From NCBI GenBank assembly GCA_028685185.1, contig JAQUEK010000002.1:1-64000 (forward strand): a DNA stretch of 64,000 bases, written 5' to 3'. Each line of letters begins with the position of its first letter. The first letter of the stretch is position 1. Positions 1-64,000 of this stretch are shown here, one piece after another. A model generated the notes under the pieces. That model was not told the origin of the DNA. It saw only the letters and a list, made by a program, of their open reading frames with translations, and searched no databases. The position numbers were made by a program, and so were the translations under genes. The DNA comes from Candidatus Altimarinota bacterium (lineage in GTDB: Bacteria > Patescibacteriota > Gracilibacteria > BD1-5 > UBA2023).

Positions 1-278
1 ACAATTATCTATTTTTCAGATGATAATTATATTATGATATTTTCAAAATCTTAAGCTTTCAAAAATTCACTAAATTTATACATCTGAGTAGAAAGTTGCC
101 TGAGTCATTATATTGGACCCTGTCAATTGCAAAAATTGATTGAGCCATAGTAAAATTAAGTAATAGAAAAAGTATAAATATTAATAATATTGTTGCTGTT
201 CTAATAAATATTAAAGCCTACTATATTAAACTATGAATCAATCTTGAACAAAATATTCAAAATAATACTACCAATACT

Positions 279-854
279 ATGCGTACAGATTGAACTATTA
301 TTTGAACTGCTTGAATTTGAGTATGAGGTTCAAATGAGGCACAAAAAGAAACAGATGCTTTTGCAAAACTCACTCAAGATCAAAAGAGATTAACTAATTA
401 TAAACAATATTGAGTATATGATTGAATTACAAAAGATGAGGCAATAAAGAATATAATAAAGGAATGAAGTTATAGAAATGCAAAAGATGCAGAAAGCCTA
501 CTCAATTCATTAATAAAGAATTACTGATTAAAGTTAAAAAATAATTATTGATCAGGTTCAGAAAATAGTTGAAATAATAACATATCTAATACAACATTAA
601 GTGATTGAACTATTATTTGAACAGCTTGAATATGAACTGGTGGTTCAAATGAAGCAATAAAGGAAACAGAAGCTTTTAATAATTTAACAAAAGAACAGCA
701 AAAGACTGAAATAACAAAAGACAAATGAATATACGATTGAATGACTAGGTTAGAAGCTATAAAACAACTAATGAAAGTAAACGGTAGTAGTGAAAATACT
801 GCAACTTCAAACTTAGACGCATATATAAGGATATATTGATTCAATATCAAATAA
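279..854 (+). CDS. hypothetical protein with two copies of a glycine-rich module
   Basis: About 191 residues when TGA is read as glycine. The sequence holds two related modules: residues about 5-90 and 110-185 both begin DGTIIGTAGIG, then a GGSNEA-KET--AF--LT--Q segment, then a YDG(I/M)T--EA helix. The reading frame is open upstream to position 27, but 279 is the only ATG and I chose it. No signal peptide or known domain is recognised. The second module is probably an internal duplication of the first. Function unknown; the reality of the gene rests on the repeat and the consistent TGA usage. Confidence 0.6.
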
Positions 855-930
855 GTTAAATATATATTTGCAAAAAAATTTGATTAAATATATATTCATG
901 CTAGTACTTATATATTTGATACCTTTTAAA

Positions 931-982
931 ATAAAACACTCATAAAATATATTTTTTTGTGAGTGTTTTATTTATTTTCCTA
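931..982 (+). terminator. intrinsic terminator after the duplicated-module gene
   Basis: Ten-base-pair inverted repeat, AAAACACTCA (933-942) against TGAGTGTTTT (960-969), followed by a T-rich run. It lies 78 bases after the stop of the preceding gene. Confidence 0.75.
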
Positions 983-1064
983 TAAGATTAATTATTTTTT
1001 ATTTGCTTATTTAAGGCAATTCATATTTTTGTTTTTTGCTGAAATATATTTAAATTGGAAAGAG

Positions 1065-1136
1065 TAAATAAACTTCGGACAACTTTCAAAAAACACTGGA
1101 CACTTTTAAATAAACTTCGGACAACTTTCAAAAAAC
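1065..1136. repeat. pair of exact 30-bp direct repeats
   Basis: Copies at 1065-1094 and 1107-1136 are identical (start TAAATAAACTTCGGACAACT) and are separated by 12 bases, ACTGGACACTTT. The reverse complement contains two TGTCC-type words per copy/spacer, which resembles transposase end sequences of some IS families. That reading is inference: no transposase gene or fragment is visible nearby. Confidence 0.75.
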
Positions 1137-1140
1137 TTTT

Positions 1141-1327
1141 TTGTATAAAAATTTGATTAGTTCTTTCAGAAAAATCATACTATATTATATTGGGGTAAAT
1201 CTTAAGTTATATATAAGTATACAAAAAGAATCTAGGTTTTACCCTAGATTCTTTTAAATTCATATTCGAGATAGACGTATCTATCTGGCTTCTGAGTATC
1301 TTGTACAAAAATTTGATTGGTTCTTTC
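1141..1327. repeat. 27-bp imperfect direct repeat flanking a terminator next to tRNA-Lys
   Basis: Copies at 1141-1167 and 1301-1327 differ at two positions (TGTAyAAAAATTTGATTrG...TTCTTTC). The second copy ends four bases before the 3' end of the tRNA-Lys gene. Between the copies lies a hairpin terminator. Confidence 0.7.
1223..1256. terminator. hairpin terminator, probably bidirectional
   Basis: AAAAGAATCTAGG and CCTAGATTCTTTT pair around a short TTTTAC loop and give poly-T on both strands. It could end transcription of tRNA-Lys on the minus strand. Confidence 0.7.
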
Positions 1328-1330
1328 TAA

Positions 1331-1406
1331 TGGTGGACCGAGCGGGATTCGAACCCGCGACCATCGCCTTAAGAGGGCGCCGCTCTACCAGCTGAGCTAT
1401 CAATCC
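1331..1406 (-). tRNA. tRNA-Lys (anticodon CTT), CCA encoded
   Basis: Reverse-complement folds as a cloverleaf: acceptor GGATTGA/TCGGTCC with G-U pairs, D arm GCTC/GAGC, anticodon loop CTCTTAA (anticodon CTT), T arm GCGGG-TTCGAAT-CCCGC, discriminator A and encoded CCA. The 27-43 pair is a mismatch. Decodes AAG. Confidence 0.93.
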
Positions 1407-1473
1407 ATATGTTTTTTGCCTGCACACTTTATTTAAAAAAAATGAAAAATCAATTTTTTATTTAAGATTTTCT

Positions 1474-1830
1474 TTATTTCTTTTCCTCTTCCTCGCAAAC
1501 TTTCTTTACATAAGCATACAGAACATCTAAACTATCGAATCATAAATTATGTTTCTTTTTAATGTTCTTGTCTGTTATATAGGTGAATACATACATAGTA
1601 TTTCATTCGACTTTGATGGTCTCGAATCAGAATCAGCCATTCATCTCCTTCAGAAGCGATCAGTAATATATCATATCCGTTACCTCTTTTTTATTTGCAG
1701 TGAAATCTATTGTTTCACCTTCTGATAAGATGCTCTCAGCGTTTTCTCTGGTGTCTTTCATTAAGTTTCAGACTGCGATTCATGCCATCAATGTTACGGC
1801 GGGCAAAACCAGTTTGTAGTTAAGATTCAT
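1474..1830 (-). CDS. small membrane-anchored hypothetical protein
   Basis: 118 residues. The first 22 residues (NYKLVLPAVTLMAGIAVGNL) are a signal anchor or lipid-free signal peptide; the rest is a soluble alpha/beta-looking domain ending in a charged KKVCEEEEKK tail. Six in-frame TGA codons read as glycine. It is divergent from mscS (start 1951). I do not recognise the family. Confidence 0.7.
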
Positions 1831-1950
1831 ATCGTTTGTAATTAGTATTGATATGCCTATTTATAATGAAAAATAATATTTGTCAATACAATTTTGTTTT
1901 ATGTTTCAGAAAATTCTGTATCCTGTGTGAGTTAACACTAATAAAATCAT

Positions 1951-2802
1951 ATGCTAAAGAAAATATTTTTCAGTCTGGCTCTTTTTGTTTTCATCATTTC
2001 CGGTTATCTCTATTTCAAGGATATGGTTCATTTTAACGGAATCAAGCCTTATTATCTGGATAATGCGATGATTATAATCTGAGCTATCATAATCACCTAT
2101 GCAGTGACGGTTATTGTGGACTTCATATTTCTGAAGATCTTCTGAAAAGTGGTGAAATGAGATTCGCTATGAAAGAAGATACTGCCATTGCTCCATAATA
2201 TATCCACCATTGTTGTTTGGGTAATCTGAATCCTATTCACAATAAACCTTCTATGAATAAACATAAGCGCATTTCTGACCTGAGCTTGAATATGATGAGT
2301 GATATTGGCATTGGCAGGGAAGGAAGCATTCACTAACCTTTTCTGAAGCCTTACGCTTGTTTTCAGCAAGAACTTCAAGATAGGGGACAGCATAAGGATC
2401 AAGGGCTATGAATGAAATGTCTCCGAGATAACATTGAGCAATACAAAGCTGATAGATAAGAAAGGGAATTTCGTCTATATTCCTAACAAGTTCGTGATAT
2501 CTGAGATAGTCGAGAATCTGAGCCAGCAGAAATTCAAGAGAATAGAGCTGAAGATGAATATCACATGAACTTCAAAGCTTGATTCCATAAGGAAATCCAT
2601 GGAAAAGATCGTTAAAAACCTTGAAAAGAACAGATTCATAGAAGAGACTGTTTTGAATCTTGATATAGATAACTGACTGATATTGAATGCTTCATTGAAG
2701 ATAAGCGCAGAAGGGGATCTGCCTAAGAATAAGACTGAGATAATCTCACTTATGAAGGATGAATTCGAGAAAGAGGGGATTGAGTTCTGAATGAACAGAT
2801 AA
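1951..2802 (+). CDS. mscS: small-conductance mechanosensitive channel, MscS family
   Basis: 283 residues, typical for a minimal MscS. Three membrane helices at about 5-22, 40-60 and 80-125. The pore-lining third helix reads GAGIGGVILALAGKEAFTNL, and most of its glycines are TGA codons. It is followed by the beta domain (FKIGDSIRIKGYEGNVSEI) and the mixed C-terminal domain. The channel opens when membrane tension rises and releases osmolytes on hypo-osmotic shock. Converges with the HolB-like gene, 9 bases between stops. Start 1951 is the first ATG giving an intact first helix. Confidence 0.93.
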
Positions 2803-2811
2803 TTTCTTTTT

Positions 2812-3501
2812 TTATAGATTTAGCAACACCTTATCAAGTATCCATTTCGGATTGGCATTTGTGGAGTAGATATTCTTGGCTGATTCCTCTATTATATCCA
2901 GAATCTTAGTATCATTTAACGGTATTCTCTTATATTTTTCCTTCAGATATTCAAGAATCGCTATATATTCGTGTTTCTCTATTTTTGAGCTGTACAGGAA
3001 TTTTATCAGATCGTTTTTATCTCAGGAAAAGAATCTATCTATCTTATCCTTTATCTCAACATCGATTTCGTGTATGTTCGAATTCTTGCTGAAAAACAGA
3101 ATCCTTGAAGATATCGTTTCAAGGAGGTTTTCCTTGGAATTCGTAGTAAGCAGGAATAATATCCCATCAGGCACATCTTCGAAGAGCTTAAGGAAACTAT
3201 TGGCTGTCTGGTCGGTGAATTTGTCGATTTCCTCTATCACGAATATATTGAAATCTCATGATGACCTGATGTTTGCCTTTTCTATGATTTCCCTTGCTAA
3301 CTCTATCTTGAAGCTCTTATCTTCTGTCTTGAACAGAAATATATTTTGCATATATTCATTTTCTATTTCATGAATAGACAATATATTTGTATCATTAAGA
3401 TAGTTGATGATTTCACATATATCTTTGTTATCAACAAGAAGCGGAGGAATACCTTCGCCTGATTTGAATTTATCGAGAATAAGTTTTAGTTCTATGTTCA
3501 T
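2812..3501 (-). CDS. DNA polymerase III delta'-like clamp-loader protein without Walker A
   Basis: 229 residues. The centre (about 85-150) resembles the AAA+ core of HolB/DnaX: VIEEIDKFTDQTANSFLKLF, then EDVPDGILFLLTT and a sensor-like TISSRILFF. The N-terminus has no GxxGxGKT P-loop, consistent with a delta' subunit, which is often ATPase-dead. It is shorter than usual HolB (about 300), so domain III is reduced. Only one TGA in frame. Likely role: structural subunit of the clamp loader at the replication fork. An alternative is an unrelated AAA+ remnant. Confidence 0.7.
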
Positions 3502-3588
3502 TTAATTTGATTTTATCAAAAAAAATATATTATGTTCTAGTTTATAAAGTTACAGTTTTTTGTAAAGCCCTATTTTTAAAAACCAAAT

Positions 3589-4593
3589 ATGACAAACAGA
3601 GTCCTTGCTATATTTATCATCATTGCAATTTTCAGCTGACTGTTCTGAGCTTATTATTATTTCTTTGTTGCCAATGTCTGAAGCCTAGAGCTGAATGTCT
3701 GATCGTTCTCTTGAGTGAGCGTTGAGCTGAACTGAGAATTCAAGAACCAATATAGGCTTACATGTAATAAGGTCTGTGACTTCAATAAGATTCCACCTAT
3801 AAACTATACTTTGAACATTTCAAAAACCTGATACAAGCCTCAGAGCAAAAGCATCAAGATTATAAGATGAGAGAAATCGGTCCTGAATATAAATCTCCAG
3901 AAATTGGTTTTCCTTAAGGAGAATAATATGAACAATACAGACAAGATAAGTTTGCTGAGATTCAATAAATCAGCAGCAGAATCAAACGACAAGCAAGTTG
4001 TAATCTGAGTGAAGGACTGAATCGTATATTATTACAAGTTCAATCCCTGATTCTGAATCTATTCTTCCGTTTCCTGAGAGGAGAAAAACATACTTCTTCT
4101 GTGAGAGAAAGTCATAAGCAAGGTTTTCTTTAATAAGAATGATTGACTTATTCTTATCAATGCCGAGGGCGAGAGCTTTGTTTTTGATATAAGCTCTAAA
4201 ATAAACTATTCCATAAGCATAAAGGATGACTTCATCTATGTGAAGAGCAGCATCGAAGATAATAAGCTTCTTCTTAAAACCAAAGATTCGACTTATATAT
4301 ATGACCTTAAGACAAATACATGAATAAAGAACACCGTATTCAATGATTATATAATACTTTGAAATGATAATGTGCTATGACTTATAAGCAAGAAGGATAG
4401 ATCCAAGCTCAGCATATTGAATTTTAATGATAATTGAAAGGACAAGCTGATATTGAACAATATCTCTACAAGAGATAGAAAAATTGTGTTCGAAACTGAA
4501 TTTGATGTTAAATACATGGAATTGATAGATGGGAAGATATTGCTGACATTGACGGATTGAAAGCAATTTGAAGTAAAGGAATTGAATTATTAA
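3589..4593 (+). CDS. membrane-anchored PEGA-domain protein with propeller-like C-terminus
   Basis: 334 residues. One N-terminal membrane helix (about 4-24), then a PEGA domain at about 34-95 (ELNGEFKNQYRL, INYTLNISKTGYKP), a beta-sandwich often found in surface proteins. Residues about 130-330 consist of repeated beta strands (GLILINAEGESFVFDI, DSTYIYDLKTN) that look like blades of a propeller. About 15 TGA glycines. The gene is 15 bases upstream of the flippase gene and likely co-transcribed. Probable role in envelope structure; substrate unknown. Confidence 0.75.
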
Positions 4594-4608
4594 GAACGAT
4601 ATCAGATA

Positions 4609-6105
4609 ATGGCTACAAAAAAAGTATATTTCAATACGATAGCGCAACTTGCATGAAAGGTTTCAACAGCATTTATAAGCATTTTCCTTATAAAGATATT
4701 GACCAATTATCTTTCAGTCGATGATTATGGGCTATATTCCAAGGTATATAATTACCTTTCTATTTTTGCCGTTATCGCAGATATGTGACTTTTTACGATC
4801 ACCATAAGGGAGATTTCAGCAAATAAGGACAATAAGGCTATAGTCCAGAAAATAATCTGAAATATGATGACTATAAGGATGTCTCTTTGAATAGCGATAA
4901 TATTTTTGTCGGTCTGAATCGCATATTTCCTTCCATGATATAATTCAAAGCTTGCACTGTATTCTATATTCATAACATCGTTCTTCGTATTCTTCTGACT
5001 TATGAATTCTGCTATACTTTCGCTTCTTCAGGCATATCTTAAGACAGAATTCTCATTCATATCGACAACAGTCTGAAAGCTATCTAATTTTGCTTTTGTT
5101 CTACTGGTCATATTTGTCCTGTTTCCGAAAGCGATGGTTGCGTCTGACCCTTCGCTGCAGTTCCAATCTTTCCTTTGGCTGATGTTCGCTTGAGTGTTCT
5201 GAAATATAGTCATGACATCAATAATCTACATGTATTCAAGGAAAGTCGAAAAGATAAGCTTCTGATTCGATCTTGCTCATATAAAGAATCTCGTTAAGAC
5301 ATCGATACCATACTGAATCGCTATGTTCCTGAATGTAGTATATTTTAAGATAGATGTCATAATCCTTTCTCTTATGGAAGACAAGAACATAGTGAATACA
5401 AGCATCTGACTTTATTCTGTTCCTATGAAGATAGTAGAGGTCTGAATGCTCTTTGGATGACTTTTCCTCCAATCGATGCTTCCATTGTTTACAAATGCTA
5501 TAAAGAAGAAGGAATCAGAAGAGATGTATTCTCTTGTTTCGAGATCATATAAGCTGCTTTTCGCTTTCTGAATAGCTATCGTGGGTTTCTCTCTCGCAAA
5601 CTGATTCGGTATATTGTCTCTTGTTGCAAATAAGGAATATCTTGATCACACGAAATATATCTACAATTCCCTTGATTCGTTCAATATAGTGGTTTTCGTC
5701 TTCCTGTTCTGCTTCATCTCATCCATATTCACATATATCCTTATCGCGAACAATGAGCAATGAAGGCTGCTTAAAGTGAATTTCTATCTTACAATCCTTA
5801 ATATCATCCTTAATGTTGCGCTGATACCGAAATTTTCATTCATCTGATCTTCGATAGCAACACTTATCTCACAAATAGTTATGCTGGTTTATATCTATAT
5901 CGTTTCACGCCATATCTTCAGATTCAATTTCATGCCGTCTTATACGATAAAGATCATATTCCTATGAGTCATCGCTTCTTTTTCGAATATGCTTCTTCAT
6001 AATCTTCTGCACTTCAGCTCAACCATGTCACTTATAGTGTCATTTTGAATTTTCGCTATAATCTTTTTTCCTTGAGCTTATCTTGCATATGTTAAGACAA
6101 AATAA
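4609..6105 (+). CDS. oligosaccharide flippase / Wzx-MurJ-like membrane transporter
   Basis: 498 residues, highly hydrophobic with about 12-14 membrane helices. The N-terminus (AQLAGKVSTAFISIFLIKIL, SVDDYGLYSKVYNYLSIFAV) is the signature of polysaccharide-type MOP superfamily flippases, with the YGxYS motif after the first helix. Expected to flip a lipid-linked sugar or peptidoglycan precursor across the membrane. Follows the PEGA gene by 15 bases. MurJ is an alternative, but the N-terminal motif favours Wzx-like proteins. Confidence 0.88.
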
Positions 6106-6187
6106 TCCGTAGCATACTGATTATTTCATGTTGAAAAAAAATTATATTGTATATAATTAGCACGTTTTATTTTGTTAAATTTTTGAT

Positions 6188-7123
6188 ATGAGCATCGTAA
6201 ATGTAATATGACACAAGGTTCCTGATACGGATTCCATTATATCAGCGCTTGTTTTCGCTGAATATCTTGTGAAATCATGAGTCGAGGCAAAGGCTTTCAG
6301 ATTATGAGAGCTGAATAATGAGACCAGATTCATATTCGATAATGTATGAGCAGATGTTCCTGAATTATCAACAGGTTTTGAGGCTTCTTCAAAGATAGCC
6401 CTGGTTGACCATAATGAGAAATCACAAACCGTAGATAATATAGATGAGCTTGACCTTGAATATATCGTAGACCACCATAAGATCTGAGCATTATCAACAT
6501 CAAAGCCTATTTTTGTAAGATTCGAGAATATCGGTTCGACAAATACTCTGTTATATAAGATGTATTCGGAAGCTTCGTTTGAGATATCCAAGACAAATGC
6601 GATTTTGATGATTTCTGCAATCATTTCAGATACCCTTCTATTCAGATCACCTACAACGACATCAGAAGACGTTAAGGCTATAGAGGAGCTGAATAAGATA
6701 GCTTTGATAGATGACCTTGAATGATATGCATTGAAGATGTTCAATGCGAAATCTGACCTATGAGATATTTCCGTAGGGGATCTGATAAAATTGGATTATA
6801 AGGAATTCGATGTCTGAAATTTCAAGATATGAGCAGGGACTATAGAAACAACTAATCCTGATTATTCGCTTAACAGGAAGACTGAGATAGTTTCAAAGAT
6901 GCAAGAGATCAAATCTGAAAACCGACTGGATATTATAATCCTTTCCGTCGTCGATATATTGAATGAGAAAAATATTACAATCATTTCTGATGAACATGAC
7001 GAGAAAATAGTAAAAGATGTTTTCTGAGTGGCTTCATCCGATAATTTAGCCGATTTATGAGCTAGGATATCCAGAAAGAAACAAATTATCCCACAATTGA
7101 CAGAATATTATAATAAGCTCTAA
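6188..7123 (+). CDS. ppaC: manganese-dependent inorganic pyrophosphatase (DHH family)
   Basis: 311 residues, normal length for family II pyrophosphatase. Metal-binding motifs in order: GHKVPDTDS (residues 8-16), VDHNE (about 78), VDHHKIG (about 100) and SDT (about 150); the DHHA2 substrate domain ends with SRKKQIIPQL, containing the conserved RKKQ. It hydrolyses pyrophosphate to phosphate in the cytosol and drives biosynthetic reactions. The motif glycines GHK and KIG are TGA codons. Preceded by the flippase gene (82 bases) and followed by a terminator. Confidence 0.95.
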
Positions 7124-7159
7124 TTTTTTTCTTGATTACTGCTAAAAAATGGTTATATT

Positions 7160-7193
7160 AAGGCTTGTAAATATATTTTAACAAGCCTTTTCT
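7160..7193 (+). terminator. intrinsic terminator after ppaC
   Basis: AAGGCTTGT (7160-7168) pairs with ACAAGCCTT (7181-7189), followed by TTTT. The next gene starts immediately after, at 7195. Confidence 0.75.
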
Positions 7194-7194
7194 T

Positions 7195-8628
7195 ATGACA
7201 AGAATGCGAAATAGAGACGTAAGAGCAAATTACTCATCTTTCATACTGCCAATGATCATAGCCCTATGAGTCATTATCTTGGTCGTAAAGCTTATATTCT
7301 GATGAACGAACGATAATTCCGTGAGATCATGAAAATATATAAATATAAGCCCAAATCAGCAAAGCTCTGAAATCTATATCTACATGTCTTGAGATTCAAA
7401 AAAGCTTATAGATTCCCAGACTAAGATGTTCTCAACTGATAATAAGATGCAAGTTTCTGTCTGAGAGGCTAAAATAAATATCGATTGAAATGATTCGAAT
7501 TTCTATCTTGATAGGCTTTGAGAATTAAGATATGAATGACTGATCTCATGAAAACAAGTTTTATCCCTTCTTAATGCCCAGTTTTGGTGAGAGATCAAAA
7601 GTGATGACATTGAGATAAAATTAAAGAATATAAAGATACTTCCGAATAATTCTTCTGTCATCGCGTTTTCACAAAATGCAATAGCAAGCAATGTGTTCGT
7701 ATTGAAATGAAATGTTAAGGTTATCTTGAATGATGATTCCAAGGATCCGAAATCAACTGAGCTATGAGTATGACAGAAGCTTACGATCATGAATAACGAT
7801 CTGAATGATTCAAGCCTTAATATGAATGATAAGATAGAGCCGATCGATGACATATTCAAGACAGAAGATTTTTTCGTAAAGCATAATTGATGAAGCTATC
7901 TTGAAAAAGAATCATCTTGATCAGTTTCATGATCTTGAAGTAGCTTAAGCTGATCTTTATCACAGAAGAATCAGAAACTGCTGATCTTCAATAATCCGAC
8001 TGATGAATCTACAATCGATTGATCAAGCCTTGATGTTGACTGAAAGATTATTTCACAGGATATAGAAAAAATCACCCTTAATGACAAGGAGGTTTCATTG
8101 AACAAGCCTGAGATGACATTTGCACTTAAATGATTTGCCCTTGATTCTCAGATAAACAATCTTGTTTACAAGGCTTATGATAAGGATAACAATCTTTTGG
8201 CAAAATGAGTTTTTGTAGTCTATTCAAGCTCTAAAACAGATAAGAAGGAAGATGAGAAGCCTTGAGTTACGACATATCCTATCTCATCTAAGGATTTCAA
8301 GATCATCGAACCTGCTGAAAACCCTTTCAAAACCTCTGATAATATCGTCAAGATTGCATGAAGGATAAGTTCTCCTGCTGTTAAATACATTACGATAAAC
8401 TGATTCAGGCTTACGAAGTTCTCACAATTCTCTACTACGTGGTATTATTTTGCAAATAAGGATTACGGAACAATGAATGATGGAATCAACCTATATACCA
8501 TAAAATATTACTGAAAAGATGATGAATTATTGAATACAGGATTGTTCACTATAGTCAAGGAATCCTATGTTCAGGAAGAAATCACAAATACAGGTACAGT
8601 ATCTTCAACTTGAAGCAATAATTGATAA
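7195..8628 (+). CDS. single-pass membrane protein with FecR-like and Ig-like regions
   Basis: 477 residues. Cytoplasmic N-terminus, membrane helix at about 17-40 (LPMIIALGVIILVVKLIFGG), then a region resembling a FecR domain (QVSVGEAKINIDG, FYLDRLGELRYE, NVFVLKGNVKVILN; about 80-190). The C-terminal part is serine-rich then beta-rich, with an Ig-like stretch (EVSLNKPEMTFALKGFALDS). FecR-like domains occur in surface and regulatory proteins. It lies 10 bases before a pilin gene, so it may belong to pilus or envelope assembly. Function not assigned. Confidence 0.72.
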
Positions 8629-8638
8629 TACACTAAAA

Positions 8639-9232
8639 ATGGGGAATAAATGAAATTCAATAATCGAGGTTGTAGTAGTTATTGTGATTTTGACATTTTG
8701 AATCGTATGAACATTTTCGATATTGAACAGCTCACAGATCCTTTCAACAACTACAGAGAATAAGATAAAAGCCATAAATATAGCAAGAGACTGAATCGAA
8801 TCGGTCATAAATATCAGAGATACGAATTGGATAAAATTCTCAAGCGATTACAGCTACTGTTGGTTTGTAAAAGCTTATGACGTAAATTGCATATGATCAA
8901 CCTTGGCAACACTGAAGAATTATCCAACGTGAGATTATGCGATTGAACAAATCTGATCCTTATTATATCTTACATGATCGACACAATTCCCTGTATATTA
9001 TGATGCTAATTGACTTATAACACAATCATGAAGCTTTTCCACAAAATGCACTTCAAGCTTGAGTACAGGATGTGTTTCTATTTTCACAAGAAAGATTCAT
9101 ATAGAAGTGATTGATCCATTGAATGAGATCAAGGTAAGCAGTATAGCGGAATGGAGGGATTCAGCTAAGAAGAACTGACCATATAGGATAAATCTAGAGA
9201 CAACCCTTACAAACTGGAAAACAAAATTCTAA
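8639..9232 (+). CDS. type IV pilin-like protein
   Basis: 197 residues. The N-terminus MGNKGNSIIEVVVVIVIL is a class III leader followed by the hydrophobic assembly helix with the +5 Glu (IIEV). A prepilin peptidase should cut after the leader glycine, here a TGA codon (residue 5). The globular domain contains four cysteines, the last pair as KCTSS...TGC. Prepilin peptidase is encoded at 21195-22040. Followed by a strong terminator. Confidence 0.87.
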
Positions 9233-9242
9233 TTCTTGATAT

Positions 9243-9277
9243 AATAAAAATCCTCCATTTCGGAGGATTTTTATTAT
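9243..9277. terminator. bidirectional intrinsic terminator between convergent genes
   Basis: Perfect 14-bp stem AATAAAAATCCTCC / GGAGGATTTTTATT around ATTTC, with poly-T on both strands. It separates the pilin gene from the convergent PKD gene. Confidence 0.9.
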
Positions 9278-9287
9278 ATCATTTAAA

Positions 9288-11660
9288 TTATAAGCTTCAG
9301 TTATCTTCTTTTACATCAATCACTTTATCTCATGTCTTGATTGTTCAATCTGAATATGTCACAGTGAGTTTCAGCCTGTATGTTCAAACTGCTTCATATG
9401 TATGTGTTGGATTTGCATCTGATGAACTCTGTCAATCTCAGAAATTCCAAGAATAGCTTTCTATCTGTCATAATGATCATATAGTGTCAAAATCAACTGA
9501 TTTTCATACATATGTATAACTTACTGAAGAATTGATTATCAGGTCCTTAGAAGCTCATTTCAGGATCACCTTTTTAGTTATAGATTCCTTTTTTCAATTA
9601 TTTTTGGTTACAGTCAGCTTGATTATATATTCTCAAGGAAAGTTATATTTATAATCAATCTTTGCATCTCATTCTATAGGGGATTTTCATTCTCAGAAAT
9701 CATAACTGTATTTTACTATACTTCATTCACTAACCTGACTCGCAGAACCGTCTATATGTACGACTGTTGGAGCATATTCTGCTTCTTGTACAACTTTAAG
9801 ATTCAAATCGAATTCTTTTTTGGTTCATTCGATGATTATGTTTTCAGTTATTTTCTGTATGCTGTTCTTTAATTTAGATTCGAATGTATATTCAACCTTG
9901 ATCGTATATTTCTTATTTTCAAGAAATTCATATGAAACATTCTTTCAGATTTTCTCATATTTTCCATCTCAATCGAAATCCCATTCTGCATTTGTAAGCT
10001 CATATGTATTATCTGTTACCTTTACATAATTCACATTGAAGTTAAGTTTTTTAGGTATATCGGATTTTATGTAGTATGCCCTTAATTCTTTCTTATATGT
10101 CTTATCGACAAGTGAAACTCACTTCTCATCCTCTATCCTTAAAAGCGAATTATTTATACCTAATGGGTCTACATTGACATCAGCTTTAACAAGGACAAGA
10201 GGTTTCCTAATTGTTATATCCAATTGCAGATCTGAAGTGTTTCAGATATAATCTGTCATAGTAAGCTTTACATTATGTTTTCAATAGTTCAAGAATGGAT
10301 ATTCAGGGCTTTCTTGATCTGTAATGATATTAGTATCATCAATAAGCCATTTATATGAGGATATCTTATCCTTATCCTTCATATCTACGCTGAACTTCAA
10401 TGTCAGCGGATTTATTATATCTTGTTCATATGTTATGGTTCAATCGTTTTTTCCTCATTCGTCCGATGTCTTTATTACATATATCTTGTCACAGCTATTT
10501 GTCTGCTTCATATTGTTATATAGGTTCATGCACACAAGGCTTTCCTTTGTGAATATCTTTGGAGAATATTTATATCATTCATAATCAGGCGTGTTTGTGT
10601 TGTTATCTTCTAGAAACCAGCTTATCTTTCAGATTTCCCTTAAATCGCTCGCATCGAAGATTACTTTCTTTCATCATAGTCTCTGTGGCTTTTCTTCTAT
10701 CTTGACTATACCTATTATGTTTATATCAGGAAAATTCATTGAAATCTCTTTTTCCTTTCATGTAACCAAATCTATTCATTTATAGATTCATTTTGGCTTA
10801 TAGACTCATTTTTTGTCATAATTATATATTATCGAATCTTCATTTGCAGGATTCACTCAGGTCTTATCTATCTTATTATCTCAATTGAAATCTATCTCAT
10901 ATGACTCGATATCGAGATATTTACCATAATAATCGACATCTGATTTAAAATCGAATCTAAGTGTGAATGGTCAGATCAGGTTATTATAAGCGGATAATAT
11001 AGAACTATCCTTGAATTTATCAGACAAAAGCTTATCATTGTCATATATGATTATTCATCAGTTCGGATTTATATAATTTGTCGCTCATATCTTTTGAATA
11101 AGGAATGCCCACAATGTTATTCATGAAAATAGGGTTATTCATATGATTATCGATAGTATGATCGATATTGTTTTTTTCTTTTTGAATTCTTTCTTTGTTA
11201 AGATTGCCTTGAACAGGAACATTATCCACACTATAGATATGGCGAAGGTGATGAATCAGAAAGAGAAATTTACAAGCTTTTCAAGCAATGCTTTGATATC
11301 CTGTGGTTTGATTCACAATGAGATGAAAAACTGAGCTTGTCATGGATTGAATACGATATAAGCAAGGAATGCTCAGAAGAATATTCAAGAAACTATAAAT
11401 ATGGCTCAGAATATTCTTGCGAAATCCTGTCATTTAAGGCTGCTCTTCACTTCTTTTTTAGGTGTCTTATTCTTATCGTCATTGTTTCAATCTTCAGAAG
11501 TTCATTGTCCAGACTCTTCTGTTTTATCAGATTCCTCGGTTTTAGTCGTTTCCTCAACTGTTTTTTCTTTGTCAGCTAATGTTTCTTCCTCATTTCATTT
11601 ATCACTGTCTGGCGTAGCTAATATCTGTGATAGCATGCTATTTTCATTGTTGTCGCTCAT
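9288..11660 (-). CDS. PKD-repeat membrane protein
   Basis: 790 residues. The first 80 residues are acidic and low-complexity (TEESDKTEES). Three membrane helices follow at about 88-110, 128-152 and 165-190. The rest (about 200-790) is extracellular and built of PKD/Ig-like domains with the hallmark cores WDFDGDGKYE, YSYDFGEGKSP and YSWNFGDGQSSS followed by THTYEAVGTYRLKLTV. PKD glycines are mostly TGA. It is directly downstream of the giant PKD gene (stop 11716), with a hairpin between. Likely a cell-surface adhesin or host-contact protein, possibly working with its neighbour. Confidence 0.85.
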
Positions 11661-11682
11661 ATTTTTTTATTAAAATGTAATA

Positions 11683-11709
11683 GACCAAGGATGATATTCA
11701 TCCTTGGTC
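11683..11709. terminator. hairpin between the two PKD genes
   Basis: Perfect 12-bp stem GACCAAGGATGA / TCATCCTTGGTC with a three-base loop. The U-tract on the minus strand is weak, so it may attenuate rather than stop transcription into the downstream PKD gene. Confidence 0.6.
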
Positions 11710-11715
11710 ATTTGA

Positions 11716-14700
11716 TTATTTTAACCATTCAGGTAACTCATCAGAATTCTCTATGGGTATGTTTTTCTTAGGTTTTTTGACAGATGTAGGCTTTTCTTGA
11801 ACAATATCTTCATTGTCAGTATTTTTCTTCGGAGCTTTTTTAACTTTTGCAACTGGAAGATCTTCTATTTCAGAAGTCTTTTCAATCTCTTCTTTGTCTT
11901 CCTCAGTTTTTTCTGAAAAAGATCATTTAAGCCAGTCAGGAAGATCTGATTCATCCAAGTCAGCAGCTACAGCTTCTTTCTCTTCAGAGAATTCTTCTTG
12001 CAGAAGGGGAGATTGGATTGTTTCATCTTCTATTTCAGAAGTCTTTTCAATCTCTTCTTTGTCTTCCTCAGTTTTTTCTGAAAAAGATCATTTAAGCCAG
12101 TCAGGAAGATCTGATTCATCCAAGTCAGCAGCTACAGCTTCTTTCTCTTCAGATGTTTCCTCTATTGCTGGAGATTGTTCTGATTCCTCTTCTTTGGTAT
12201 CTGTTTTTGTAAGCTCTTCATGCACTTCTTTTTGTATTTCTCAAGCGTCCATTCATTTAAGCCAGCTTGGCATTTCATTTTCATCGAAGCTTAATTCCTT
12301 CTTCTCTCCAGTTTCTTTCTCTTCAGCTTGTTCATCTGTATTTTGTGTTTCTGTAACAGTTTCAGTGAAAGAGGGGATTGACCCGACTGAAACATCTTCA
12401 GTGCTAGAGCTTTTCAGCCAATCAGGTATAGCTTGAGATGTTGTATTCTCTGCTATTACTTCAGGTTCCTTGATTAATTCCTCAGGCTTTTTCTCTTCTT
12501 CTATAGCTTTGATTTCAACAACTTTGTTTACAATATCAAGAACATCATCTTTTTTCTTAAAGGTTTCAACTGGAGCATCAGGACTAATTGCCTTTTCTCT
12601 CAGGAATTTCTCGATAAGGAAATCTTGGAACAATAGGTTTTCATTTCTGTTCACTATCTTGAAGTAGATGAAGAAACCTGCTATGACTCATAATATCGCC
12701 AATATAAGATATCAGAACAACTTCACGAATCAGACGATGAATCATATTAATGCAGAACCTTGTTCAGCATTTGTCTGCTCTGAAATCTCCTTAGGAACAT
12801 TAGCTTGTCATCAATATATTATTGCTTCCAATTGGGATCTTATTATAAGCTTATCCTTATTATCGATATTTGAATCATTCTTGACATATTCAAGTATGGA
12901 TGTTCACAGATCTTTGTTTAATTTCGTATTTACAGGATGAGACAATATCTCATCTATATTTTTCATTATACTGTCATAATTCGGATTTGATTTCGGAATC
13001 AATGATTTCAATATCTTTACAGCAACGGTTATCTCATCTTTAACCTGATCCTGCTTTACCAGAAGATTCTCCAGAAGATTATAGAACTCATCTTTGATCT
13101 TCTGATCAAGAGTTAATCAATCCACATACGATTCAAAATCTATTATAGCTTTGGTTTTTTCTCTATCGTCAAACCAATTATCCTGGATTGCAGATAAGTT
13201 CTGCATCATCTTAACTTCATTCTGTTTTCCTGATTTCTTTATAAGATCCTTTATCAGTTCAAGATTTATCTTATCTTGCTCTGAAATCTCAGTACTGATC
13301 TTTGGTTCTTCTGATTTTTTCGGTTCAGTGAAGAATCCGAATTCCATTTTTATATCTTTGAATTCAATAAGATTATTTCCTTCGAAGATTGAGAATCTGA
13401 CAGTCTTGCTTTTTGAATTTACAACCAAATCCTTTATTACAAACGGCTCTCATTTCTCGAATGAAGTTGAAGTCTTATTATCACAGTCGTCGTCAGCGGT
13501 TCAATTCAAATCAGAATCCAATGATATATCCGTATCAACGCAATATTTTGTTATATTTCATTTTGATTCTCAAAGATATACGAAAACCTTTTCTTTGGCA
13601 TCCTTCACTTTTATTGTTCAGTTTTCGATTATAGGGAAAGTGAAATATATTAGGTTATTCGCTGATTTCCTTATCTTAAGGCTGTTTATTATATCCTTTT
13701 TAACGAAAGCTGTCATCTCCTTGCTGTCGCTTCAGTCAAAAACCTTCAAAGTTGCTTTTGATGTGAAATCTCATTTTCAGAAATCATAAACGAAATAATC
13801 AAGATTATCAGACAATATTGAATTTCAAAGATTCCAAGAAGCGGTATTATATAATCAGCTTGTCGTATTGAAAAGGATAAGCTTGCTTCATATTGCGAAA
13901 TATTCGAAATTTGGCTTAAGATTATTCTTTACAAATATTTGTTGGTTTTTTGTATTTGAAACACCTTTGTATGTAACTTTAACCTTAAAGTTATAGTTTC
14001 AAGGAGTCATATAATTATGCTTTATCTGCGGTGTCGATGTGGTCTCATCATATATTCAGTCTCAATCGAAATCCCATTTATATTCTATCTTGGATGAGAT
14101 ATCCCTTCATAATATATCCTTCACTCAAAGCCTGAAATTGATTTCATCTCATACTGCAATCGATGTCTTATCAGTAGAAAGGTCGATTATCGGTGTGTTT
14201 ATGTTATTTGATGATAATGTTATGAAATATCTGTCTTCAGATGCTTCATCCGTATTTGTCTTTGCTCAATTTGAATCCTCAGCTATCAGTACGAAATAAT
14301 ATTTTCCTGAAATCTTCGGTAGAACAAAAGTTGAATATGGGTTTTTTGTAATCCTATAATCCTGTGGTTCAGAATCAGAATCGGTATAATAATACCAAAG
14401 ATATGAAACTATGACCCCATCCTCATCTTTAGGATTATTTGCAGTCACTTTCACTACGACAGGATCACTATCAATATTTGCTGTTGCTATGGAAAGTCAT
14501 GTAATTTTTGGTGGAAGGTTTTCAACCTTAACATAAGAGATATTCTTATGGATCTTTCATGTTTTCTGGCTCTTTACAACAAGAGAGATAGGGAAACATC
14601 ATAATTCATCGAATTTGAAATTAGCCTTTTTCTGTGTGGATATCTTACCCAGATAGGTCCATGAATAATCCAATCCGCTATTTGTTCAATCTATATTTAT

Positions 14701-17025
14701 GCTTTCTTCTCATGAAAGCTCTATAGGTTTTGATCTGTCTATTATATATGCATCTTTTCAATCACATACACCTGATGTCTCAAATATCTCAGAACTCTCT
14801 TTTTTAAGGGTTATCAGAGCAAAAGGACTATCTCAATAAGTGACATATATTTTTCTTGAAATTGAATTTGTTGTTGATTTATCTCATTTGACTATGACAG
14901 TTACAGTGAAATTTCATGATTTGCTGTATGTATGGTACATTCTTCAGTTTTGGCTGATTTCAGTTGTTCAGTCTCAAAATTTCCATTCATATGAATTTGC
15001 TTCTTTCGATTCAGCTATGAATGCAACAGATTTTCACATCTGGACGATTTTCGGTGTGAAGTTAAGCTTTATTGAAAGCAATGAAGTAACAGTGACATCT
15101 TTTTTCACAGTTACTGTCTTTCATTCATCATTGGATATCTCCAATAATATCTTATGAACTCAAAGCGTATCGAAAGTATAGCTTCATAAGCTTCAGTCAC
15201 GGCTTGAATTTTCAAGGTCAACCTTCTGTCAATCCATATACCAGCTGAACTTAAGATTTGAGCTGCTGAATGTATCAGGATCAAAACTTTGTGTTGCATC
15301 CAAGAAAACAGTATTAGGGGCTTCAGAATTCTTCATTTTAGCTGTAAAAGATCAGATCGGATTCCTTGATTCAATGGTTATCACTCTCGTATCAGTATCT
15401 TCCTTTCAAGAAGGAGCTGTAGATTTTAGCCTAACGCTGAATTTTCAGGTCCTGAGGAATTTATATGATATATTTTCCTTTGAAGATGTCAGAAGAGTCT
15501 GATCATTAGTTAGATCGATTATCTTCCATTCATAATTCAATTTTCAAGGCATGAAATATGTGTTTGTGCTTATCTTGAAATCCTCTCAGACAAATCATGT
15601 AAGTTTGCTTACCTTGATAGCAGCTATAGGATCCCTTACTTCAAGTTCAAGATTCTTTGTTATTTCCTTATTCTCATTCGTCTGAATTTTCAGCTTAAGC
15701 TTGTATATTCCTTCATTCATATAGTACTGCTTTTCTATCCTTGGATAAAGGTCATAAAAAGTAGTATTACCATTTCCGAAATCCCATATTGTTCTTGTGA
15801 ATGTCGATCATCATGCAGCCTGGCTTGCAGTCGCATCTATGATGATTCATGATTTTCATATCTGAGGTGTTATCTTGAATCTATCTAAATCCGAAACATT
15901 AATTCAGTTGATATAAAAAAAAATCGTTCAGATTTTCGGCATTACATTTATGTTTATACTTGAGGAAAACGGAAGAGTGTCTATTTTTCATTTCGAGTTC
16001 CTGCTGGCCGAGACTATATCAAGATTCACTATATATGTCCTTTCGCTTTTGAATGTATATGATATCGAAGGTCACGTTCACAGGATATTTTTCGATCAAT
16101 CCGAATTTTTCAGCCACCATATATAATTGCTGCTAGGTACAGTAACTCATGACGGATCAATGACTTCAGCAACCCTAAGGCTTGTTGTCAATGGTGCATT
16201 TCAAGATGTAGGATTTGCAACGATTTTAGCGCTGATCCTAGGAATCTTTGTTTTGTTTACGAATTCATTTATTTTCTTTGCAAGCTCTGTGATTTTTGTT
16301 TCAGAATCAGGAGCAGCTTTAACGACATCTATTGCGATAAGAAGATTCTTCGCTATGCTATTATTTCAAACGAAGTCATTGTTGTCAGGAAAAGTGCTTA
16401 TCGCTCAATTGACGAACGTCTCTAACCTATCAAGGTTGGCTGAATCAAGGCTTCAATTTATCTTGTAATCCCTTTCAAGCTGGCTTGTCAGAAGCTCAAC
16501 TCATTTCTTGTATTCGTCGAAGGTATTTTTATCATTTGTGGTATACGCATAGGTTCTATCCACAAGGCTTGGCATATAAACCGTAGATGAGTCATTCAGC
16601 ACTTTAATTATGAATGATACAATTGAATACGCCAAAAATATTATCACTATTCATATTGCGACATTTGAAATGTTCTTTTTTGATTTTTTGACATTCTCTT
16701 CATTTCATCATGCAGTCAGGATATTGAATCAAGCATATATTATATAGAGAACTCAGATAAGAGCGACGAAAAACATCAGGTATGCAGTGATATCCTGGAT
16801 ATAATTGGAAAACTTCTTCTCCGTTTCAATGTTTTGTACATCTTGTTTTACGATACTGACTCACTTTTCAATACTACAATCATCTCAATCCTTACAATAG
16901 ATTATCTGGTCATTATTGTTCAGTTCGAATATCGAAGCACCATAGCCGATTCAGAACGAAACGAAAAAACTAAATATAATCAATAGTTTATACAGATTGA
17001 ATTTTTGCTTTTGAAAAATACTCAT
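11716..17025 (-). CDS. giant 1769-residue surface protein: pilin-like membrane domain, PKD array, PxWLK tail
   Basis: One uninterrupted frame of 1770 codons with TGA as glycine. Residues 1-170: signal/anchor helix and two membrane helices with IIYAGFNILTAGGNEENVKK, typical of the T4SS-pilin-like family of CPR bacteria. About 200-1240: PKD/Ig-like repeats (TIWDFGNGNTTFYD, YEWKFGD-like cores) and an acidic calcium-loop-like stretch near 1175 (DSDLNGTADDDCDN). About 1433-1457: another membrane helix (LILAILGVIAGFFIYFKI). About 1460-1769: acidic, Glu/Lys-rich cytoplasmic tail with five copies of P-x-WLK, the last at the C-terminus. Part of the tail is an exact internal duplication. No enzyme domain seen; probable adhesin or scaffold linking surface and cytoplasm. 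Confidence 0.85.
11860..12153 (-). repeat. exact 129-bp direct repeat inside the giant gene tail
   Basis: 11860-11988 and 12025-12153 are identical over 129 bases (43 codons), with a period of 165 bases (55 codons). Each copy encodes EEKEAVAADLDESDLPDWLK plus a charged segment. Both copies stay in frame. Confidence 0.92.
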
Positions 17026-17093
17026 CTTATTAAAATTATTAAATATTACTCATTGATTCTAGCATAATATTTACGATTATGCAAAAAATACGT

Positions 17094-18530
17094 TTATTTA
17101 CATTCTTGATCGAATCAAGATAAGTCAATAAGATGACTCTTATTACAATCTATGTTTTTTATTCAATTTCCTAACATATCTGAATTATCCCTTGTTTTAG
17201 GGGTTTCTGGATCATTTTCCGATCAAGAATCTTCAGAGATATTCTCTCAGAGATTCTTATTGAAATAATTATCGAAATCAGTCTTAAGTCATTTATCAAA
17301 GCTTGACAATGATACTCTATCAACAAGAAAGCTTGAATATTTGACCCTGTCGAATGTCTTACTCATCTCTTCTTCCAATCTTCCTCATTCCAATGCTTTC
17401 AGTGATGGAAGATAATATGTGAAGGATTTCAGATACTTTTCTTGGGTTTCCTGTCTTGTAAGATAATTAAGGAAACTATAAGCCATCTCTTCATTTTGAG
17501 TCAATTTTGATATGGCAAGGTAATTATAGTTGATTATATTGATGAGATTTACCTTATCATCTTTTCATTTAAGCGATATCTGAGGCAATTCAGATGACCT
17601 TAAAAATCTCTCGTTCAATTCAGTATTTCATGAAGCTCTTTTTATTGCCAATTCTATTTCTTTCAATAATGAAGGGTATCATATTATCATTCATATCTTT
17701 CATCTTACAAACAGATCTACCGTAGTGAATCACAGGCTATCCATCTCTTTCTTAAAAGGCATCAGATTATTGTTCGGGTCATTTGAATATGATTCGTAAG
17801 CCTTTAGCGCCAAAAGAGAATTATTAAGCTTCATATTCTTATATGTATTCGTTCATTTCTGAAGAAGGAAAACAGAAAACACATCCGCAGCATTGAAGAT
17901 ATATTTTCAAGATAGTCATAATGCTACAGTGGAATAATCGGTTCATCAGCTAGAGGAGCTTATCTCTTCGTCAAGATCAGCCCAAGTCAGCGGCACATTC
18001 TTTACAAGTTTCCAATTATAGAAGATTCAAAGCGTTTCATATCAGAGAGGAACTCATTTGAGGTATGATTTAACCACGTCATCTCATTCTTCATTTTTCT
18101 CCTTGTTTCTTATTATAAGGTCATCAAAAGCTTTATTATATCTTTTTTGGAATTCCTCTATATTTATCTTTGTACCTGGGATTGCAGAAATCTTTCATTC
18201 CAGAAGTTCTCATCAGTTATTGTTTATGGTAAGTATATCAGGTCAGTTTCAGTCTGCCATTACAGTCAGCAAGGTTTTCTCATAATCTTCATAAGAAGCA
18301 AATTTCGTGAATTTTATATTTTTTTTGTTGTATTGGGGGAATCGTTCCTTGAATCATGTTATTATGTCTGAATATCAAGCGGTCTCATCACCGACCACCC
18401 AAACGCTGAAGTCTTTAGGTCATGTATCCTTTACAACTGTAGGTTTTGATCCTAATGCGGAAATTCAAATCAACAGCAAAACCACTGACACAAGTCAGAT
18501 TATTGCAAATATTATCTTGTTTTTTGACAC
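17094..18530 (-). CDS. ABC transporter extracellular solute-binding protein, sugar type
   Basis: 478 residues. Signal anchor at 1-25, then a periplasmic-binding-protein fold of family 1: FSVWVVGDET, ITGFKERFPQYN, LLTVMADGNGPDILTINNNG, and a central YETLGIFYNWKLVKNVPLTW that matches the maltose-binding type hinge. It captures a carbohydrate for an ABC importer; no permease or ATPase lies in the window. Start is GTG at 18530 because an in-frame TAA lies three codons upstream. About 35 bases of C-terminal extension beyond the core are Asp/Ser-rich. Confidence 0.88.
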
Positions 18531-18577
18531 TGTTTCTTAAATTAAGGATTTAAAATAATTTATAGTGGATCATTTCT

Positions 18578-18886
18578 TTAATTTGCCAGAAAATGCAGAT
18601 GCAGGTGGAATATGACCTGTCATCATTTTTCTCATACATTGAACTTCAGCTGATATCAGTCTATTGATCTTTCCTTTGCAAGATCTCTTGCAAGAGTGAA
18701 CATTCATCAGACGATATCGCTATCAGAATCATCCAATGATGAGATCGATTCTATATGTTTTTTTGGAATTATCAGCATATGAATCGGGGCTTTAGGATAA
18801 AGGTCGTTTATCACTATATAGTTTTCGTCTTCGTAAACCGGATCTGAAGGTATTTCCTTATTGATTATCTTGCAGAATATATCCAT
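18578..18886 (-). CDS. HIT-family nucleotide hydrolase/transferase
   Basis: 102 residues, the usual size of a Hint/PKCI-type HIT protein. N-terminus MDIFCKIINKEIPSDPVYED and the catalytic histidine triad HLHLHFLA near residue 97. The family hydrolyses nucleoside phosphoramidates and related compounds. Located 48 bases upstream of the solute-binding protein gene on the same strand. Confidence 0.93.
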
Positions 18887-19067
18887 ATTTATATTTTTAG
18901 CATTTATTTTCTTGAATTATATCAAAAAAAGTAAAAATTCAAATTTACAATTTATGTTTTAATTATAAAGAATTGAATATTACGATTTATTGATTGTAAT
19001 TTATATTTAAGTAAAGTTGAAAAAAAATAAAAAACCATAAAATGGAACAACTGAGATTTTAACCAAA

Positions 19068-20519
19068 ATGAATATAATGAATTATTTTTTGCAGACTTTC
19101 TGATGCCAGATGAATTATGCTGATTCGGAGAAGATAAATATGGTGCTGTTGCAGAGCTGATTCAAGAAGGTTAGTTCTTTGAAGGATGCGGATCTTGTCA
19201 TTTTCAATACATGCAGTGTCAGAAAAAAATGAGAAGACAAGGTTTTTTGAATGATAAACGATTTAAGGAAAGAAGAAAAGATAACTTGAAAAAAGATGAT
19301 TATCTGAATTTCAGGTTGTATGGTTAGAAAAACCTGATTGAATCAGAAATTATATGATTTCAAAGGTGATAGGGAAGCGACGAAAAATATAGAATTCCTT
19401 GATAGCAATGAATCTGTGTTAAATTCGGATGATAAGATATTCTGAAGGACTGATAAGATTGACTTCGTTTTCAGGATAGAAGAGATAAATTTTCTCACAA
19501 AGCTCCTCTCCATCATATTCAAAAAGGATATCTGAAATGATGAGAAGTTCAATGAATATCTTCAGATAAGGCAATATCAGGAAAATGTAGGTTCTGCGAA
19601 TGTCATAATTCAGACCTGATGTGATAATTTTTGTACGTACTGTATAGTCCCTCATACAAGGTGAAGGGAAAAATCACGCGAAAAAATTGATATATTGGAT
19701 GAAATCAGAGAAGTTGCTGTAAATTGAACCAAAGAAGTCTATCTTATCTGACAGAATGTGAACAGCTATTGAAAGGAATTCAATGCGAAATTATGGAATA
19801 TGTGAGAATTAAGATGGAATCCGAAAAGTACTATAACTCCGTTTCGTGAACTTCTAAATGAAGTAAATAAGATAGATTGAATAGATAGAATAAGATTCAC
19901 GTCTTCAAATCCTCATGATATGACCAAGGATATACTTGATTCCCATTTTGAGCTCGATAAGACATGTAATTATCTTCATTTTGCCTTGCAATCAGGCGAC
20001 AATGATATCCTTAAATCAATGAACAGGAAACATACATATGAAGATTTTAAGGCTCAAGTCGAATATCTCAGATCAAAAGACCCATTATTCTCGATATCTA
20101 CAGATATAATAGTATGATTCCCATGAGAAACAGAGGAACAGTTCCAGAATACAGTCAATGCTTTCAAAGAGCTGGAATTCGATTTTGCTTTTATCGCAAG
20201 ATATAGCGAGAGATCAGGAACTATTGCTGCAACTAATTTCAAAGACAATGTATCAAGTCAGGAAAAAGCAAGAAGATGGCATATATTAAATCTTCTATTG
20301 GCAGAAAGCGTTGAAAAGAGATCGAAACCTATGATATGAAGAACTGAAGAGATTCTGATTTCATGAGTTTGAAAGTCCTGAAATTTCTATTGAAGGACAA
20401 GGAATTTCAAAGAAGTATCATTTCCATCAGATGATGATTCATTGAAGATAGGGGATATGGTGAATGTTACTATAGAGAAGCTTGATTGATGGATATTCAG
20501 ATGAACAATATCAAGATAA
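19068..20519 (+). CDS. miaB: tRNA-2-methylthio-N6-isopentenyladenosine synthase, MiaB family
   Basis: 483 residues. UPF0004 domain with cluster cysteines in FGCQMNYADSEK (about 13), NTCSVR (about 49) and ISGCMVR (about 87). Radical-SAM motif GCDNFCTYCIVPHTRG near 195-210, and the LQSGDNDILKSMNRKHT segment. A C-terminal TRAM-like part follows. A charged insert of about 60 residues sits between the two domains. Adds methylthio to position 37 of tRNAs reading UNN codons, using two Fe-S clusters. Divergent from the HIT gene, with 181 bases of AT-rich intergenic DNA. An alternative start ATG is at 19077. Confidence 0.93.
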
Positions 20520-20551
20520 AAAAAGAAACAGATCAATCTGTTTCTTTTTTT
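20518..20551. terminator. bidirectional intrinsic terminator after miaB
   Basis: Perfect 15-bp stem AAAAAAAGAAACAGA / TCTGTTTCTTTTTTT around TCAA; it overlaps the miaB stop codon and serves the convergent gene too. Confidence 0.9.
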
Positions 20552-20566
20552 GGTTCACTATATTTT

Positions 20567-21103
20567 TTAGCTTTTCGGTATTATAGATTCGATAGCTGCG
20601 AATGTCGCATCTTTTCATTTTGGCACTCTGATCGAAACTGTGTCTCAGATCTCAGCTTTCAGATATGTTATAGCCGCAAGAAGCACGCTGTAAGTCTTTC
20701 ATTCTGAGATGACCTGAAACTTATCTTTATTCTTTGTCAGGATTCAGATTTTTGTCTCGTGTTCGATTTCCTCTATTATCTTATATTGGATCTTTCAATC
20801 TGGTTTGATGATCGCTTTTAGCTTGCTTCATTGAGCAAGATGAGATTTTGATGCATAATTCTGAGGCACAGGATAAATATTTTGATCAGATCAAAGCATT
20901 GATTCTCATGTGAAAACTCATTCGATTATCTTATCTTCTCAGCTGTCATATGAATGAAGATCGTTTGTCTCTAGGAAGTCAGGATCCCTTTTCAGATCTT
21001 TACTATCCACCATTGTAGCAAGTATTTTCTTTGCTGAGCTTATTGATTTTTCAGCTGAAATTATAAAATCTTTTATTGCCAATAATTTTTTGTTATCTAA
21101 CAT
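20567..21103 (-). CDS. conserved CPR hypothetical protein
   Basis: 178 residues. N-terminal helix, a loop of charged residues, then a domain at about 60-178: GVFTGESMLGSDQNIYPVPQ, NYASKSHLAQGSKLKAIIK, KTYSVLLAAITYLKAEIGD, and VSIRVPKGKDATFAAIESI. From memory, very similar proteins of this pattern are widespread in CPR genomes and are annotated only as hypothetical. It looks like a small beta-barrel/OB-type fold. No catalytic motif is seen. Confidence 0.75.
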
Positions 21104-21194
21104 TTTGTTTGTGTTTATATATTAATTTCTTGAATTATACTTTGTTTTTCTTTTTTTTCCAACATATATGATGTATACTTTTTTGAATATTTAT

Positions 21195-22040
21195 TTATAA
21201 GATATTTAAATACCAGAAAATTATCTTATCATAAAATAGCAATGATAGGAATAATCAGGCTCAAAGATAAGGTCAGAAGGGGATTGCCGTATCTTTTGAT
21301 TTTGTCTTCAATAGTATAAGGATTCAGAAAACGCTTCATATCATATATGCGAGCATCAATCATAACACTGCAATCTTGAATCATCATACAAGTCACATGA
21401 ATACAGCAATCCTCAGATCTCATCATCACATCCAAGCTCAGTCAGAAACCATTATCTGAGCCAAGAAAAAAAGGAATATGACAAGGCTTCATAATATTCA
21501 GTTTATCAGAGGAATACTTAGTAATACATTATCAAAATCCTTATAGAATCAGAAGAGGTTAAAATCTTTAGATACCGATGCCACTATGAGAAGCAGAAAT
21601 ATGAATATGATTCATGGAATCATGATCTCATCAGGGATTTCCATATATAATATGTCATAGAATGTGAATGTCACTATCACAAATGAAATGAACAAGAAAA
21701 AACATAGTCGTATAATTTCTATATAATTTCATGACATTATCAATTCAAAATCTGTAAGATAGATTCATGATAGTAGGAATAGGATTCACATCGATACTTC
21801 AAGGAGAGGATAAACAGAACTTATCTTATTTTTGCAATATCTGCATTTTCATAAGCTTGTGACATATGATAATAAAGGAATAAGATCCATAAATCATAAT
21901 CTATGCTTGCAGTTTGGACATTCGCTTCTTCAATTCAGGATTCAAGGCTTCTTATTGAACCATCTGTGAATAAGCACTGAAGCGAAACTTCAGAATATCA
22001 GTCAGATTATGAACAGATATATAAGATAGATTGTTTGCAT
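21195..22040 (-). CDS. pilD: prepilin peptidase (type IV leader peptidase, A24)
   Basis: 281 residues. N-terminal membrane helix, then the zinc-binding loop CPNCKHRLGFMDLIPLLSYV with a second pair CRYC, as in PilD. Membrane helices follow, with the first aspartate in FYDILYMEIPDE and the second in the GGGD motif (WMGGGDLRIAVFMGL) near residue 200; its glycines are TGA. It cleaves and N-methylates prepilins in the inner membrane; a substrate is encoded at 8639-9232. Start lies 2 bases from the stop of the recO-like gene. Confidence 0.92.
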
Positions 22041-22041
22041 A

Positions 22042-22617
22042 TTATTTTAAATATAGATTATAGCTTTCCTTGTTGAATTCAGATATCTCATCCATCAGGG
22101 ATTCGGATATTCATTTTATCTGAATCATTTTCGTAACTTTATTGGATTTTGCGAATTCGAACAATTTCTTGAAATTCATGCTTTTTTCAGAATTGATTCA
22201 GATTCATGCTTTGGTTATAAGTTTCAATTTGAAGAATTCCGTAGAGTTCTTGTTCATCTCATTATTCTCCATAAGCTCTATGAGTTCAAGATATTCATCG
22301 AATGTATTTTCAGATGGAACTCATTCAGGGATAATCTTATAAAGGTATGTTATAAGTTCAAGTATGTTTGATATGGATCCGAATGTCAGGCTAGAATAAT
22401 TTATTATCTTCTTTATTTTGTACGAATCTATTTGATTTACGTTTCATTTTGTTGTTATGGAAACATTTATGACATTTCATATGTCAATCGGATATTTTAG
22501 CTTCGACTCTCTTATCCAAGCACTTATCTTACCGAAATCTCTGGTGTAGATATAAACTATGCTTTTAGACTCCTTTATATGAAGCTTTTTCAGGATAATT
22601 CAATCTACAACAAACAT
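22042..22617 (-). CDS. recO: short RecO-like recombination mediator
   Basis: 191 residues against about 240 for RecO. The N-terminal OB fold is recognisable: VVDGIILKKLHIKESKSIVYIYTRDFGK, then ITTKGNVNQIDSYK, then a helical domain (FGSISNILELITYLYKI). The zinc cysteines are absent and the C-terminus is trimmed. In bacteria RecO loads RecA on SSB-coated DNA. Head of a two-gene unit with pilD. Identification rests on the N-terminal pattern. Confidence 0.72.
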
Positions 22618-22662
22618 AATGCTATAATTAAGCTAGAGTATATATTTAGGATATCATAATTA

Positions 22663-24564
22663 TTATCTAACTATAATCTTTCAGTCTGAAATCTCAAAGT
22701 TTATTATATATACTCATTTGCTGTTTCATATGAATATTGTTCAGTCTTTCGGAATATATATAGTATTGATTTTTGATTCGATAGGTTCAAGTTGTCATAT
22801 ATATTTCAATGATTTCACATCCTTGTAATTCTTTGAATCAGCCTCAAATATCCAGATTCTGTTATTCAACAATACATATATATAGTTAAGGTTCTGTGCA
22901 GTGAATATCTTAGGACTTATGTTCGATCATTCGATCATATAATTTTTAGGAAGACCGTTTATGACAATAGATTTCTTATTGTAGGCTGGGGAAGTGAAAA
23001 CCTTATCGATTGTCAGATCTTGCTTCAAGATATAGAATCACCCATCAATTGCAAAATCCAGCATCTGAAGGTTTTTAGTATCGTTTTCATCTAGAATTCA
23101 ATATCTTGAAGCGAATCAACTTATTCCTGGCTTATGCCTGAATATCTGATTTCCCTCTCATCATAGCAAGTATAGGTTTGAATTATATGTCTTTATCAAT
23201 TTTGTATTTTCCCAAGTTTTCTGTCATTCAACATTAATATAGCTGAATTCCTGTTTGTAGAATTTAAGTATCCTGTTTGTCTTTGTAAGGATGAATATAT
23301 ATCAATCAGGTGAAAGATCCGCTGAAATAGCTTCTTCTCAATCAGGATAATTATATGTTTTCACCTGCTCTCATTTTATATAAGGTCAGATCACTGAATT
23401 CTTTCAGACAAAATAATATTTCTTATTCAGTTCGAATATTCAATTTATAGCGAAATCATTCTTTGTGAATTCCAACTGGGCTTTGTCTTTATTAAGCTCA
23501 AAAGATTCTATTCAATTCATCTGTTTCTTAAGGGTTCAGATATGATCAAGAAGCTTTTTCACATCGCTTAAAAATATCTGTTTGTCTCTTACTTGAAATA
23601 TAAGATCTTCAGCCTTTTTGATATTGCTTGTGAAAATCTCTTTGTTTCATAAATCCTTATTTGTCTTTTCAATGATAAGCTGAGCTTCAATAAGTTTGTT
23701 TTTATATTCAGCAGGAATGGCACTCTGAACATTCTTCACGAGAATCTGTGAGATTATTACGTATAGAAATGTTATAGCGACAAAAACTCAAAGGCTGAAA
23801 AATCATATCTTCACATACTTATTATTCAGATCTATCTTTGATTTTATCTTTTCTATGATCATTCATACCTGCTTATTTTCTCAGATCTTATCTTTTATTG
23901 ATATGAATTGTTTTTTTATGTCATCGAATGATTTCTTCTGGTTTACTATGATTTCCTTCTTATTGTTCAATATGATTATATCATACTGTTCATTTATATC
24001 CTCTTGTGAAATTATCTTCTCGATAAGTTCCAATTTCTTCTCGGTATCGCTTATCAATGAAATCTCAAGGATATCATCCTTTGTTATGTAGTTAAGTATC
24101 TCGATATTTGAAATGTAAATGTTATCGGCGCTTCCTATGTTTCAGCTTGAAATGAAAGAGAATTCCAAATTTTTTCATTGCATTCAATCAGCGATATTTA
24201 TTATCTTGTTATTCTTTATAAGATAGACTGAATAATTTCATAGTATTGAAAAATGAAGGGTTTCCTTCTCGACAATTCATACGAATATATTCAGCTCTGA
24301 AAGATTGTAATCAGTACTAAGTTTTTTTATCTCCTTGTTTATCTTTTCAAGCGACAGTGAAAAATTTGAATATATATCGCTTCATGAATTTGATAGAAGC
24401 ACATCGATGGCTATATTTTCAATGATATTAAGCAGTCATTTGTCGTTATGGTTGATCTGGACTATAGCCTCCAGTCAGATATCGACTACCAATTTTTTGG
24501 TTGATACGAAGCTTGACTCGTTCAAAATAGGTAATTTTCATTTTTTTATCTCAATATTTAACAT
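22663..24564 (-). CDS. membrane protein with PPM-phosphatase-like N-domain and beta-propeller C-domain
   Basis: 633 residues. Residues 1-220 resemble the PPM/SpoIIE fold in strand pattern (VVDIGLEAIVQINHNDKGLL, LHFSILGNYSVYLIKNNKII) but lack the usual metal-binding aspartates, so it is probably catalytically dead. A membrane helix lies at about 272-295 (IGFFSLGVFVAITFLYVIIS), followed by a coiled coil (about 300-370). The rest contains repeated strands typical of a propeller (SADLSPDGYIFILTKTNRIL, FAIDGGFYILKQDLT). Topology suggests a cytoplasmic domain joined to an extracellular one. Function unknown. Confidence 0.65.
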
Positions 24565-24742
24565 TTTTTGAAACTTATAATTTATGATTTTGAAAATTCA
24601 ATAACATCCACTTCTGGTTTTTCTTAAAAAAATAAGGGAGGAAAATAGCATTGAAATTATTTTTCTCCCCACCTCTATATGATGCTAGGATTGTGGGATG
24701 GACTATTTATTTTTGTTTTTTTAAATTCAAATTTCTTTCTGA

Positions 24743-25123
24743 CTATAAATCATCAAGCATTTTCAATACATCATCTGCTGAAGAAGAATTATCCTTGTCT
24801 TCAGTTTCAGCTTTCTTTATCTTCTCTTTATTTTCCTTCACTTGGAATTCTTGCCACTCGATAAGGTGTTTTTCATTTAATGTTTTGATTTCATCTTGGT
24901 ATTTAACTTCAAGCTCTTCAAGTTTCTTTCTTTCTGTCTCTAATATGTCAAAAAGTCTATCGACCTGTTCATCAGTCATTGAAGGAAGGATATCGAACCA
25001 ATATTGTTTCTCGTTATTGTCCATTGATTCAGTATTCAGAACCAATTTAACTAGCTCTCAATATTGACTTTGAATTTCATCCAGTATATTAAAAACAAAT
25101 CAGTCTTTTGTAATTTGTGCCAT
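24743..25123 (-). CDS. small coiled-coil hypothetical protein
   Basis: 126 residues. Helical with a long charged coiled coil at about 60-110 (ETERKKLEELEVKYQDEIKT) and an acidic C-terminus SADDVLKMLDDL. The segment YWFDILPSMTDEQVDRLFDI resembles a small conserved CPR family of unknown role. Ends in TAG. Two TGA glycines near the N-terminus fix the frame upstream of the methionine at 25023. Confidence 0.75.
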
Positions 25124-25216
25124 TTGTTATTTGTTAAAATATAATTTTTCCCATTATAGCTTTAATTCTTTTTTTTCAAAATTTTTTTCAATGTTTTTCT
25201 TTAAGGGTTCAATATT

Positions 25217-25978
25217 TTAAGCTAATGTCAGTATTTCAAATCAATCAGAAGTAACAAGAATTGTATGTTCGAATTGTGCCGATAGCTTCGAATCTTCTGT
25301 TTTCACTGTCCATCAGTCCTTTAAAATCTTGGTTTTATGGCTTCATACGTTGATCATAGGCTCGATTGTGAAAATCATTCACGCTTCCATGATGATTCAG
25401 CTGTTTTTCGGAGCTTTATGGTATATGTACGGCTCTTCATGAAGATCCATTCAGACTCAATGTCATGTATATTCACGGACAATACCATATCACTTCGCTT
25501 CAACATATTTGGCTATCTCATATCAGATATTTCATGTGAAATTTCAAGGCCTTACCTGACCTATTCATATTTCCAGAGCTTTTTTCGTTATGCTTATAAG
25601 ATTTTTAGCTTGTTCGGAAATCTCTCATACAGTGTACATCCTTGAAGTATCTCAATAATAACCATCCTTTATAACAGTCACATCGATATTAAGTATATCT
25701 CATGGTTTCAAGATCTCGTTTTTGCTTGGGATTCAATGGCATATCGTGTCATTGAGCGAGATACAGGTATATTTTGGATAACCGTGATATCATATGCATG
25801 CGGAATGACCTCATAATGACATTATGAAGGTATTGCAGATATGATCGAGCTCTTCTGAGGATATTCCTTCTTTGACATATGGCGTGATCATATCAAGGGC
25901 TTGAGCTGCAATTTTCGATGCGGCCCTGATTCACTGTATCTGCTTATCGTTTTTTATGATGATTTTTGTTTTCGCCAT
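25217..25978 (-). CDS. map: methionine aminopeptidase, type I
   Basis: 253 residues, normal for MetAP-Ia. Metal and catalytic residues are present: YHGYPKYTCISLNDTICHGI (His), LNIDVTVIKDGYYGDTSRM (two Asp), GHGVGMDLHEEPYI (His), MIFTIEPMI (Glu) and the final Glu near FEHTILV. Removes the initiator methionine from nascent proteins. Many motif glycines are TGA. The gene starts opposite the secreted CAP protein. Confidence 0.95.
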
Positions 25979-26045
25979 TACTTATAAACTTTACTTTTAA
26001 AAATTACTTTTATAATAAGGCAAATTCCTAAATTTCAAAATTTTT

Positions 26046-26618
26046 ATGAAACCGTTTTTAAAAATAGCTTTCCTTATCACAGCTTTTTCGGCATTTGTAC
26101 CTAGTTTGTTTGCTATAAGCTATGATTTACCTGAAATACAAAACAAATGGTTGGAATGGACGAATACCGAGAGATCGAAATATGGATTGCCTGATTATCA
26201 GATAAGCGAAGCTCTGAATATAACAGCATCAAGCTGGTCTGAATATTCAAAATCAAGATGATATATAGACCATAAGAGACCATGACAGAAGCTGTATTAT
26301 GATTTCAACAAGATATGAGGCTGGTTCAATAGTAAATGAGTCTCATTCCAGAAGGTTTCAAAAACGACATTTTCAGAAAGCATCTGATGGAATGTTTATT
26401 CATGTAAGAAAGATGATTGCACGGAAAGATTGCTATCTGCCGTAAAAACAACATTCGAAATGTATATGAGGGAAAAATGAAAGAAATACAGACCTCATTA
26501 TAATGCTTTGATAAACAAGGATTTCACAGTTGTAGGGATTTGATTGAGTGTTGACGAAAAAAAACACAAGTATTATATTACTATACATTACGGAACAAAG
26601 GTACTAGTGAAAAAATAA
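26046..26618 (+). CDS. secreted CAP/SCP-domain protein
   Basis: 190 residues. Signal peptide 1-22 (AFLITAFSAFVPSLFA). CAP domain: WLEWTNTERSKYGLPDYQIS, a His in IDHKRP, SESIGWNVYSC with the Glu, and HYNALINKDFTVVGIGLSVD. Two cysteines (SCKKDDC) may form a disulfide. CAP proteins are secreted; bacterial members act on cell walls or surfaces, but the activity is not established. It stands alone, divergent from map and convergent with ybeY. Confidence 0.9.
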
Positions 26619-26628
26619 CATGTAATAT

Positions 26629-27090
26629 TTAAGATATCCTTATTCCAAATTTCTCATGGATATCACTGATAATGATATCTTCTTCCTTTTTCATCTCTTC
26701 AAAATCACTATCTTCTTCATGGTCGAAACCCAGGATATGAAGAATGGAATGGATCAATAATTTATAGAATTCTTCTTCTAGGGTATTTCAATATTCTTTC
26801 GATTGTGATCTTACTCTGATTTCAGATAATATTATCTCACCAGCGATTTCCTTGATCTTCAGATTTGAAAAATCATCGAAATAATGGAAACTCAAAACAT
26901 CTGTCGTTGAATCTATATTCCTATATTGCTTATTCAGTTCTTTTATAACATCGTCATCAAGAAAAACTATATTCAATGTTCAGTTCTGTGGTATTCTGAT
27001 ATTCTCAGAGATCATTGAAAAGATATGGTCGGTTATTTTTTTGTCCGCTTTAATATCTTTCGGCTTGTTTATTATCTTATAATGGAACAT
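26629..27090 (-). CDS. ybeY: endoribonuclease YbeY (rRNA maturation factor)
   Basis: 153 residues. Contains the family signature STTDVLSFHYF and the zinc triad HSILHILGFDHEE (HxxxHxxxxxH) near residue 120. Involved in 16S rRNA 3'-end processing and ribosome quality control. Stop of the upstream DUF4012 gene (27092) is not overlapped: ybeY lies directly downstream of it with one base between. Confidence 0.95.
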
Positions 27091-27091
27091 C

Positions 27092-29299
27092 TTAATTTAT
27101 ATTTACTTTATAATTGACCAGTCATGGCTGCTTGTAGAATCTTGTTGCTGTTGAGCAGCTTTTTGGAAAAGTGGTGTATGAAAAGCTGATTTTTGAAGTT
27201 TTTGAAATGTCGGTGTTCATATAGAATTTTATGAAATCATATTTAGGATTCGAACTGTCCAGATTTATGGATGCATCATCAGTATTAAGCTTTGTTCATT
27301 TCGGAACCAATACTCTTACAAACTGCCTGTTCTCTCATTTTCATTCGATTCATTTCAATCTATTCCTTTCGTTTTTATCCGTAATCCCCAGATCATCGAA
27401 TACCTTATCCATCTGAATGATATCCTTATCTCAGAAGAAATTGTTTGATACAAAATTGAAATCATTTTCCAAAGAGCAATCAGGATTTTTCTTTACAGTG
27501 AGATTGAAAGTCCTTCATATATACCTATCTGACTTGTTTCAGGAGATGGAAGTGAAAACCGGATAGAACCAGTTAGAGGTTTCAGTTTTCCAATTTTCAG
27601 AAAAATTGTATTTTTCTAGAAAAGCTGAAACATCTTCATTTCTTGAAGAGAAAAGTATCTCTCATTTTTGGAAATTATCTAGAAGTATATCGAAATATCA
27701 TGAAAAATCCTTCTTTTCAAGAAGTTTCTTCTCTAAGTGATCAGTGAACTTGAAAAGTATATCTTTCGGTGATGTCACTTTCTGAAACTTATTCTCGACC
27801 AATGTGGACATGACAAGTGAGAAATTATCGCTGGTGATATCCATATTTATCTCAGGCAGATGAACACTTCAATATTTCAATAGGAAATCCTTCACAAGCG
27901 TCTGATTGATTGCAATGACTCAATCCAGGCTTGATCACCCTCATTTTTCATAGAAGAAGTTTATCTTATCGGCGCTTTCCTTGAAAATAGGTGAATAATT
28001 AGCATCTCTAAGTCAGTTGTTCGGCGAGATGACATTCAATCATTCAGGCGGGGTTTCAAGATACGGGGTGATGTGCCAATCATAATAATAAACATCTTTC
28101 TTATCGTATTTTATTATGTTTCATTTATATAATTCAAGCGTGATTACACTTCAAGGGAACCCTCAATTTGCCCTTATCTCATCGTTGTTTTGGTTCAGAA
28201 CAAGATATCTCACTGGTTTAGTATCTCATAATGCCTGCATAAGCATATCTTTGTTTCAGATATAGAATTCAAGCATTGCAGATGTTTTGATGAGACTGCT
28301 CAATACCTTATGGAATTTATCGTTTAACGACTTGTCTGGAAGATTATCGATTCTTGAATAATAAGAAATAGCCTTATTTAGGCTTGCATTTACCTTGATT
28401 ATCTTTTCATTCTCCTTTTTCAGGAAATCGGTTATTTTCATTCATTTCAGCTTTTCCAATCAGATTTTAGAATCACCGATTTTCAGCTCGTTTTCAAGAT
28501 CTGCATATATGTCTCAGATATTCACCATTATCTCTCAGATCTGTGATCATCATTTGATTATATTATTAGCAAGGATTATATTGTCATTCTTGTAGAAGAT
28601 ATTGTTTCAGAAAAGATTTGCTGGAGTGAATGCTATTGAAAGCAGATTAAGCTTATTCTTTACCGATATCGCTTCTTGCTTCATCTGGGTTCAGTTTCTG
28701 ATGTTCTTGAAATTATACATCTTCTGATATGAATCTATGACCTCTGCTTGCATATAATTCTTGAATCACAGTCAGAACAATATGAAAGCTCATAATATTA
28801 GGAATATCAGGAATGAGAACTGAAGTCATTTCAAAAAAGATGCTCTTATAAGCTTCTTGTATTTTTTTAAGAATACGAAAGGGATTTTCGGTATACTTAC
28901 CCTTTGCTTATATATGTCAGGATATTCTCTGAAAATTCATGTTTCCTTTAGATCTCTCACGTCTAATGTATTTCTGGGTAATTTTGGAAGCTTAGTTGAA
29001 AGGTTCAGATTTTTAATGATTTTTCTGTATTTTTTCGGAATTATAGTTATGCTTATTTTTGGCTTATTGCTTACTATATCCAATAATTTGCAGTTTCTCA
29101 GATAATCTATTTTCAGCTTTTTTACTATCGAAAGGTTTATTTTTTTTGGTTCTTCAGATGAGATATCGTTGAAAATCTTTGAATTGTTATGCAGGATCGC
29201 TTTTATTTTGCTTTTCGGAAAAAATTCGAACAAATCAATAATAGAACTTTTTCATTCCTCCTTTTCGAATATATCGTTTAAAAAATCCTTTTGTGACAT
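27092..29299 (-). CDS. DUF4012 membrane protein
   Basis: 735 residues. About 155 cytoplasmic residues rich in Lys/Ile, then one membrane helix at about 163-185 (FLIFLILGAFILFGLGFKNY), then a large outside domain. The latter has the DUF4012 core RYLVLNQNNDEIRANGGFPG (about 350) and GSSLDGVIAINQTLVKDFL further on, related to the LytR/CpsA-like region of these proteins. DUF4012 is common in CPR and Gram-positive genomes, role unknown, probably envelope. Followed at once by ybeY. Confidence 0.87.
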
Positions 29300-29425
29300 C
29301 TTTTATTGGTAATTTTAAGAAAATTATAACTTTTTTTATAAAATTACAATTCTACTTGGCTTTTAAGATTGACAAAACTCTTTGTTAATATATTATTAAG
29401 CGCATATATTTTGTAAATCTTGAAA

Positions 29426-29620
29426 ATGAACGAAATGCAATGCGAATCTTGCGAAAGATGAGAGAAAAATTTCTGACTTCTGTTGGAAAGCCTTAAAAAT
29501 AATAGAATAAATGCCGTCAGTGTCCTTGATATATGCGATGAGAGATGCTGATTCTCCAATGCGAAAATCTATGATTTCCTTACTAAGAGGAACATACAGG
29601 AATCGAAAAAGCTATGATAA
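29426..29620 (+). CDS. 64-residue Cys-rich small protein
   Basis: Reads MNEMQCESCERGEKNFGLLL then a short helical segment with ICDERCGF. The CxxC and CxxxC pairs could bind a metal. Three TGA codons are read as glycine. The end overlaps the 3' end of the convergent Ogt-like pseudogene by nine bases. No family recognised; reality of the gene is moderately supported by codon use only. Confidence 0.5.
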
Positions 29621-29896
29621 GATATCTTTCTTTTCAATCTTTCATCCTATAACCGTTATTCATTCCTTTCACAATCTTCTGATCTTTTCCTCTATTCAAA
29701 GGTTATATCAACCTATCTTACCATCAGAACATACTACCTTATAACAGGGATATTTTTCCTGTTTCTGATTTTTCGATAGGATTTTTGCTATGGTTCTAGG
29801 ATGAAGAGATAATCTCTGTGCCAATGCCTTATATGTTATAACCTTTTAATAGGGGATTGAAGATAGATATTCCAATATTTCCCGTGATTTTTCCAT
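29612..29896 (-). pseudogene. Ogt/Atl-type methyltransferase domain interrupted by TAA at a conserved glycine
   Basis: The frame encodes 94 codons of a methylated-DNA methyltransferase C-terminal domain: EILEYLSSIPY, then stop, then KVITYKALAQRL, YPCYKVVCSDGKIGGYNLG with the active-site PC-x-(R/K)-VV, and EGITVIGGKI. The family motif is IPxGxVxTY. The required glycine is codon 17, and it reads TAA (29846-29848 on plus as TTA) instead of TGA, one transition away. Either a recent nonsense mutation, a readthrough case or a sequencing error. The Cys-containing half is intact, so decay looks recent. Intact, the product would repair O6-alkylguanine or bind it. Confidence 0.72.
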
Positions 29897-29976
29897 AATA
29901 TTTATATGCTTATTATTACACTTGATTATACTTAAAAATTTTAAATCATAAATATAAAAAACAGATTCATTAAAAA

Positions 29977-30004
29977 TTGCATTTCACAGCTGCTTTAATA
30001 TAAT
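29977..30004 (+). promoter_or_regulatory. sigma70-type promoter for gltX
   Basis: TTGCAT (29977-29982), 16-base spacer, TATAAT (29999-30004), 31 bases before the gltX ATG. Confidence 0.6.
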
Positions 30005-30035
30005 AACAAAGCTTTAAATTTATAAAATACAAAAA

Positions 30036-31511
30036 ATGACAGTCAAAACTCGCTTAGCGCCGTCCCCTACATGATTTGTTCATATCTGAAGCCTTAGATT
30101 GGCTTTATATGATTATCTTTTCGCAAAAAAGAACAATTGAATATATGCGCTTAGGGTAGAGGATACAGATCAGACAAGATTGGTGGATGAGGCATTCTGA
30201 AATATGGTTAAGGTTTTCGAAGAAGTCTGAATAGTACCTGATGAATGACCTGCCCCTTATGCTGACTTATGAAACTGACCATATATACAATCTGAGAGAC
30301 TCGATCTTTACAGACCTTTCATAGATAAGCTCATAGAAGAATGAAATGCATATTATTGCTTTTGTTCCAGTGAAAGGTTAGAAGCACTGAGAAACCAGCA
30401 AACAGAACTGAAGCTTCCTACAAAGTATGATTGATTATGCAGGGATATACCTTTGGCTGAGGCTAAAATAAGAATCGAAGCATGAGAGAGGTACACTGTG
30501 AGATTGAAAGTTCCGAAATGAGAAAAGATAGTATTCGAGGATCTTGTACGTGGCAGGGTGGAATTCAGCTCAAGCGATATCGATGATCAGGTTCTGCTTA
30601 AATCAGATTGATTTCCTACTTATCATTGAGCTGTAGTGGTGGATGATTTCCTCATGAAGGTCACACATGTTTTCAGATGAGTTGAATGGCTTAGTTCTAT
30701 GCCGAAACAGATTCTTGTCGCAAAATATCTGTGAATTGAATTGCCGAAATATGCCCATCTGCCTCTTATAGTCGATATTAATCGCAAGAAACTGTCAAAG
30801 AGAAGCTGAGATGTTGCTGTTGAAGAATACCTGAAAAAATGATATCTGAAGGAAGCTCTCTTGAATTTCATATTGTTCCTATGATGGAATCCTAAGACCA
30901 CGGAGGAGATATTTTCTGTTCCTGAAATGATTGAAAAATTCGATATAAAGGATGTTCATAAGGCTGATGCGGTTTTTGATATCGAAAAGCTTAATTGGAT
31001 GAACTCAAAATATATCATCAAGACAGATATAAATGAACTTTTTGAAAAGCTGGATAAATATCTTGCAGAATATGAGAATGATTTCCATAAAGATGTTTTT
31101 TCGAAATTCGATAAGCAATACAATATGAAAATCCTTAAGGAGCTTCAGACTAAAATCAAGAAGTTCGATGAATATAAGGATCTTACATGATTTTTATACA
31201 ATGATGCAAATATAAGGCTTGATTTGCTTTTGAGCGAGAAGATGTGAATCGATTCGCTTGACTTTGCTAAAAAATCGTTAAAATTATCTTTGGATATCTT
31301 GAATTCAAGAGATGCTTTTACACAAGATGAGCTCAAGGAAATCTTTATCGAGAAGATAAAGGAGAATTGATTGAAAAACGGCCAAGTTCTTTGGCCAACA
31401 CGTGTAGCATTATCATGAGAGGAATTTTCTATCGGTGCATTTGAATTAATTGGAGTATTAGGAATCGAAAAGTCAAGGCAAAGAATAGGTAAAATTCTTG
31501 AACAAATCTAA
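30036..31511 (+). CDS. gltX: glutamyl-tRNA synthetase
   Basis: 491 residues. Class I signature RLAPSPTGFVHIGSLRLAL at residues 6-24; both HIG and PTG glycines are TGA codons. The second signature is KLSKRSGDVA near 255. An anticodon-binding helical domain follows. Charges tRNA-Glu (and possibly tRNA-Gln, to be amidated) with glutamate. tRNA-Glu itself is encoded at 45254-45328. First gene of a plus-strand series running to mltG. Confidence 0.96.
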
Positions 31512-31582
31512 TATAAGTGTTAATATGAATTTATGAGTGTAACTGCAAGTTTTGAAGAAAGTTTAAATTTTTATTAGAAAAT

Positions 31583-31936
31583 ATGAATTACTTAATTTTG
31601 AAAAGCATAATAGAAGCTACGATTGCAAATTTCAAGTGCAAGAATTGTGACTCATGAATCAGTGAATGAAACCTGAATATTCTTTGAACTGCAGGAAACA
31701 ACATCAATATGGAGATTGTTTGTCCTAATTGTAAGGTTCAATGAGTTGTAAAAGCTGAATTTTGAATGTTGAACAACAATAATCTTAAGAACCCGGACTT
31801 CATAAATAATCTGAAAACATATTTCAATTGAAATAAAGAGGATTCTTCCTTGGAATCAATCAAGGATGAAGATATATTGAATCTAAGAAAAGGTCTTAAC
31901 AACAGTTCATCTATAGAAGATTTCTTTAAAAAATAA
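31583..31936 (+). CDS. zinc-ribbon hypothetical protein
   Basis: 117 residues. An N-terminal zinc ribbon is formed by FKCKNCDSG (about 18-25) and IVCPNCKVQG (about 45-55). A flexible, acidic C-terminal part ends SSIEDFFKK. The pattern occurs in CPR genomes as a small conserved protein; partner and role unknown. Followed after 11 bases by the coiled-coil membrane protein. Confidence 0.78.
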
Positions 31937-31947
31937 TCTGCACATAT

Positions 31948-32349
31948 ATGTCATTTTTTACAAAGTTCTTATCTTCATTATTGATAATAATAGTTATTTA
32001 TGTGCTTGCTGTTTTTCTTTTCCCAAATGAGGTTGATAGGTTTTCAAAAAAGATTTCTCTATATGAAGCTAATATGTTCATAAGGAATGTAAAATTAGAA
32101 TCACTGAAATTTTCCGATAAGCTTTTGAATGTAAAATCAAGCCAAGATGTCATCTGAAAAGCTAAGGATATTGCCGACAGTGCAAATCAGGCAATTGACT
32201 CAACTAAAGATGTCATCACAAAAAAGATAGAACAAACAAATAAGGTCATAAAGAATTGAGAAAAGGTCATAAACGCAACAACTGAATTTAAGGAAAGCGT
32301 TTCTGAATTATCATCGTTATCATGATCAGTTACCTGATCTGGTAATTAA
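31948..32349 (+). CDS. single-pass membrane protein with coiled coil
   Basis: 133 residues. Membrane helix at about 5-25 (LSSLLIIIVIYVLAVFLFP), followed by a long helix of heptad-like repeats (AKDIADSANQAIDSTKDVIT) and a Ser/Gly tail. No known domain. Its position between a zinc-ribbon protein and tsaC gives no firm clue. Confidence 0.75.
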
Positions 32350-32373
32350 TAAATAAAACTTAAAGATATATAA

Positions 32374-32898
32374 ATGGTTTTCGCCGTATCCACAGATACG
32401 TGTTATTGATTTGCTTGCAATTTCTATGATGAAAGCTGATACGATGAGATATTTGAGATAAAAAACAGGGATAAAAGCAAATTGATGTCTATAGCTGTAA
32501 AGGATTTTTCTGAATTAGAGAGAATATCGAAGCTGAATTCATGACAAATTGATTTTTTGAAGACATATCATTTTCCCTTCACGATTGTCACAGAGATAAA
32601 AGATGATTTCATTATTCCACCATTTTTGGATAAAAGCCTATATAAGGATTTTTGAATAAGGGTTGCTGGTCTGTTTCTGACTGATGAGATGAATGAAATC
32701 TTAGATTTCCCGATTTTTCTGACCTCAGCGAATAACTCATGAGAAAAAGAGATATATGATTATTCTGAATTTGAGAATATCTTCTCCGGTCATGATATAA
32801 CGATAATTAAATGAAGAACGTGACAGAATTTAACATCTAATATATTTAAATTCATATGAGATTCGATAGAGCTTGATTACATAAGAAAAAATTATTAA
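32374..32898 (+). CDS. tsaC: threonylcarbamoyl-AMP synthase, TsaC/Sua5/YrdC family
   Basis: 174 residues. Contains STDTCYGFACNF (family: PTDTxYGL), the KNRDKSKLMSI segment and FLTSANNSG near 135. Makes threonylcarbamoyl-AMP from threonine, bicarbonate and ATP for the t6A modification of ANN-reading tRNAs. TsaB/D/E are not in the window. Stop is followed after two bases by mltG. Confidence 0.92.
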
Positions 32899-32900
32899 GC

Positions 32901-33872
32901 ATGAAAAGGATAATAATCTGAATCATGATTTTTTCAGCATTTTTCTGAATATACAGATATGATGAAATTTGAGGAACACTTATCCCAAAACAGGACTTTA
33001 CGATAATGAATTGAGATACGGTTTGATCATTGCCAAGAATTCTGGATTTAGATATAAACAGCTTTCTTTATAGGATATGGATAAAATTCAATTATCCTGA
33101 TTATAACCTTTTGGCCTGAAGTTATTCTGTAGATGATACAGTCACTCTTTATAAGTTATTTGATGAAGTCTTGAAAAAACCAGATTCAAAGGATATGAAG
33201 GTTACGATTTTACCATGATGGAATATATTCGATATAGATGCATATCTTAGCGATAATTGAGTTATAAAAAAATGAGATCTTATCGCATTCTCTAAAAATA
33301 TAAAAGAATCATACAAGAAAAAATACGGTTTTCTTAAAGGAGCTGATTCTATAGAGTGATTCATATACCCTGATACGTATAGATTACCTACAGAGCCCGA
33401 TCTTGACGTTTTCCTGGAGGTTGTTTTTGATGAATTTGATGATAAGGTATTTTCAAAATATTGAAATTCCGATAGATTTTATGATAATGTGATTTTTGCT
33501 TCGATTCTTGAAAGGGAAGAGAAGAATACTATCAATAAACCAGTAGTCGCTTGAGTACTTAAGAAAAGATTGTCTGAGAATATCGCTTTATGAGCTGATG
33601 CTACGGTCTGTTACGCATATGAGCTAACTCAAGAGGAATGTACGCCGACATTCATAAATAATTACATCTATAAGAAATCCGATTATAATACAAGATCAAA
33701 AATCTGATTGCCGCCTACTCCCATATCAAATTTCACCGATGAGACTATAGATGCTGTTGTAAATTCGAAGGCATCACCATATTACTATTATCTGCATGAT
33801 ATGAACTGAAACATATTTTATGGAAAGACTTTGGAAGAGCATAATAGAAATAAGCTTGAATATATGAATTAA
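32901..33872 (+). CDS. mltG: endolytic murein transglycosylase MltG (YceG family)
   Basis: 323 residues. N-terminal membrane helix (RIIIGIMIFSAFFGIYRY), LysM-like segment, then the YceG domain: EGFIYPDTYRLP-like stretch (SIEGFIYPDTYRLPTEPDLD), catalytic Glu in IFASILEREEKNT, and the end motif ISNFTDETIDAVVNSKASPYYYYL. Cuts nascent glycan strands at the membrane and limits their length. Together with murG and the flippase it implies real peptidoglycan. Confidence 0.93.
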
Positions 33873-33905
33873 AAAAAGAGATGCGGTTAACTGCATCTCT
33901 TTTTA
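33871..33905. terminator. bidirectional intrinsic terminator between mltG and topA
   Basis: AAAAAGAGATGC pairs with GCATCTCTTTTT around GGTTAACT, with poly-T on either strand. Stops of the two convergent genes are 35 bases apart. Confidence 0.88.
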
Positions 33906-33907
33906 GC

Positions 33908-36130
33908 TTATTGTTCTTCTTCTGAGTCTTTGTCTTTAGGAAGATTTTTTGCATTCTTACATTCCGGATAATTGGAACATGCAAGGAAAGGTCATCTTCT
34001 GGAATTCTTTACGTGCATTATTCAAGTTCAACACTTATCACATGTCGCTCATCAGAATTTTTCTTCAAGTCATTCAAGCTTTTCATTAGGTATCTTTCAG
34101 ATCCACTTTACCTCAGGATATAACGAGCTCGCTAGAAAAGGTCAGAACCTTCATGTCTTTATGACTATCGTTCATCATGCTTCACAAGGTTTTCATTCAT
34201 ATTTTTCCTTAAGCGAATTCATATATTCCTGCTTTGACTCATCGACTATGTTCTCCAGAAATTTACATTCTGGATATCTGTTGCAGCCAATGAACTTTCA
34301 TGCTTTTGAAAATTTATATACAAGTTCTCATTCATTACACAAAGGACAATTCCTTCATACTTTTTCCACAACTTTCAATGCATTTTCATCTGAATTCAAC
34401 AGATCTTTTTTGAAATCTTCATAGAATGTTTCAAGCATCTTTATCCAATCCTGTTTTCATACTGATATCTCATCAAGTTCCTCTTCTATTTTTGCAGTAA
34501 ACTTATAATCCATCATTTTTTTGAAATATTCTTCCAAGAAATCATTTACTACAAAAGCTATTTCAGTTGGAGCAAGTTTTTTTTCGATCTTCTCAACATA
34601 TCATCTGTCGATTATAGTTGTGATTGTTGGAGCATATGTCGATGGTCTTCAGATTCATTCGCTTTCAAGCTTTTTTACAAGCATCGCTTCAGTATATCTT
34701 GAAGGTGGTTTTGAGAAAACCTGATTGGCATAGAGATTCTTAGAATTTGCAATCTCTCAAATCTTCAATTCAGGCAAAGTACTTGCTGGTGTTCATTCAT
34801 CTCAATCTTCGATTTCTTCATCGCTTCATTCCATATAAAGCTTCATGAAACCAGGGAATTTTATAACCTCTCATTTTGTTATCCATTCTTGATTTTCAGC
34901 TATTGTAGGGGAAAATACATAAGTTGTAGTTTCTATCAATGCTTCCTTCATCTGTGATGCGACTGTCCTTTCCCATATAAGCTTATAAAGCCTAAGATCA
35001 CTTCATTCGAGTCATACGTTTTCCGGAGTCTTATCGATATATGCAGGTCTTATGGCCTCATGTGCTTCTTGTGCATTCGCTTGCTTGGTCTTGAATTTCC
35101 TTCATGCAGGCAGGGAATAGTCTTTTCAATAATTCTCTTCTATGAATTTCTTGCTTGTCTGTATTGCAAGATCGGATAGGTTTACACTATCGGTTCTCAT
35201 ATAAGTGATATGTCAGTTTTGGTATAGGTTTTGAGCAATCGTCATTGTCTGGCTAACTCAATATCAAAGCTTTCTTGAAGCTTCCTGCTGAAGCGTTGAA
35301 GTCGTGAATGGTGCTCAAGGAAGCCTTGTTGAATCCTTCTTATCAGATGCAACCACTTTGAAGTTTGCGATAAGAGGTATTTCATAATATATATTTCATT
35401 TCTTATCCTTTTTTTCTTGGAAATTATCAGTATCGATTCATAAGGTAGCTAATACCTTTATTATATCCTCTTGATTTTTAAGTTTTTTTGATTTGTCCTC
35501 GATCTTTGCAAGTTCAGAAGTGAATTCCATTCATTTAGCTGATAACATGACTTTTAGCTTCCAGCTTTCCTCAGGCTTGAAATTCTTTATTTCCCTTTCT
35601 CTTTCTACAATAAGCTTAACTGCGACTGATTGTACTCTTCATGCACTCAATCATTGCCTTATCTTCTTCCAAAGAACCGGGCTTGTCTTGAATCAGACTA
35701 TCCTATCGAGCAATCTTCTTGATTGCTGGGCATTTACAAGATCGATGTCAATACGACGAGGATTCTTTATGGCTTCATCTATAGCTGATTTTGTGATTTC
35801 GTGGAAAACGATCCTATTTACTGTTGCTGAATCAATTCATAGTGCTTCGCACAGATGCCATCAGATTGCTTCTCATTCGCGGTCCTCATCTGTAGCTATC
35901 CAAACGGTTTCAGCTTCTTTTGTCAATTTCTTCAATTCATTTACAACCTTTTTCTTATCTTCGCTTATTATATATGTAGGTTTGAAATTATTCTCTATAT
36001 CTATTCAAAGGTCTTTTTTTGCCAGATCCCTTATATGTCAGAATGATGCTTTGACCGTAAAATCTTTTCATAAGAATTTTTCAATCGTTTTTCATTTTGC
36101 TGGAGACTCGACTATTACTAGGTTTTTCAT
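33908..36130 (-). CDS. topA: DNA topoisomerase I (type IA)
   Basis: 740 residues. Toprim motif VIVESPAKGKTIEKFLG at 4-20 and IATDEDREGEAIGWHL, then the catalytic tyrosine in HITYMRTDSVNLSD near 315 and LESEGIGRPSTYAPTI. Two C-terminal zinc fingers are complete (CPLCNEG...CNRYPEC; CDKCGTG...CSNYPEC) with a degenerate finger between. Relaxes negative supercoils. A TTGACA element (36185-36190 on the minus strand) lies upstream. Confidence 0.96.
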
Positions 36131-36208
36131 TAATTGTTTTTTATTTAGATATTTTGTCAAACTTTATAAATTAATTTATTGTTGTCAAAACTTTTTTATT
36201 TCAGGAAT

Positions 36209-36236
36209 GTAAAAGCCCGCATTTAAGCGGGCTCTT
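36209..36236 (-). terminator. GC-rich intrinsic terminator of cassette gene A
   Basis: On the minus strand GAGCCCGCTTAAATGCGGGC is followed by TTTTAC. The perfect GCCCGC/GCGGGC stem is of a type not seen elsewhere in the window, where stems are AT-rich. Confidence 0.88.
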
Positions 36237-36260
36237 ATCTAAGACAGGTGAGTGTAGATG

Positions 36261-36506
36261 TTAATCGAATATAAGTTCGTACTGCGCGTTTACATCAGTG
36301 ATGAATTGCAGGACTTTGTCCTTTATATCATCGCTGATATGATTCACTGTTGCGACAAGCTCCTTTATGCCCGGTAAGGCATTTAAGAGCGAGCAGATCA
36401 TGGTTTGAGTTACCAGGGCATAACCTCCGATTTGTTTGCAGTTGCTGCAAATTTCTTCGAGCTTAAGCTCTGCAGTGGCAATTTCTTGCGTTAATTCTTT
36501 CTTCAT
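36261..36506 (-). CDS. standard-code small helical protein A
   Basis: 81 residues from ATG 36506 (MKKELTQEIATAELKLEE...). The sequence is helical with a CSNC pair (about 20-23), an IGGY turn and PGIKELVATVNHISDD. All three glycines use GGA, GGT or GGC; there is no in-frame TGA, unlike every neighbour. The start is chosen because GGGGG lies six bases before it as a Shine-Dalgarno. Own promoter upstream, terminator downstream, and base composition visibly richer in G+C. No family recognised. Confidence 0.72.
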   Translation of the reverse strand: MKKELTQEIATAELKLEEICSNCKQIGGYALVTQTMICSLLNALPGIKELVATVNHISDDIKDKVLQFITDVNAQYELIFD

Positions 36507-36568
36507 GGTGAACCCCCGAGTAGTTTTTTTCATTTGCAATCAATAAGAACATCTCCTTACTGCCTTAC

Positions 36569-36633
36569 TCCTCCTTTTACAAATTTTTTGAATCTGTGGG
36601 TTCTTTATATTCAACGAATCGGTTTTGTCAAAA
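36569..36633 (-). promoter_or_regulatory. promoter module of gene A (copy 1 of a duplicated leader)
   Basis: Read on the minus strand: TTGACA, 16-base spacer, TATAAA, then a leader ending in AAAAGGAGGA. The 65-bp module is repeated at 37038-37102 with about four differences. AAAGGAGG is a full anti-Shine-Dalgarno match but lies far from the start codon, so it may serve another purpose. Confidence 0.8.
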
Positions 36634-36642
36634 CTTTTTAGC

Positions 36643-36671
36643 AAAACAAAAGCCTGCATCACTGCAGGCTT
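36643..36671 (-). terminator. GC-rich intrinsic terminator of cassette gene B
   Basis: AAGCCTGCA/TGCAGGCTT stem with loop GTGA, followed on the minus strand by TTTGTTTTGC. Placed 42 bases after the stop of gene B and just upstream of the promoter of gene A. Confidence 0.88.
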
Positions 36672-36712
36672 GCTTTGTTCGGTATATTCAGTTGTCTGTT
36701 CTTGGTAGCCTT

Positions 36713-36979
36713 TTAAGCGAAGGCCATTGAGATGCTGTAGTTACGAAGCCTTTCCACAAGGCTTTCGTAGGCTGATACGAGATGTTCCCCGCATTTTTCA
36801 AGGCAGGAGTTCATCATGACGACCAATATGTTGTGGGAAACTCTGTCGAGCTCTTCCACGATTTCACATATTTCGTTGTTCTCATGTCCGAGAACAACAG
36901 TGGTTGCATAATTCCTGTACTTGTTTTCAGCGGTTTGTAACCTTCTGAGCAGCTTTCTTAAAGAAACTTTTTTCAGCAT
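36713..36979 (-). CDS. standard-code small helical protein B
   Basis: 88 residues from ATG 36979, which has GGAGG seven bases upstream. Basic N-terminus MLKKVSLRKLLRRLQTAENK, then a helical part with LGHENNEICEIVEELDRVSH and two cysteines (SCLEKCGEH). Its two glycines are GGA and GGG; no TGA occurs in frame. It shares promoter and layout, but no clear sequence identity, with gene A. No family recognised; helix-rich regulator or phage-type protein are possible. Confidence 0.72.
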   Translation of the reverse strand: MLKKVSLRKLLRRLQTAENKYRNYATTVVLGHENNEICEIVEELDRVSHNILVVMMNSCLEKCGEHLVSAYESLVERLRNYSISMAFA

Positions 36980-37037
36980 GTGTACCTCCGGTTTTTTTTG
37001 GTTCAAGATAACAAAACTACAATTTTCTACCGAAAAT

Positions 37038-37102
37038 CCTCCTTTTACAAATTTTTTGAATCTGTGTTTTCTTTATATTCAATGAATCGGTTTTGTCAAA
37101 AA
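37038..37102 (-). promoter_or_regulatory. promoter module of gene B (copy 2)
   Basis: Same layout as copy 1: TTGACA, 16 bases, TATAAA, then ACAGATTCAAAAAATTTGTA and AAAGGAGGA. The inner ACAGATTCAAAAAATTTGTA is imperfectly palindromic and could be an operator. Confidence 0.8.
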
Positions 37103-37124
37103 AATATTTAATTTTAATTTAAGG

Positions 37125-37153
37125 TTGAAAAAAGGGCATTATATTACTATAAT
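37125..37153 (+). promoter_or_regulatory. sigma70-type promoter for rel
   Basis: TTGAAA (37125-37130), a 17-base spacer and TATAAT (37148-37153), 31 bases before the rel ATG. Confidence 0.72.
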
Positions 37154-37183
37154 GGAAATCAATTAGATAATCATACTTAAAAA

Positions 37184-39436
37184 ATGGGAAATCAGATAAT
37201 AGAAGAGAAGCAGAAAGTGGTCGATTATGCCTCGATTGATGACTCGGTAAATCATATTGTTGAGATGGTCCATGAATATATGATTAAGATATCGAAGGAA
37301 AAGATCAAGGAAGAGATTTTCAAGGCGTATAATTTCGCAAAAGAGGCACATGAATGACAGTTCAGGCAATCTTGAGACCCATATGTTCTACATCCTGTCG
37401 AAGCAACAAAAGAGCTCCTTGTACTTCATCCTGATCTTGTAACCATACAAGCTTGCTTGCTGCATGATGTTCCAGAAGATACAGATAAGACAGTAGAGGA
37501 TATCGAAGTTGTTTTCTGATGAGAAGTTGCACATATCACAATGTGAATGGAAAAGCTCTCAAAGTTGAAATACAGATGAGAAGAGAGATCGGTCTGAAGC
37601 TTAAGGAAAATGTTTATTGCCATGAGTGAAGACATAAGGGTTATTTTCGTTAAGCTCGCTGATAGGATACATAATATGAAAACACTTGAATTTCATCCTA
37701 ATCCTGAAAAACGAAGAAGAATCGCTGAAGAAACCCTTAATATATATGCGCCCATTGCAGATAGGCTTTGAATATTTGATTTCAAGGAGATATTGGAAAA
37801 TCTTTGTTTTAAGCATCTTTATCCAGAAGAATATAAGAAGATTCAGAATGAGCTTCTTGAGCTGAAGGAAGAGCAGAATATTTTCGTTACAAAAGTAAAG
37901 GATGTCATAAATGAAACGATTCCAGACAGGATTCCGCTTATTGACGTCTCTTATAGGATAAAATCTCCATACAGCATATACAAGAAAATGCAGAGGAAAT
38001 GATATGAGCGAGTGAAAGATCTGCATGATCTTTTTGCGCTTAGGATTATTACCGATTCGATTTCCCATTGCTACGAGATCCTTTGAGAGATACACAATAG
38101 ATGGTCGCCGATTCCGAAAAGGTTTAAGGATTATATTGCGCTTCCTAAGGAGAACTGATACCAAAGCTTGCATACGACCGTAATGTGAATATTGAGGGAA
38201 TTAAGATCTCAGCCTACTGAGATTCAGATAAGGACTAAAGATATGCATATCCAAGCTGAAATTTGAGTTGCTGCACATTTTGAATATTCAGAAAGCTGAA
38301 AATCAAAGATAGCGAAGGATATATATTGGGTTTCTGAAATCAAGAATATCGTTGAATTGAATCAGGAAAAATGAGATGCAGAATTTATGAGTAGTATGAA
38401 AATCGGACTTTTCGATGACAGGATTTTTGTTTTCACACCGAAATGAGATGTGATTAATCTGCCGAAATGATCGACACCTGTAGATTTCGCATATTCTATC
38501 CATTCGGATCTCTGAAACCATATAGCTATTGCAAAGGTCAATTGAAAGGTCGTTCATCTTGATTATGAGCTTAACAACTGAGATAGGATTGATATAGTCA
38601 TAGATAAGAACAGGCAACCACTCATCACTTGGCTTTCCTTTGTGAAGACCAGCAGAGCAAAAGAAGTTATCAAAAGCTATATAAATAAGACAAATAGGGA
38701 AGAGCTTATAGAAAAAGGGAAATTCATATTGAATTCATTTCTTCAGAAGAATTACTGAATATTTTTAGATAAGGATCTTTCCATATTGAAGAACATAGAT
38801 TGAAAGATACTTGATACGAAGGAGAAGGAAGATGTCATCGTGCAGATATGAAACCTTTCAAGAAGACCCTCAAGCGTCATAAGATGAATTCTTGAAAATA
38901 CGAATCATCTAAGCATATCAAAGCTTACAATCAAGAAAAAAACTGAAAAGACACTCAAGAAATGACTGGAGGAATGAGAAGTGACTGATGATATCATAAT
39001 CTGATGAGAAAAGCATATTCCATACAAATTTGCAGCATGCTGCAGTCCGAAGAAATGAGATAAGATAGTCGGCTATATAAACAGGAATTGAGTCAGTATA
39101 CATAAGATAAACTGTTCATCCCTTAAAAAAGGTAACTTTGAAAGATTCATCGAAGCACGTTTTGAATGAATGGAACCTTCAAAATGAGTAACGATAAAAA
39201 TAGAATTGGTTTTCGATAATATTATGTGAGTATTAAGGAAACTCACTGATATACTATATACCATGTGAATAAATATTGAGTCTCTACATACAGAAAAACT
39301 TCCTTGAAATCTCGTAAAGAACACTATGGTATTGGAATCAAAAAATGAAGATTATTATATGTTTGAGCGTTTGAATGAAAGATTAAAGCTTTCAATGAAA
39401 GAATTCAAGGAGTCAAAATTATTGGAATTGAAATAG
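37184..39436 (+). CDS. rel: bifunctional (p)ppGpp synthetase/hydrolase, RelA/SpoT family
   Basis: 750 residues, full length. HD hydrolase domain with [10 protein letters not shown] and the catalytic HDVPEDT (about 95), synthetase domain with [20 protein letters not shown] (about 320), TGS domain ([20 protein letters not shown], about 415), a zinc-finger/ACT C-terminus ([18 protein letters not shown]). Both catalytic domains look intact, so it can both make and break the alarmone. Ends in TAG. A short hairpin follows before the convergent AbiEi-like gene. Confidence 0.96.
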
Positions 39437-39443
39437 CATATTC

Positions 39444-40235
39444 CTATTTCAAAACAGTAAGAAAGCAATTTCATCACTCATTCTTTATTATGTCTAGACA
39501 ATATCAATATAAGATATTATTTCAATTTGCCTTTGATATTTCCCTTAATCTGTTTATTGAAGTTATATATTTAAGGCTTACAAGCTTTCACATTATTTCT
39601 CTTGATAGGAATTTCTGATATTTGTTTAGGAATTTATCGATAAGATAAGTGTCGATCTTTTTCATATTATTTCTTATAAGCAGGGAATCAAGAAGACTTA
39701 ACTCTTCATTTGCAACAACGAAAGACAATTTATCAATGATTGTCTTTTTTGTGAATGCTTTGATTTTTGGATATATGCTGTTTTTAGGGTTTTTCTTTCA
39801 TCATGCAAGGGTCTTGAATATTATCTTATTTTTGCTTGTCAAAGAAATGGTTTTTTCAAAATCCCTGCAATAAATTATAATCTCCTCTGGTATGGAATAA
39901 TCCTTCAGATTAAGTTCTATCGCCTTTAGATTTCATATGAAATAGTCGTTTCAGGTATTGTCAGCTATTACCTTTTTCAATATCTGCCAATAAAAGGAAT
40001 CTATTATATCTATATCCCTGAAACTCTTTCTGTTGTTGATGAAATACAGTGAATTCTTTATGGGTATAATCATGTTTAAAGCCTTAAGCCTATATATTAT
40101 CTTATAGACAGAACTGATGTTTTTTTCATTTCATTTCTTGAAATCAGGATCCAATATGTTTCATATCTCATAAATAGTTAAGACTTTTCATTCTTTTTTA
40201 CACAATTTGTTAACAATTTTGTCAAAAGATATCAT
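39444..40235 (-). CDS. AbiEi-like winged-helix protein (orphan antitoxin-type)
   Basis: 263 residues. N-terminal winged-helix at about 15-65 (KVLTIYEIGNILDPDFKK, SVYKIIYRLKALNMIIPI), then a body with IDSFYWQILKKV and IGNLKAIELNLKDYSIPEEI, the pattern of AbiEi/type IV antitoxins. No nucleotidyltransferase toxin (AbiEii) lies beside it: neighbours are rel and a histidine kinase. It may be a stand-alone DNA-binding regulator. Stop codon is seven bases from that of rel. Confidence 0.62.
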
Positions 40236-40421
40236 ATATGTATTTTGCTTTTAAATAGGTAAATATAAGCTATATAAATAATTATTGATTTACTATAAGA
40301 ATAGTAATTATTTTACTATAAAAATCAAATGTTTTTTTTATCAGTTAACTGAGTGCTGCAAGCATCAAATAATTGTTTTATATTTTGTTTTATGATATCA
40401 TGCAATCAGTATATAATAAGC

Positions 40422-42506
40422 ATGATGAAAAAGGATAATCAAAAACACGGACATCTGAATGATTTTTATTATTGTTCAATGGATTCAGAACCCAGGGATT
40501 TTTCGAATTTACCGTATCTTCTGAATGAAAAAGAAAAATATTTTGAACAGAATGAGATTGTCATAGAAGATATGGAATATTGCTTATCAGATGAAGAGAG
40601 GATAAATCTTTTGGAATTGGCTGTTAAATGAAAGCAATCCATACTGGACATATGGATATATTCAAAGGAAATCAAAAAATTCTGCAGCAATTACAATATA
40701 AGCAAGGACGACAAGCATTATTACTTTGAATTTTTCTGACAGAAGATTTACGATTATTTTATAAAAAATATTGAATCAAAGACAAAACTTGATAATTATT
40801 TCTTCACTACAAAATTTTTCTCTTATGTTAAGACAAAAAACATCGAGATAGAGGAATTGCTGAAAATAGTCATTTATCTTAAGAATGTAACATTGAATAA
40901 TCAGAAGGAATCGTTCTGAAAGCATGTTTTTATAATAAACAACATATTTGATGAGATTTTGACTCAGCTTTCGAAAAATTACAATGATATAATTGTGAAG
41001 TTGCTTAATGAACATAAGAATGCTATCGATACATCAAATATAATTTCAAAGACAAACATACAATGACTCATAACATATGCTAATGATGAATTCTGCAGGT
41101 TGTCATGATATACTCTTGATGAGCTTATATGAAAACCTCATAATATGGTAAGGCATCCAGATATGCCTTCAGAAATATTCAAAGATCTTTGGGATACGAT
41201 CCAAAATAAGAAAGTGTGGAAATGAATAATCAAGAATAAGAAAAAAGATTGACAGGCATACTGGGTGAAATCTGCAATCGTTCCGATTCTTGACGAAAAC
41301 GATAATATTTTGGAGTATATCTCTATCAGAACAGACATCACCGAACATATAGAAGCAAATAAGAATATCCAGGAATACAATGATGCACTTAACGAATCCA
41401 ATCTTGTGCTTAAACTTGATAAGAATTGAATAATTATCGATGCGAATATTCTTTTCTGCAAGACTTTTTGATATTTGAAGGAAGAGCTTCTATGAAAGGT
41501 ATATATTGATAGCATATGATTAGCTGTTGATTCAAGCCTTGATAAGCTTTATCAGGATATTGTATGAATAGCTATAGTCAATAAAGATACCTTGTATAGT
41601 CTTCTGGAAGTATTAACTTGGAAGAATACATGGAAATGAATAATCAAGAATAAATCAAAGCAATGACTCATAATCTGGTGCTCGACAACTATAATCCCGA
41701 TTCTCGACATCAACAACGAGCTGAAGGAATATATTGTCATTAAGGCTGATATTACCGACATAGAGATAGCAAAGCAACACCTGAAAAAATCATTCCATAA
41801 ACTGAAGGAGCTTGATAAGAAAAAGGATGAATTTCTTAATATAGCGAGCCATGAACTCAGGACTCCAATGACTTCAATAAAATGATATATATCTATGATC
41901 CTTGATTGAGATGCATGAGAGATAAATGAAGAGGTACGGCAATATCTGGAGCAGGTATATATGAGCTCAGGAAGATTGCTTAGTCTTATAAACGATATGT
42001 TGGACATTTCAAAGATAGAATGATGAAAACAAGAATTCCAATATGAAAAATCTGAAATACGTAAGCTTCTTAATGAAGTCTGCTTTGAATTGAACCAATT
42101 GTTCATAAATAAGAAGCAAGAATTAAAATTAAATATTGATTTCTCAGATTTTTATTATAATACGGATATAAACAAATTTAAGCAGGTGATAGTCAATATT
42201 CTATGAAATGCAAACAAATTCACTCCTGAATGATGAACGGTGACAATATGATCAAGCGTAAGTGAAAATGAACTGATAATAACCATAAGCGATAATTGAA
42301 TCTGAATAGATAAAGAGCATCTGGAATCTATTTTCGAAAAATTCTGACAAGTGAAAAATTCACTTACAAGGGATATTACATGAACATGATTATGATTACC
42401 TATCGCAAAGGCCATAATAGAGAAGATGTGATGAAATATCTCAATCAGAAGCGAAGTCTGAGTATGATCTGATTTTACAGTGAGATTACCACTAAAAAAC
42501 CAATAA
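40422..42506 (+). CDS. PAS-PAS sensor histidine kinase
   Basis: 694 residues, no membrane helix. Residues 1-200 form a helical sensor region; PAS1 at about 205-320 (ANDEFCRLSGYTLDELIGKP, VRHPDMPSEIF) and PAS2 at about 325-460 end in similar SAIVPILDENDNI / TTIIPILDINNEL segments. HisKA: ASHELRTPMTSIKGYISMIL with the phospho-His near 485. ATPase boxes NANKFT, DNGIGI, FEKFGQ and GTGLGLPIAK. PAS1 resembles aerotaxis-type PAS domains. Response regulator gene follows 23 bases on. ATG 40422 has a TATAAT box four bases before it. Confidence 0.93.
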
Positions 42507-42529
42507 TATTATTTTCTAATAAAAGATAT

Positions 42530-43009
42530 ATGATATACAAAATTTTAATAGTCGAGGATGATAAGGATTTATCTACCATGTACAAGATCAAGTTTGAGAA
42601 GGAATGATTTGAAGTTCTTATAGCCGACAACTGACTTGATGCTGTAACGCTTCTTACTGAATTCAAGCCGAATGTCATTCTTCTTGATATCATGATGCCT
42701 TCAATGGATTGATTTGAAACACTTAGGGTTATCCGTAATCTTGCGCCATCATTAAGCATGAAGATAATAATGTTCTCTAATCTTGACAGTAAAGAGGATA
42801 TCAATAAATGCATGAAGCTATGAGCTGATGCTTATCTGCTTAAGGCTAATACAACTCCGAAAGACGCTGTCTTGAAAGCTTTGGAACTTATCGAATCGAC
42901 AAAAATCCTAATGGATGGATTTAAGATTGAATCAGAGATCCGTGATGCCATCAAGGTTTGTCCTCATTGCTTGAATGAGATTAATATCGATCTTAAGTTA
43001 TATAAATAA
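42530..43009 (+). CDS. response regulator, receiver domain
   Basis: 159 residues. Receiver domain with acidic pair VEDDKD (8-13), phospho-acceptor LLDIMMPSMDGFE near Asp-54, Ser/Thr in IIMFSNLDS and Lys in AYLLKANTTP. There is no DNA-binding domain; a short C-terminal tail contains CPHC. Probably a single-domain effector controlling a protein partner, phosphorylated by the adjacent kinase. Confidence 0.93.
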
Positions 43010-43021
43010 ACAATTAATTGA

Positions 43022-43064
43022 AGAATCAAAAAACCTTTCCGTTACGGAAAGGTTTTTTGATTCT
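43022..43064. terminator. strong bidirectional terminator
   Basis: Perfect 19-bp stem AGAATCAAAAAACCTTTCC / GGAAAGGTTTTTTGATTCT around GTTAC, between the response regulator and the convergent recombinase gene. Confidence 0.93.
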
Positions 43065-43124
43065 GATTTGACTATTCATTTATGAAAAAATATATCTTTA
43101 TATCAGTATTAAAACAATAAAACT

Positions 43125-44129
43125 CTAATGATGGAATTTCTTATGTATTTCCTTCAATTTCGGATTTGTTACATGGGTATATACCTGTGTGGTTGTTATG
43201 TTCTTATGTCATAATAACTCTTGAATGGCTCTTATATCAGCTCAGTTCTCCAATAATGTCGTAGCAAATGAATGCCTTAGGGTATGAGCTGAAACATCCT
43301 TTAATATCTTAGCTTTAAGCGCGTAATCCTTTATCATGTTTGTTATGAAAAACCTTGATAACCTTACAGTCTTATCATTCAGGTCCTTGATGTTATTCAT
43401 ATCAAAATTATGCCTTATGAAGAGGGGAGAGAATGAATCATTCCTTCTATCGAGATATTTCTGAATTTTTGATTTTGATTCATCAGTAAGATAGACAACT
43501 CTAACTTTTCATCATTTTCATCTTACTGCGAACTCCTGCTTATCAAGATTTATATCTCTGATATTAAGCGCAACAAGCTCGGAAATACGCAATCAGGTCG
43601 AATATATGCACTCCATTATGGAAATATCACGAACTCATTGAACCGTACCTGGATCCGTTTCGGAAAATAATCTTTCAATCTCATCCTTGTTCAGGAACTC
43701 AACTTTTCGCTCCTGTTGCTTTATAAGATCTATCATAACTGGATCGAGTGCATCTTCTCATTGTTTTTTTATATATTTGAAGAATGTCCTAAGGGAAATC
43801 ATGTATGCATTCACCGTCTTTATATCAAGATCTTTCTGGCTTAGCTGAAATCTGAAGTTATTTACTATGTCGATATCTATATCCTTTAATTTCCAATCAA
43901 TCAATCCATATAATATTTTCTTCTGGTCATTTCTTTCTTTGATGAGCTTAGGTTCAGTCGGGGAATCGATAAAAACCAGCCTATGATTGATTTTTGACTC
44001 TATTTCAGGGTTCAGATAGCTTAGAAATTTATATATATGGAACTCATATTGCTCGATAGTCTTAATACTGGCATTACGGTTTATTTTCAGCCATATTATG
44101 AATTTTTCAACTGCTTTTATAAGTTCCAT
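43125..44129 (-). CDS. xer: tyrosine recombinase, XerC/XerD-like
   Basis: 334 residues. SAM-like N-domain (VEKFIIWLKINRNASIKTIE) with an insert at about 55-80, then the catalytic domain: Arg in YSTGLRISELVALN, Lys in GKGGKVRVVYL, H-x-x-R in SAHTLRHSFATTLL, GHKNITTTQVYTHV with the nucleophile Tyr. Ends in TAG. As the only Xer in view, it could resolve chromosome dimers at dif. An integrase of an island is the alternative, but no attachment site is evident. Confidence 0.9.
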
Positions 44130-44579
44130 CTGATTCGTATTAAGTATATAAAAATATTTTTGGCTTATTTAAAGGGAATAGTCATTATTATTTTATCAAA
44201 CACATCACATAATGTAAGTTATGTGAACCAATCTCAGGTATTTTAATGATATTTTAGAATTTGCAAATATTTTTGAGTATAGATTTTTAAATCACTTTTT
44301 GTTTTATATTTTCTTATTATAAAAAATAAATAATTTGTTCAAAGATATTTTAAAAAATCTTTTTCCATAGAAATAAAATTATCCATTTTTATTTGTAATA
44401 CCATAATCTGATATTTTTTATGCTAAACGCAAAATATCTTATGATAAAAATATCGGTTCAAGCTATATTCATACCTAAAATACAAAAAAACCTCAAATTT
44501 CGCAAATTTTTAAGTTTTAGCTTGTTCATGGCTTTTATAAAGGTTTTTTTACTTGTATTATAATGAAAGATAAGTATAT
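44130..44579. other. AT-rich intergenic region
   Basis: No convincing gene. Contains a perfect 8-bp palindrome TCACATAA-N6-TTATGTGA at 44205-44226 that could be an operator for the divergent xer gene, and, at about 44486-44553, a loose hairpin (AAAAAAACCT ... AAGGTTTTTTT) that probably terminates the deaminase transcript on the minus strand. Confidence 0.55.
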
Positions 44580-45047
44580 TTAATTACTATCAAAGTCTAA
44601 TAATTCTTTGCATTTCTCTCTTAAAAATCATTCAATTAACTCAATTTTTGGTAAACTCTTGGAAAGTAGTTCTTTACATGAAATATCAATTTGTCTCCAA
44701 GAATAATTATTTGTCTCTTTTCATTTTGTGTCACTAGAAAATGCTCAAAATATAATTCAATCCATTTTTGCCCAAATTATCGCAGATGTACACATTGGGC
44801 AACATTCTTGAGTAGAATATATGATACAACCTTCCAAAGACCTACTATTTAGTTTATTACAAGCATTTCTAATTGCTACTATTTCAGCATGAGCAGTTGG
44901 ATCTTCATCTCTTTTTCTTCTTACTTCTCAAACTGCAATAATTTTATCATTTTTTACTATAACAGCTCAAATTGGATACTCTCATGCTTTGAATCAACTT
45001 TTAGCAATTTCTATTGATTTTAACATATATTTTTCTTCTGTATTCAT
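44580..45047 (-). CDS. cytidine/adenosine deaminase-like protein (TadA/guanine deaminase group)
   Basis: 155 residues. Zinc motifs AHAEIVAIRNACN (HAE) and TQECCPMCTSAIIWAKMDG (PCxxC-type). The usual PCPMC of TadA reads CCPMC here. The YSWRQIDIS segment and C-terminal helix favour a nucleoside/guanine deaminase or a divergent TadA. Codon use is even more AT-rich than the neighbours, yet in-frame TGA glycines are present, so it is adapted to this code. Confidence 0.82.
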
Positions 45048-45099
45048 ATTTTTTTGAGTAATATTTTAATTTATGTTATTAAAAGTTTTTCAAAAGTCA

Positions 45100-45143
45100 A
45101 AAAACTAAAAAAGACCGCATAACGGTCTTTTTTAGTTTTTTAT
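45100..45143. terminator. intrinsic terminator after the tRNA cluster
   Basis: Perfect 18-bp stem AAAAACTAAAAAAGACCG / CGGTCTTTTTTAGTTTTT around CATAA. It lies just downstream of tRNA-Pro on the minus strand and upstream of the deaminase gene. Confidence 0.92.
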
Positions 45144-45148
45144 GTAAT

Positions 45149-45225
45149 TGGTCGGGAACGCGAGACTCGAACTCGCAACCCCACGCTCCCAAAGCGTGTG
45201 CGCTAGCCAATTGCGCTAGTTCCCG
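45149..45225 (-). tRNA. tRNA-Pro (anticodon TGG), CCA encoded
   Basis: Acceptor CGGGAAC/GTTCCCG, D arm GCGC/GCGC, anticodon stem CACGC/GCGTG with loop TTTGGGA (TGG), T arm GCGAG-TTCGAGT-CTCGC, discriminator A, CCA. C1-G72 is the bacterial proline identity pair. Confidence 0.95.
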
Positions 45226-45253
45226 GCTTAGAAATAATCTTTGTATATATAAT

Positions 45254-45328
45254 TGGTAACGCTACGGAGAATTGAACTCCGGTTTACGGGATGAAAACCC
45301 GTTGTCCTAACCACTAGACGATAGCGTC
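45254..45328 (-). tRNA. tRNA-Glu (anticodon TTC), CCA encoded
   Basis: Anticodon stem ACGGG/CCCGT with loop TTTTCAT (TTC), T arm CGGAG-TTCAATT-CTCCG, acceptor GACGCTA/TAGCGTT with a G1-U72 pair, discriminator A and CCA. Confidence 0.94.
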
Positions 45329-45345
45329 ATATATTCACATTTTAT

Positions 45346-45422
45346 TGGTGGGTGTGGGTGGATTTGAACCACCGACCCCGTCCTTATCAGAGACGTACTC
45401 TAACCAACTGAGCTACACACCC
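45346..45422 (-). tRNA. tRNA-Ile (anticodon GAT), CCA encoded
   Basis: Acceptor GGGTGTG/CACACCC, D arm GCTC/GAGT, anticodon stem CGTCT/GGACG with loop CTGATAA (GAT), T arm GGTGG-TTCAAAT-CCACC, discriminator A and CCA. Confidence 0.95.
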
Positions 45423-45429
45423 TTATAAA

Positions 45430-45502
45430 TAATTGGCAATTGACAAGCGACAGTGGTCAATATTATATATTTTTACTGTCATCTGACAATTGCCAATATA
45501 GT
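45430..45502. repeat. inverted repeat between tRNA-Gly and tRNA-Ile
   Basis: ATTGGCAATTG near 45432 and CAATTGCCAAT near 45487 can form an 11-bp stem enclosing about 45 bases that partly pair again (GACAGT/ACTGTC). It may help processing of the tRNA precursor or be a partial terminator. Confidence 0.7.
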
Positions 45503-45513
45503 TTTTTTTAAAA

Positions 45514-45590
45514 TGGAGCGGGCGATGAGACTCGAACTCACAACAGTCTGCTTGGAAGGCAGAGGCTCTAGCCAATTGAGCTACACCCGC
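45514..45590 (-). tRNA. tRNA-Gly (anticodon TCC), CCA encoded
   Basis: Acceptor GCGGGTG/CGCCCGC with wobble, D arm GCTC/GAGC, anticodon stem TCTGC/GCAGA with loop CTTCCAA (TCC), T arm GTGAG-TTCGAGT-CTCAT, discriminator T, CCA. This reads GGA/GGG; it is not the tRNA-Gly(UCA) that must decode UGA, which is not in the window. Confidence 0.94.
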
Positions 45591-45664
45591 ATATAACAAT
45601 TATTTAAAACGTGAGCGTATTGTATAAAAACTTTTTTTAATGTCAAAATTTTTTTCAAAGTTTT

Positions 45665-47320
45665 TTATAAAATGATATCTTTTATATTCAGGCTTATCGA
45701 TTCACGAGAATTCCATACATTTTTCTCTAGCTCTACTATAAGCGAAATCTTCTCTGAATTCCTAAGATTGTCAATGTATTCTCAGAATCAGAATGCCTTG
45801 ATATCAATACCTTTCAAATCAGTTAAAAACTTCAGATGTTTCTGATCTTTTCAAAGGTATTCTATAGAATTGAATTCAAGATTTTCTATCAGAAATAATG
45901 GTTTTGGGTTTGAATATCAGAATGGTCTCATTTTCTCTATATTTTTTATCAATTCAAAATCAATTTTTTGTAAAGACAATGATAAATCAACGTCAAGATA
46001 TTTTGTAGAATCCAAATCACAGGAGAGATTTTTTATCCTTTCCTCGAACCTATCCTTGAATACATTGAAATTTTCCTTTAATATACTGAATCAGGCAGCC
46101 TGATCATGTCACCCGAAAACTATGAACATTTCCTTGAATTCTTCCAATACGCTTATTATATTTATATGCTCAGGGCTTCTGCAGCTTGCAACCAATTTCT
46201 CTCACTCGTCTTTCAATACTATAGCAACCTTATTATGGGCTTGGCTTAATCTTCAAGCAATAAGCCCTATGATTCAGTGTTCGATTTCCGTAGAATCAAA
46301 AAATATTGCATTCTTTTCGATATCAGCAGAATCTGAAGCGATTTTTATGAATTTTTCAGTTGAAATCTTTCTTTTTGCGTTGAGATTTTCGATTTCCTCT
46401 AATGCTTCCGTAAGGTTCTGCTCTCAGACAAGAAGGACTCTGAGTGCTTTATATGGCGAATCCATTCTTCAGGCTGCATTAAGCCTAGGTCAGACTTTGA
46501 ATCAGATAACGTCTCAGTCCATTTTTTCAGGATCGCTTCATTCTATCAGCTTTTTCAATCAGCAAGAGCATGAATCCTTTATCTGCTTAAGTCAGAGGAA
46601 TGAAATTACCCTATTCTCCCCTATTAGCGGCATACAATCTGAAATTGTTCAAAGCATGGCAAAATCTATATATTTCTTCAGCATCTTCAGCTTTTCCTTT
46701 TCATTGAAAATCCTTTCAGATACAGCATGCAGCAATTTGTATGCGACTCAAGATCATGAAAGATTTGAATTAGGATATCTTGAATTCTTAAGCTTAGGGT
46801 TTATAAGTGCGATGAGATTATTAGGAACCGTTTCAGGGACGAAATGATGGTCTGTAACAAGAACATCGATCTTTTTATCTATTGCATATTCTATCACATC
46901 GATATCCCTTGTTCAGCAATCAACAGTAATAAGAAGTGAAACATCTTTTTCTGCCATCTCATCAATGAAATGCTTTTTCAGTCAATATCAGTCATTGGCC
47001 CTGTGAGGCAATCTGTAAGAGACATTTATTCATATCTCAGCGAAAAATCTGACAAGCATTGCTGTAGAGCTCACTCAATCAACATCATAATCTCAAAAGA
47101 TCATAACCCTCTCCCCTTTTATTTTTGCTTCAAGTATCCTATTTACAGCCAAATCCATTCATTCTAACAAATAAGGATCAAACAAATCATTAAAATCAGG
47201 ATTGAAATATTTTTCAAGATCATTTTCTTGAATTCATCTATTTTTAAGTAAAATTTGAATTATATCTAAATCAATATTTTCTTCATTTAATTTTATTTTA
47301 TATCATTTTATTGTCTGCAT
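45665..47320 (-). CDS. recJ: single-stranded-DNA exonuclease RecJ
   Basis: 551 residues. DHH motifs: IFGDYDVDGVSSTAMLV (about 85), LPHRANDGYGLKKHF, TVDCGTRDIDVIEYA and TDHHFVPETVPN; DHHA1 domain with VFGGHDQAAGFSILKENF near 455. Degrades single-stranded DNA 5' to 3' in recombination and repair, in the same pathway as the RecO-like protein. The first 60 codons are more AT-rich than the rest. Transcribed away from the small gene at 47328-47633, 7 bases apart. Confidence 0.94.
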
Positions 47321-47327
47321 ATATATA

Positions 47328-47633
47328 TTAATGTAATAAATTCATAATACTTATGGGTACGATCGTTTCTATCTCTCAATTTACTGTTATATTTATTCAC
47401 GCTTTCGTCTTGTTTTTCTTTCAACTTAAGACAGTACTATATTCATTCATGGATAATGGCAACTGATTCATCTTTGAAAAATCTTTAAAATCTCAATATG
47501 GATTCAGTAAATTTCATACTTCATCCCTTACTTGAGCTGATAAGTCAATATAAACCATTCTTTTTTCTCCATCAAAGAATGATTCCCATAATAGATTTGC
47601 ATCCGTATCATTTCTCAATAATTTTCTAGTCAT
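47328..47633 (-). CDS. hypothetical protein upstream of recJ
   Basis: 101 residues, soluble (MTRKLLRNDTDANLLWESFF). Five TGA glycines. No known domain; the segment LNPYGDFKDFSKMNQLPLSM is distinctive. Seven bases separate it from the recJ start, so the two are probably co-transcribed. Confidence 0.62.
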
Positions 47634-47964
47634 ACATATTGGGTTTGAATTTATTTAAGCCATATTAACAATTATTAGAAAAAATCAAATACAAAAGTCA
47701 AAAACTAAATTAGGTTGAATTTAGCTTATAATTAAATATACTCATGAACATCTGCAAAGGATTCTTATATTGCTTGTGAAATAAAAAAGGCCTTGTGGAA
47801 CGGAGGGTAAGTCTCCACAAGGCCATAACAACTGTTTTATATATGCTTTCATATATCGATTCAGTTAGTGTTTCATAAGAAAGACAAAATCTTCTCATGA
47901 AATCCTATTGCACTTTACAATATACATATTAAATTTACCTTAAATTTACCATTAAAACAATATC
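47634..47964. other. intergenic region between recJ operon and the 48-kb gene
   Basis: Apart from the hairpin at 47789-47824, the interval holds an exact 11-bp direct repeat TTAAATTTACC (near 47930 and 47942) immediately upstream of the plus-strand gene, which could be a regulator-binding site. No other gene seen. Confidence 0.5.
47789..47824 (-). ncRNA. GC-rich terminator hairpin ending a possible small RNA
   Basis: On the minus strand an 11-bp stem GGCCTTGTGGA / TCCACAAGGCC with a 14-base purine/pyrimidine-rich loop is followed by TTTTTTATTT, a textbook intrinsic terminator. No gene with native features lies upstream on that strand; a 62-codon standard-code frame (47710-47898) runs straight through the hairpin. 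A short untranslated RNA from about 47960 to 47785 is therefore the better reading. It is not proven. Confidence 0.5.
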
Positions 47965-48543
47965 GTGAAATCAAGAATATCTGAGATACTTGAAAAGATT
48001 GACAGATTAAAGCAAGATCTATACAAGGAATATGAAAGATTATCATCTAATTATGATTTTTTCATAAAAAACAAGAAGATAATATTTTCCGAAAAGATAA
48101 AAAGCTATCAGAAATCAAGAAAGGAAAATCTTTTCCATTATATCTTTACTGCTGATATCAGGAATATCCTATCTATGCCATTTATATATGGTATGATCTT
48201 TCCAGCTGTATTTCTTGATTTATTCCTGACCTTATATAATTTCACAGCTTTGCCACTATATTGAATACCTTGAGTTAAGAGAAAGGATCATTTTATATAT
48301 GATAGGAGATTTTTGAAATATCTTAACCTTCTTCAGAAATTGAATTGTCTTTATTGTGCTTATATGAACTGACTTTTCTCATTTGCAACAGAAATATGAG
48401 CAAGGACTGAACAGTACTGGTGTCCTATAAAACATGCGATAAAAAATGACTCTGAACATAAATATTTCAAATATTATGCAGACTTCTGAGACACTGATTG
48501 ATTCAATGAGATATTTTCAAAAAACACTTGCTTTAAGAAATAA
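47965..48543 (+). CDS. conserved membrane-associated protein with CLYCAYMNG motif
   Basis: 192 residues, GTG start at 47965 (no upstream ATG in frame). N-terminal coiled coil, two hydrophobic segments at about 75-105 (MPFIYGMIFPAVFLDLFLTL), then KYLNLLQKLNCLYCAYMNGL and ARTEQYWCPIKHA. The CxYC...YWCPIKH pattern occurs in a widely distributed uncharacterised bacterial family known to me only as hypothetical; the Cys/His set suggests metal binding. Confidence 0.82.
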
Positions 48544-48562
48544 ATCCCAAAAAAGCAATGAT

Positions 48563-49585
48563 CTATTTTTCAAGCTCTTTCAATATAAGATTGATTCATG
48601 TATTATTTAATGGTGATTTATTATTTTTTTTATATCAATCGAATTCCATGATCTTTTTCATTCAATATTGGACCATATTTTCTTCTGTCAGGAAGATATT
48701 TCATTTCTTCTCATAATCCAAAGCATTGAAATATTGATGATTGTTAGCTGATTCCTTAAGGGGAATTATTATCATTTTGATATTAAAAGCTTCAAGTTCA
48801 GCGATATTTGTAGCTCAAGCTCTTGTTATAGCCAAATCTGCATTATTATAGAGATTTTTCATTACAGAATGATCTACGAATTCATAGGCTTTTACATTAT
48901 CGAATCTGTCAAATTGCTCTTTAAAGCTTGTATTAAGGCTTCATAATACGATTGTCAGATTGAATCTCTCAATTTTTTTCATGTTTTCAAGCAGGAAATT
49001 GAAAATCCTTGTTGATCATTGGCTTCATGCTATCACAAGAAGATTTGTCTTTTCTGTTATCTTAACATCTCATAAATCCTTGAATAGCTCTGGATTAAGG
49101 ATTTGTCATACTACTTGGCATTTATCAGAATTGAAATATTTTTTTGCCGAATCAAAACCCAGAAAAATTTTTGTTGCAAACTTCCCTACTATCCTATTTG
49201 AAAGTCATGGCACGGAATCGGACTCATGCATATATACCTTGATTCATGTCATCTTTCATGCGATTGCCATAGGAAGCGATACATATCATCATTTTGAGAA
49301 TATCATGTCAGGCTTGAGTGATTTCAGGATCTTTATGGATTGAAAGATTCAAATCATTATATTGAAAGGTTCGACAAATGTCTTGAACGAGAAATATCTT
49401 CTTAATTTTCAAGATTTTATACTATGGAATTCTATGTTGTTATCTTTTGCGATCTTCTGTTCCATCGAATCATTTTCTCATATCCAGAAAAAGCTATAAT
49501 CATCGTTTTTAAGATAATTATACAGTGCCAAAAGCGGTATGATATGTCATCATGTTCCACCTCAAACCAAAAAAACTTTTTTCAT
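48563..49585 (-). CDS. murG: UDP-GlcNAc:lipid II glycosyltransferase MurG
   Basis: 340 residues. N-terminal VGGGTGGHIIPLLALYNYL, middle FSKGGYVSLPMAIAGKMTGI and HESDSVPGLSN, C-domain VIAGSQGSTRIFNFLLENM and ITRAGATNIAELEAF. Transfers GlcNAc to lipid I on the inner membrane face. Starts 10 bases from the stop of dprA. Ends in TAG; an earlier out-of-frame TTA at 48621 must not be taken as the stop. Confidence 0.95.
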
Positions 49586-49595
49586 GGCATTTGAT

Positions 49596-50672
49596 TTAAA
49601 TCCTATAAGTTCATCAGATATCAAGCTTTATAAGTCACTTGATTTCAAGAATCGATAGCTTCATATTAACAATATCGATATCTAAATCAAGTTTTTGTGC
49701 TATAGAAGATGAACTGCTTGATTCCTGATATACCTGATCATAGATATTTTTTTCAATCTGATCTTCAAATTCGATATCATCGGAATTCCTTGAATAGTTT
49801 CAAAATCAGATGTTTCAATATTCTTCAAGGATATCATCTATACAAATTGTCAGCTTTCAAAGTCAATCCTTTATGAGATTGTTTGATCAGATTGATGTGG
49901 TTCTTGTTATATCTCAAGGCACGACAAAGACATCCTTATTTAGTTCCAATGCCAGAAATGCTGTTATAAGAGTGCCTGAATTCTCTCATGCTTCTGTTAT
50001 GATCGTTCAAAGGGAGATTCATGCAATTATCTCATTTCTGATAGGGAAATTATAAGGCTCTCATCATGTTCAAAGAGGGAAAATCGATAGTATAGCTCAT
50101 CAGGAAGAGATTATCTTATCATATAGCTCCCTGTTTGATGCGGGATAGCATTTTTCAATCGATGTTCATATTACAGAAATTGTGTATCAGGAATTTGAAA
50201 TTGTGATCTTGTGAGATAAGCTATCAACTCAAAAAGCTCAGCCGCTCACAATTCAAAAATTTGATTTTATGAGATCTGGAATCAGCTTTTCAAGTATTAT
50301 CTCGCTGTACTTGGTTCATTTCCTTGATCAGACAACGGAAATCAGATTGAAATCTGATCTAAGGCATCATCTGAGATATATGAGAAAAGGCTTATTAGGA
50401 ATATTCTTTAGGCCTGATGGATATTCTGAATCATGATATGTTATTATCTGAACTTTTAGATTTAAGAGGAGATCATCAATTTTTTTCAGTGACAATGAAT
50501 TCCTTTTTTCAAGTATTTTCTCAATTTTTTCAGGATTGAATCAGAGGTTTTGCAGATCTTTATAAGTGAAATTTTCGAAGTAAATTTTATATTCCCTATT
50601 GTTTTCGAAAATCTTAAAAAGGTTCTTATGGGAAAAACCAAGATAATGAAGATAACAAAGATATTTGCTCAT
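49596..50672 (-). CDS. dprA: DNA processing protein DprA
   Basis: 358 residues. Rossmann core ISVVGSRKGTKYSEIILEKL, IVSGGAFGVDSLSHKITI, IFPLGTGGEPYNFPIRNEI, ITEAGENSGTLITAFLALEL and VFVVPGDITRTTSIGSNNLI; C-terminal winged helix at about 300-355. Protects incoming single-stranded DNA and loads RecA during transformation. With pilin and prepilin peptidase this fits a competence capacity. The start at 50672 gives a complete N-terminal helical domain. Confidence 0.93.
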
Positions 50673-50751
50673 ACATATAAATTAAATCTAATATCTGATT
50701 TATATGTATTTACAGAAAGAAAAATATAGAAAAAACAAAGAAAAAATCTGA

Positions 50752-52107
50752 TTAATTTTTTCCTGTTACCTTTAATTTCACATGTATTGTAGGAGTTGCA
50801 TCAGATACTGGCATAAGCTGTCACTTTCAGCAAGTTCATCAGTCGAAGAAATCCAAGCAATCTCAGATTCATTCGATATTATTCAGCATCTCCAATCAGT
50901 TTCATGATAATGTAGCTCATCTGATTACCTTTCAAAGCTTTCAGTTCTTTATCTCATATCATAATGTTATCTGGAAAACGAAATCTCAAGTAACTTCATT
51001 GACTTGACCTGATCACATTGTTGAGACATATATTCAGTTTTTTATTGATTTGATCATATCTTCTTTCTTATCTTTTCAAGATTCAAGATATGTCACTCAC
51101 ATCCTTACGAGATTTGTATATTTATAGCTTTCTCTTCTTCAATGTCATGTTGATTTCACGTCAAATAGCTCTCAAGTTGCATTGTTATGCAGATATGAAA
51201 TCAATATTCAATCTTTTATAAGATATGTCTTTTCTGTTTTCGTTCACTCATGATCAAAATCATATGCTCATCTTTTTCATTTCAATGTAGGATTATCAAC
51301 TACATTGACTCAGCTTGATGCGACTTTTTCTCAGATCTTTCACTTATATACGGATGAATTCATTAAGTCAGCTTCAAGTCAATGTCAGACTGCCTCATGG
51401 ATTATGGTTCATCCTGCTTCATTTCAGATGATGACATCCATCACTCATGATGGTGAAGATAATCAGTTCAATGATAGTTTTAATTTTCTGATGGCCTTAT
51501 TTATTGAGCTGACAACATTTTTCTTGCTTATTTCTTTAAGTATCTCAGTTCATGTTATCTTCTCGAAAACCTCTTCATAAATATCTCATTTGTTTCATGT
51601 AAGGATTATATAGAATGAATTGTAATATTGCGAATCCTGTATGAATGCACCTTTTGTATTTCAAACTATATAATTCTTTTCTGATAATAGGAAATAGATG
51701 TTATAGCTTATTATTAGATCTTCATTTTTCAATATTTCCTTGCATGCATCAAGATATGTTGACATTTTCCTTATGTCTTTTTCAAGATTCCTGTTCTTCA
51801 ACATCAATGATTCCTCTCATCCCAAGTTCACTTTATCGGATTGTTTTGTAAGATCGAAAGTCTTTGCGAATGTTCTGACCTCCTTTTTGATATCCTTAAG
51901 CTCTGAGCTTGCCTTAAAGAATTTCTCTTCTCAGGTCCTTGATAACACTGAAAATCCTGATTCCTCAGACGTGGATGGTGATTCAACTACTCAATTGACC
52001 AATCTTAAAGTTGATTTTACAGAGCTTTCTATGAATATCTCTCTGTAATTTCAGCTAAATCAGTTCAAAAGGTTTTCTATATCTGTTTTTTTTATCTTTA
52101 ATTTCAT
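50752..52107 (-). CDS. tldD: TldD-type metalloprotease
   Basis: 451 residues. Zinc motif HEAVGHGLEADLMNSS near 258 with TGA-coded glycines, then GSGQVNEVTGDFVFQITLGY and GDCLDFFDGGTCGKGQLMPV. TldD works with TldE as a heterodimer; no second subunit is in the window. Processes small modified peptides and some regulators. Starts one base after the stop of ftsQ. Confidence 0.9.
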
Positions 52108-52108
52108 A

Positions 52109-53113
52109 CTATTGTTTATAATAATCTCAATAAACCCTTATAAGATTTTTCCTGCACAAATTCTTATCTTTGCAAGAGAATACCTTACCGGTTATCCTTA
52201 TATCTATATAAAATACCTCTCATGAGTTAAGTATATCCTTATTGGTATCATTGTAAAATTTTAATAGAGCCATTTGTTTATATAGATCATTGTTCAATTC
52301 AAAAATAAGGTTAGTACCAGATTCAAGCGAAATATGTATCTCATTCTCAAGCTTGAAATATACGAATTTCGAAATATTCTTATTGCTGAAAGTATTTTTA
52401 AAGAGATCTCGTAATAGGATTATCTTCTTCATGTCAATCTCATTGACTCATTCCTTATAATCGAAAAAACCTGACTCTATAAGATTTTGATCTATTATTT
52501 CAAGATTATAGAGTTTCTTATCTATGTTTTTCTCGTAAATGAGAACTCAGTTCGAAGTGACTATATATCACTTATCTATTCATGAAAATCTTGTATAGAA
52601 CTGTGGCATGTAGGATTCAAGGATAATTTTAAGTCAATTCGGGAATAACCTTGAAATCTCGATATTTTTAAGGTTCTTTTGCATGGCTGTCATGTTTTTT
52701 CTTACTATTTCCTTGTCTATAAGGAATATTGAGCTTGAATATACGCTTTCAACTCATTTATATGCGATATTTATATCTGTAATTGTATCAAGTCTCTCTA
52801 TTATGACTTTTGATGGGGATATCCTGAAATAGGGTGAAATAAAGATTATATATAGGCTCAGCATGATCAAGGTCGATCATGTCAGAATGAAATGAACCCT
52901 GAATTTCTTTCATTTATCTCAGACTGTCTTGAATATCTGTGAAAATCATCTTTTCTTATTTTTGTAGAAATCAAAAAAAGATACCTTTGAATTATTTTTT
53001 GCAAAAAGATATTTTTTTGATTTTTCATTTTTTACCTCTTCCCTGAACTTCTTATTTTTTAGAAACTTCTGGAAATTGAAGACCGTATTTTTAATCTTCC
53101 TTATTAAGTCCAT
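52109..53113 (-). CDS. ftsQ: FtsQ/DivIB-type cell division protein
   Basis: 334 residues. Long basic cytoplasmic N-terminus (about 1-75), one membrane helix (FILTGSTLIMLSLYIIFISPY, about 78-98), then a POTRA-like region (VYSSSIFLIDKEIVRKNMTA, ISRLFPNGLKIILESYMPQF) and a DivIB-like domain. Expected in the divisome. Its start overlaps the end of rbfA by 23 bases; identification is by topology and the LFPNxLKI pattern. Confidence 0.82.
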
Positions 53114-53450
53114 ATTTATCGCTTAGTTCATTTATAATATCAAGAACGTCTATAGTATCTGCTTTCGCTTTTGGTAAGCGAAATCTTATGTTTGGTATCT
53201 TTCTTATCTTAATGTTTTTTGAAATTATGGATCTTAGCTCTGGTGCATGCTTAGCTAAAAATTTCGTAAGTTCTTTCGTATTTTCTTGGCTTGTAACGAA
53301 TATATCAACATAGGAATAATCATCTGATACGGTCGCTTCAATCACTGAAATAACTCAAAAAACATCCATTTTTTCCTGTGCGAGCTCTATGATCTTTCAT
53401 GCAATCAAATCAATGATTACAAATCAAAGCTTATGTGACTTCTGACTCAT
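53091..53450 (-). CDS. rbfA: ribosome-binding factor A
   Basis: 119 residues. KH-like fold: VISVIEATVSDDYSYVDIFV, then FLAKHAPELRSIISKNIKIR and IPNIRFRLPKAKADTIDVLD. Helps late 30S maturation in the cold. Its 3' end overlaps the start of ftsQ, indicating translational coupling. Confidence 0.92.
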
Positions 53451-53540
53451 TTTTTTCTGGTTAATATTTTTCCAAAGTATAATAAAAAACTCATTTAAAT
53501 AAAGCTGGTTTTGAAAAATGATATATTATTATGAGCAATT

Positions 53541-54689
53541 TTATAATTTAATGATATCTTCCATATTGTCATCGAAATAATCGACTCAGTATTTCAGCAG
53601 ATAATCTGCTGACTTGTATTTATAGCCATGAAGTTTTCTTTTGGTATCCTTATAAATTTTTGCAAATTTATCATCATAACGGACTTCAAGCTTTGATTCG
53701 AATAGCGATGAGAATATGTCCGCCATCTTCGCAAGCTTTCAATTTTCTCATTCCCATGGCTTCAACATATATCTTTTAAAATCATCTTTGAATTTCAATC
53801 AATCCAGATATACCAGAAAATATTCATCGAGCATATCTGTCTCTACTTCTGCAATAAGCTCTTCCAATCATGGGACAGCTCTTTTTGTAGGTCATACTAT
53901 ATCTCATGTTATAGCCTCAGGAATATCATGAAAAATCGCTATTTTAAGAAGTTCAAGCATTTCTTTTTCTGTTTTTTCCTCTATCTTTCCTATCACGTAA
54001 AGAAGGAAAAAGGTTATATACAGATGAGACATAACTGATATAGGATAGATTTTCTTGTGCATATTCCATCTATAATTCGATTGCAGTCTTCTGATATTAA
54101 GAAGATATTTCTCGAAGTCATTGCTAGTTTCTGAAGATGGATTAACATATTTCAAAAACATCTTAAAATCAGGATTATCAAGTTCTTTTCTTATAGATAT
54201 GAGAATATTTTCATAGACATCCGAGTGTATTTTGCTGTTTGCCAGAACCTCATAGCAAACTGAAACACGTTTTGAAAATGTAAGCAGATCATGTTCAATC
54301 TTATATTTCGGATTATTCTTGTTATCATTTATGAATTTCAATTCATATCTAATCGAGTCAGGGACTTTTATTCAGTACATGAATTGAAATGTCTTGTCAT
54401 CCAATTCATCTGATATCTTAGGATTTTTAAGCCGAATTCTGCTTTTTACATCAGAATTTATGTCAGATAGTATCAGAGTATTGAATGATCAGAATATCAG
54501 CTTTTTGAATATATATAGCTCATCTATTTCAATTCATTCTTTTTCTTTAAGAATTCAAGAAAGAAGAAGTGATATATGCAAGACAAAAGCAAGATTATCT
54601 GTAGTTGAGACATTTTCAGTTCTGGGAAAATTATTCCATCTGATTATCGATGTTCATCTGAATATAAGATTTATATAATGTCAGATCAT
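53541..54689 (-). CDS. HD-domain protein with degenerate second HD unit, YfbR-like
   Basis: 382 residues. C-terminal half (about 210-330) is a complete YfbR-type HD domain: MHKKIYPISVMSHLYITFFL, IFHDIPEAITGDIVGPTKRA and LAKMADIFSSLFESK. The N-terminal half opens with IIRWNNFPRTENVSTTDNLA, the same start motif, but has lost the HD pair. YfbR proteins are 5'-nucleotidases; activity here is inferred. The duplicated arrangement is unusual. Confidence 0.82.
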
Positions 54690-54704
54690 ATTTTTAAAGA
54701 TTAA

Positions 54705-55649
54705 TTATAATAATTCTATCTTGTCATAAATTTTCTTAAGGTCAGCCTTAAATTCTCCAATAAAACTGTAATCGACTCAGAAAAGATTGAATTCAAGCCT
54801 GTATGCATGAAGAAATTGCCTTTTAAGATCATATTTATTAAGAATCACTTCATTTGCTTTTAGATTTCAGTATGTCTTGTCTCAGATTATAGGGAATCCA
54901 ATGCTTGAAAAATGCACCCTTATCTGATGTGTCCTTCAAGTCAGCAGATCGACTTCTACCAAGGTATATCTGTTTTCAAGATATCATATGACCTTGAACT
55001 TGGTCTTTGCAAGGCGAGGGTTCAAAGGATCTATTACCGTCATCCTTTTCCTATCGAATTGATCCCTTCATATGAAGGATTCAATATATCATTCATTGTC
55101 ATTTATTATTCAATTGACCAAAGCAAGATAGGTTTTCTTTATTGTCCTTTTATTCATCTTGACCTGGAGAGATCTCATGGATTTATCATTCTTTGCAATG
55201 ATCAGAAGTCATGAAGTATCCTTATCAAGCCTGTGTACTATTCAGGGCCTTTCTATTCAATTTATGACAGAAAGTCAGTTCATATGATGAAGAAGTGCAT
55301 TGACAAGGGTTCCTGATCTTCATCATTCTCAAGGCACAGGATGTACATTTATTCAAGGATTCTTATTTATGATTGCGAAATCTTCATTTTCAAACACTAT
55401 ATCAATATCGATGTTTTCAGCTGCAATTTCCATTTTCTCTGTCTCAAAAATCATTTCAACTTCGTCTCATTTCCTTAATTTTTCATGTTTTGAGATAATT
55501 TTTCAATTTACCAGAACATTTCATTTTTCTATGAGTTTCTGTATATAACTTCTTGATTGATCCTTAAAAAGGGATGATAAATACATATCTACCCTTCTTA
55601 TCTCCTTCTCGAAGATGAATACTGAAAATTTAACCGTATATTTGTTCAT
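54705..55649 (-). CDS. RluA/RluD-family 23S rRNA pseudouridine synthase
   Basis: 314 residues. S4 RNA-binding domain at 15-80 (RRVDMYLSSLFKDQSRSYIQ), then the synthase domain with the catalytic Asp in GIVHRLDKDTSGLLIIAKND near 150, and LTGRTHQIRVHFSSIGFPII. Modifies uridines in rRNA. Starts 15 bases before the tandem-HD gene on the same strand. Confidence 0.94.
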
Positions 55650-55699
55650 TGTTCCTTTTAGTTTTTCCTTATTATATGATTCTAGGGAAAACTATCAAT

Positions 55700-58318
55700 C
55701 TAATTATTTATTTGCATTTTTCTCCAGCAATCCAGAAGTTTTTGCTTATCTTCTCATAGGAATACAAGCTGTCATCTGACGGTAAAATATCAGCTATTCT
55801 TCTCTATTTGAATGACAAGCAATCTTGAATCGAAATATACATTCTTTCAATCTTCTCACTTAAGCGAAAATTTTATTGATTTGATAACCTTGTTTTCAAT
55901 CGGTTCAGATACTCAGTTCTTATTATCCATAAACAGATATTGTCTTGTTTCCTCATTATCAGGAATGAAGAATGCAACTCAGCTCGGACTGAAATCCTTT
56001 ATAAGTCATCATTTGAGATATTTTATTCAATTCAATGATACCCATATCTGAGTTCATGCTGAAACATTAGCCTTAAGGTTTTCCTCGAATTTTGCTTTTT
56101 CAAGCATATTAACCCTAAAGGCATTTCTTTTGTTAGGTCATTCGACAGGCAGTAATCTTCTTATGTTCGTACTGTTCGAATCTATTGCCAATATTTTTTC
56201 GAAATCAGAAAAATCAAGCTTCAGCTTTTTTGGATCTCATCTGTAAAATGAATGATTGTTCGTAGGATCTATAATAGTATCAAGCCTTGCTTGGGATATC
56301 GATAATTCTTCGCTCGCCTTCTTGATTTCCAAAAGCAATAATAATTCTTTGAGAAAATCTTCTTTGAATTTTCTTCACTTCTCATTCAGCCTTGAAATTT
56401 CAAAATCCTGAAAATGCGTTAGATACATAAGAAAGAAATCATTATTTCCAATATTGTTTATATCAAGATAAAAATCTTTTTTTTCTGTTTCTTGAACTGA
56501 CTTGTCTGAGATGGATTCAGCTGTCCTATTGAATTCTTCTGACCGTACAAGCTTCATGGATTTTGTCCTATCATCCATATTCACATCATCGATGAAGCTT
56601 GCAATCTTGTTTTGATCATTGAAAAGCACTTCTTGATTTCATATTATATATTTCCTTCAAAGGAAAAATATATTTGTATAGTTATCAGTCATCTTATCGA
56701 CTCATTCTCATTTTTTCGCGTTTATCTTATCCGTTATGACTTCATCTATCACTACAGATTTCCTGAAGATTATATTATCTCATCCTCATTTTTTTATCGA
56801 ACATTTGTTACAAATTATAATACATCAGTTCACTTCATTTCAAATGAACTCATCACATACGAAAGTCGCAAATTCAGATTTCTTCTCAACCTCAATGATT
56901 CAGTTCTGTGCTTCTATATAGCTTCAGAACATTGAAACATTTCAATGTATAAAGATATTTCAATCATAGGCCTCTATCTTTCATGAAAGGACATCTCAGA
57001 AAACATTTACGCTTCATTCGTTTGAATACACTTCTCATTCAACATTTCATCTTTCTATCCTTATTGTGTTTCAGAAAAGCTTAAATCATCTCATTACATT
57101 CTTTCATCATCACAGTATAAATTTCTTTATGCAACTGACATCAGTGTTTCATGTTTCTTTTCATATGTTTGTCTTGCTGTAGGTCCAATTTTCAGATACG
57201 CTTATTTTCCTTATTTTTTCAATTGTCTCTTTTCAATTTTCTCATATCACATCAATATATCCATCAGTTTCAACATTAAGGAATCAGCTGAATTGTCCTC
57301 TAAATTCAACCAATTCTCAATTATATGTAACTTCTATTCAATCTCAAGCTAAAAGCTCTTCGTTATATTCATCTTTTCAGAAGAATCATAATGTCAATGT
57401 TCAATCGAATTGGATTCAATTATCTCATCTTGTCGGTTTTATTTTGATAGCAATAAGTCAATCATTCTCCTCTTTGCTGACCTGAGGAATGTAATTGAAG
57501 CTTTTTATATCAACTCTGTCATTTTCATCCCTTTCACTCACTATCTGCCTGTTTTTTGATGTTGGAAAAAGTCATATCTTTCAAGTAAGCCTTGATGATT
57601 TTCAATATCATGGTCTTACCGATTGTGCTATATCCGATACTTTCATGCTTTTGTTCAATCATTTGCTTATATTTTCCTTTTTCAGTCCTGCTCTGATTCA
57701 ATTCCTGTATAGGAATATGAATACTTCAGGAAATCAATAATTTATCTGTGAATCTTTTCAGTTTTTTGATGTTTTCATTAGTGTAGAAAAAATCATATCG
57801 ACATTTCAGAGCCTGTTTATTCAGGTCTTGACTCAATTTGAATCCTCAACATAATTATCCTTATTCTCAAATATCCTGAATTTTCTTCCCATCTGATCTA
57901 GCTTATCTCTCATTGTCGGCTCATTTTCCTTTGTAATAGGATTAATGACTTCTTTATCCAAATCAATTATCTCTTTTGCTATCACTATTTCTTCCAATCT
58001 GCTCTTCAACTCTTCCATTTCAAAAATACACCTCTGAAATGCAGTATAGTTATACTCAATATTTTCCAAATAAAAATATCTGAAGAATCTATCAAGATAT
58101 TCCATCATTTCTTCCCTGTTTCAGAATCAATCTAGTTTCAAGGATACGGAATTATTTTTTGGATCTTTCGGATCTTGTGTGATTCTGAAATATCTTTCAA
58201 GATTCATCAGTATATCAGATTTCTCTTTTGTGGAATTCGAATTTCCTTCTGTTCATGTTCTTGGTTTTATATTTCCGGTATCATCTTGTTTTTCTTGGTT
58301 TGCATTATCTTTGTCCAT
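55700..58318 (-). CDS. large DUF342/FapA-like beta-solenoid protein with C-terminal PilZ domain
   Basis: 872 residues. Helical N-terminal 200 residues; about 200-300 resembles the DUF342/FapA N-domain (IAIKIKPTRGDNGIQFDGTL); about 320-500 is a repetitive beta-solenoid (GNVEGEVYSNEGSVNVFGDV, IFIHGNVSMFGSYIEAQNG). The C-terminal 120 residues carry PilZ signatures: RxxxR in NKRNAFRVNML and LIKDFSPSGVAFFI (DxSxxG). PilZ binds cyclic di-GMP. No diguanylate cyclase is visible in the window. Ends in TAG. Probable c-di-GMP-linked control of surface or pilus functions; inference. Confidence 0.75.
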
Positions 58319-58400
58319 TTTGATTCAGATGTTATAATCTATAGATTATTTGATTTTAAAATAACACACAATAAAGTCAAATGATATTTTTATCAATCTC

Positions 58401-58434
58401 AATAAGAGCTGATTATCTTAAATCAGCTCTTATT
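58401..58434. terminator. inverted repeat downstream of gmk
   Basis: Perfect 14-bp stem AATAAGAGCTGATT / AATCAGCTCTTATT with loop ATCTTA, 17 bases past the gmk stop on the minus strand. Confidence 0.75.
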
Positions 58435-58450
58435 GTTTTATTGTTGATGA

Positions 58451-59158
58451 TTATCTTCATAATTCTCAATTGATGATTTTTCTGAAGGTTGAGAATATGA
58501 GGATTTTAGTTGATTCAAGGTCATTATTCACTAAAAATGCATCATATTCCATAGTTCAATCCTGGGCTCTTCTTATCCAATGACTGCTTTCGAAAAACCT
58601 TTTCCTTACATCTGAGATTTTCTTGTTTCATTTGTCATCCCTTGATCCAGCCCATCTTCAGTCACGTCATACTAACCTTTTCTTCAGTTCCTGTGCGTTT
58701 GGAGGTAAGAAGAATGTTTTGAATATATTGAAATCTCAGTTCATATTTTCCTGTATCTGTCTCATTCCCTCTTCATCGACATTGCAGATAGGCGTTTTTC
58801 AGGTTGATATGGACCTTTCAATTTCACTATTGGTGAATCAATAGAAATTTCCATGGACATCAGTATATTCGAATATCTCTCAATTCTTTTTGAGTTCTTC
58901 GAATTTTTCTTTATCTATGAAATAATAATCTTTTCATTCGATGTCTCAAGGTCTCGGTTTTCTTGTCGTGAATGCTACTGGCTTTATGAATTCAGCACTG
59001 TATTCACTGAGGATCCAATTTATTATAGCATCTTTTCATACTCAGGAAGGTCAGCTTATCGTGAAGATAACCCTTTTTCTGATTTTATCATTAAATGTTC
59101 GTGTGAGCGGATTATCAAAGATCTCTATGCTTGAAAAAAGACTTTCTATATTTTTCAT
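58451..59158 (-). CDS. gmk: guanylate kinase
   Basis: 235 residues. P-loop FTISGPSGVGKDAIINWIL near 34-48, after an N-terminal extension of about 30 residues, then KPVAFTTRKPRPGDIEGKDY and FIDKEKFEELKKNGEIFEY with FYGFTNSEI. Converts GMP to GDP; feeds the Ndk encoded nearby. An insert with GRWAGSRDDKGNKK sits in the LID region. The start codon lies inside a long palindrome (see separate entry). Confidence 0.92.
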
Positions 59159-59209
59159 CTTTTAATATAATAGGTATTTCTATTATATTAATAAAAAATA
59201 TAGAAAGTC
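59140..59209. promoter_or_regulatory. nested palindrome enclosing the gmk start codon
   Basis: Outer arms GACTTTCTATATTTTT (59140-59155) and AAAAATATAGAAAGTC (59194-59209) are perfect over 16 bp. Inner arms TAATATAATAG (59163-59173) and CTATTATATTA (59180-59190) are perfect over 11 bp. In the gmk mRNA the AUG (59158-59156) lies in the internal loop between the two stems. This could control translation or bind a dimeric regulator. Confidence 0.85.
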
Positions 59210-59223
59210 AAGTATTTAATATG

Positions 59224-59685
59224 CTATATTATCTGTTTGTAATTCAGTATGTTTCAGTCATCATTGAAATTGAACTCATATTCGACATCTTCTCATTTAA
59301 TCACTCTAGGAAGCCAATAGGAATCATCTTCCCACATCTTATCATAAGGGATTTCCTCGGTATTGAACCATGTAGGTTTCATCTCTTCTGTCTCGAAAGC
59401 CTCTCATGTATAATCTTTTATCACAAATAATGTGACTTCCTGATTCCAGTCGGTTCTGTTTTCAAATGTGAAATGGAAAAAACCTTTCTTTTCAAATCTT
59501 TCAGCGCTCAGATCGATTCATGTCTCTTCGTACAATTCCCTTTTGGCTCATTCGATTATAGTTTCGCCTGATTCCAATTTTCATCATGCTCAGTTATATT
59601 TTCATTCTCAGAATCATCTTTTCTTCATATTCAGAAGTATCTCTCATTTCTGATTGAATACCAAAACCAATGTTGTCTGTCTCAT
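59224..59685 (-). CDS. NUDIX hydrolase, MTH1/MutT-like
   Basis: 153 residues. NUDIX box GGKLESGETIIEGAKRELYEETGI at 37-60 (x5EX7REUXEEXGU complete). The surrounding KKRGFGEGKYNGAGGKLESG and MKPTWFNTEEIPYDKMWEDD closely follow the MTH1/8-oxo-dGTPase pattern. Probable sanitation of oxidised purine nucleotides. Ends in TAG. Confidence 0.93.
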
Positions 59686-59710
59686 ATTAGCCTTTTTAAG
59701 GATATTCAAA

Positions 59711-60178
59711 TTACTTAACAAACTCTGATTCATTGAACCATAGTGGTATTTCCTGTTCTGCTTCTTCAACTGTAGCTGAAGCATGTACAAGATTCACAAC
59801 TCATAATGCATTGGCATCAGCATAACCATAGCTCATAGTTGCATAATCTCATCTTATTGTTCCAGGTGCTGCACTTTTAGGTTCTGTAGGTCAAACGACT
59901 TTTCTGACAACATCAATCGCTTCAATTCATTCTAAAACCATTGCAAAAACAGGTCATCCTCTCATCATGCTTGAAGTAAGATCAAAAACCTTCTGTCATT
60001 TTCTTGTAAGCAATGCTCCGATTCATTCATAATGCTTGAATAATAATTCTTCTGATGCATTCATCATTTTTGCAGCTATGATGGTATATCCTAATCTTTC
60101 AAATCTTGATATGATTTCACCTGCAACCTTTCTTTGAATAGTATCTGGTTTTAAAACAACCAATGTTCTTTGTATCAT
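59711..60178 (-). CDS. ndk: nucleoside-diphosphate kinase
   Basis: 155 residues. RTLVVLKPDTIQRKVAGEII at the N-terminus, GPTEPKSAAPGTIRGDYATM in the middle, and the catalytic His in ALGVVNLVHASATVEEAEQE near 125 (usual NxxHGSDS, here HASAT). Transfers gamma-phosphates between nucleotides. Codon use and motifs are normal; 25 bases from the NUDIX gene. Confidence 0.95.
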
Positions 60179-60246
60179 GTTAGTATGATTTAAATATTAA
60201 AAAGTAAGCCGATTATAAAAAAAATATCATGAAAAACAAATTTAAA

Positions 60247-61425
60247 TTACTTGAGATTGCTTCATATGGTTATCATGGATTTTCAGAATCTATTGTTAAT
60301 ATCGGCTATCGATTCAGCAATCTTCTTATTTTTATCATAAATTTCATTATTGCTCTGAAATAATGAGAGCTGTTTCGGTGTTGTCTTTTGGAAATTTGAA
60401 AAAACCACTCATGTGGATCTGTAGATGATTCATTCGGTGAAGTGATGATCGAATATTTTCTTCAGAGAATCCAAAAGCATTTTCTTGCTGTTTGTATATT
60501 CTTCGAATTTTCACTCGTACAGATATTTTCTCATCTGCTTATCTCTGAAATAAAGTCATATTGATCGTATTTCAAAATTGTTCTTCATCAGTTCAGAATA
60601 CGCCATTTCAAAATTCGATATAAGCTTGAACCAGATCTTATCCTTATCTGTAGTCATTTCACGATTGAATGATCTAGTTCTCGATATTGATTTCATCTCC
60701 CCTTCTCATCATATCCGCTTCAATGTATCTACTCAATTCAACTCAAGCCATAGATCTGTCGCATTCTTACCTATAAGCTCTTTAAGTTGCCAAAAAGGCA
60801 GTTTCCTATAATCATCAACCGTTTTGGCCAGATATTTCAGTTTTTCCTGCAGTTTCCTTCATATGAATGGTATGTCTGAAATGCTCAGCTTCATGAAAAT
60901 ATCTTCGACTTCAATATCTGTAAGTCATATGAATTCTCAAAAAGGCTTATTTATCTCTGAAAATATCTTCGCTCTTATTCTTGTATTGGATACTCAGATT
61001 GAAACGGATATTCAGATCTCATTTTTTATCCTCTCTTTGAAATCATGTGCAAATTCAGAATAGGATTTCTTATAAAGTTTATCGAGTCAAGTTATATCTA
61101 TGAAAGCTTCATCTATGGAAAAAATCTGTATTTCCATAGAATTTTCCCGCAAGAAATCCATGAACATCTTCGATACCTCACTGTACCATATATGATCCGG
61201 GCTAAGGAAAGTTCATCTTTCACCCAAAATCGCCTTAGCCTCCCAAATAGGAGTTCAGGTCTTTATTCCAAGTTTCTTAGCTTCATATGTGGCTGCAATT
61301 ATTATCTCATTTCATACGCAAACACATTTGCCAGCCAGGCTCGGTTCTCTGAGAACCTCGCAAGAAGCGAAAAAGCTATTGCAATCTATATGGGCGTAAA
61401 CCTTATTTGAAACAGAAAACTTCAT
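60247..61425 (-). CDS. dinB: Y-family DNA polymerase (DinB/UmuC)
   Basis: 392 residues. YAHIDCNSFFASCEVLREPS at 9-28 (catalytic Asp), ATYEAKKLGIKTGTPIWEAK, and the second acidic motif IFSIDEAFIDITGLDKLYKK near 105. HhH and little-finger domains follow (ISRTRSFNREMT). Short for UmuC, close to DinB/UmuC-like lengths. Translesion synthesis under SOS control; lexA lies upstream on the same strand. Confidence 0.93.
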
Positions 61426-61442
61426 ATATGATTTTTAGGCAA

Positions 61443-61512
61443 TAAAAAAACGCCATCCGAATACCTTTATAGAACCAATTATCATCTATTAATTCTTGAA
61501 CTCAAAATGGCG
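61443..61512 (-). terminator. terminator after lexA with long loop
   Basis: CGCCAT (61507-61512 on the minus strand) pairs with ATGGCG (61451-61456) across about 50 bases and is followed by TTTTTTTATT. It would stop or attenuate transcription between lexA and dinB. Confidence 0.6.
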
Positions 61513-61529
61513 AATCAGATTAAATCCTA

Positions 61530-62168
61530 TTACTCGAAATTGAACACATCCACTACCTTACCGTTTATCTCAACTACATCATCGCTTGATAGGATTATAG
61601 GCTTATGTGCGGAATCGTTTGACTCAGGGATAAGATAAGTCTCATCTCATTCCTTTTTGATTTTCTTCACCGTAGCACAGCCGTTGACTATGCAGACATA
61701 TGCTCAGTTCTTATCGGAAGCCCAATCATAGCTATTATTAACAAGAACGAAAGATCAATCATCTATATTCTTTCAATTTATCGTGAATTTATTCATCGAA
61801 GTACCATCGACCTTCACGCAGAAATATTTCTTTTCATCTCATTTTATAAGCGTTTTTGACACATGAAGAAATCAGTTCTGTGATTCATCGGCATAGCTTA
61901 ATGGCCTTCATGCATTAACAACTCATAATATAGGAATAGGGATAGCCATCTGTGAAGCCACTAACCTATCTCAAAGTCTGATTCACCTATATCATCAGGT
62001 TCTTCTTATATATCATTTCTCATCAAGATATTCCAAAAACTGCACTATGCTTCTCTTATTCTGTATTCAAAGGGTTTTCTGAAGCTCTTCAAGAGTTGGT
62101 GATTCTCAGAATTTATGTATATATTCTGTTATAGTATCGAATACTTTTTGCTGTTTAGGTGTAAGCAT
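61530..62168 (-). CDS. lexA: SOS repressor LexA
   Basis: 212 residues. Winged helix-turn-helix (LTPKQQKVFDTITEYIHKFG, GYIRRTGGYRGIRL), cleavage site VVNAGRPLSY (Ala-Gly, Gly by TGA), catalytic Ser in VDGTSMNKFTI and Lys in CATVKKIKKEGDE. Self-cleaves on RecA filaments and frees SOS genes. A 25-bp palindromic operator lies upstream; dinB follows on the same strand. Confidence 0.95.
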
Positions 62169-62185
62169 ATCTGTTTCTTAAATGC

Positions 62186-62210
62186 TAAATATACACTTAG
62201 TATATATTTA
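62186..62210. promoter_or_regulatory. candidate LexA operator
   Basis: TAAATATA (62186-62193) and TATATTTA (62203-62210) form a perfect 8-bp inverted repeat with 9 bases between, 18 bases upstream of the lexA start. Autoregulation is inferred. Confidence 0.6.
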
Positions 62211-62306
62211 TGTATATAAAATGCAAATTATTTTTCAGGAAAAACTATTTTTTTGACTGTTAAGCTTAAATGAATATAATTAGGCATGTCAGATAACTAG
62301 AAAATT

Positions 62307-62789
62307 ATGTTAAGTTTTATGATTATTCCAGCATTCATATTTATATTTATCTTATTCTTTATCTTATTATTTATGAAAGAATTTAACCTTTTGAAGATTT
62401 ACCTCGTGATAATAGCAATCGTATGATTGATATGAGGTGTCATATGATATTGAAACCTTGCCTATCAGACTATAAAGTATAGGCTCATAACTCCAGAAGA
62501 ATACCTTATCGGAAGCTATGATAACTATCAGATAACACAATGTGAAGATCCTAACTATTCAGGACCTTATGCCAAGGCAATTCCATCACAGACTTCAACA
62601 TGAACTATAGCGAAGACTCCAGAGGAAATCCAGAAATGCAAGGATCTTGCGACAAAAAACGTTTTGGCAAAAAGGGATTTCGACTATAAGGACAATGTGA
62701 TATCATCAGCGATATGGTGAACTATATTCCTTCTTCTGTTCATAACCCACTTCCCCGTATTCCTAAGAAGATATAAGGAAGATAAATAA
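62307..62789 (+). CDS. small membrane protein, three helices
   Basis: 160 residues. Two hydrophobic helices at the N-terminus (IPAFIFIFILFFILLFM; YLVIIAIVGLIGGVIGYG), an outside loop of about 75 residues with one Cys pair (TQCEDP, IQKCKD), and a C-terminal helix (SSAIWGTIFLLLFITHFPVF). No recognised family. Divergent from lexA, so it could share its operator region. Confidence 0.72.
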
Positions 62790-62795
62790 TTTTTT

Positions 62796-62830
62796 AAAAT
62801 AAGCTCAGGTTCAACCTGAGCTTATTTTTT
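62796..62830. terminator. bidirectional intrinsic terminator
   Basis: Perfect 14-bp stem AAAATAAGCTCAGG / CCTGAGCTTATTTT around TTCAA, with poly-T beyond, between convergent genes. Confidence 0.92.
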
Positions 62831-62834
62831 ATGA

Positions 62835-64000
62835 TTATTTCGTAAGTCTTCTTACTGTAAAGAAATCGCTTCAACTCTTCTTGAACCATTTGAAAAGACT
62901 TGGATATCAGTTTGAGCTTATATCCCAAGTTGAATCATAGTAATATTCTCATATCGTATTCCATGCATGAGGTATCCAAACGTTCGCTCATACATTAGCT
63001 TCTCATGTTTCGATATCGACATTCTCTATTCATGCGAAATACAGCATATAGAAAAATAAGTGTGAATATCAGTCGCATACGGCATTTTCATTCTTGAATG
63101 CTCATATTCATGAAAATACGTCAGTATCGACATTCGCTTCAAAAGTTGCTTTGTCGACCTTTCAATTAACATAATCCAGGCTATAGCTATCATATGCTAT
63201 GTTTCAGGTTATCCAAGAATAGATATCTTTTATTTTGTCATCAGAGGTCATATCAGACTGTGTCAGGCTCAATGCCTTCGCCTTTATGCCTATCATCATG
63301 CTTTCAACATCATCACCGGTGTAATTATATATTTCAGTTCATATGTATTTCAAAAATTTATCTTTTGATGATGTTCAATCTAAGAAAGCAGTTGAAAACA
63401 ATTTTTTTTGAGGATATTCTGAGATCAACTGATATACTCAATCTTTAAGCAAAAGAATGGAATTTGACAGATCCTTCACTTTCGAATATCTGCTAAGATA
63501 GAATCAATCCTGAGGTATCTGGAAATAAGAATATTTGGTTAATATGTCAGCATAATAATAGCCATTCTTGATTTCGATTATCACGGGTTCCGAGCTTGTT
63601 GAAAATAATCTGACCTTGTTTTTCAAGTCAGGGATTGTGATTTTCTGCTCGATGATGAATCATCACTTGGAAATATAGAACTTATCTCATTTTTTATACA
63701 GGACTTCATTTGAGATCGTAGGAAGGCTCAGATATGATTTTGCAGATATGCTGAAATCGACATCATAATATTGGTTTATGGTAAGGTCAAGAAGATATGT
63801 GATTCAGTTTTTTACGAACTCATATTTATCATCTACCTCAACATAGTCCTTAGCCTTGCTTTTGATGCTTGATATTAGATCTGATTGCTCTTGTGATAAT
63901 AGAGATGTAGAGACAACCGAAGGAGAATCAGTCTTTGTAGGAGTTACGACGGTTTGGGCTAAAACAGGAACCTTATATGTTCAGACGTAAGTTTCGAGCT
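62835..64000 (-). CDS. transglutaminase-like surface protein (5' end beyond the window)
   Basis: At least 388 residues; the frame is open to the window edge. The visible part starts with YVGTYKVPVLAQTVV, compatible with the end of a signal region. Its C-terminus is a transglutaminase-like (papain-fold) domain: Cys in ENAVCDGYSHLFFYMLYFAG, His in VWIPHAWNTIGEYYY, Asp in DSTWDISSNGYPSLF. Possible peptide cross-linking, protease or cell-wall role. Confidence 0.85.

Follow-up and report, generated by a model that had tools for sequence, protein, structure and literature searches.

Probable horizontal import of two standard-code transcription units into a Gracilibacteria genome that reads TGA as glycine

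Two small genes, here called A and B, that lie between topA and relA/spoT in a bacterium decoding TGA as glycine (code 25) were probably gained by horizontal transfer of entire transcription units from bacteria that use the standard code and Shine-Dalgarno (SD) sequences; we put the probability of this reading at about 0.68. The window, by which we mean the whole stretch analyzed, comprises 64,000 nt (JAQUEK010000002.1, positions 1 to 64,000, forward strand, assembly GCA_028685185.1) and comes from Candidatus Altimarinota bacterium (Patescibacteriota; Gracilibacteria; BD1-5; UBA2023). We refer to the resident genome as G000 and to a second genome, from another genus of the same family, as G011.

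Standard-code compatibility and foreign codon usage

Gene A (36261..36506, minus strand) encodes 81 amino acids with three glycines (GGA, GGT, and GGC), and gene B (36713..36979, minus strand) encodes 88 amino acids with two (GGA and GGG); both end in TAA, contain no in-frame TGA, and can be read in the standard code. The open reading frames, their coordinates, and the five GGN glycines reported in the earlier note were thus all confirmed, and its statement that the cassette obeys the standard code held, with foreign codon usage in addition. Both neighbors are native. The open reading frame of topA, downstream of the pair (33908..36130, minus strand), has 45 TGA and 2 GGN glycines, and the divergent relA/spoT (37184..39436, plus strand) has 35 TGA and 5 GGN glycines.

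We evaluated how often a lack of TGA would arise by chance. TGA accounts for 977 of the 1163 glycines (84%) in the long genes of the window and for 77% of glycines over four G000 contigs, so that the lack of TGA among the five glycines of A and B has a P value of ~1e-4 at the first rate and 6e-4 at the second. TGA-free stretches of 84 codons occurred in native genes (35/1486), and a single TGA-free short gene is therefore unremarkable; at 169 codons, none of 1096 native stretches was TGA free. The comparison of codon usage and GC content that had been proposed earlier showed A and B to be foreign-like in their codons even with glycine excluded (score equalled in 1 of 3890 native 169-codon windows) and higher in GC (0.42 for A and 0.43 for B) than the flanking coding sequence (~0.36).

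Native, highly expressed genes can also prefer GGN codons: EF-Tu has 24 GGN and 17 TGA glycines, L1 has 13 and 10, and L17 and S20 have no TGA. However, such genes use GGT and GGA, very rarely GGC or GGG, and have a low GC3; ribosomal/EF-Tu-type codon usage was rejected for A and B by 52 bits; and a high-expression codon bias does not account for the C-terminal TGAs described below. That A and B are themselves genes of this kind is thus very improbable, and this explanation is largely refuted. Elsewhere in G000, a 1137-aa protein with a signal-like N-terminus, perhaps of a surface layer (C7:131189-134602), combines 77 GGN glycines with 9 scattered TGA glycines. Within the family, TGA usage is strongly variable: the TopA N-termini of four relatives (G018, G020, G010, and G024; loci L065-L070) are 88-92% identical and have no TGA there, compared with 7 per 100 codons in G000.

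The two proteins could not be aligned with each other and have no detectable relationship. Neither has a significant match in Pfam, PHROGs, NCBIfam, or PADLOC; PDB sequence and fold searches with B gave no significant match, and Rfam gave sub-threshold matches only. A is predicted, with low confidence, to be all-helical, and B is predicted to form a long helical hairpin (single-sequence model, pLDDT 82). Both may be small protein-binding proteins, a suggestion made with low confidence.

Expression signals of A and B

Each gene has its own set of signals. The leaders of A (36569..36633, minus strand) and B (37037..37101, minus strand) both carry a TTGACA-N16-TATAAA promoter and, after it, AAAGGAGG, and from the -35 box to AAAGGAGG they are 95% identical over 65 nt. 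B has the SD sequence GGAGG (36985..36989, minus strand) 5 nt upstream of its ATG, and A has a weak SD-like GGGGG (36513..36517, minus strand); of the strong SD sequences once ascribed to both genes, only that of B stands. An intrinsic terminator follows A (36210..36237, minus strand; a GC-rich stem of 11 bp, with the folded stretch at -18.8 kcal/mol), and another follows B (36650..36671, minus strand; AAGCCTGCA...TGCAGGCTT). The GC-rich hairpins are therefore real, but they are less unusual than had been supposed, since 108 of 682 native genes (~16%) have a comparable terminator. Nor are the promoters atypical of the neighborhood, given that the adjoining topA has a similar TTGACA-N14-TATAAA.

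The combined TTGACA-TATAA-GGAGG architecture occurs in G000 upstream of A and B only, and in G011 at the topA site and in three more places, two of which are clear TGA-free units. We do not claim a shared regulatory element, because the leader sequence showed no significant similarity across genera (nhmmer). With separate promoters and terminators, and as members of the genome-wide class described below, A and B give no support to the two-gene system that had been suspected. They likewise show no sign of being a toxin-antitoxin or defense pair, sharing no operon and lacking the relevant Pfam, NCBIfam, or PADLOC matches.

A genome-wide class of SD-led, standard-code units

We scanned nearly the whole resident genome (1.17 Mb) for TGA-poor genes. 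Further such genes in G000 encode two methyl-accepting chemotaxis proteins (MCPs), a CheW, a transglycosylase with a hydrophobic N-terminus, a ThiF-family protein, a GIY-YIG protein, secreted proteins, and orphans; a hemerythrin-like protein near CheW is also TGA poor. The members are scattered across contigs among TGA-rich genes, and the CheW and MCP members match PF01584 and PF00015 well above the cut-off. An SD match of at least 5 nt was present in 13 of 653 native genes (2%) versus 12 of the 16 TGA-poor genes, A and B included (Fisher test, 6e-16). In most of the SD-bearing TGA-poor genes the SD is AAAGGAGA; some others lack an SD, the GIY-YIG gene being one of them. In G000 the 16S rRNA ends in ...UAUCUCCUUUU, with which AAAGGAGA can therefore still pair. 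A scan of table-11 gene lists, which exclude internal TGA by construction, found 22 SD-led units outside native genes in G000, a few of the shortest of which may be spurious; B is among them, and A is missing because its SD is too weak. GGC makes up 20% of class glycines compared with 8% of native GGN codons.

Several observations accompany these counts. The 3' end of the 16S rRNA (C1:56 onward, plus strand, L133) reads GGATGGACTATCTCCTTTTATC; its anti-SD region departs from the common GGATCACCTCCTTT and fits the AAAGGAGA of the foreign-type genes, and native genes hardly use an SD. The hemerythrin-like gene near CheW (C4:142767-144626, L220) is in standard code. Two SD-led, TGA-free genes (C1:71237-72028 and C3:55056-55325) encode Cys/Gly-rich paralogues of 263 and 89 aa with 45% identity over 85 aa, and the 263-aa protein has no Pfam match. 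No CheA with a CheW domain was found in G000 (rated 100% complete) or G011 (93%), despite the presence of CheW.

Some class members contain a lone TGA, and it lies near the C-terminal end: 2 codons from it in an MCP, 1 in the ThiF-family protein, 32 in SLT, and 2 in the CheW of G011 (product of the positions, 9e-8). These lone terminal TGAs look like standard-code stop codons that are read through, which argues strongly for a standard-code origin and against native codon bias. We found one class-I release-factor-like gene in G000, as well as a tRNA with anticodon UCA; having one such release-factor gene, the cell probably cannot read UGA as a stop. In at least one candidate, C3:87887, TGAs occur well within the code-25 reading, part of which may be spurious. 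Besides the UCA tRNA, ARAGORN found only one tRNA-Gly (UCC; window 45514-45590 and G000 C6:31908-31986), and GGC codons, as in gene A, would then need wobble reading.

The foreign composition of A and B might also come from an assembly chimera or contaminating DNA. We consider this scarcely credible, because the pattern recurs about 20 times over the contigs and because an A homologue occupies the equivalent site upstream of topA in the independently assembled G011; moreover, the cassette is internal to a 284-kb contig and not at its edge.

Phages offer another route. Cargo of code-11-compatible phages, or of other mobile elements passing between recoded and standard-code cells, would suit three points: phages of this type have been predicted for Gracilibacteria (PMC10746230); both genes are small orphans equipped with signals of their own; and recombination could occur at the 65-nt repeat in their leaders. 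However, the earlier suggestion of a phage or mobile pair found no credible match in phage, plasmid, or viral-contig searches, of which the phage collection was searched with B, and PHROG scores were at chance level; the one IMG/VR match to A (L064) was rejected as a chance 22-residue match inside a 765-aa phage protein. In addition, the class members with an assigned identity are chemotaxis, cell-wall, and secreted proteins whose genes lie singly at scattered sites, and prophages in these bacteria have been reported to be TGA rich (PMC10746230). We therefore regard such cargo as improbable.

The second genus and the age of the units

Next, we looked into G011, of which about 951 kb was covered. 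Its native genes show 68% TGA, and 5 of 222 (2%) have an SD. About half of its TGA-poor open reading frames, in a list that includes spurious frames, are SD bearing, and the 951 kb holds 27 SD-led standard-code units. Standard-code homologues of G000 class genes are present for CheW (55%), the 96-aa secreted protein (58%), SLT (32%), and A (26%). As in G000, topA is immediately preceded on its own strand by the A homologue, which is 81 aa long in the standard code, the same length as A; its pairwise score is 10 s.d. above shuffles (blastp E value = 6e-7, single comparison). Homologues with TGA-coded glycines had been named as evidence that would tell against import, but the two TGAs of this gene, at first candidates for internal glycines, are at codons 82 and 92 of a 92-codon code-25 reading and fall beyond the 81-aa product. 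In G000 and G011 alike, an MCP gene is followed by a small secreted-protein gene in a standard-code cluster (G000 C5:11444-13482; G011 C4:161702-162210, where the MCP is truncated at the contig end).

The distribution of A and B among relatives is patchy, which together with their foreign codon usage is what is expected of horizontally acquired genes. In the genus whose TopA is nearest to that of G000, the topA-upstream site is occupied instead by a divergent lipoprotein gene. A was found in 2 of the 147 genomes searched, with one homologue judged real by synteny and pairwise score, and the 96-aa class member also in 2 of 147. B had no convincing relative among the 147 relatives or in a 380-genome phylum sample and no detectable relationship to G011 proteins. 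The CheW tree, with the outgroups used, was unresolved and does not decide between import and long residence.

Under horizontal import, A and B would be two single-gene units within a scattered cargo of about 22 in a code-25 genome, each having brought along a promoter, a start signal, and a terminator. No recoding would be needed, because GGN is still read as glycine and TAA is still recognized as a stop. In units that came with a donor TGA stop, translation would continue as far as the following TAA or TAG, and imports would be readable at once if they ended in TAA or TAG or had a backup stop nearby. The simplest reading is an ongoing uptake of individual genes, signals included, from bacteria of the standard code. 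DNA uptake is plausible for the group, for which type IV pili and DNA uptake have been discussed (PMC11452946), and 126 horizontally acquired genes have been reported for Vampirococcus lugosii (PMC8080830). Presumably A and B are expressed. Their products could conceivably, although this is doubtful, be small helical protein-binding proteins belonging to a partner-interaction cargo with the MCPs, CheW, the transglycosylase, and the small secreted proteins.

The putative donors left no direct trace in our searches. We found no standard-code relative of A or B, the distant lineages having been searched with short seeds or limited collections, and the claim of import therefore rests on composition and signals. 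The homology search of both proteins suggested earlier, extended to plasmids and phages, yielded neither a donor nor a mobile homologue: A and B had none in plasmids or viral contigs, and B had none in phages or bacterial genome contigs. For CheW, the donor search in genome contigs returned one relative (36%). The third-position GC of the class tracks that of the resident genomes (0.39 in G000, native 0.325; 0.26 in G011, native 0.166), which suggests long residence and not fresh arrival, and the same topA-upstream site at only 26% identity is odd for two independent recent insertions. Thus, of the recent acquisition from a standard-code donor proposed in the earlier note, the foreign part is favored by the codons and by the SD of B, while the recent part is weakened by the GC3.

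If the class genes are old residents, something keeps them TGA free. Selection might preserve their standard code if they function, in the form of DNA or mRNA, inside a partner cell (host or prey) that uses the standard code and depends on SD sequences, in addition to or in place of the producer. The readable set would comprise the chemotaxis adaptor and receptors, the transglycosylase, and secreted and small helical proteins, A and B included. Several observations fit: SD and standard code are both retained while GC3 follows the resident genome; four G000 class genes with native-like GC3 have 67 glycines (14-20 each in some) and no TGA; CheW, the 96-aa secreted protein, SLT, and A are homologous and in standard code in both genera; MCP and CheW occur without a CheW-domain CheA; and UGA stops are functional only in a standard-code cell. 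However, export of nucleic acids is neither known nor seen, the same pattern would arise if genes were imported from donors with matching GC, the absence of internal TGA is built into the table-11 gene lists, and at least one candidate (C3:87887) contains TGAs deep in its code-25 reading, which may in part be spurious. Selection of this kind is accordingly unlikely. We give a similarly small chance to its fuller form, in which the parasite keeps ~20-27 standard-code genes, with SD sequences and UGA stops, for expression in partner cells, as cargo for another cell's translation.

Relation to known systems and meaning

Code 25 has been described in general terms (PMC6851277), and the possibility that TGA recoding impedes gene exchange has been discussed (PMC8080830). 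The genes acquired by the code-25 CPR bacterium Vampirococcus lugosii (PMC8080830) are likewise foreign genes in the genome of a TGA=Gly parasite; they were recognized by gene trees, whereas the units described here stand out by their compatibility with the standard code, the SD contrast, and unread UGA stops. Like A and B, the genes of code-11-compatible phages of Gracilibacteria/Absconditabacteria (PMC10746230) lack in-frame TGA and are readable in both codes; A and B, in contrast, are single chromosomal transcription units, with no phage genes noted beside them and no phage homologues. CheW and methyl-accepting chemotaxis proteins are families of fellow class members, while A and B match no family; no CheA-type partner was detected here by its CheW domain. 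In the library searched, which is limited to open-license papers, we found no account of a standard-code layer of this kind, SD led and with unread UGA stops; this absence is weak evidence of novelty.

Three partly independent marks, namely, standard-code compatibility, SD sequences, and unread UGA stops, single out a genome-wide layer of genes in this bacterium. They allow foreign or partner-directed genes to be listed without alignment in uncultured CPR bacteria, and it becomes testable whether the genes of this class are merely imports or are kept readable by a partner.
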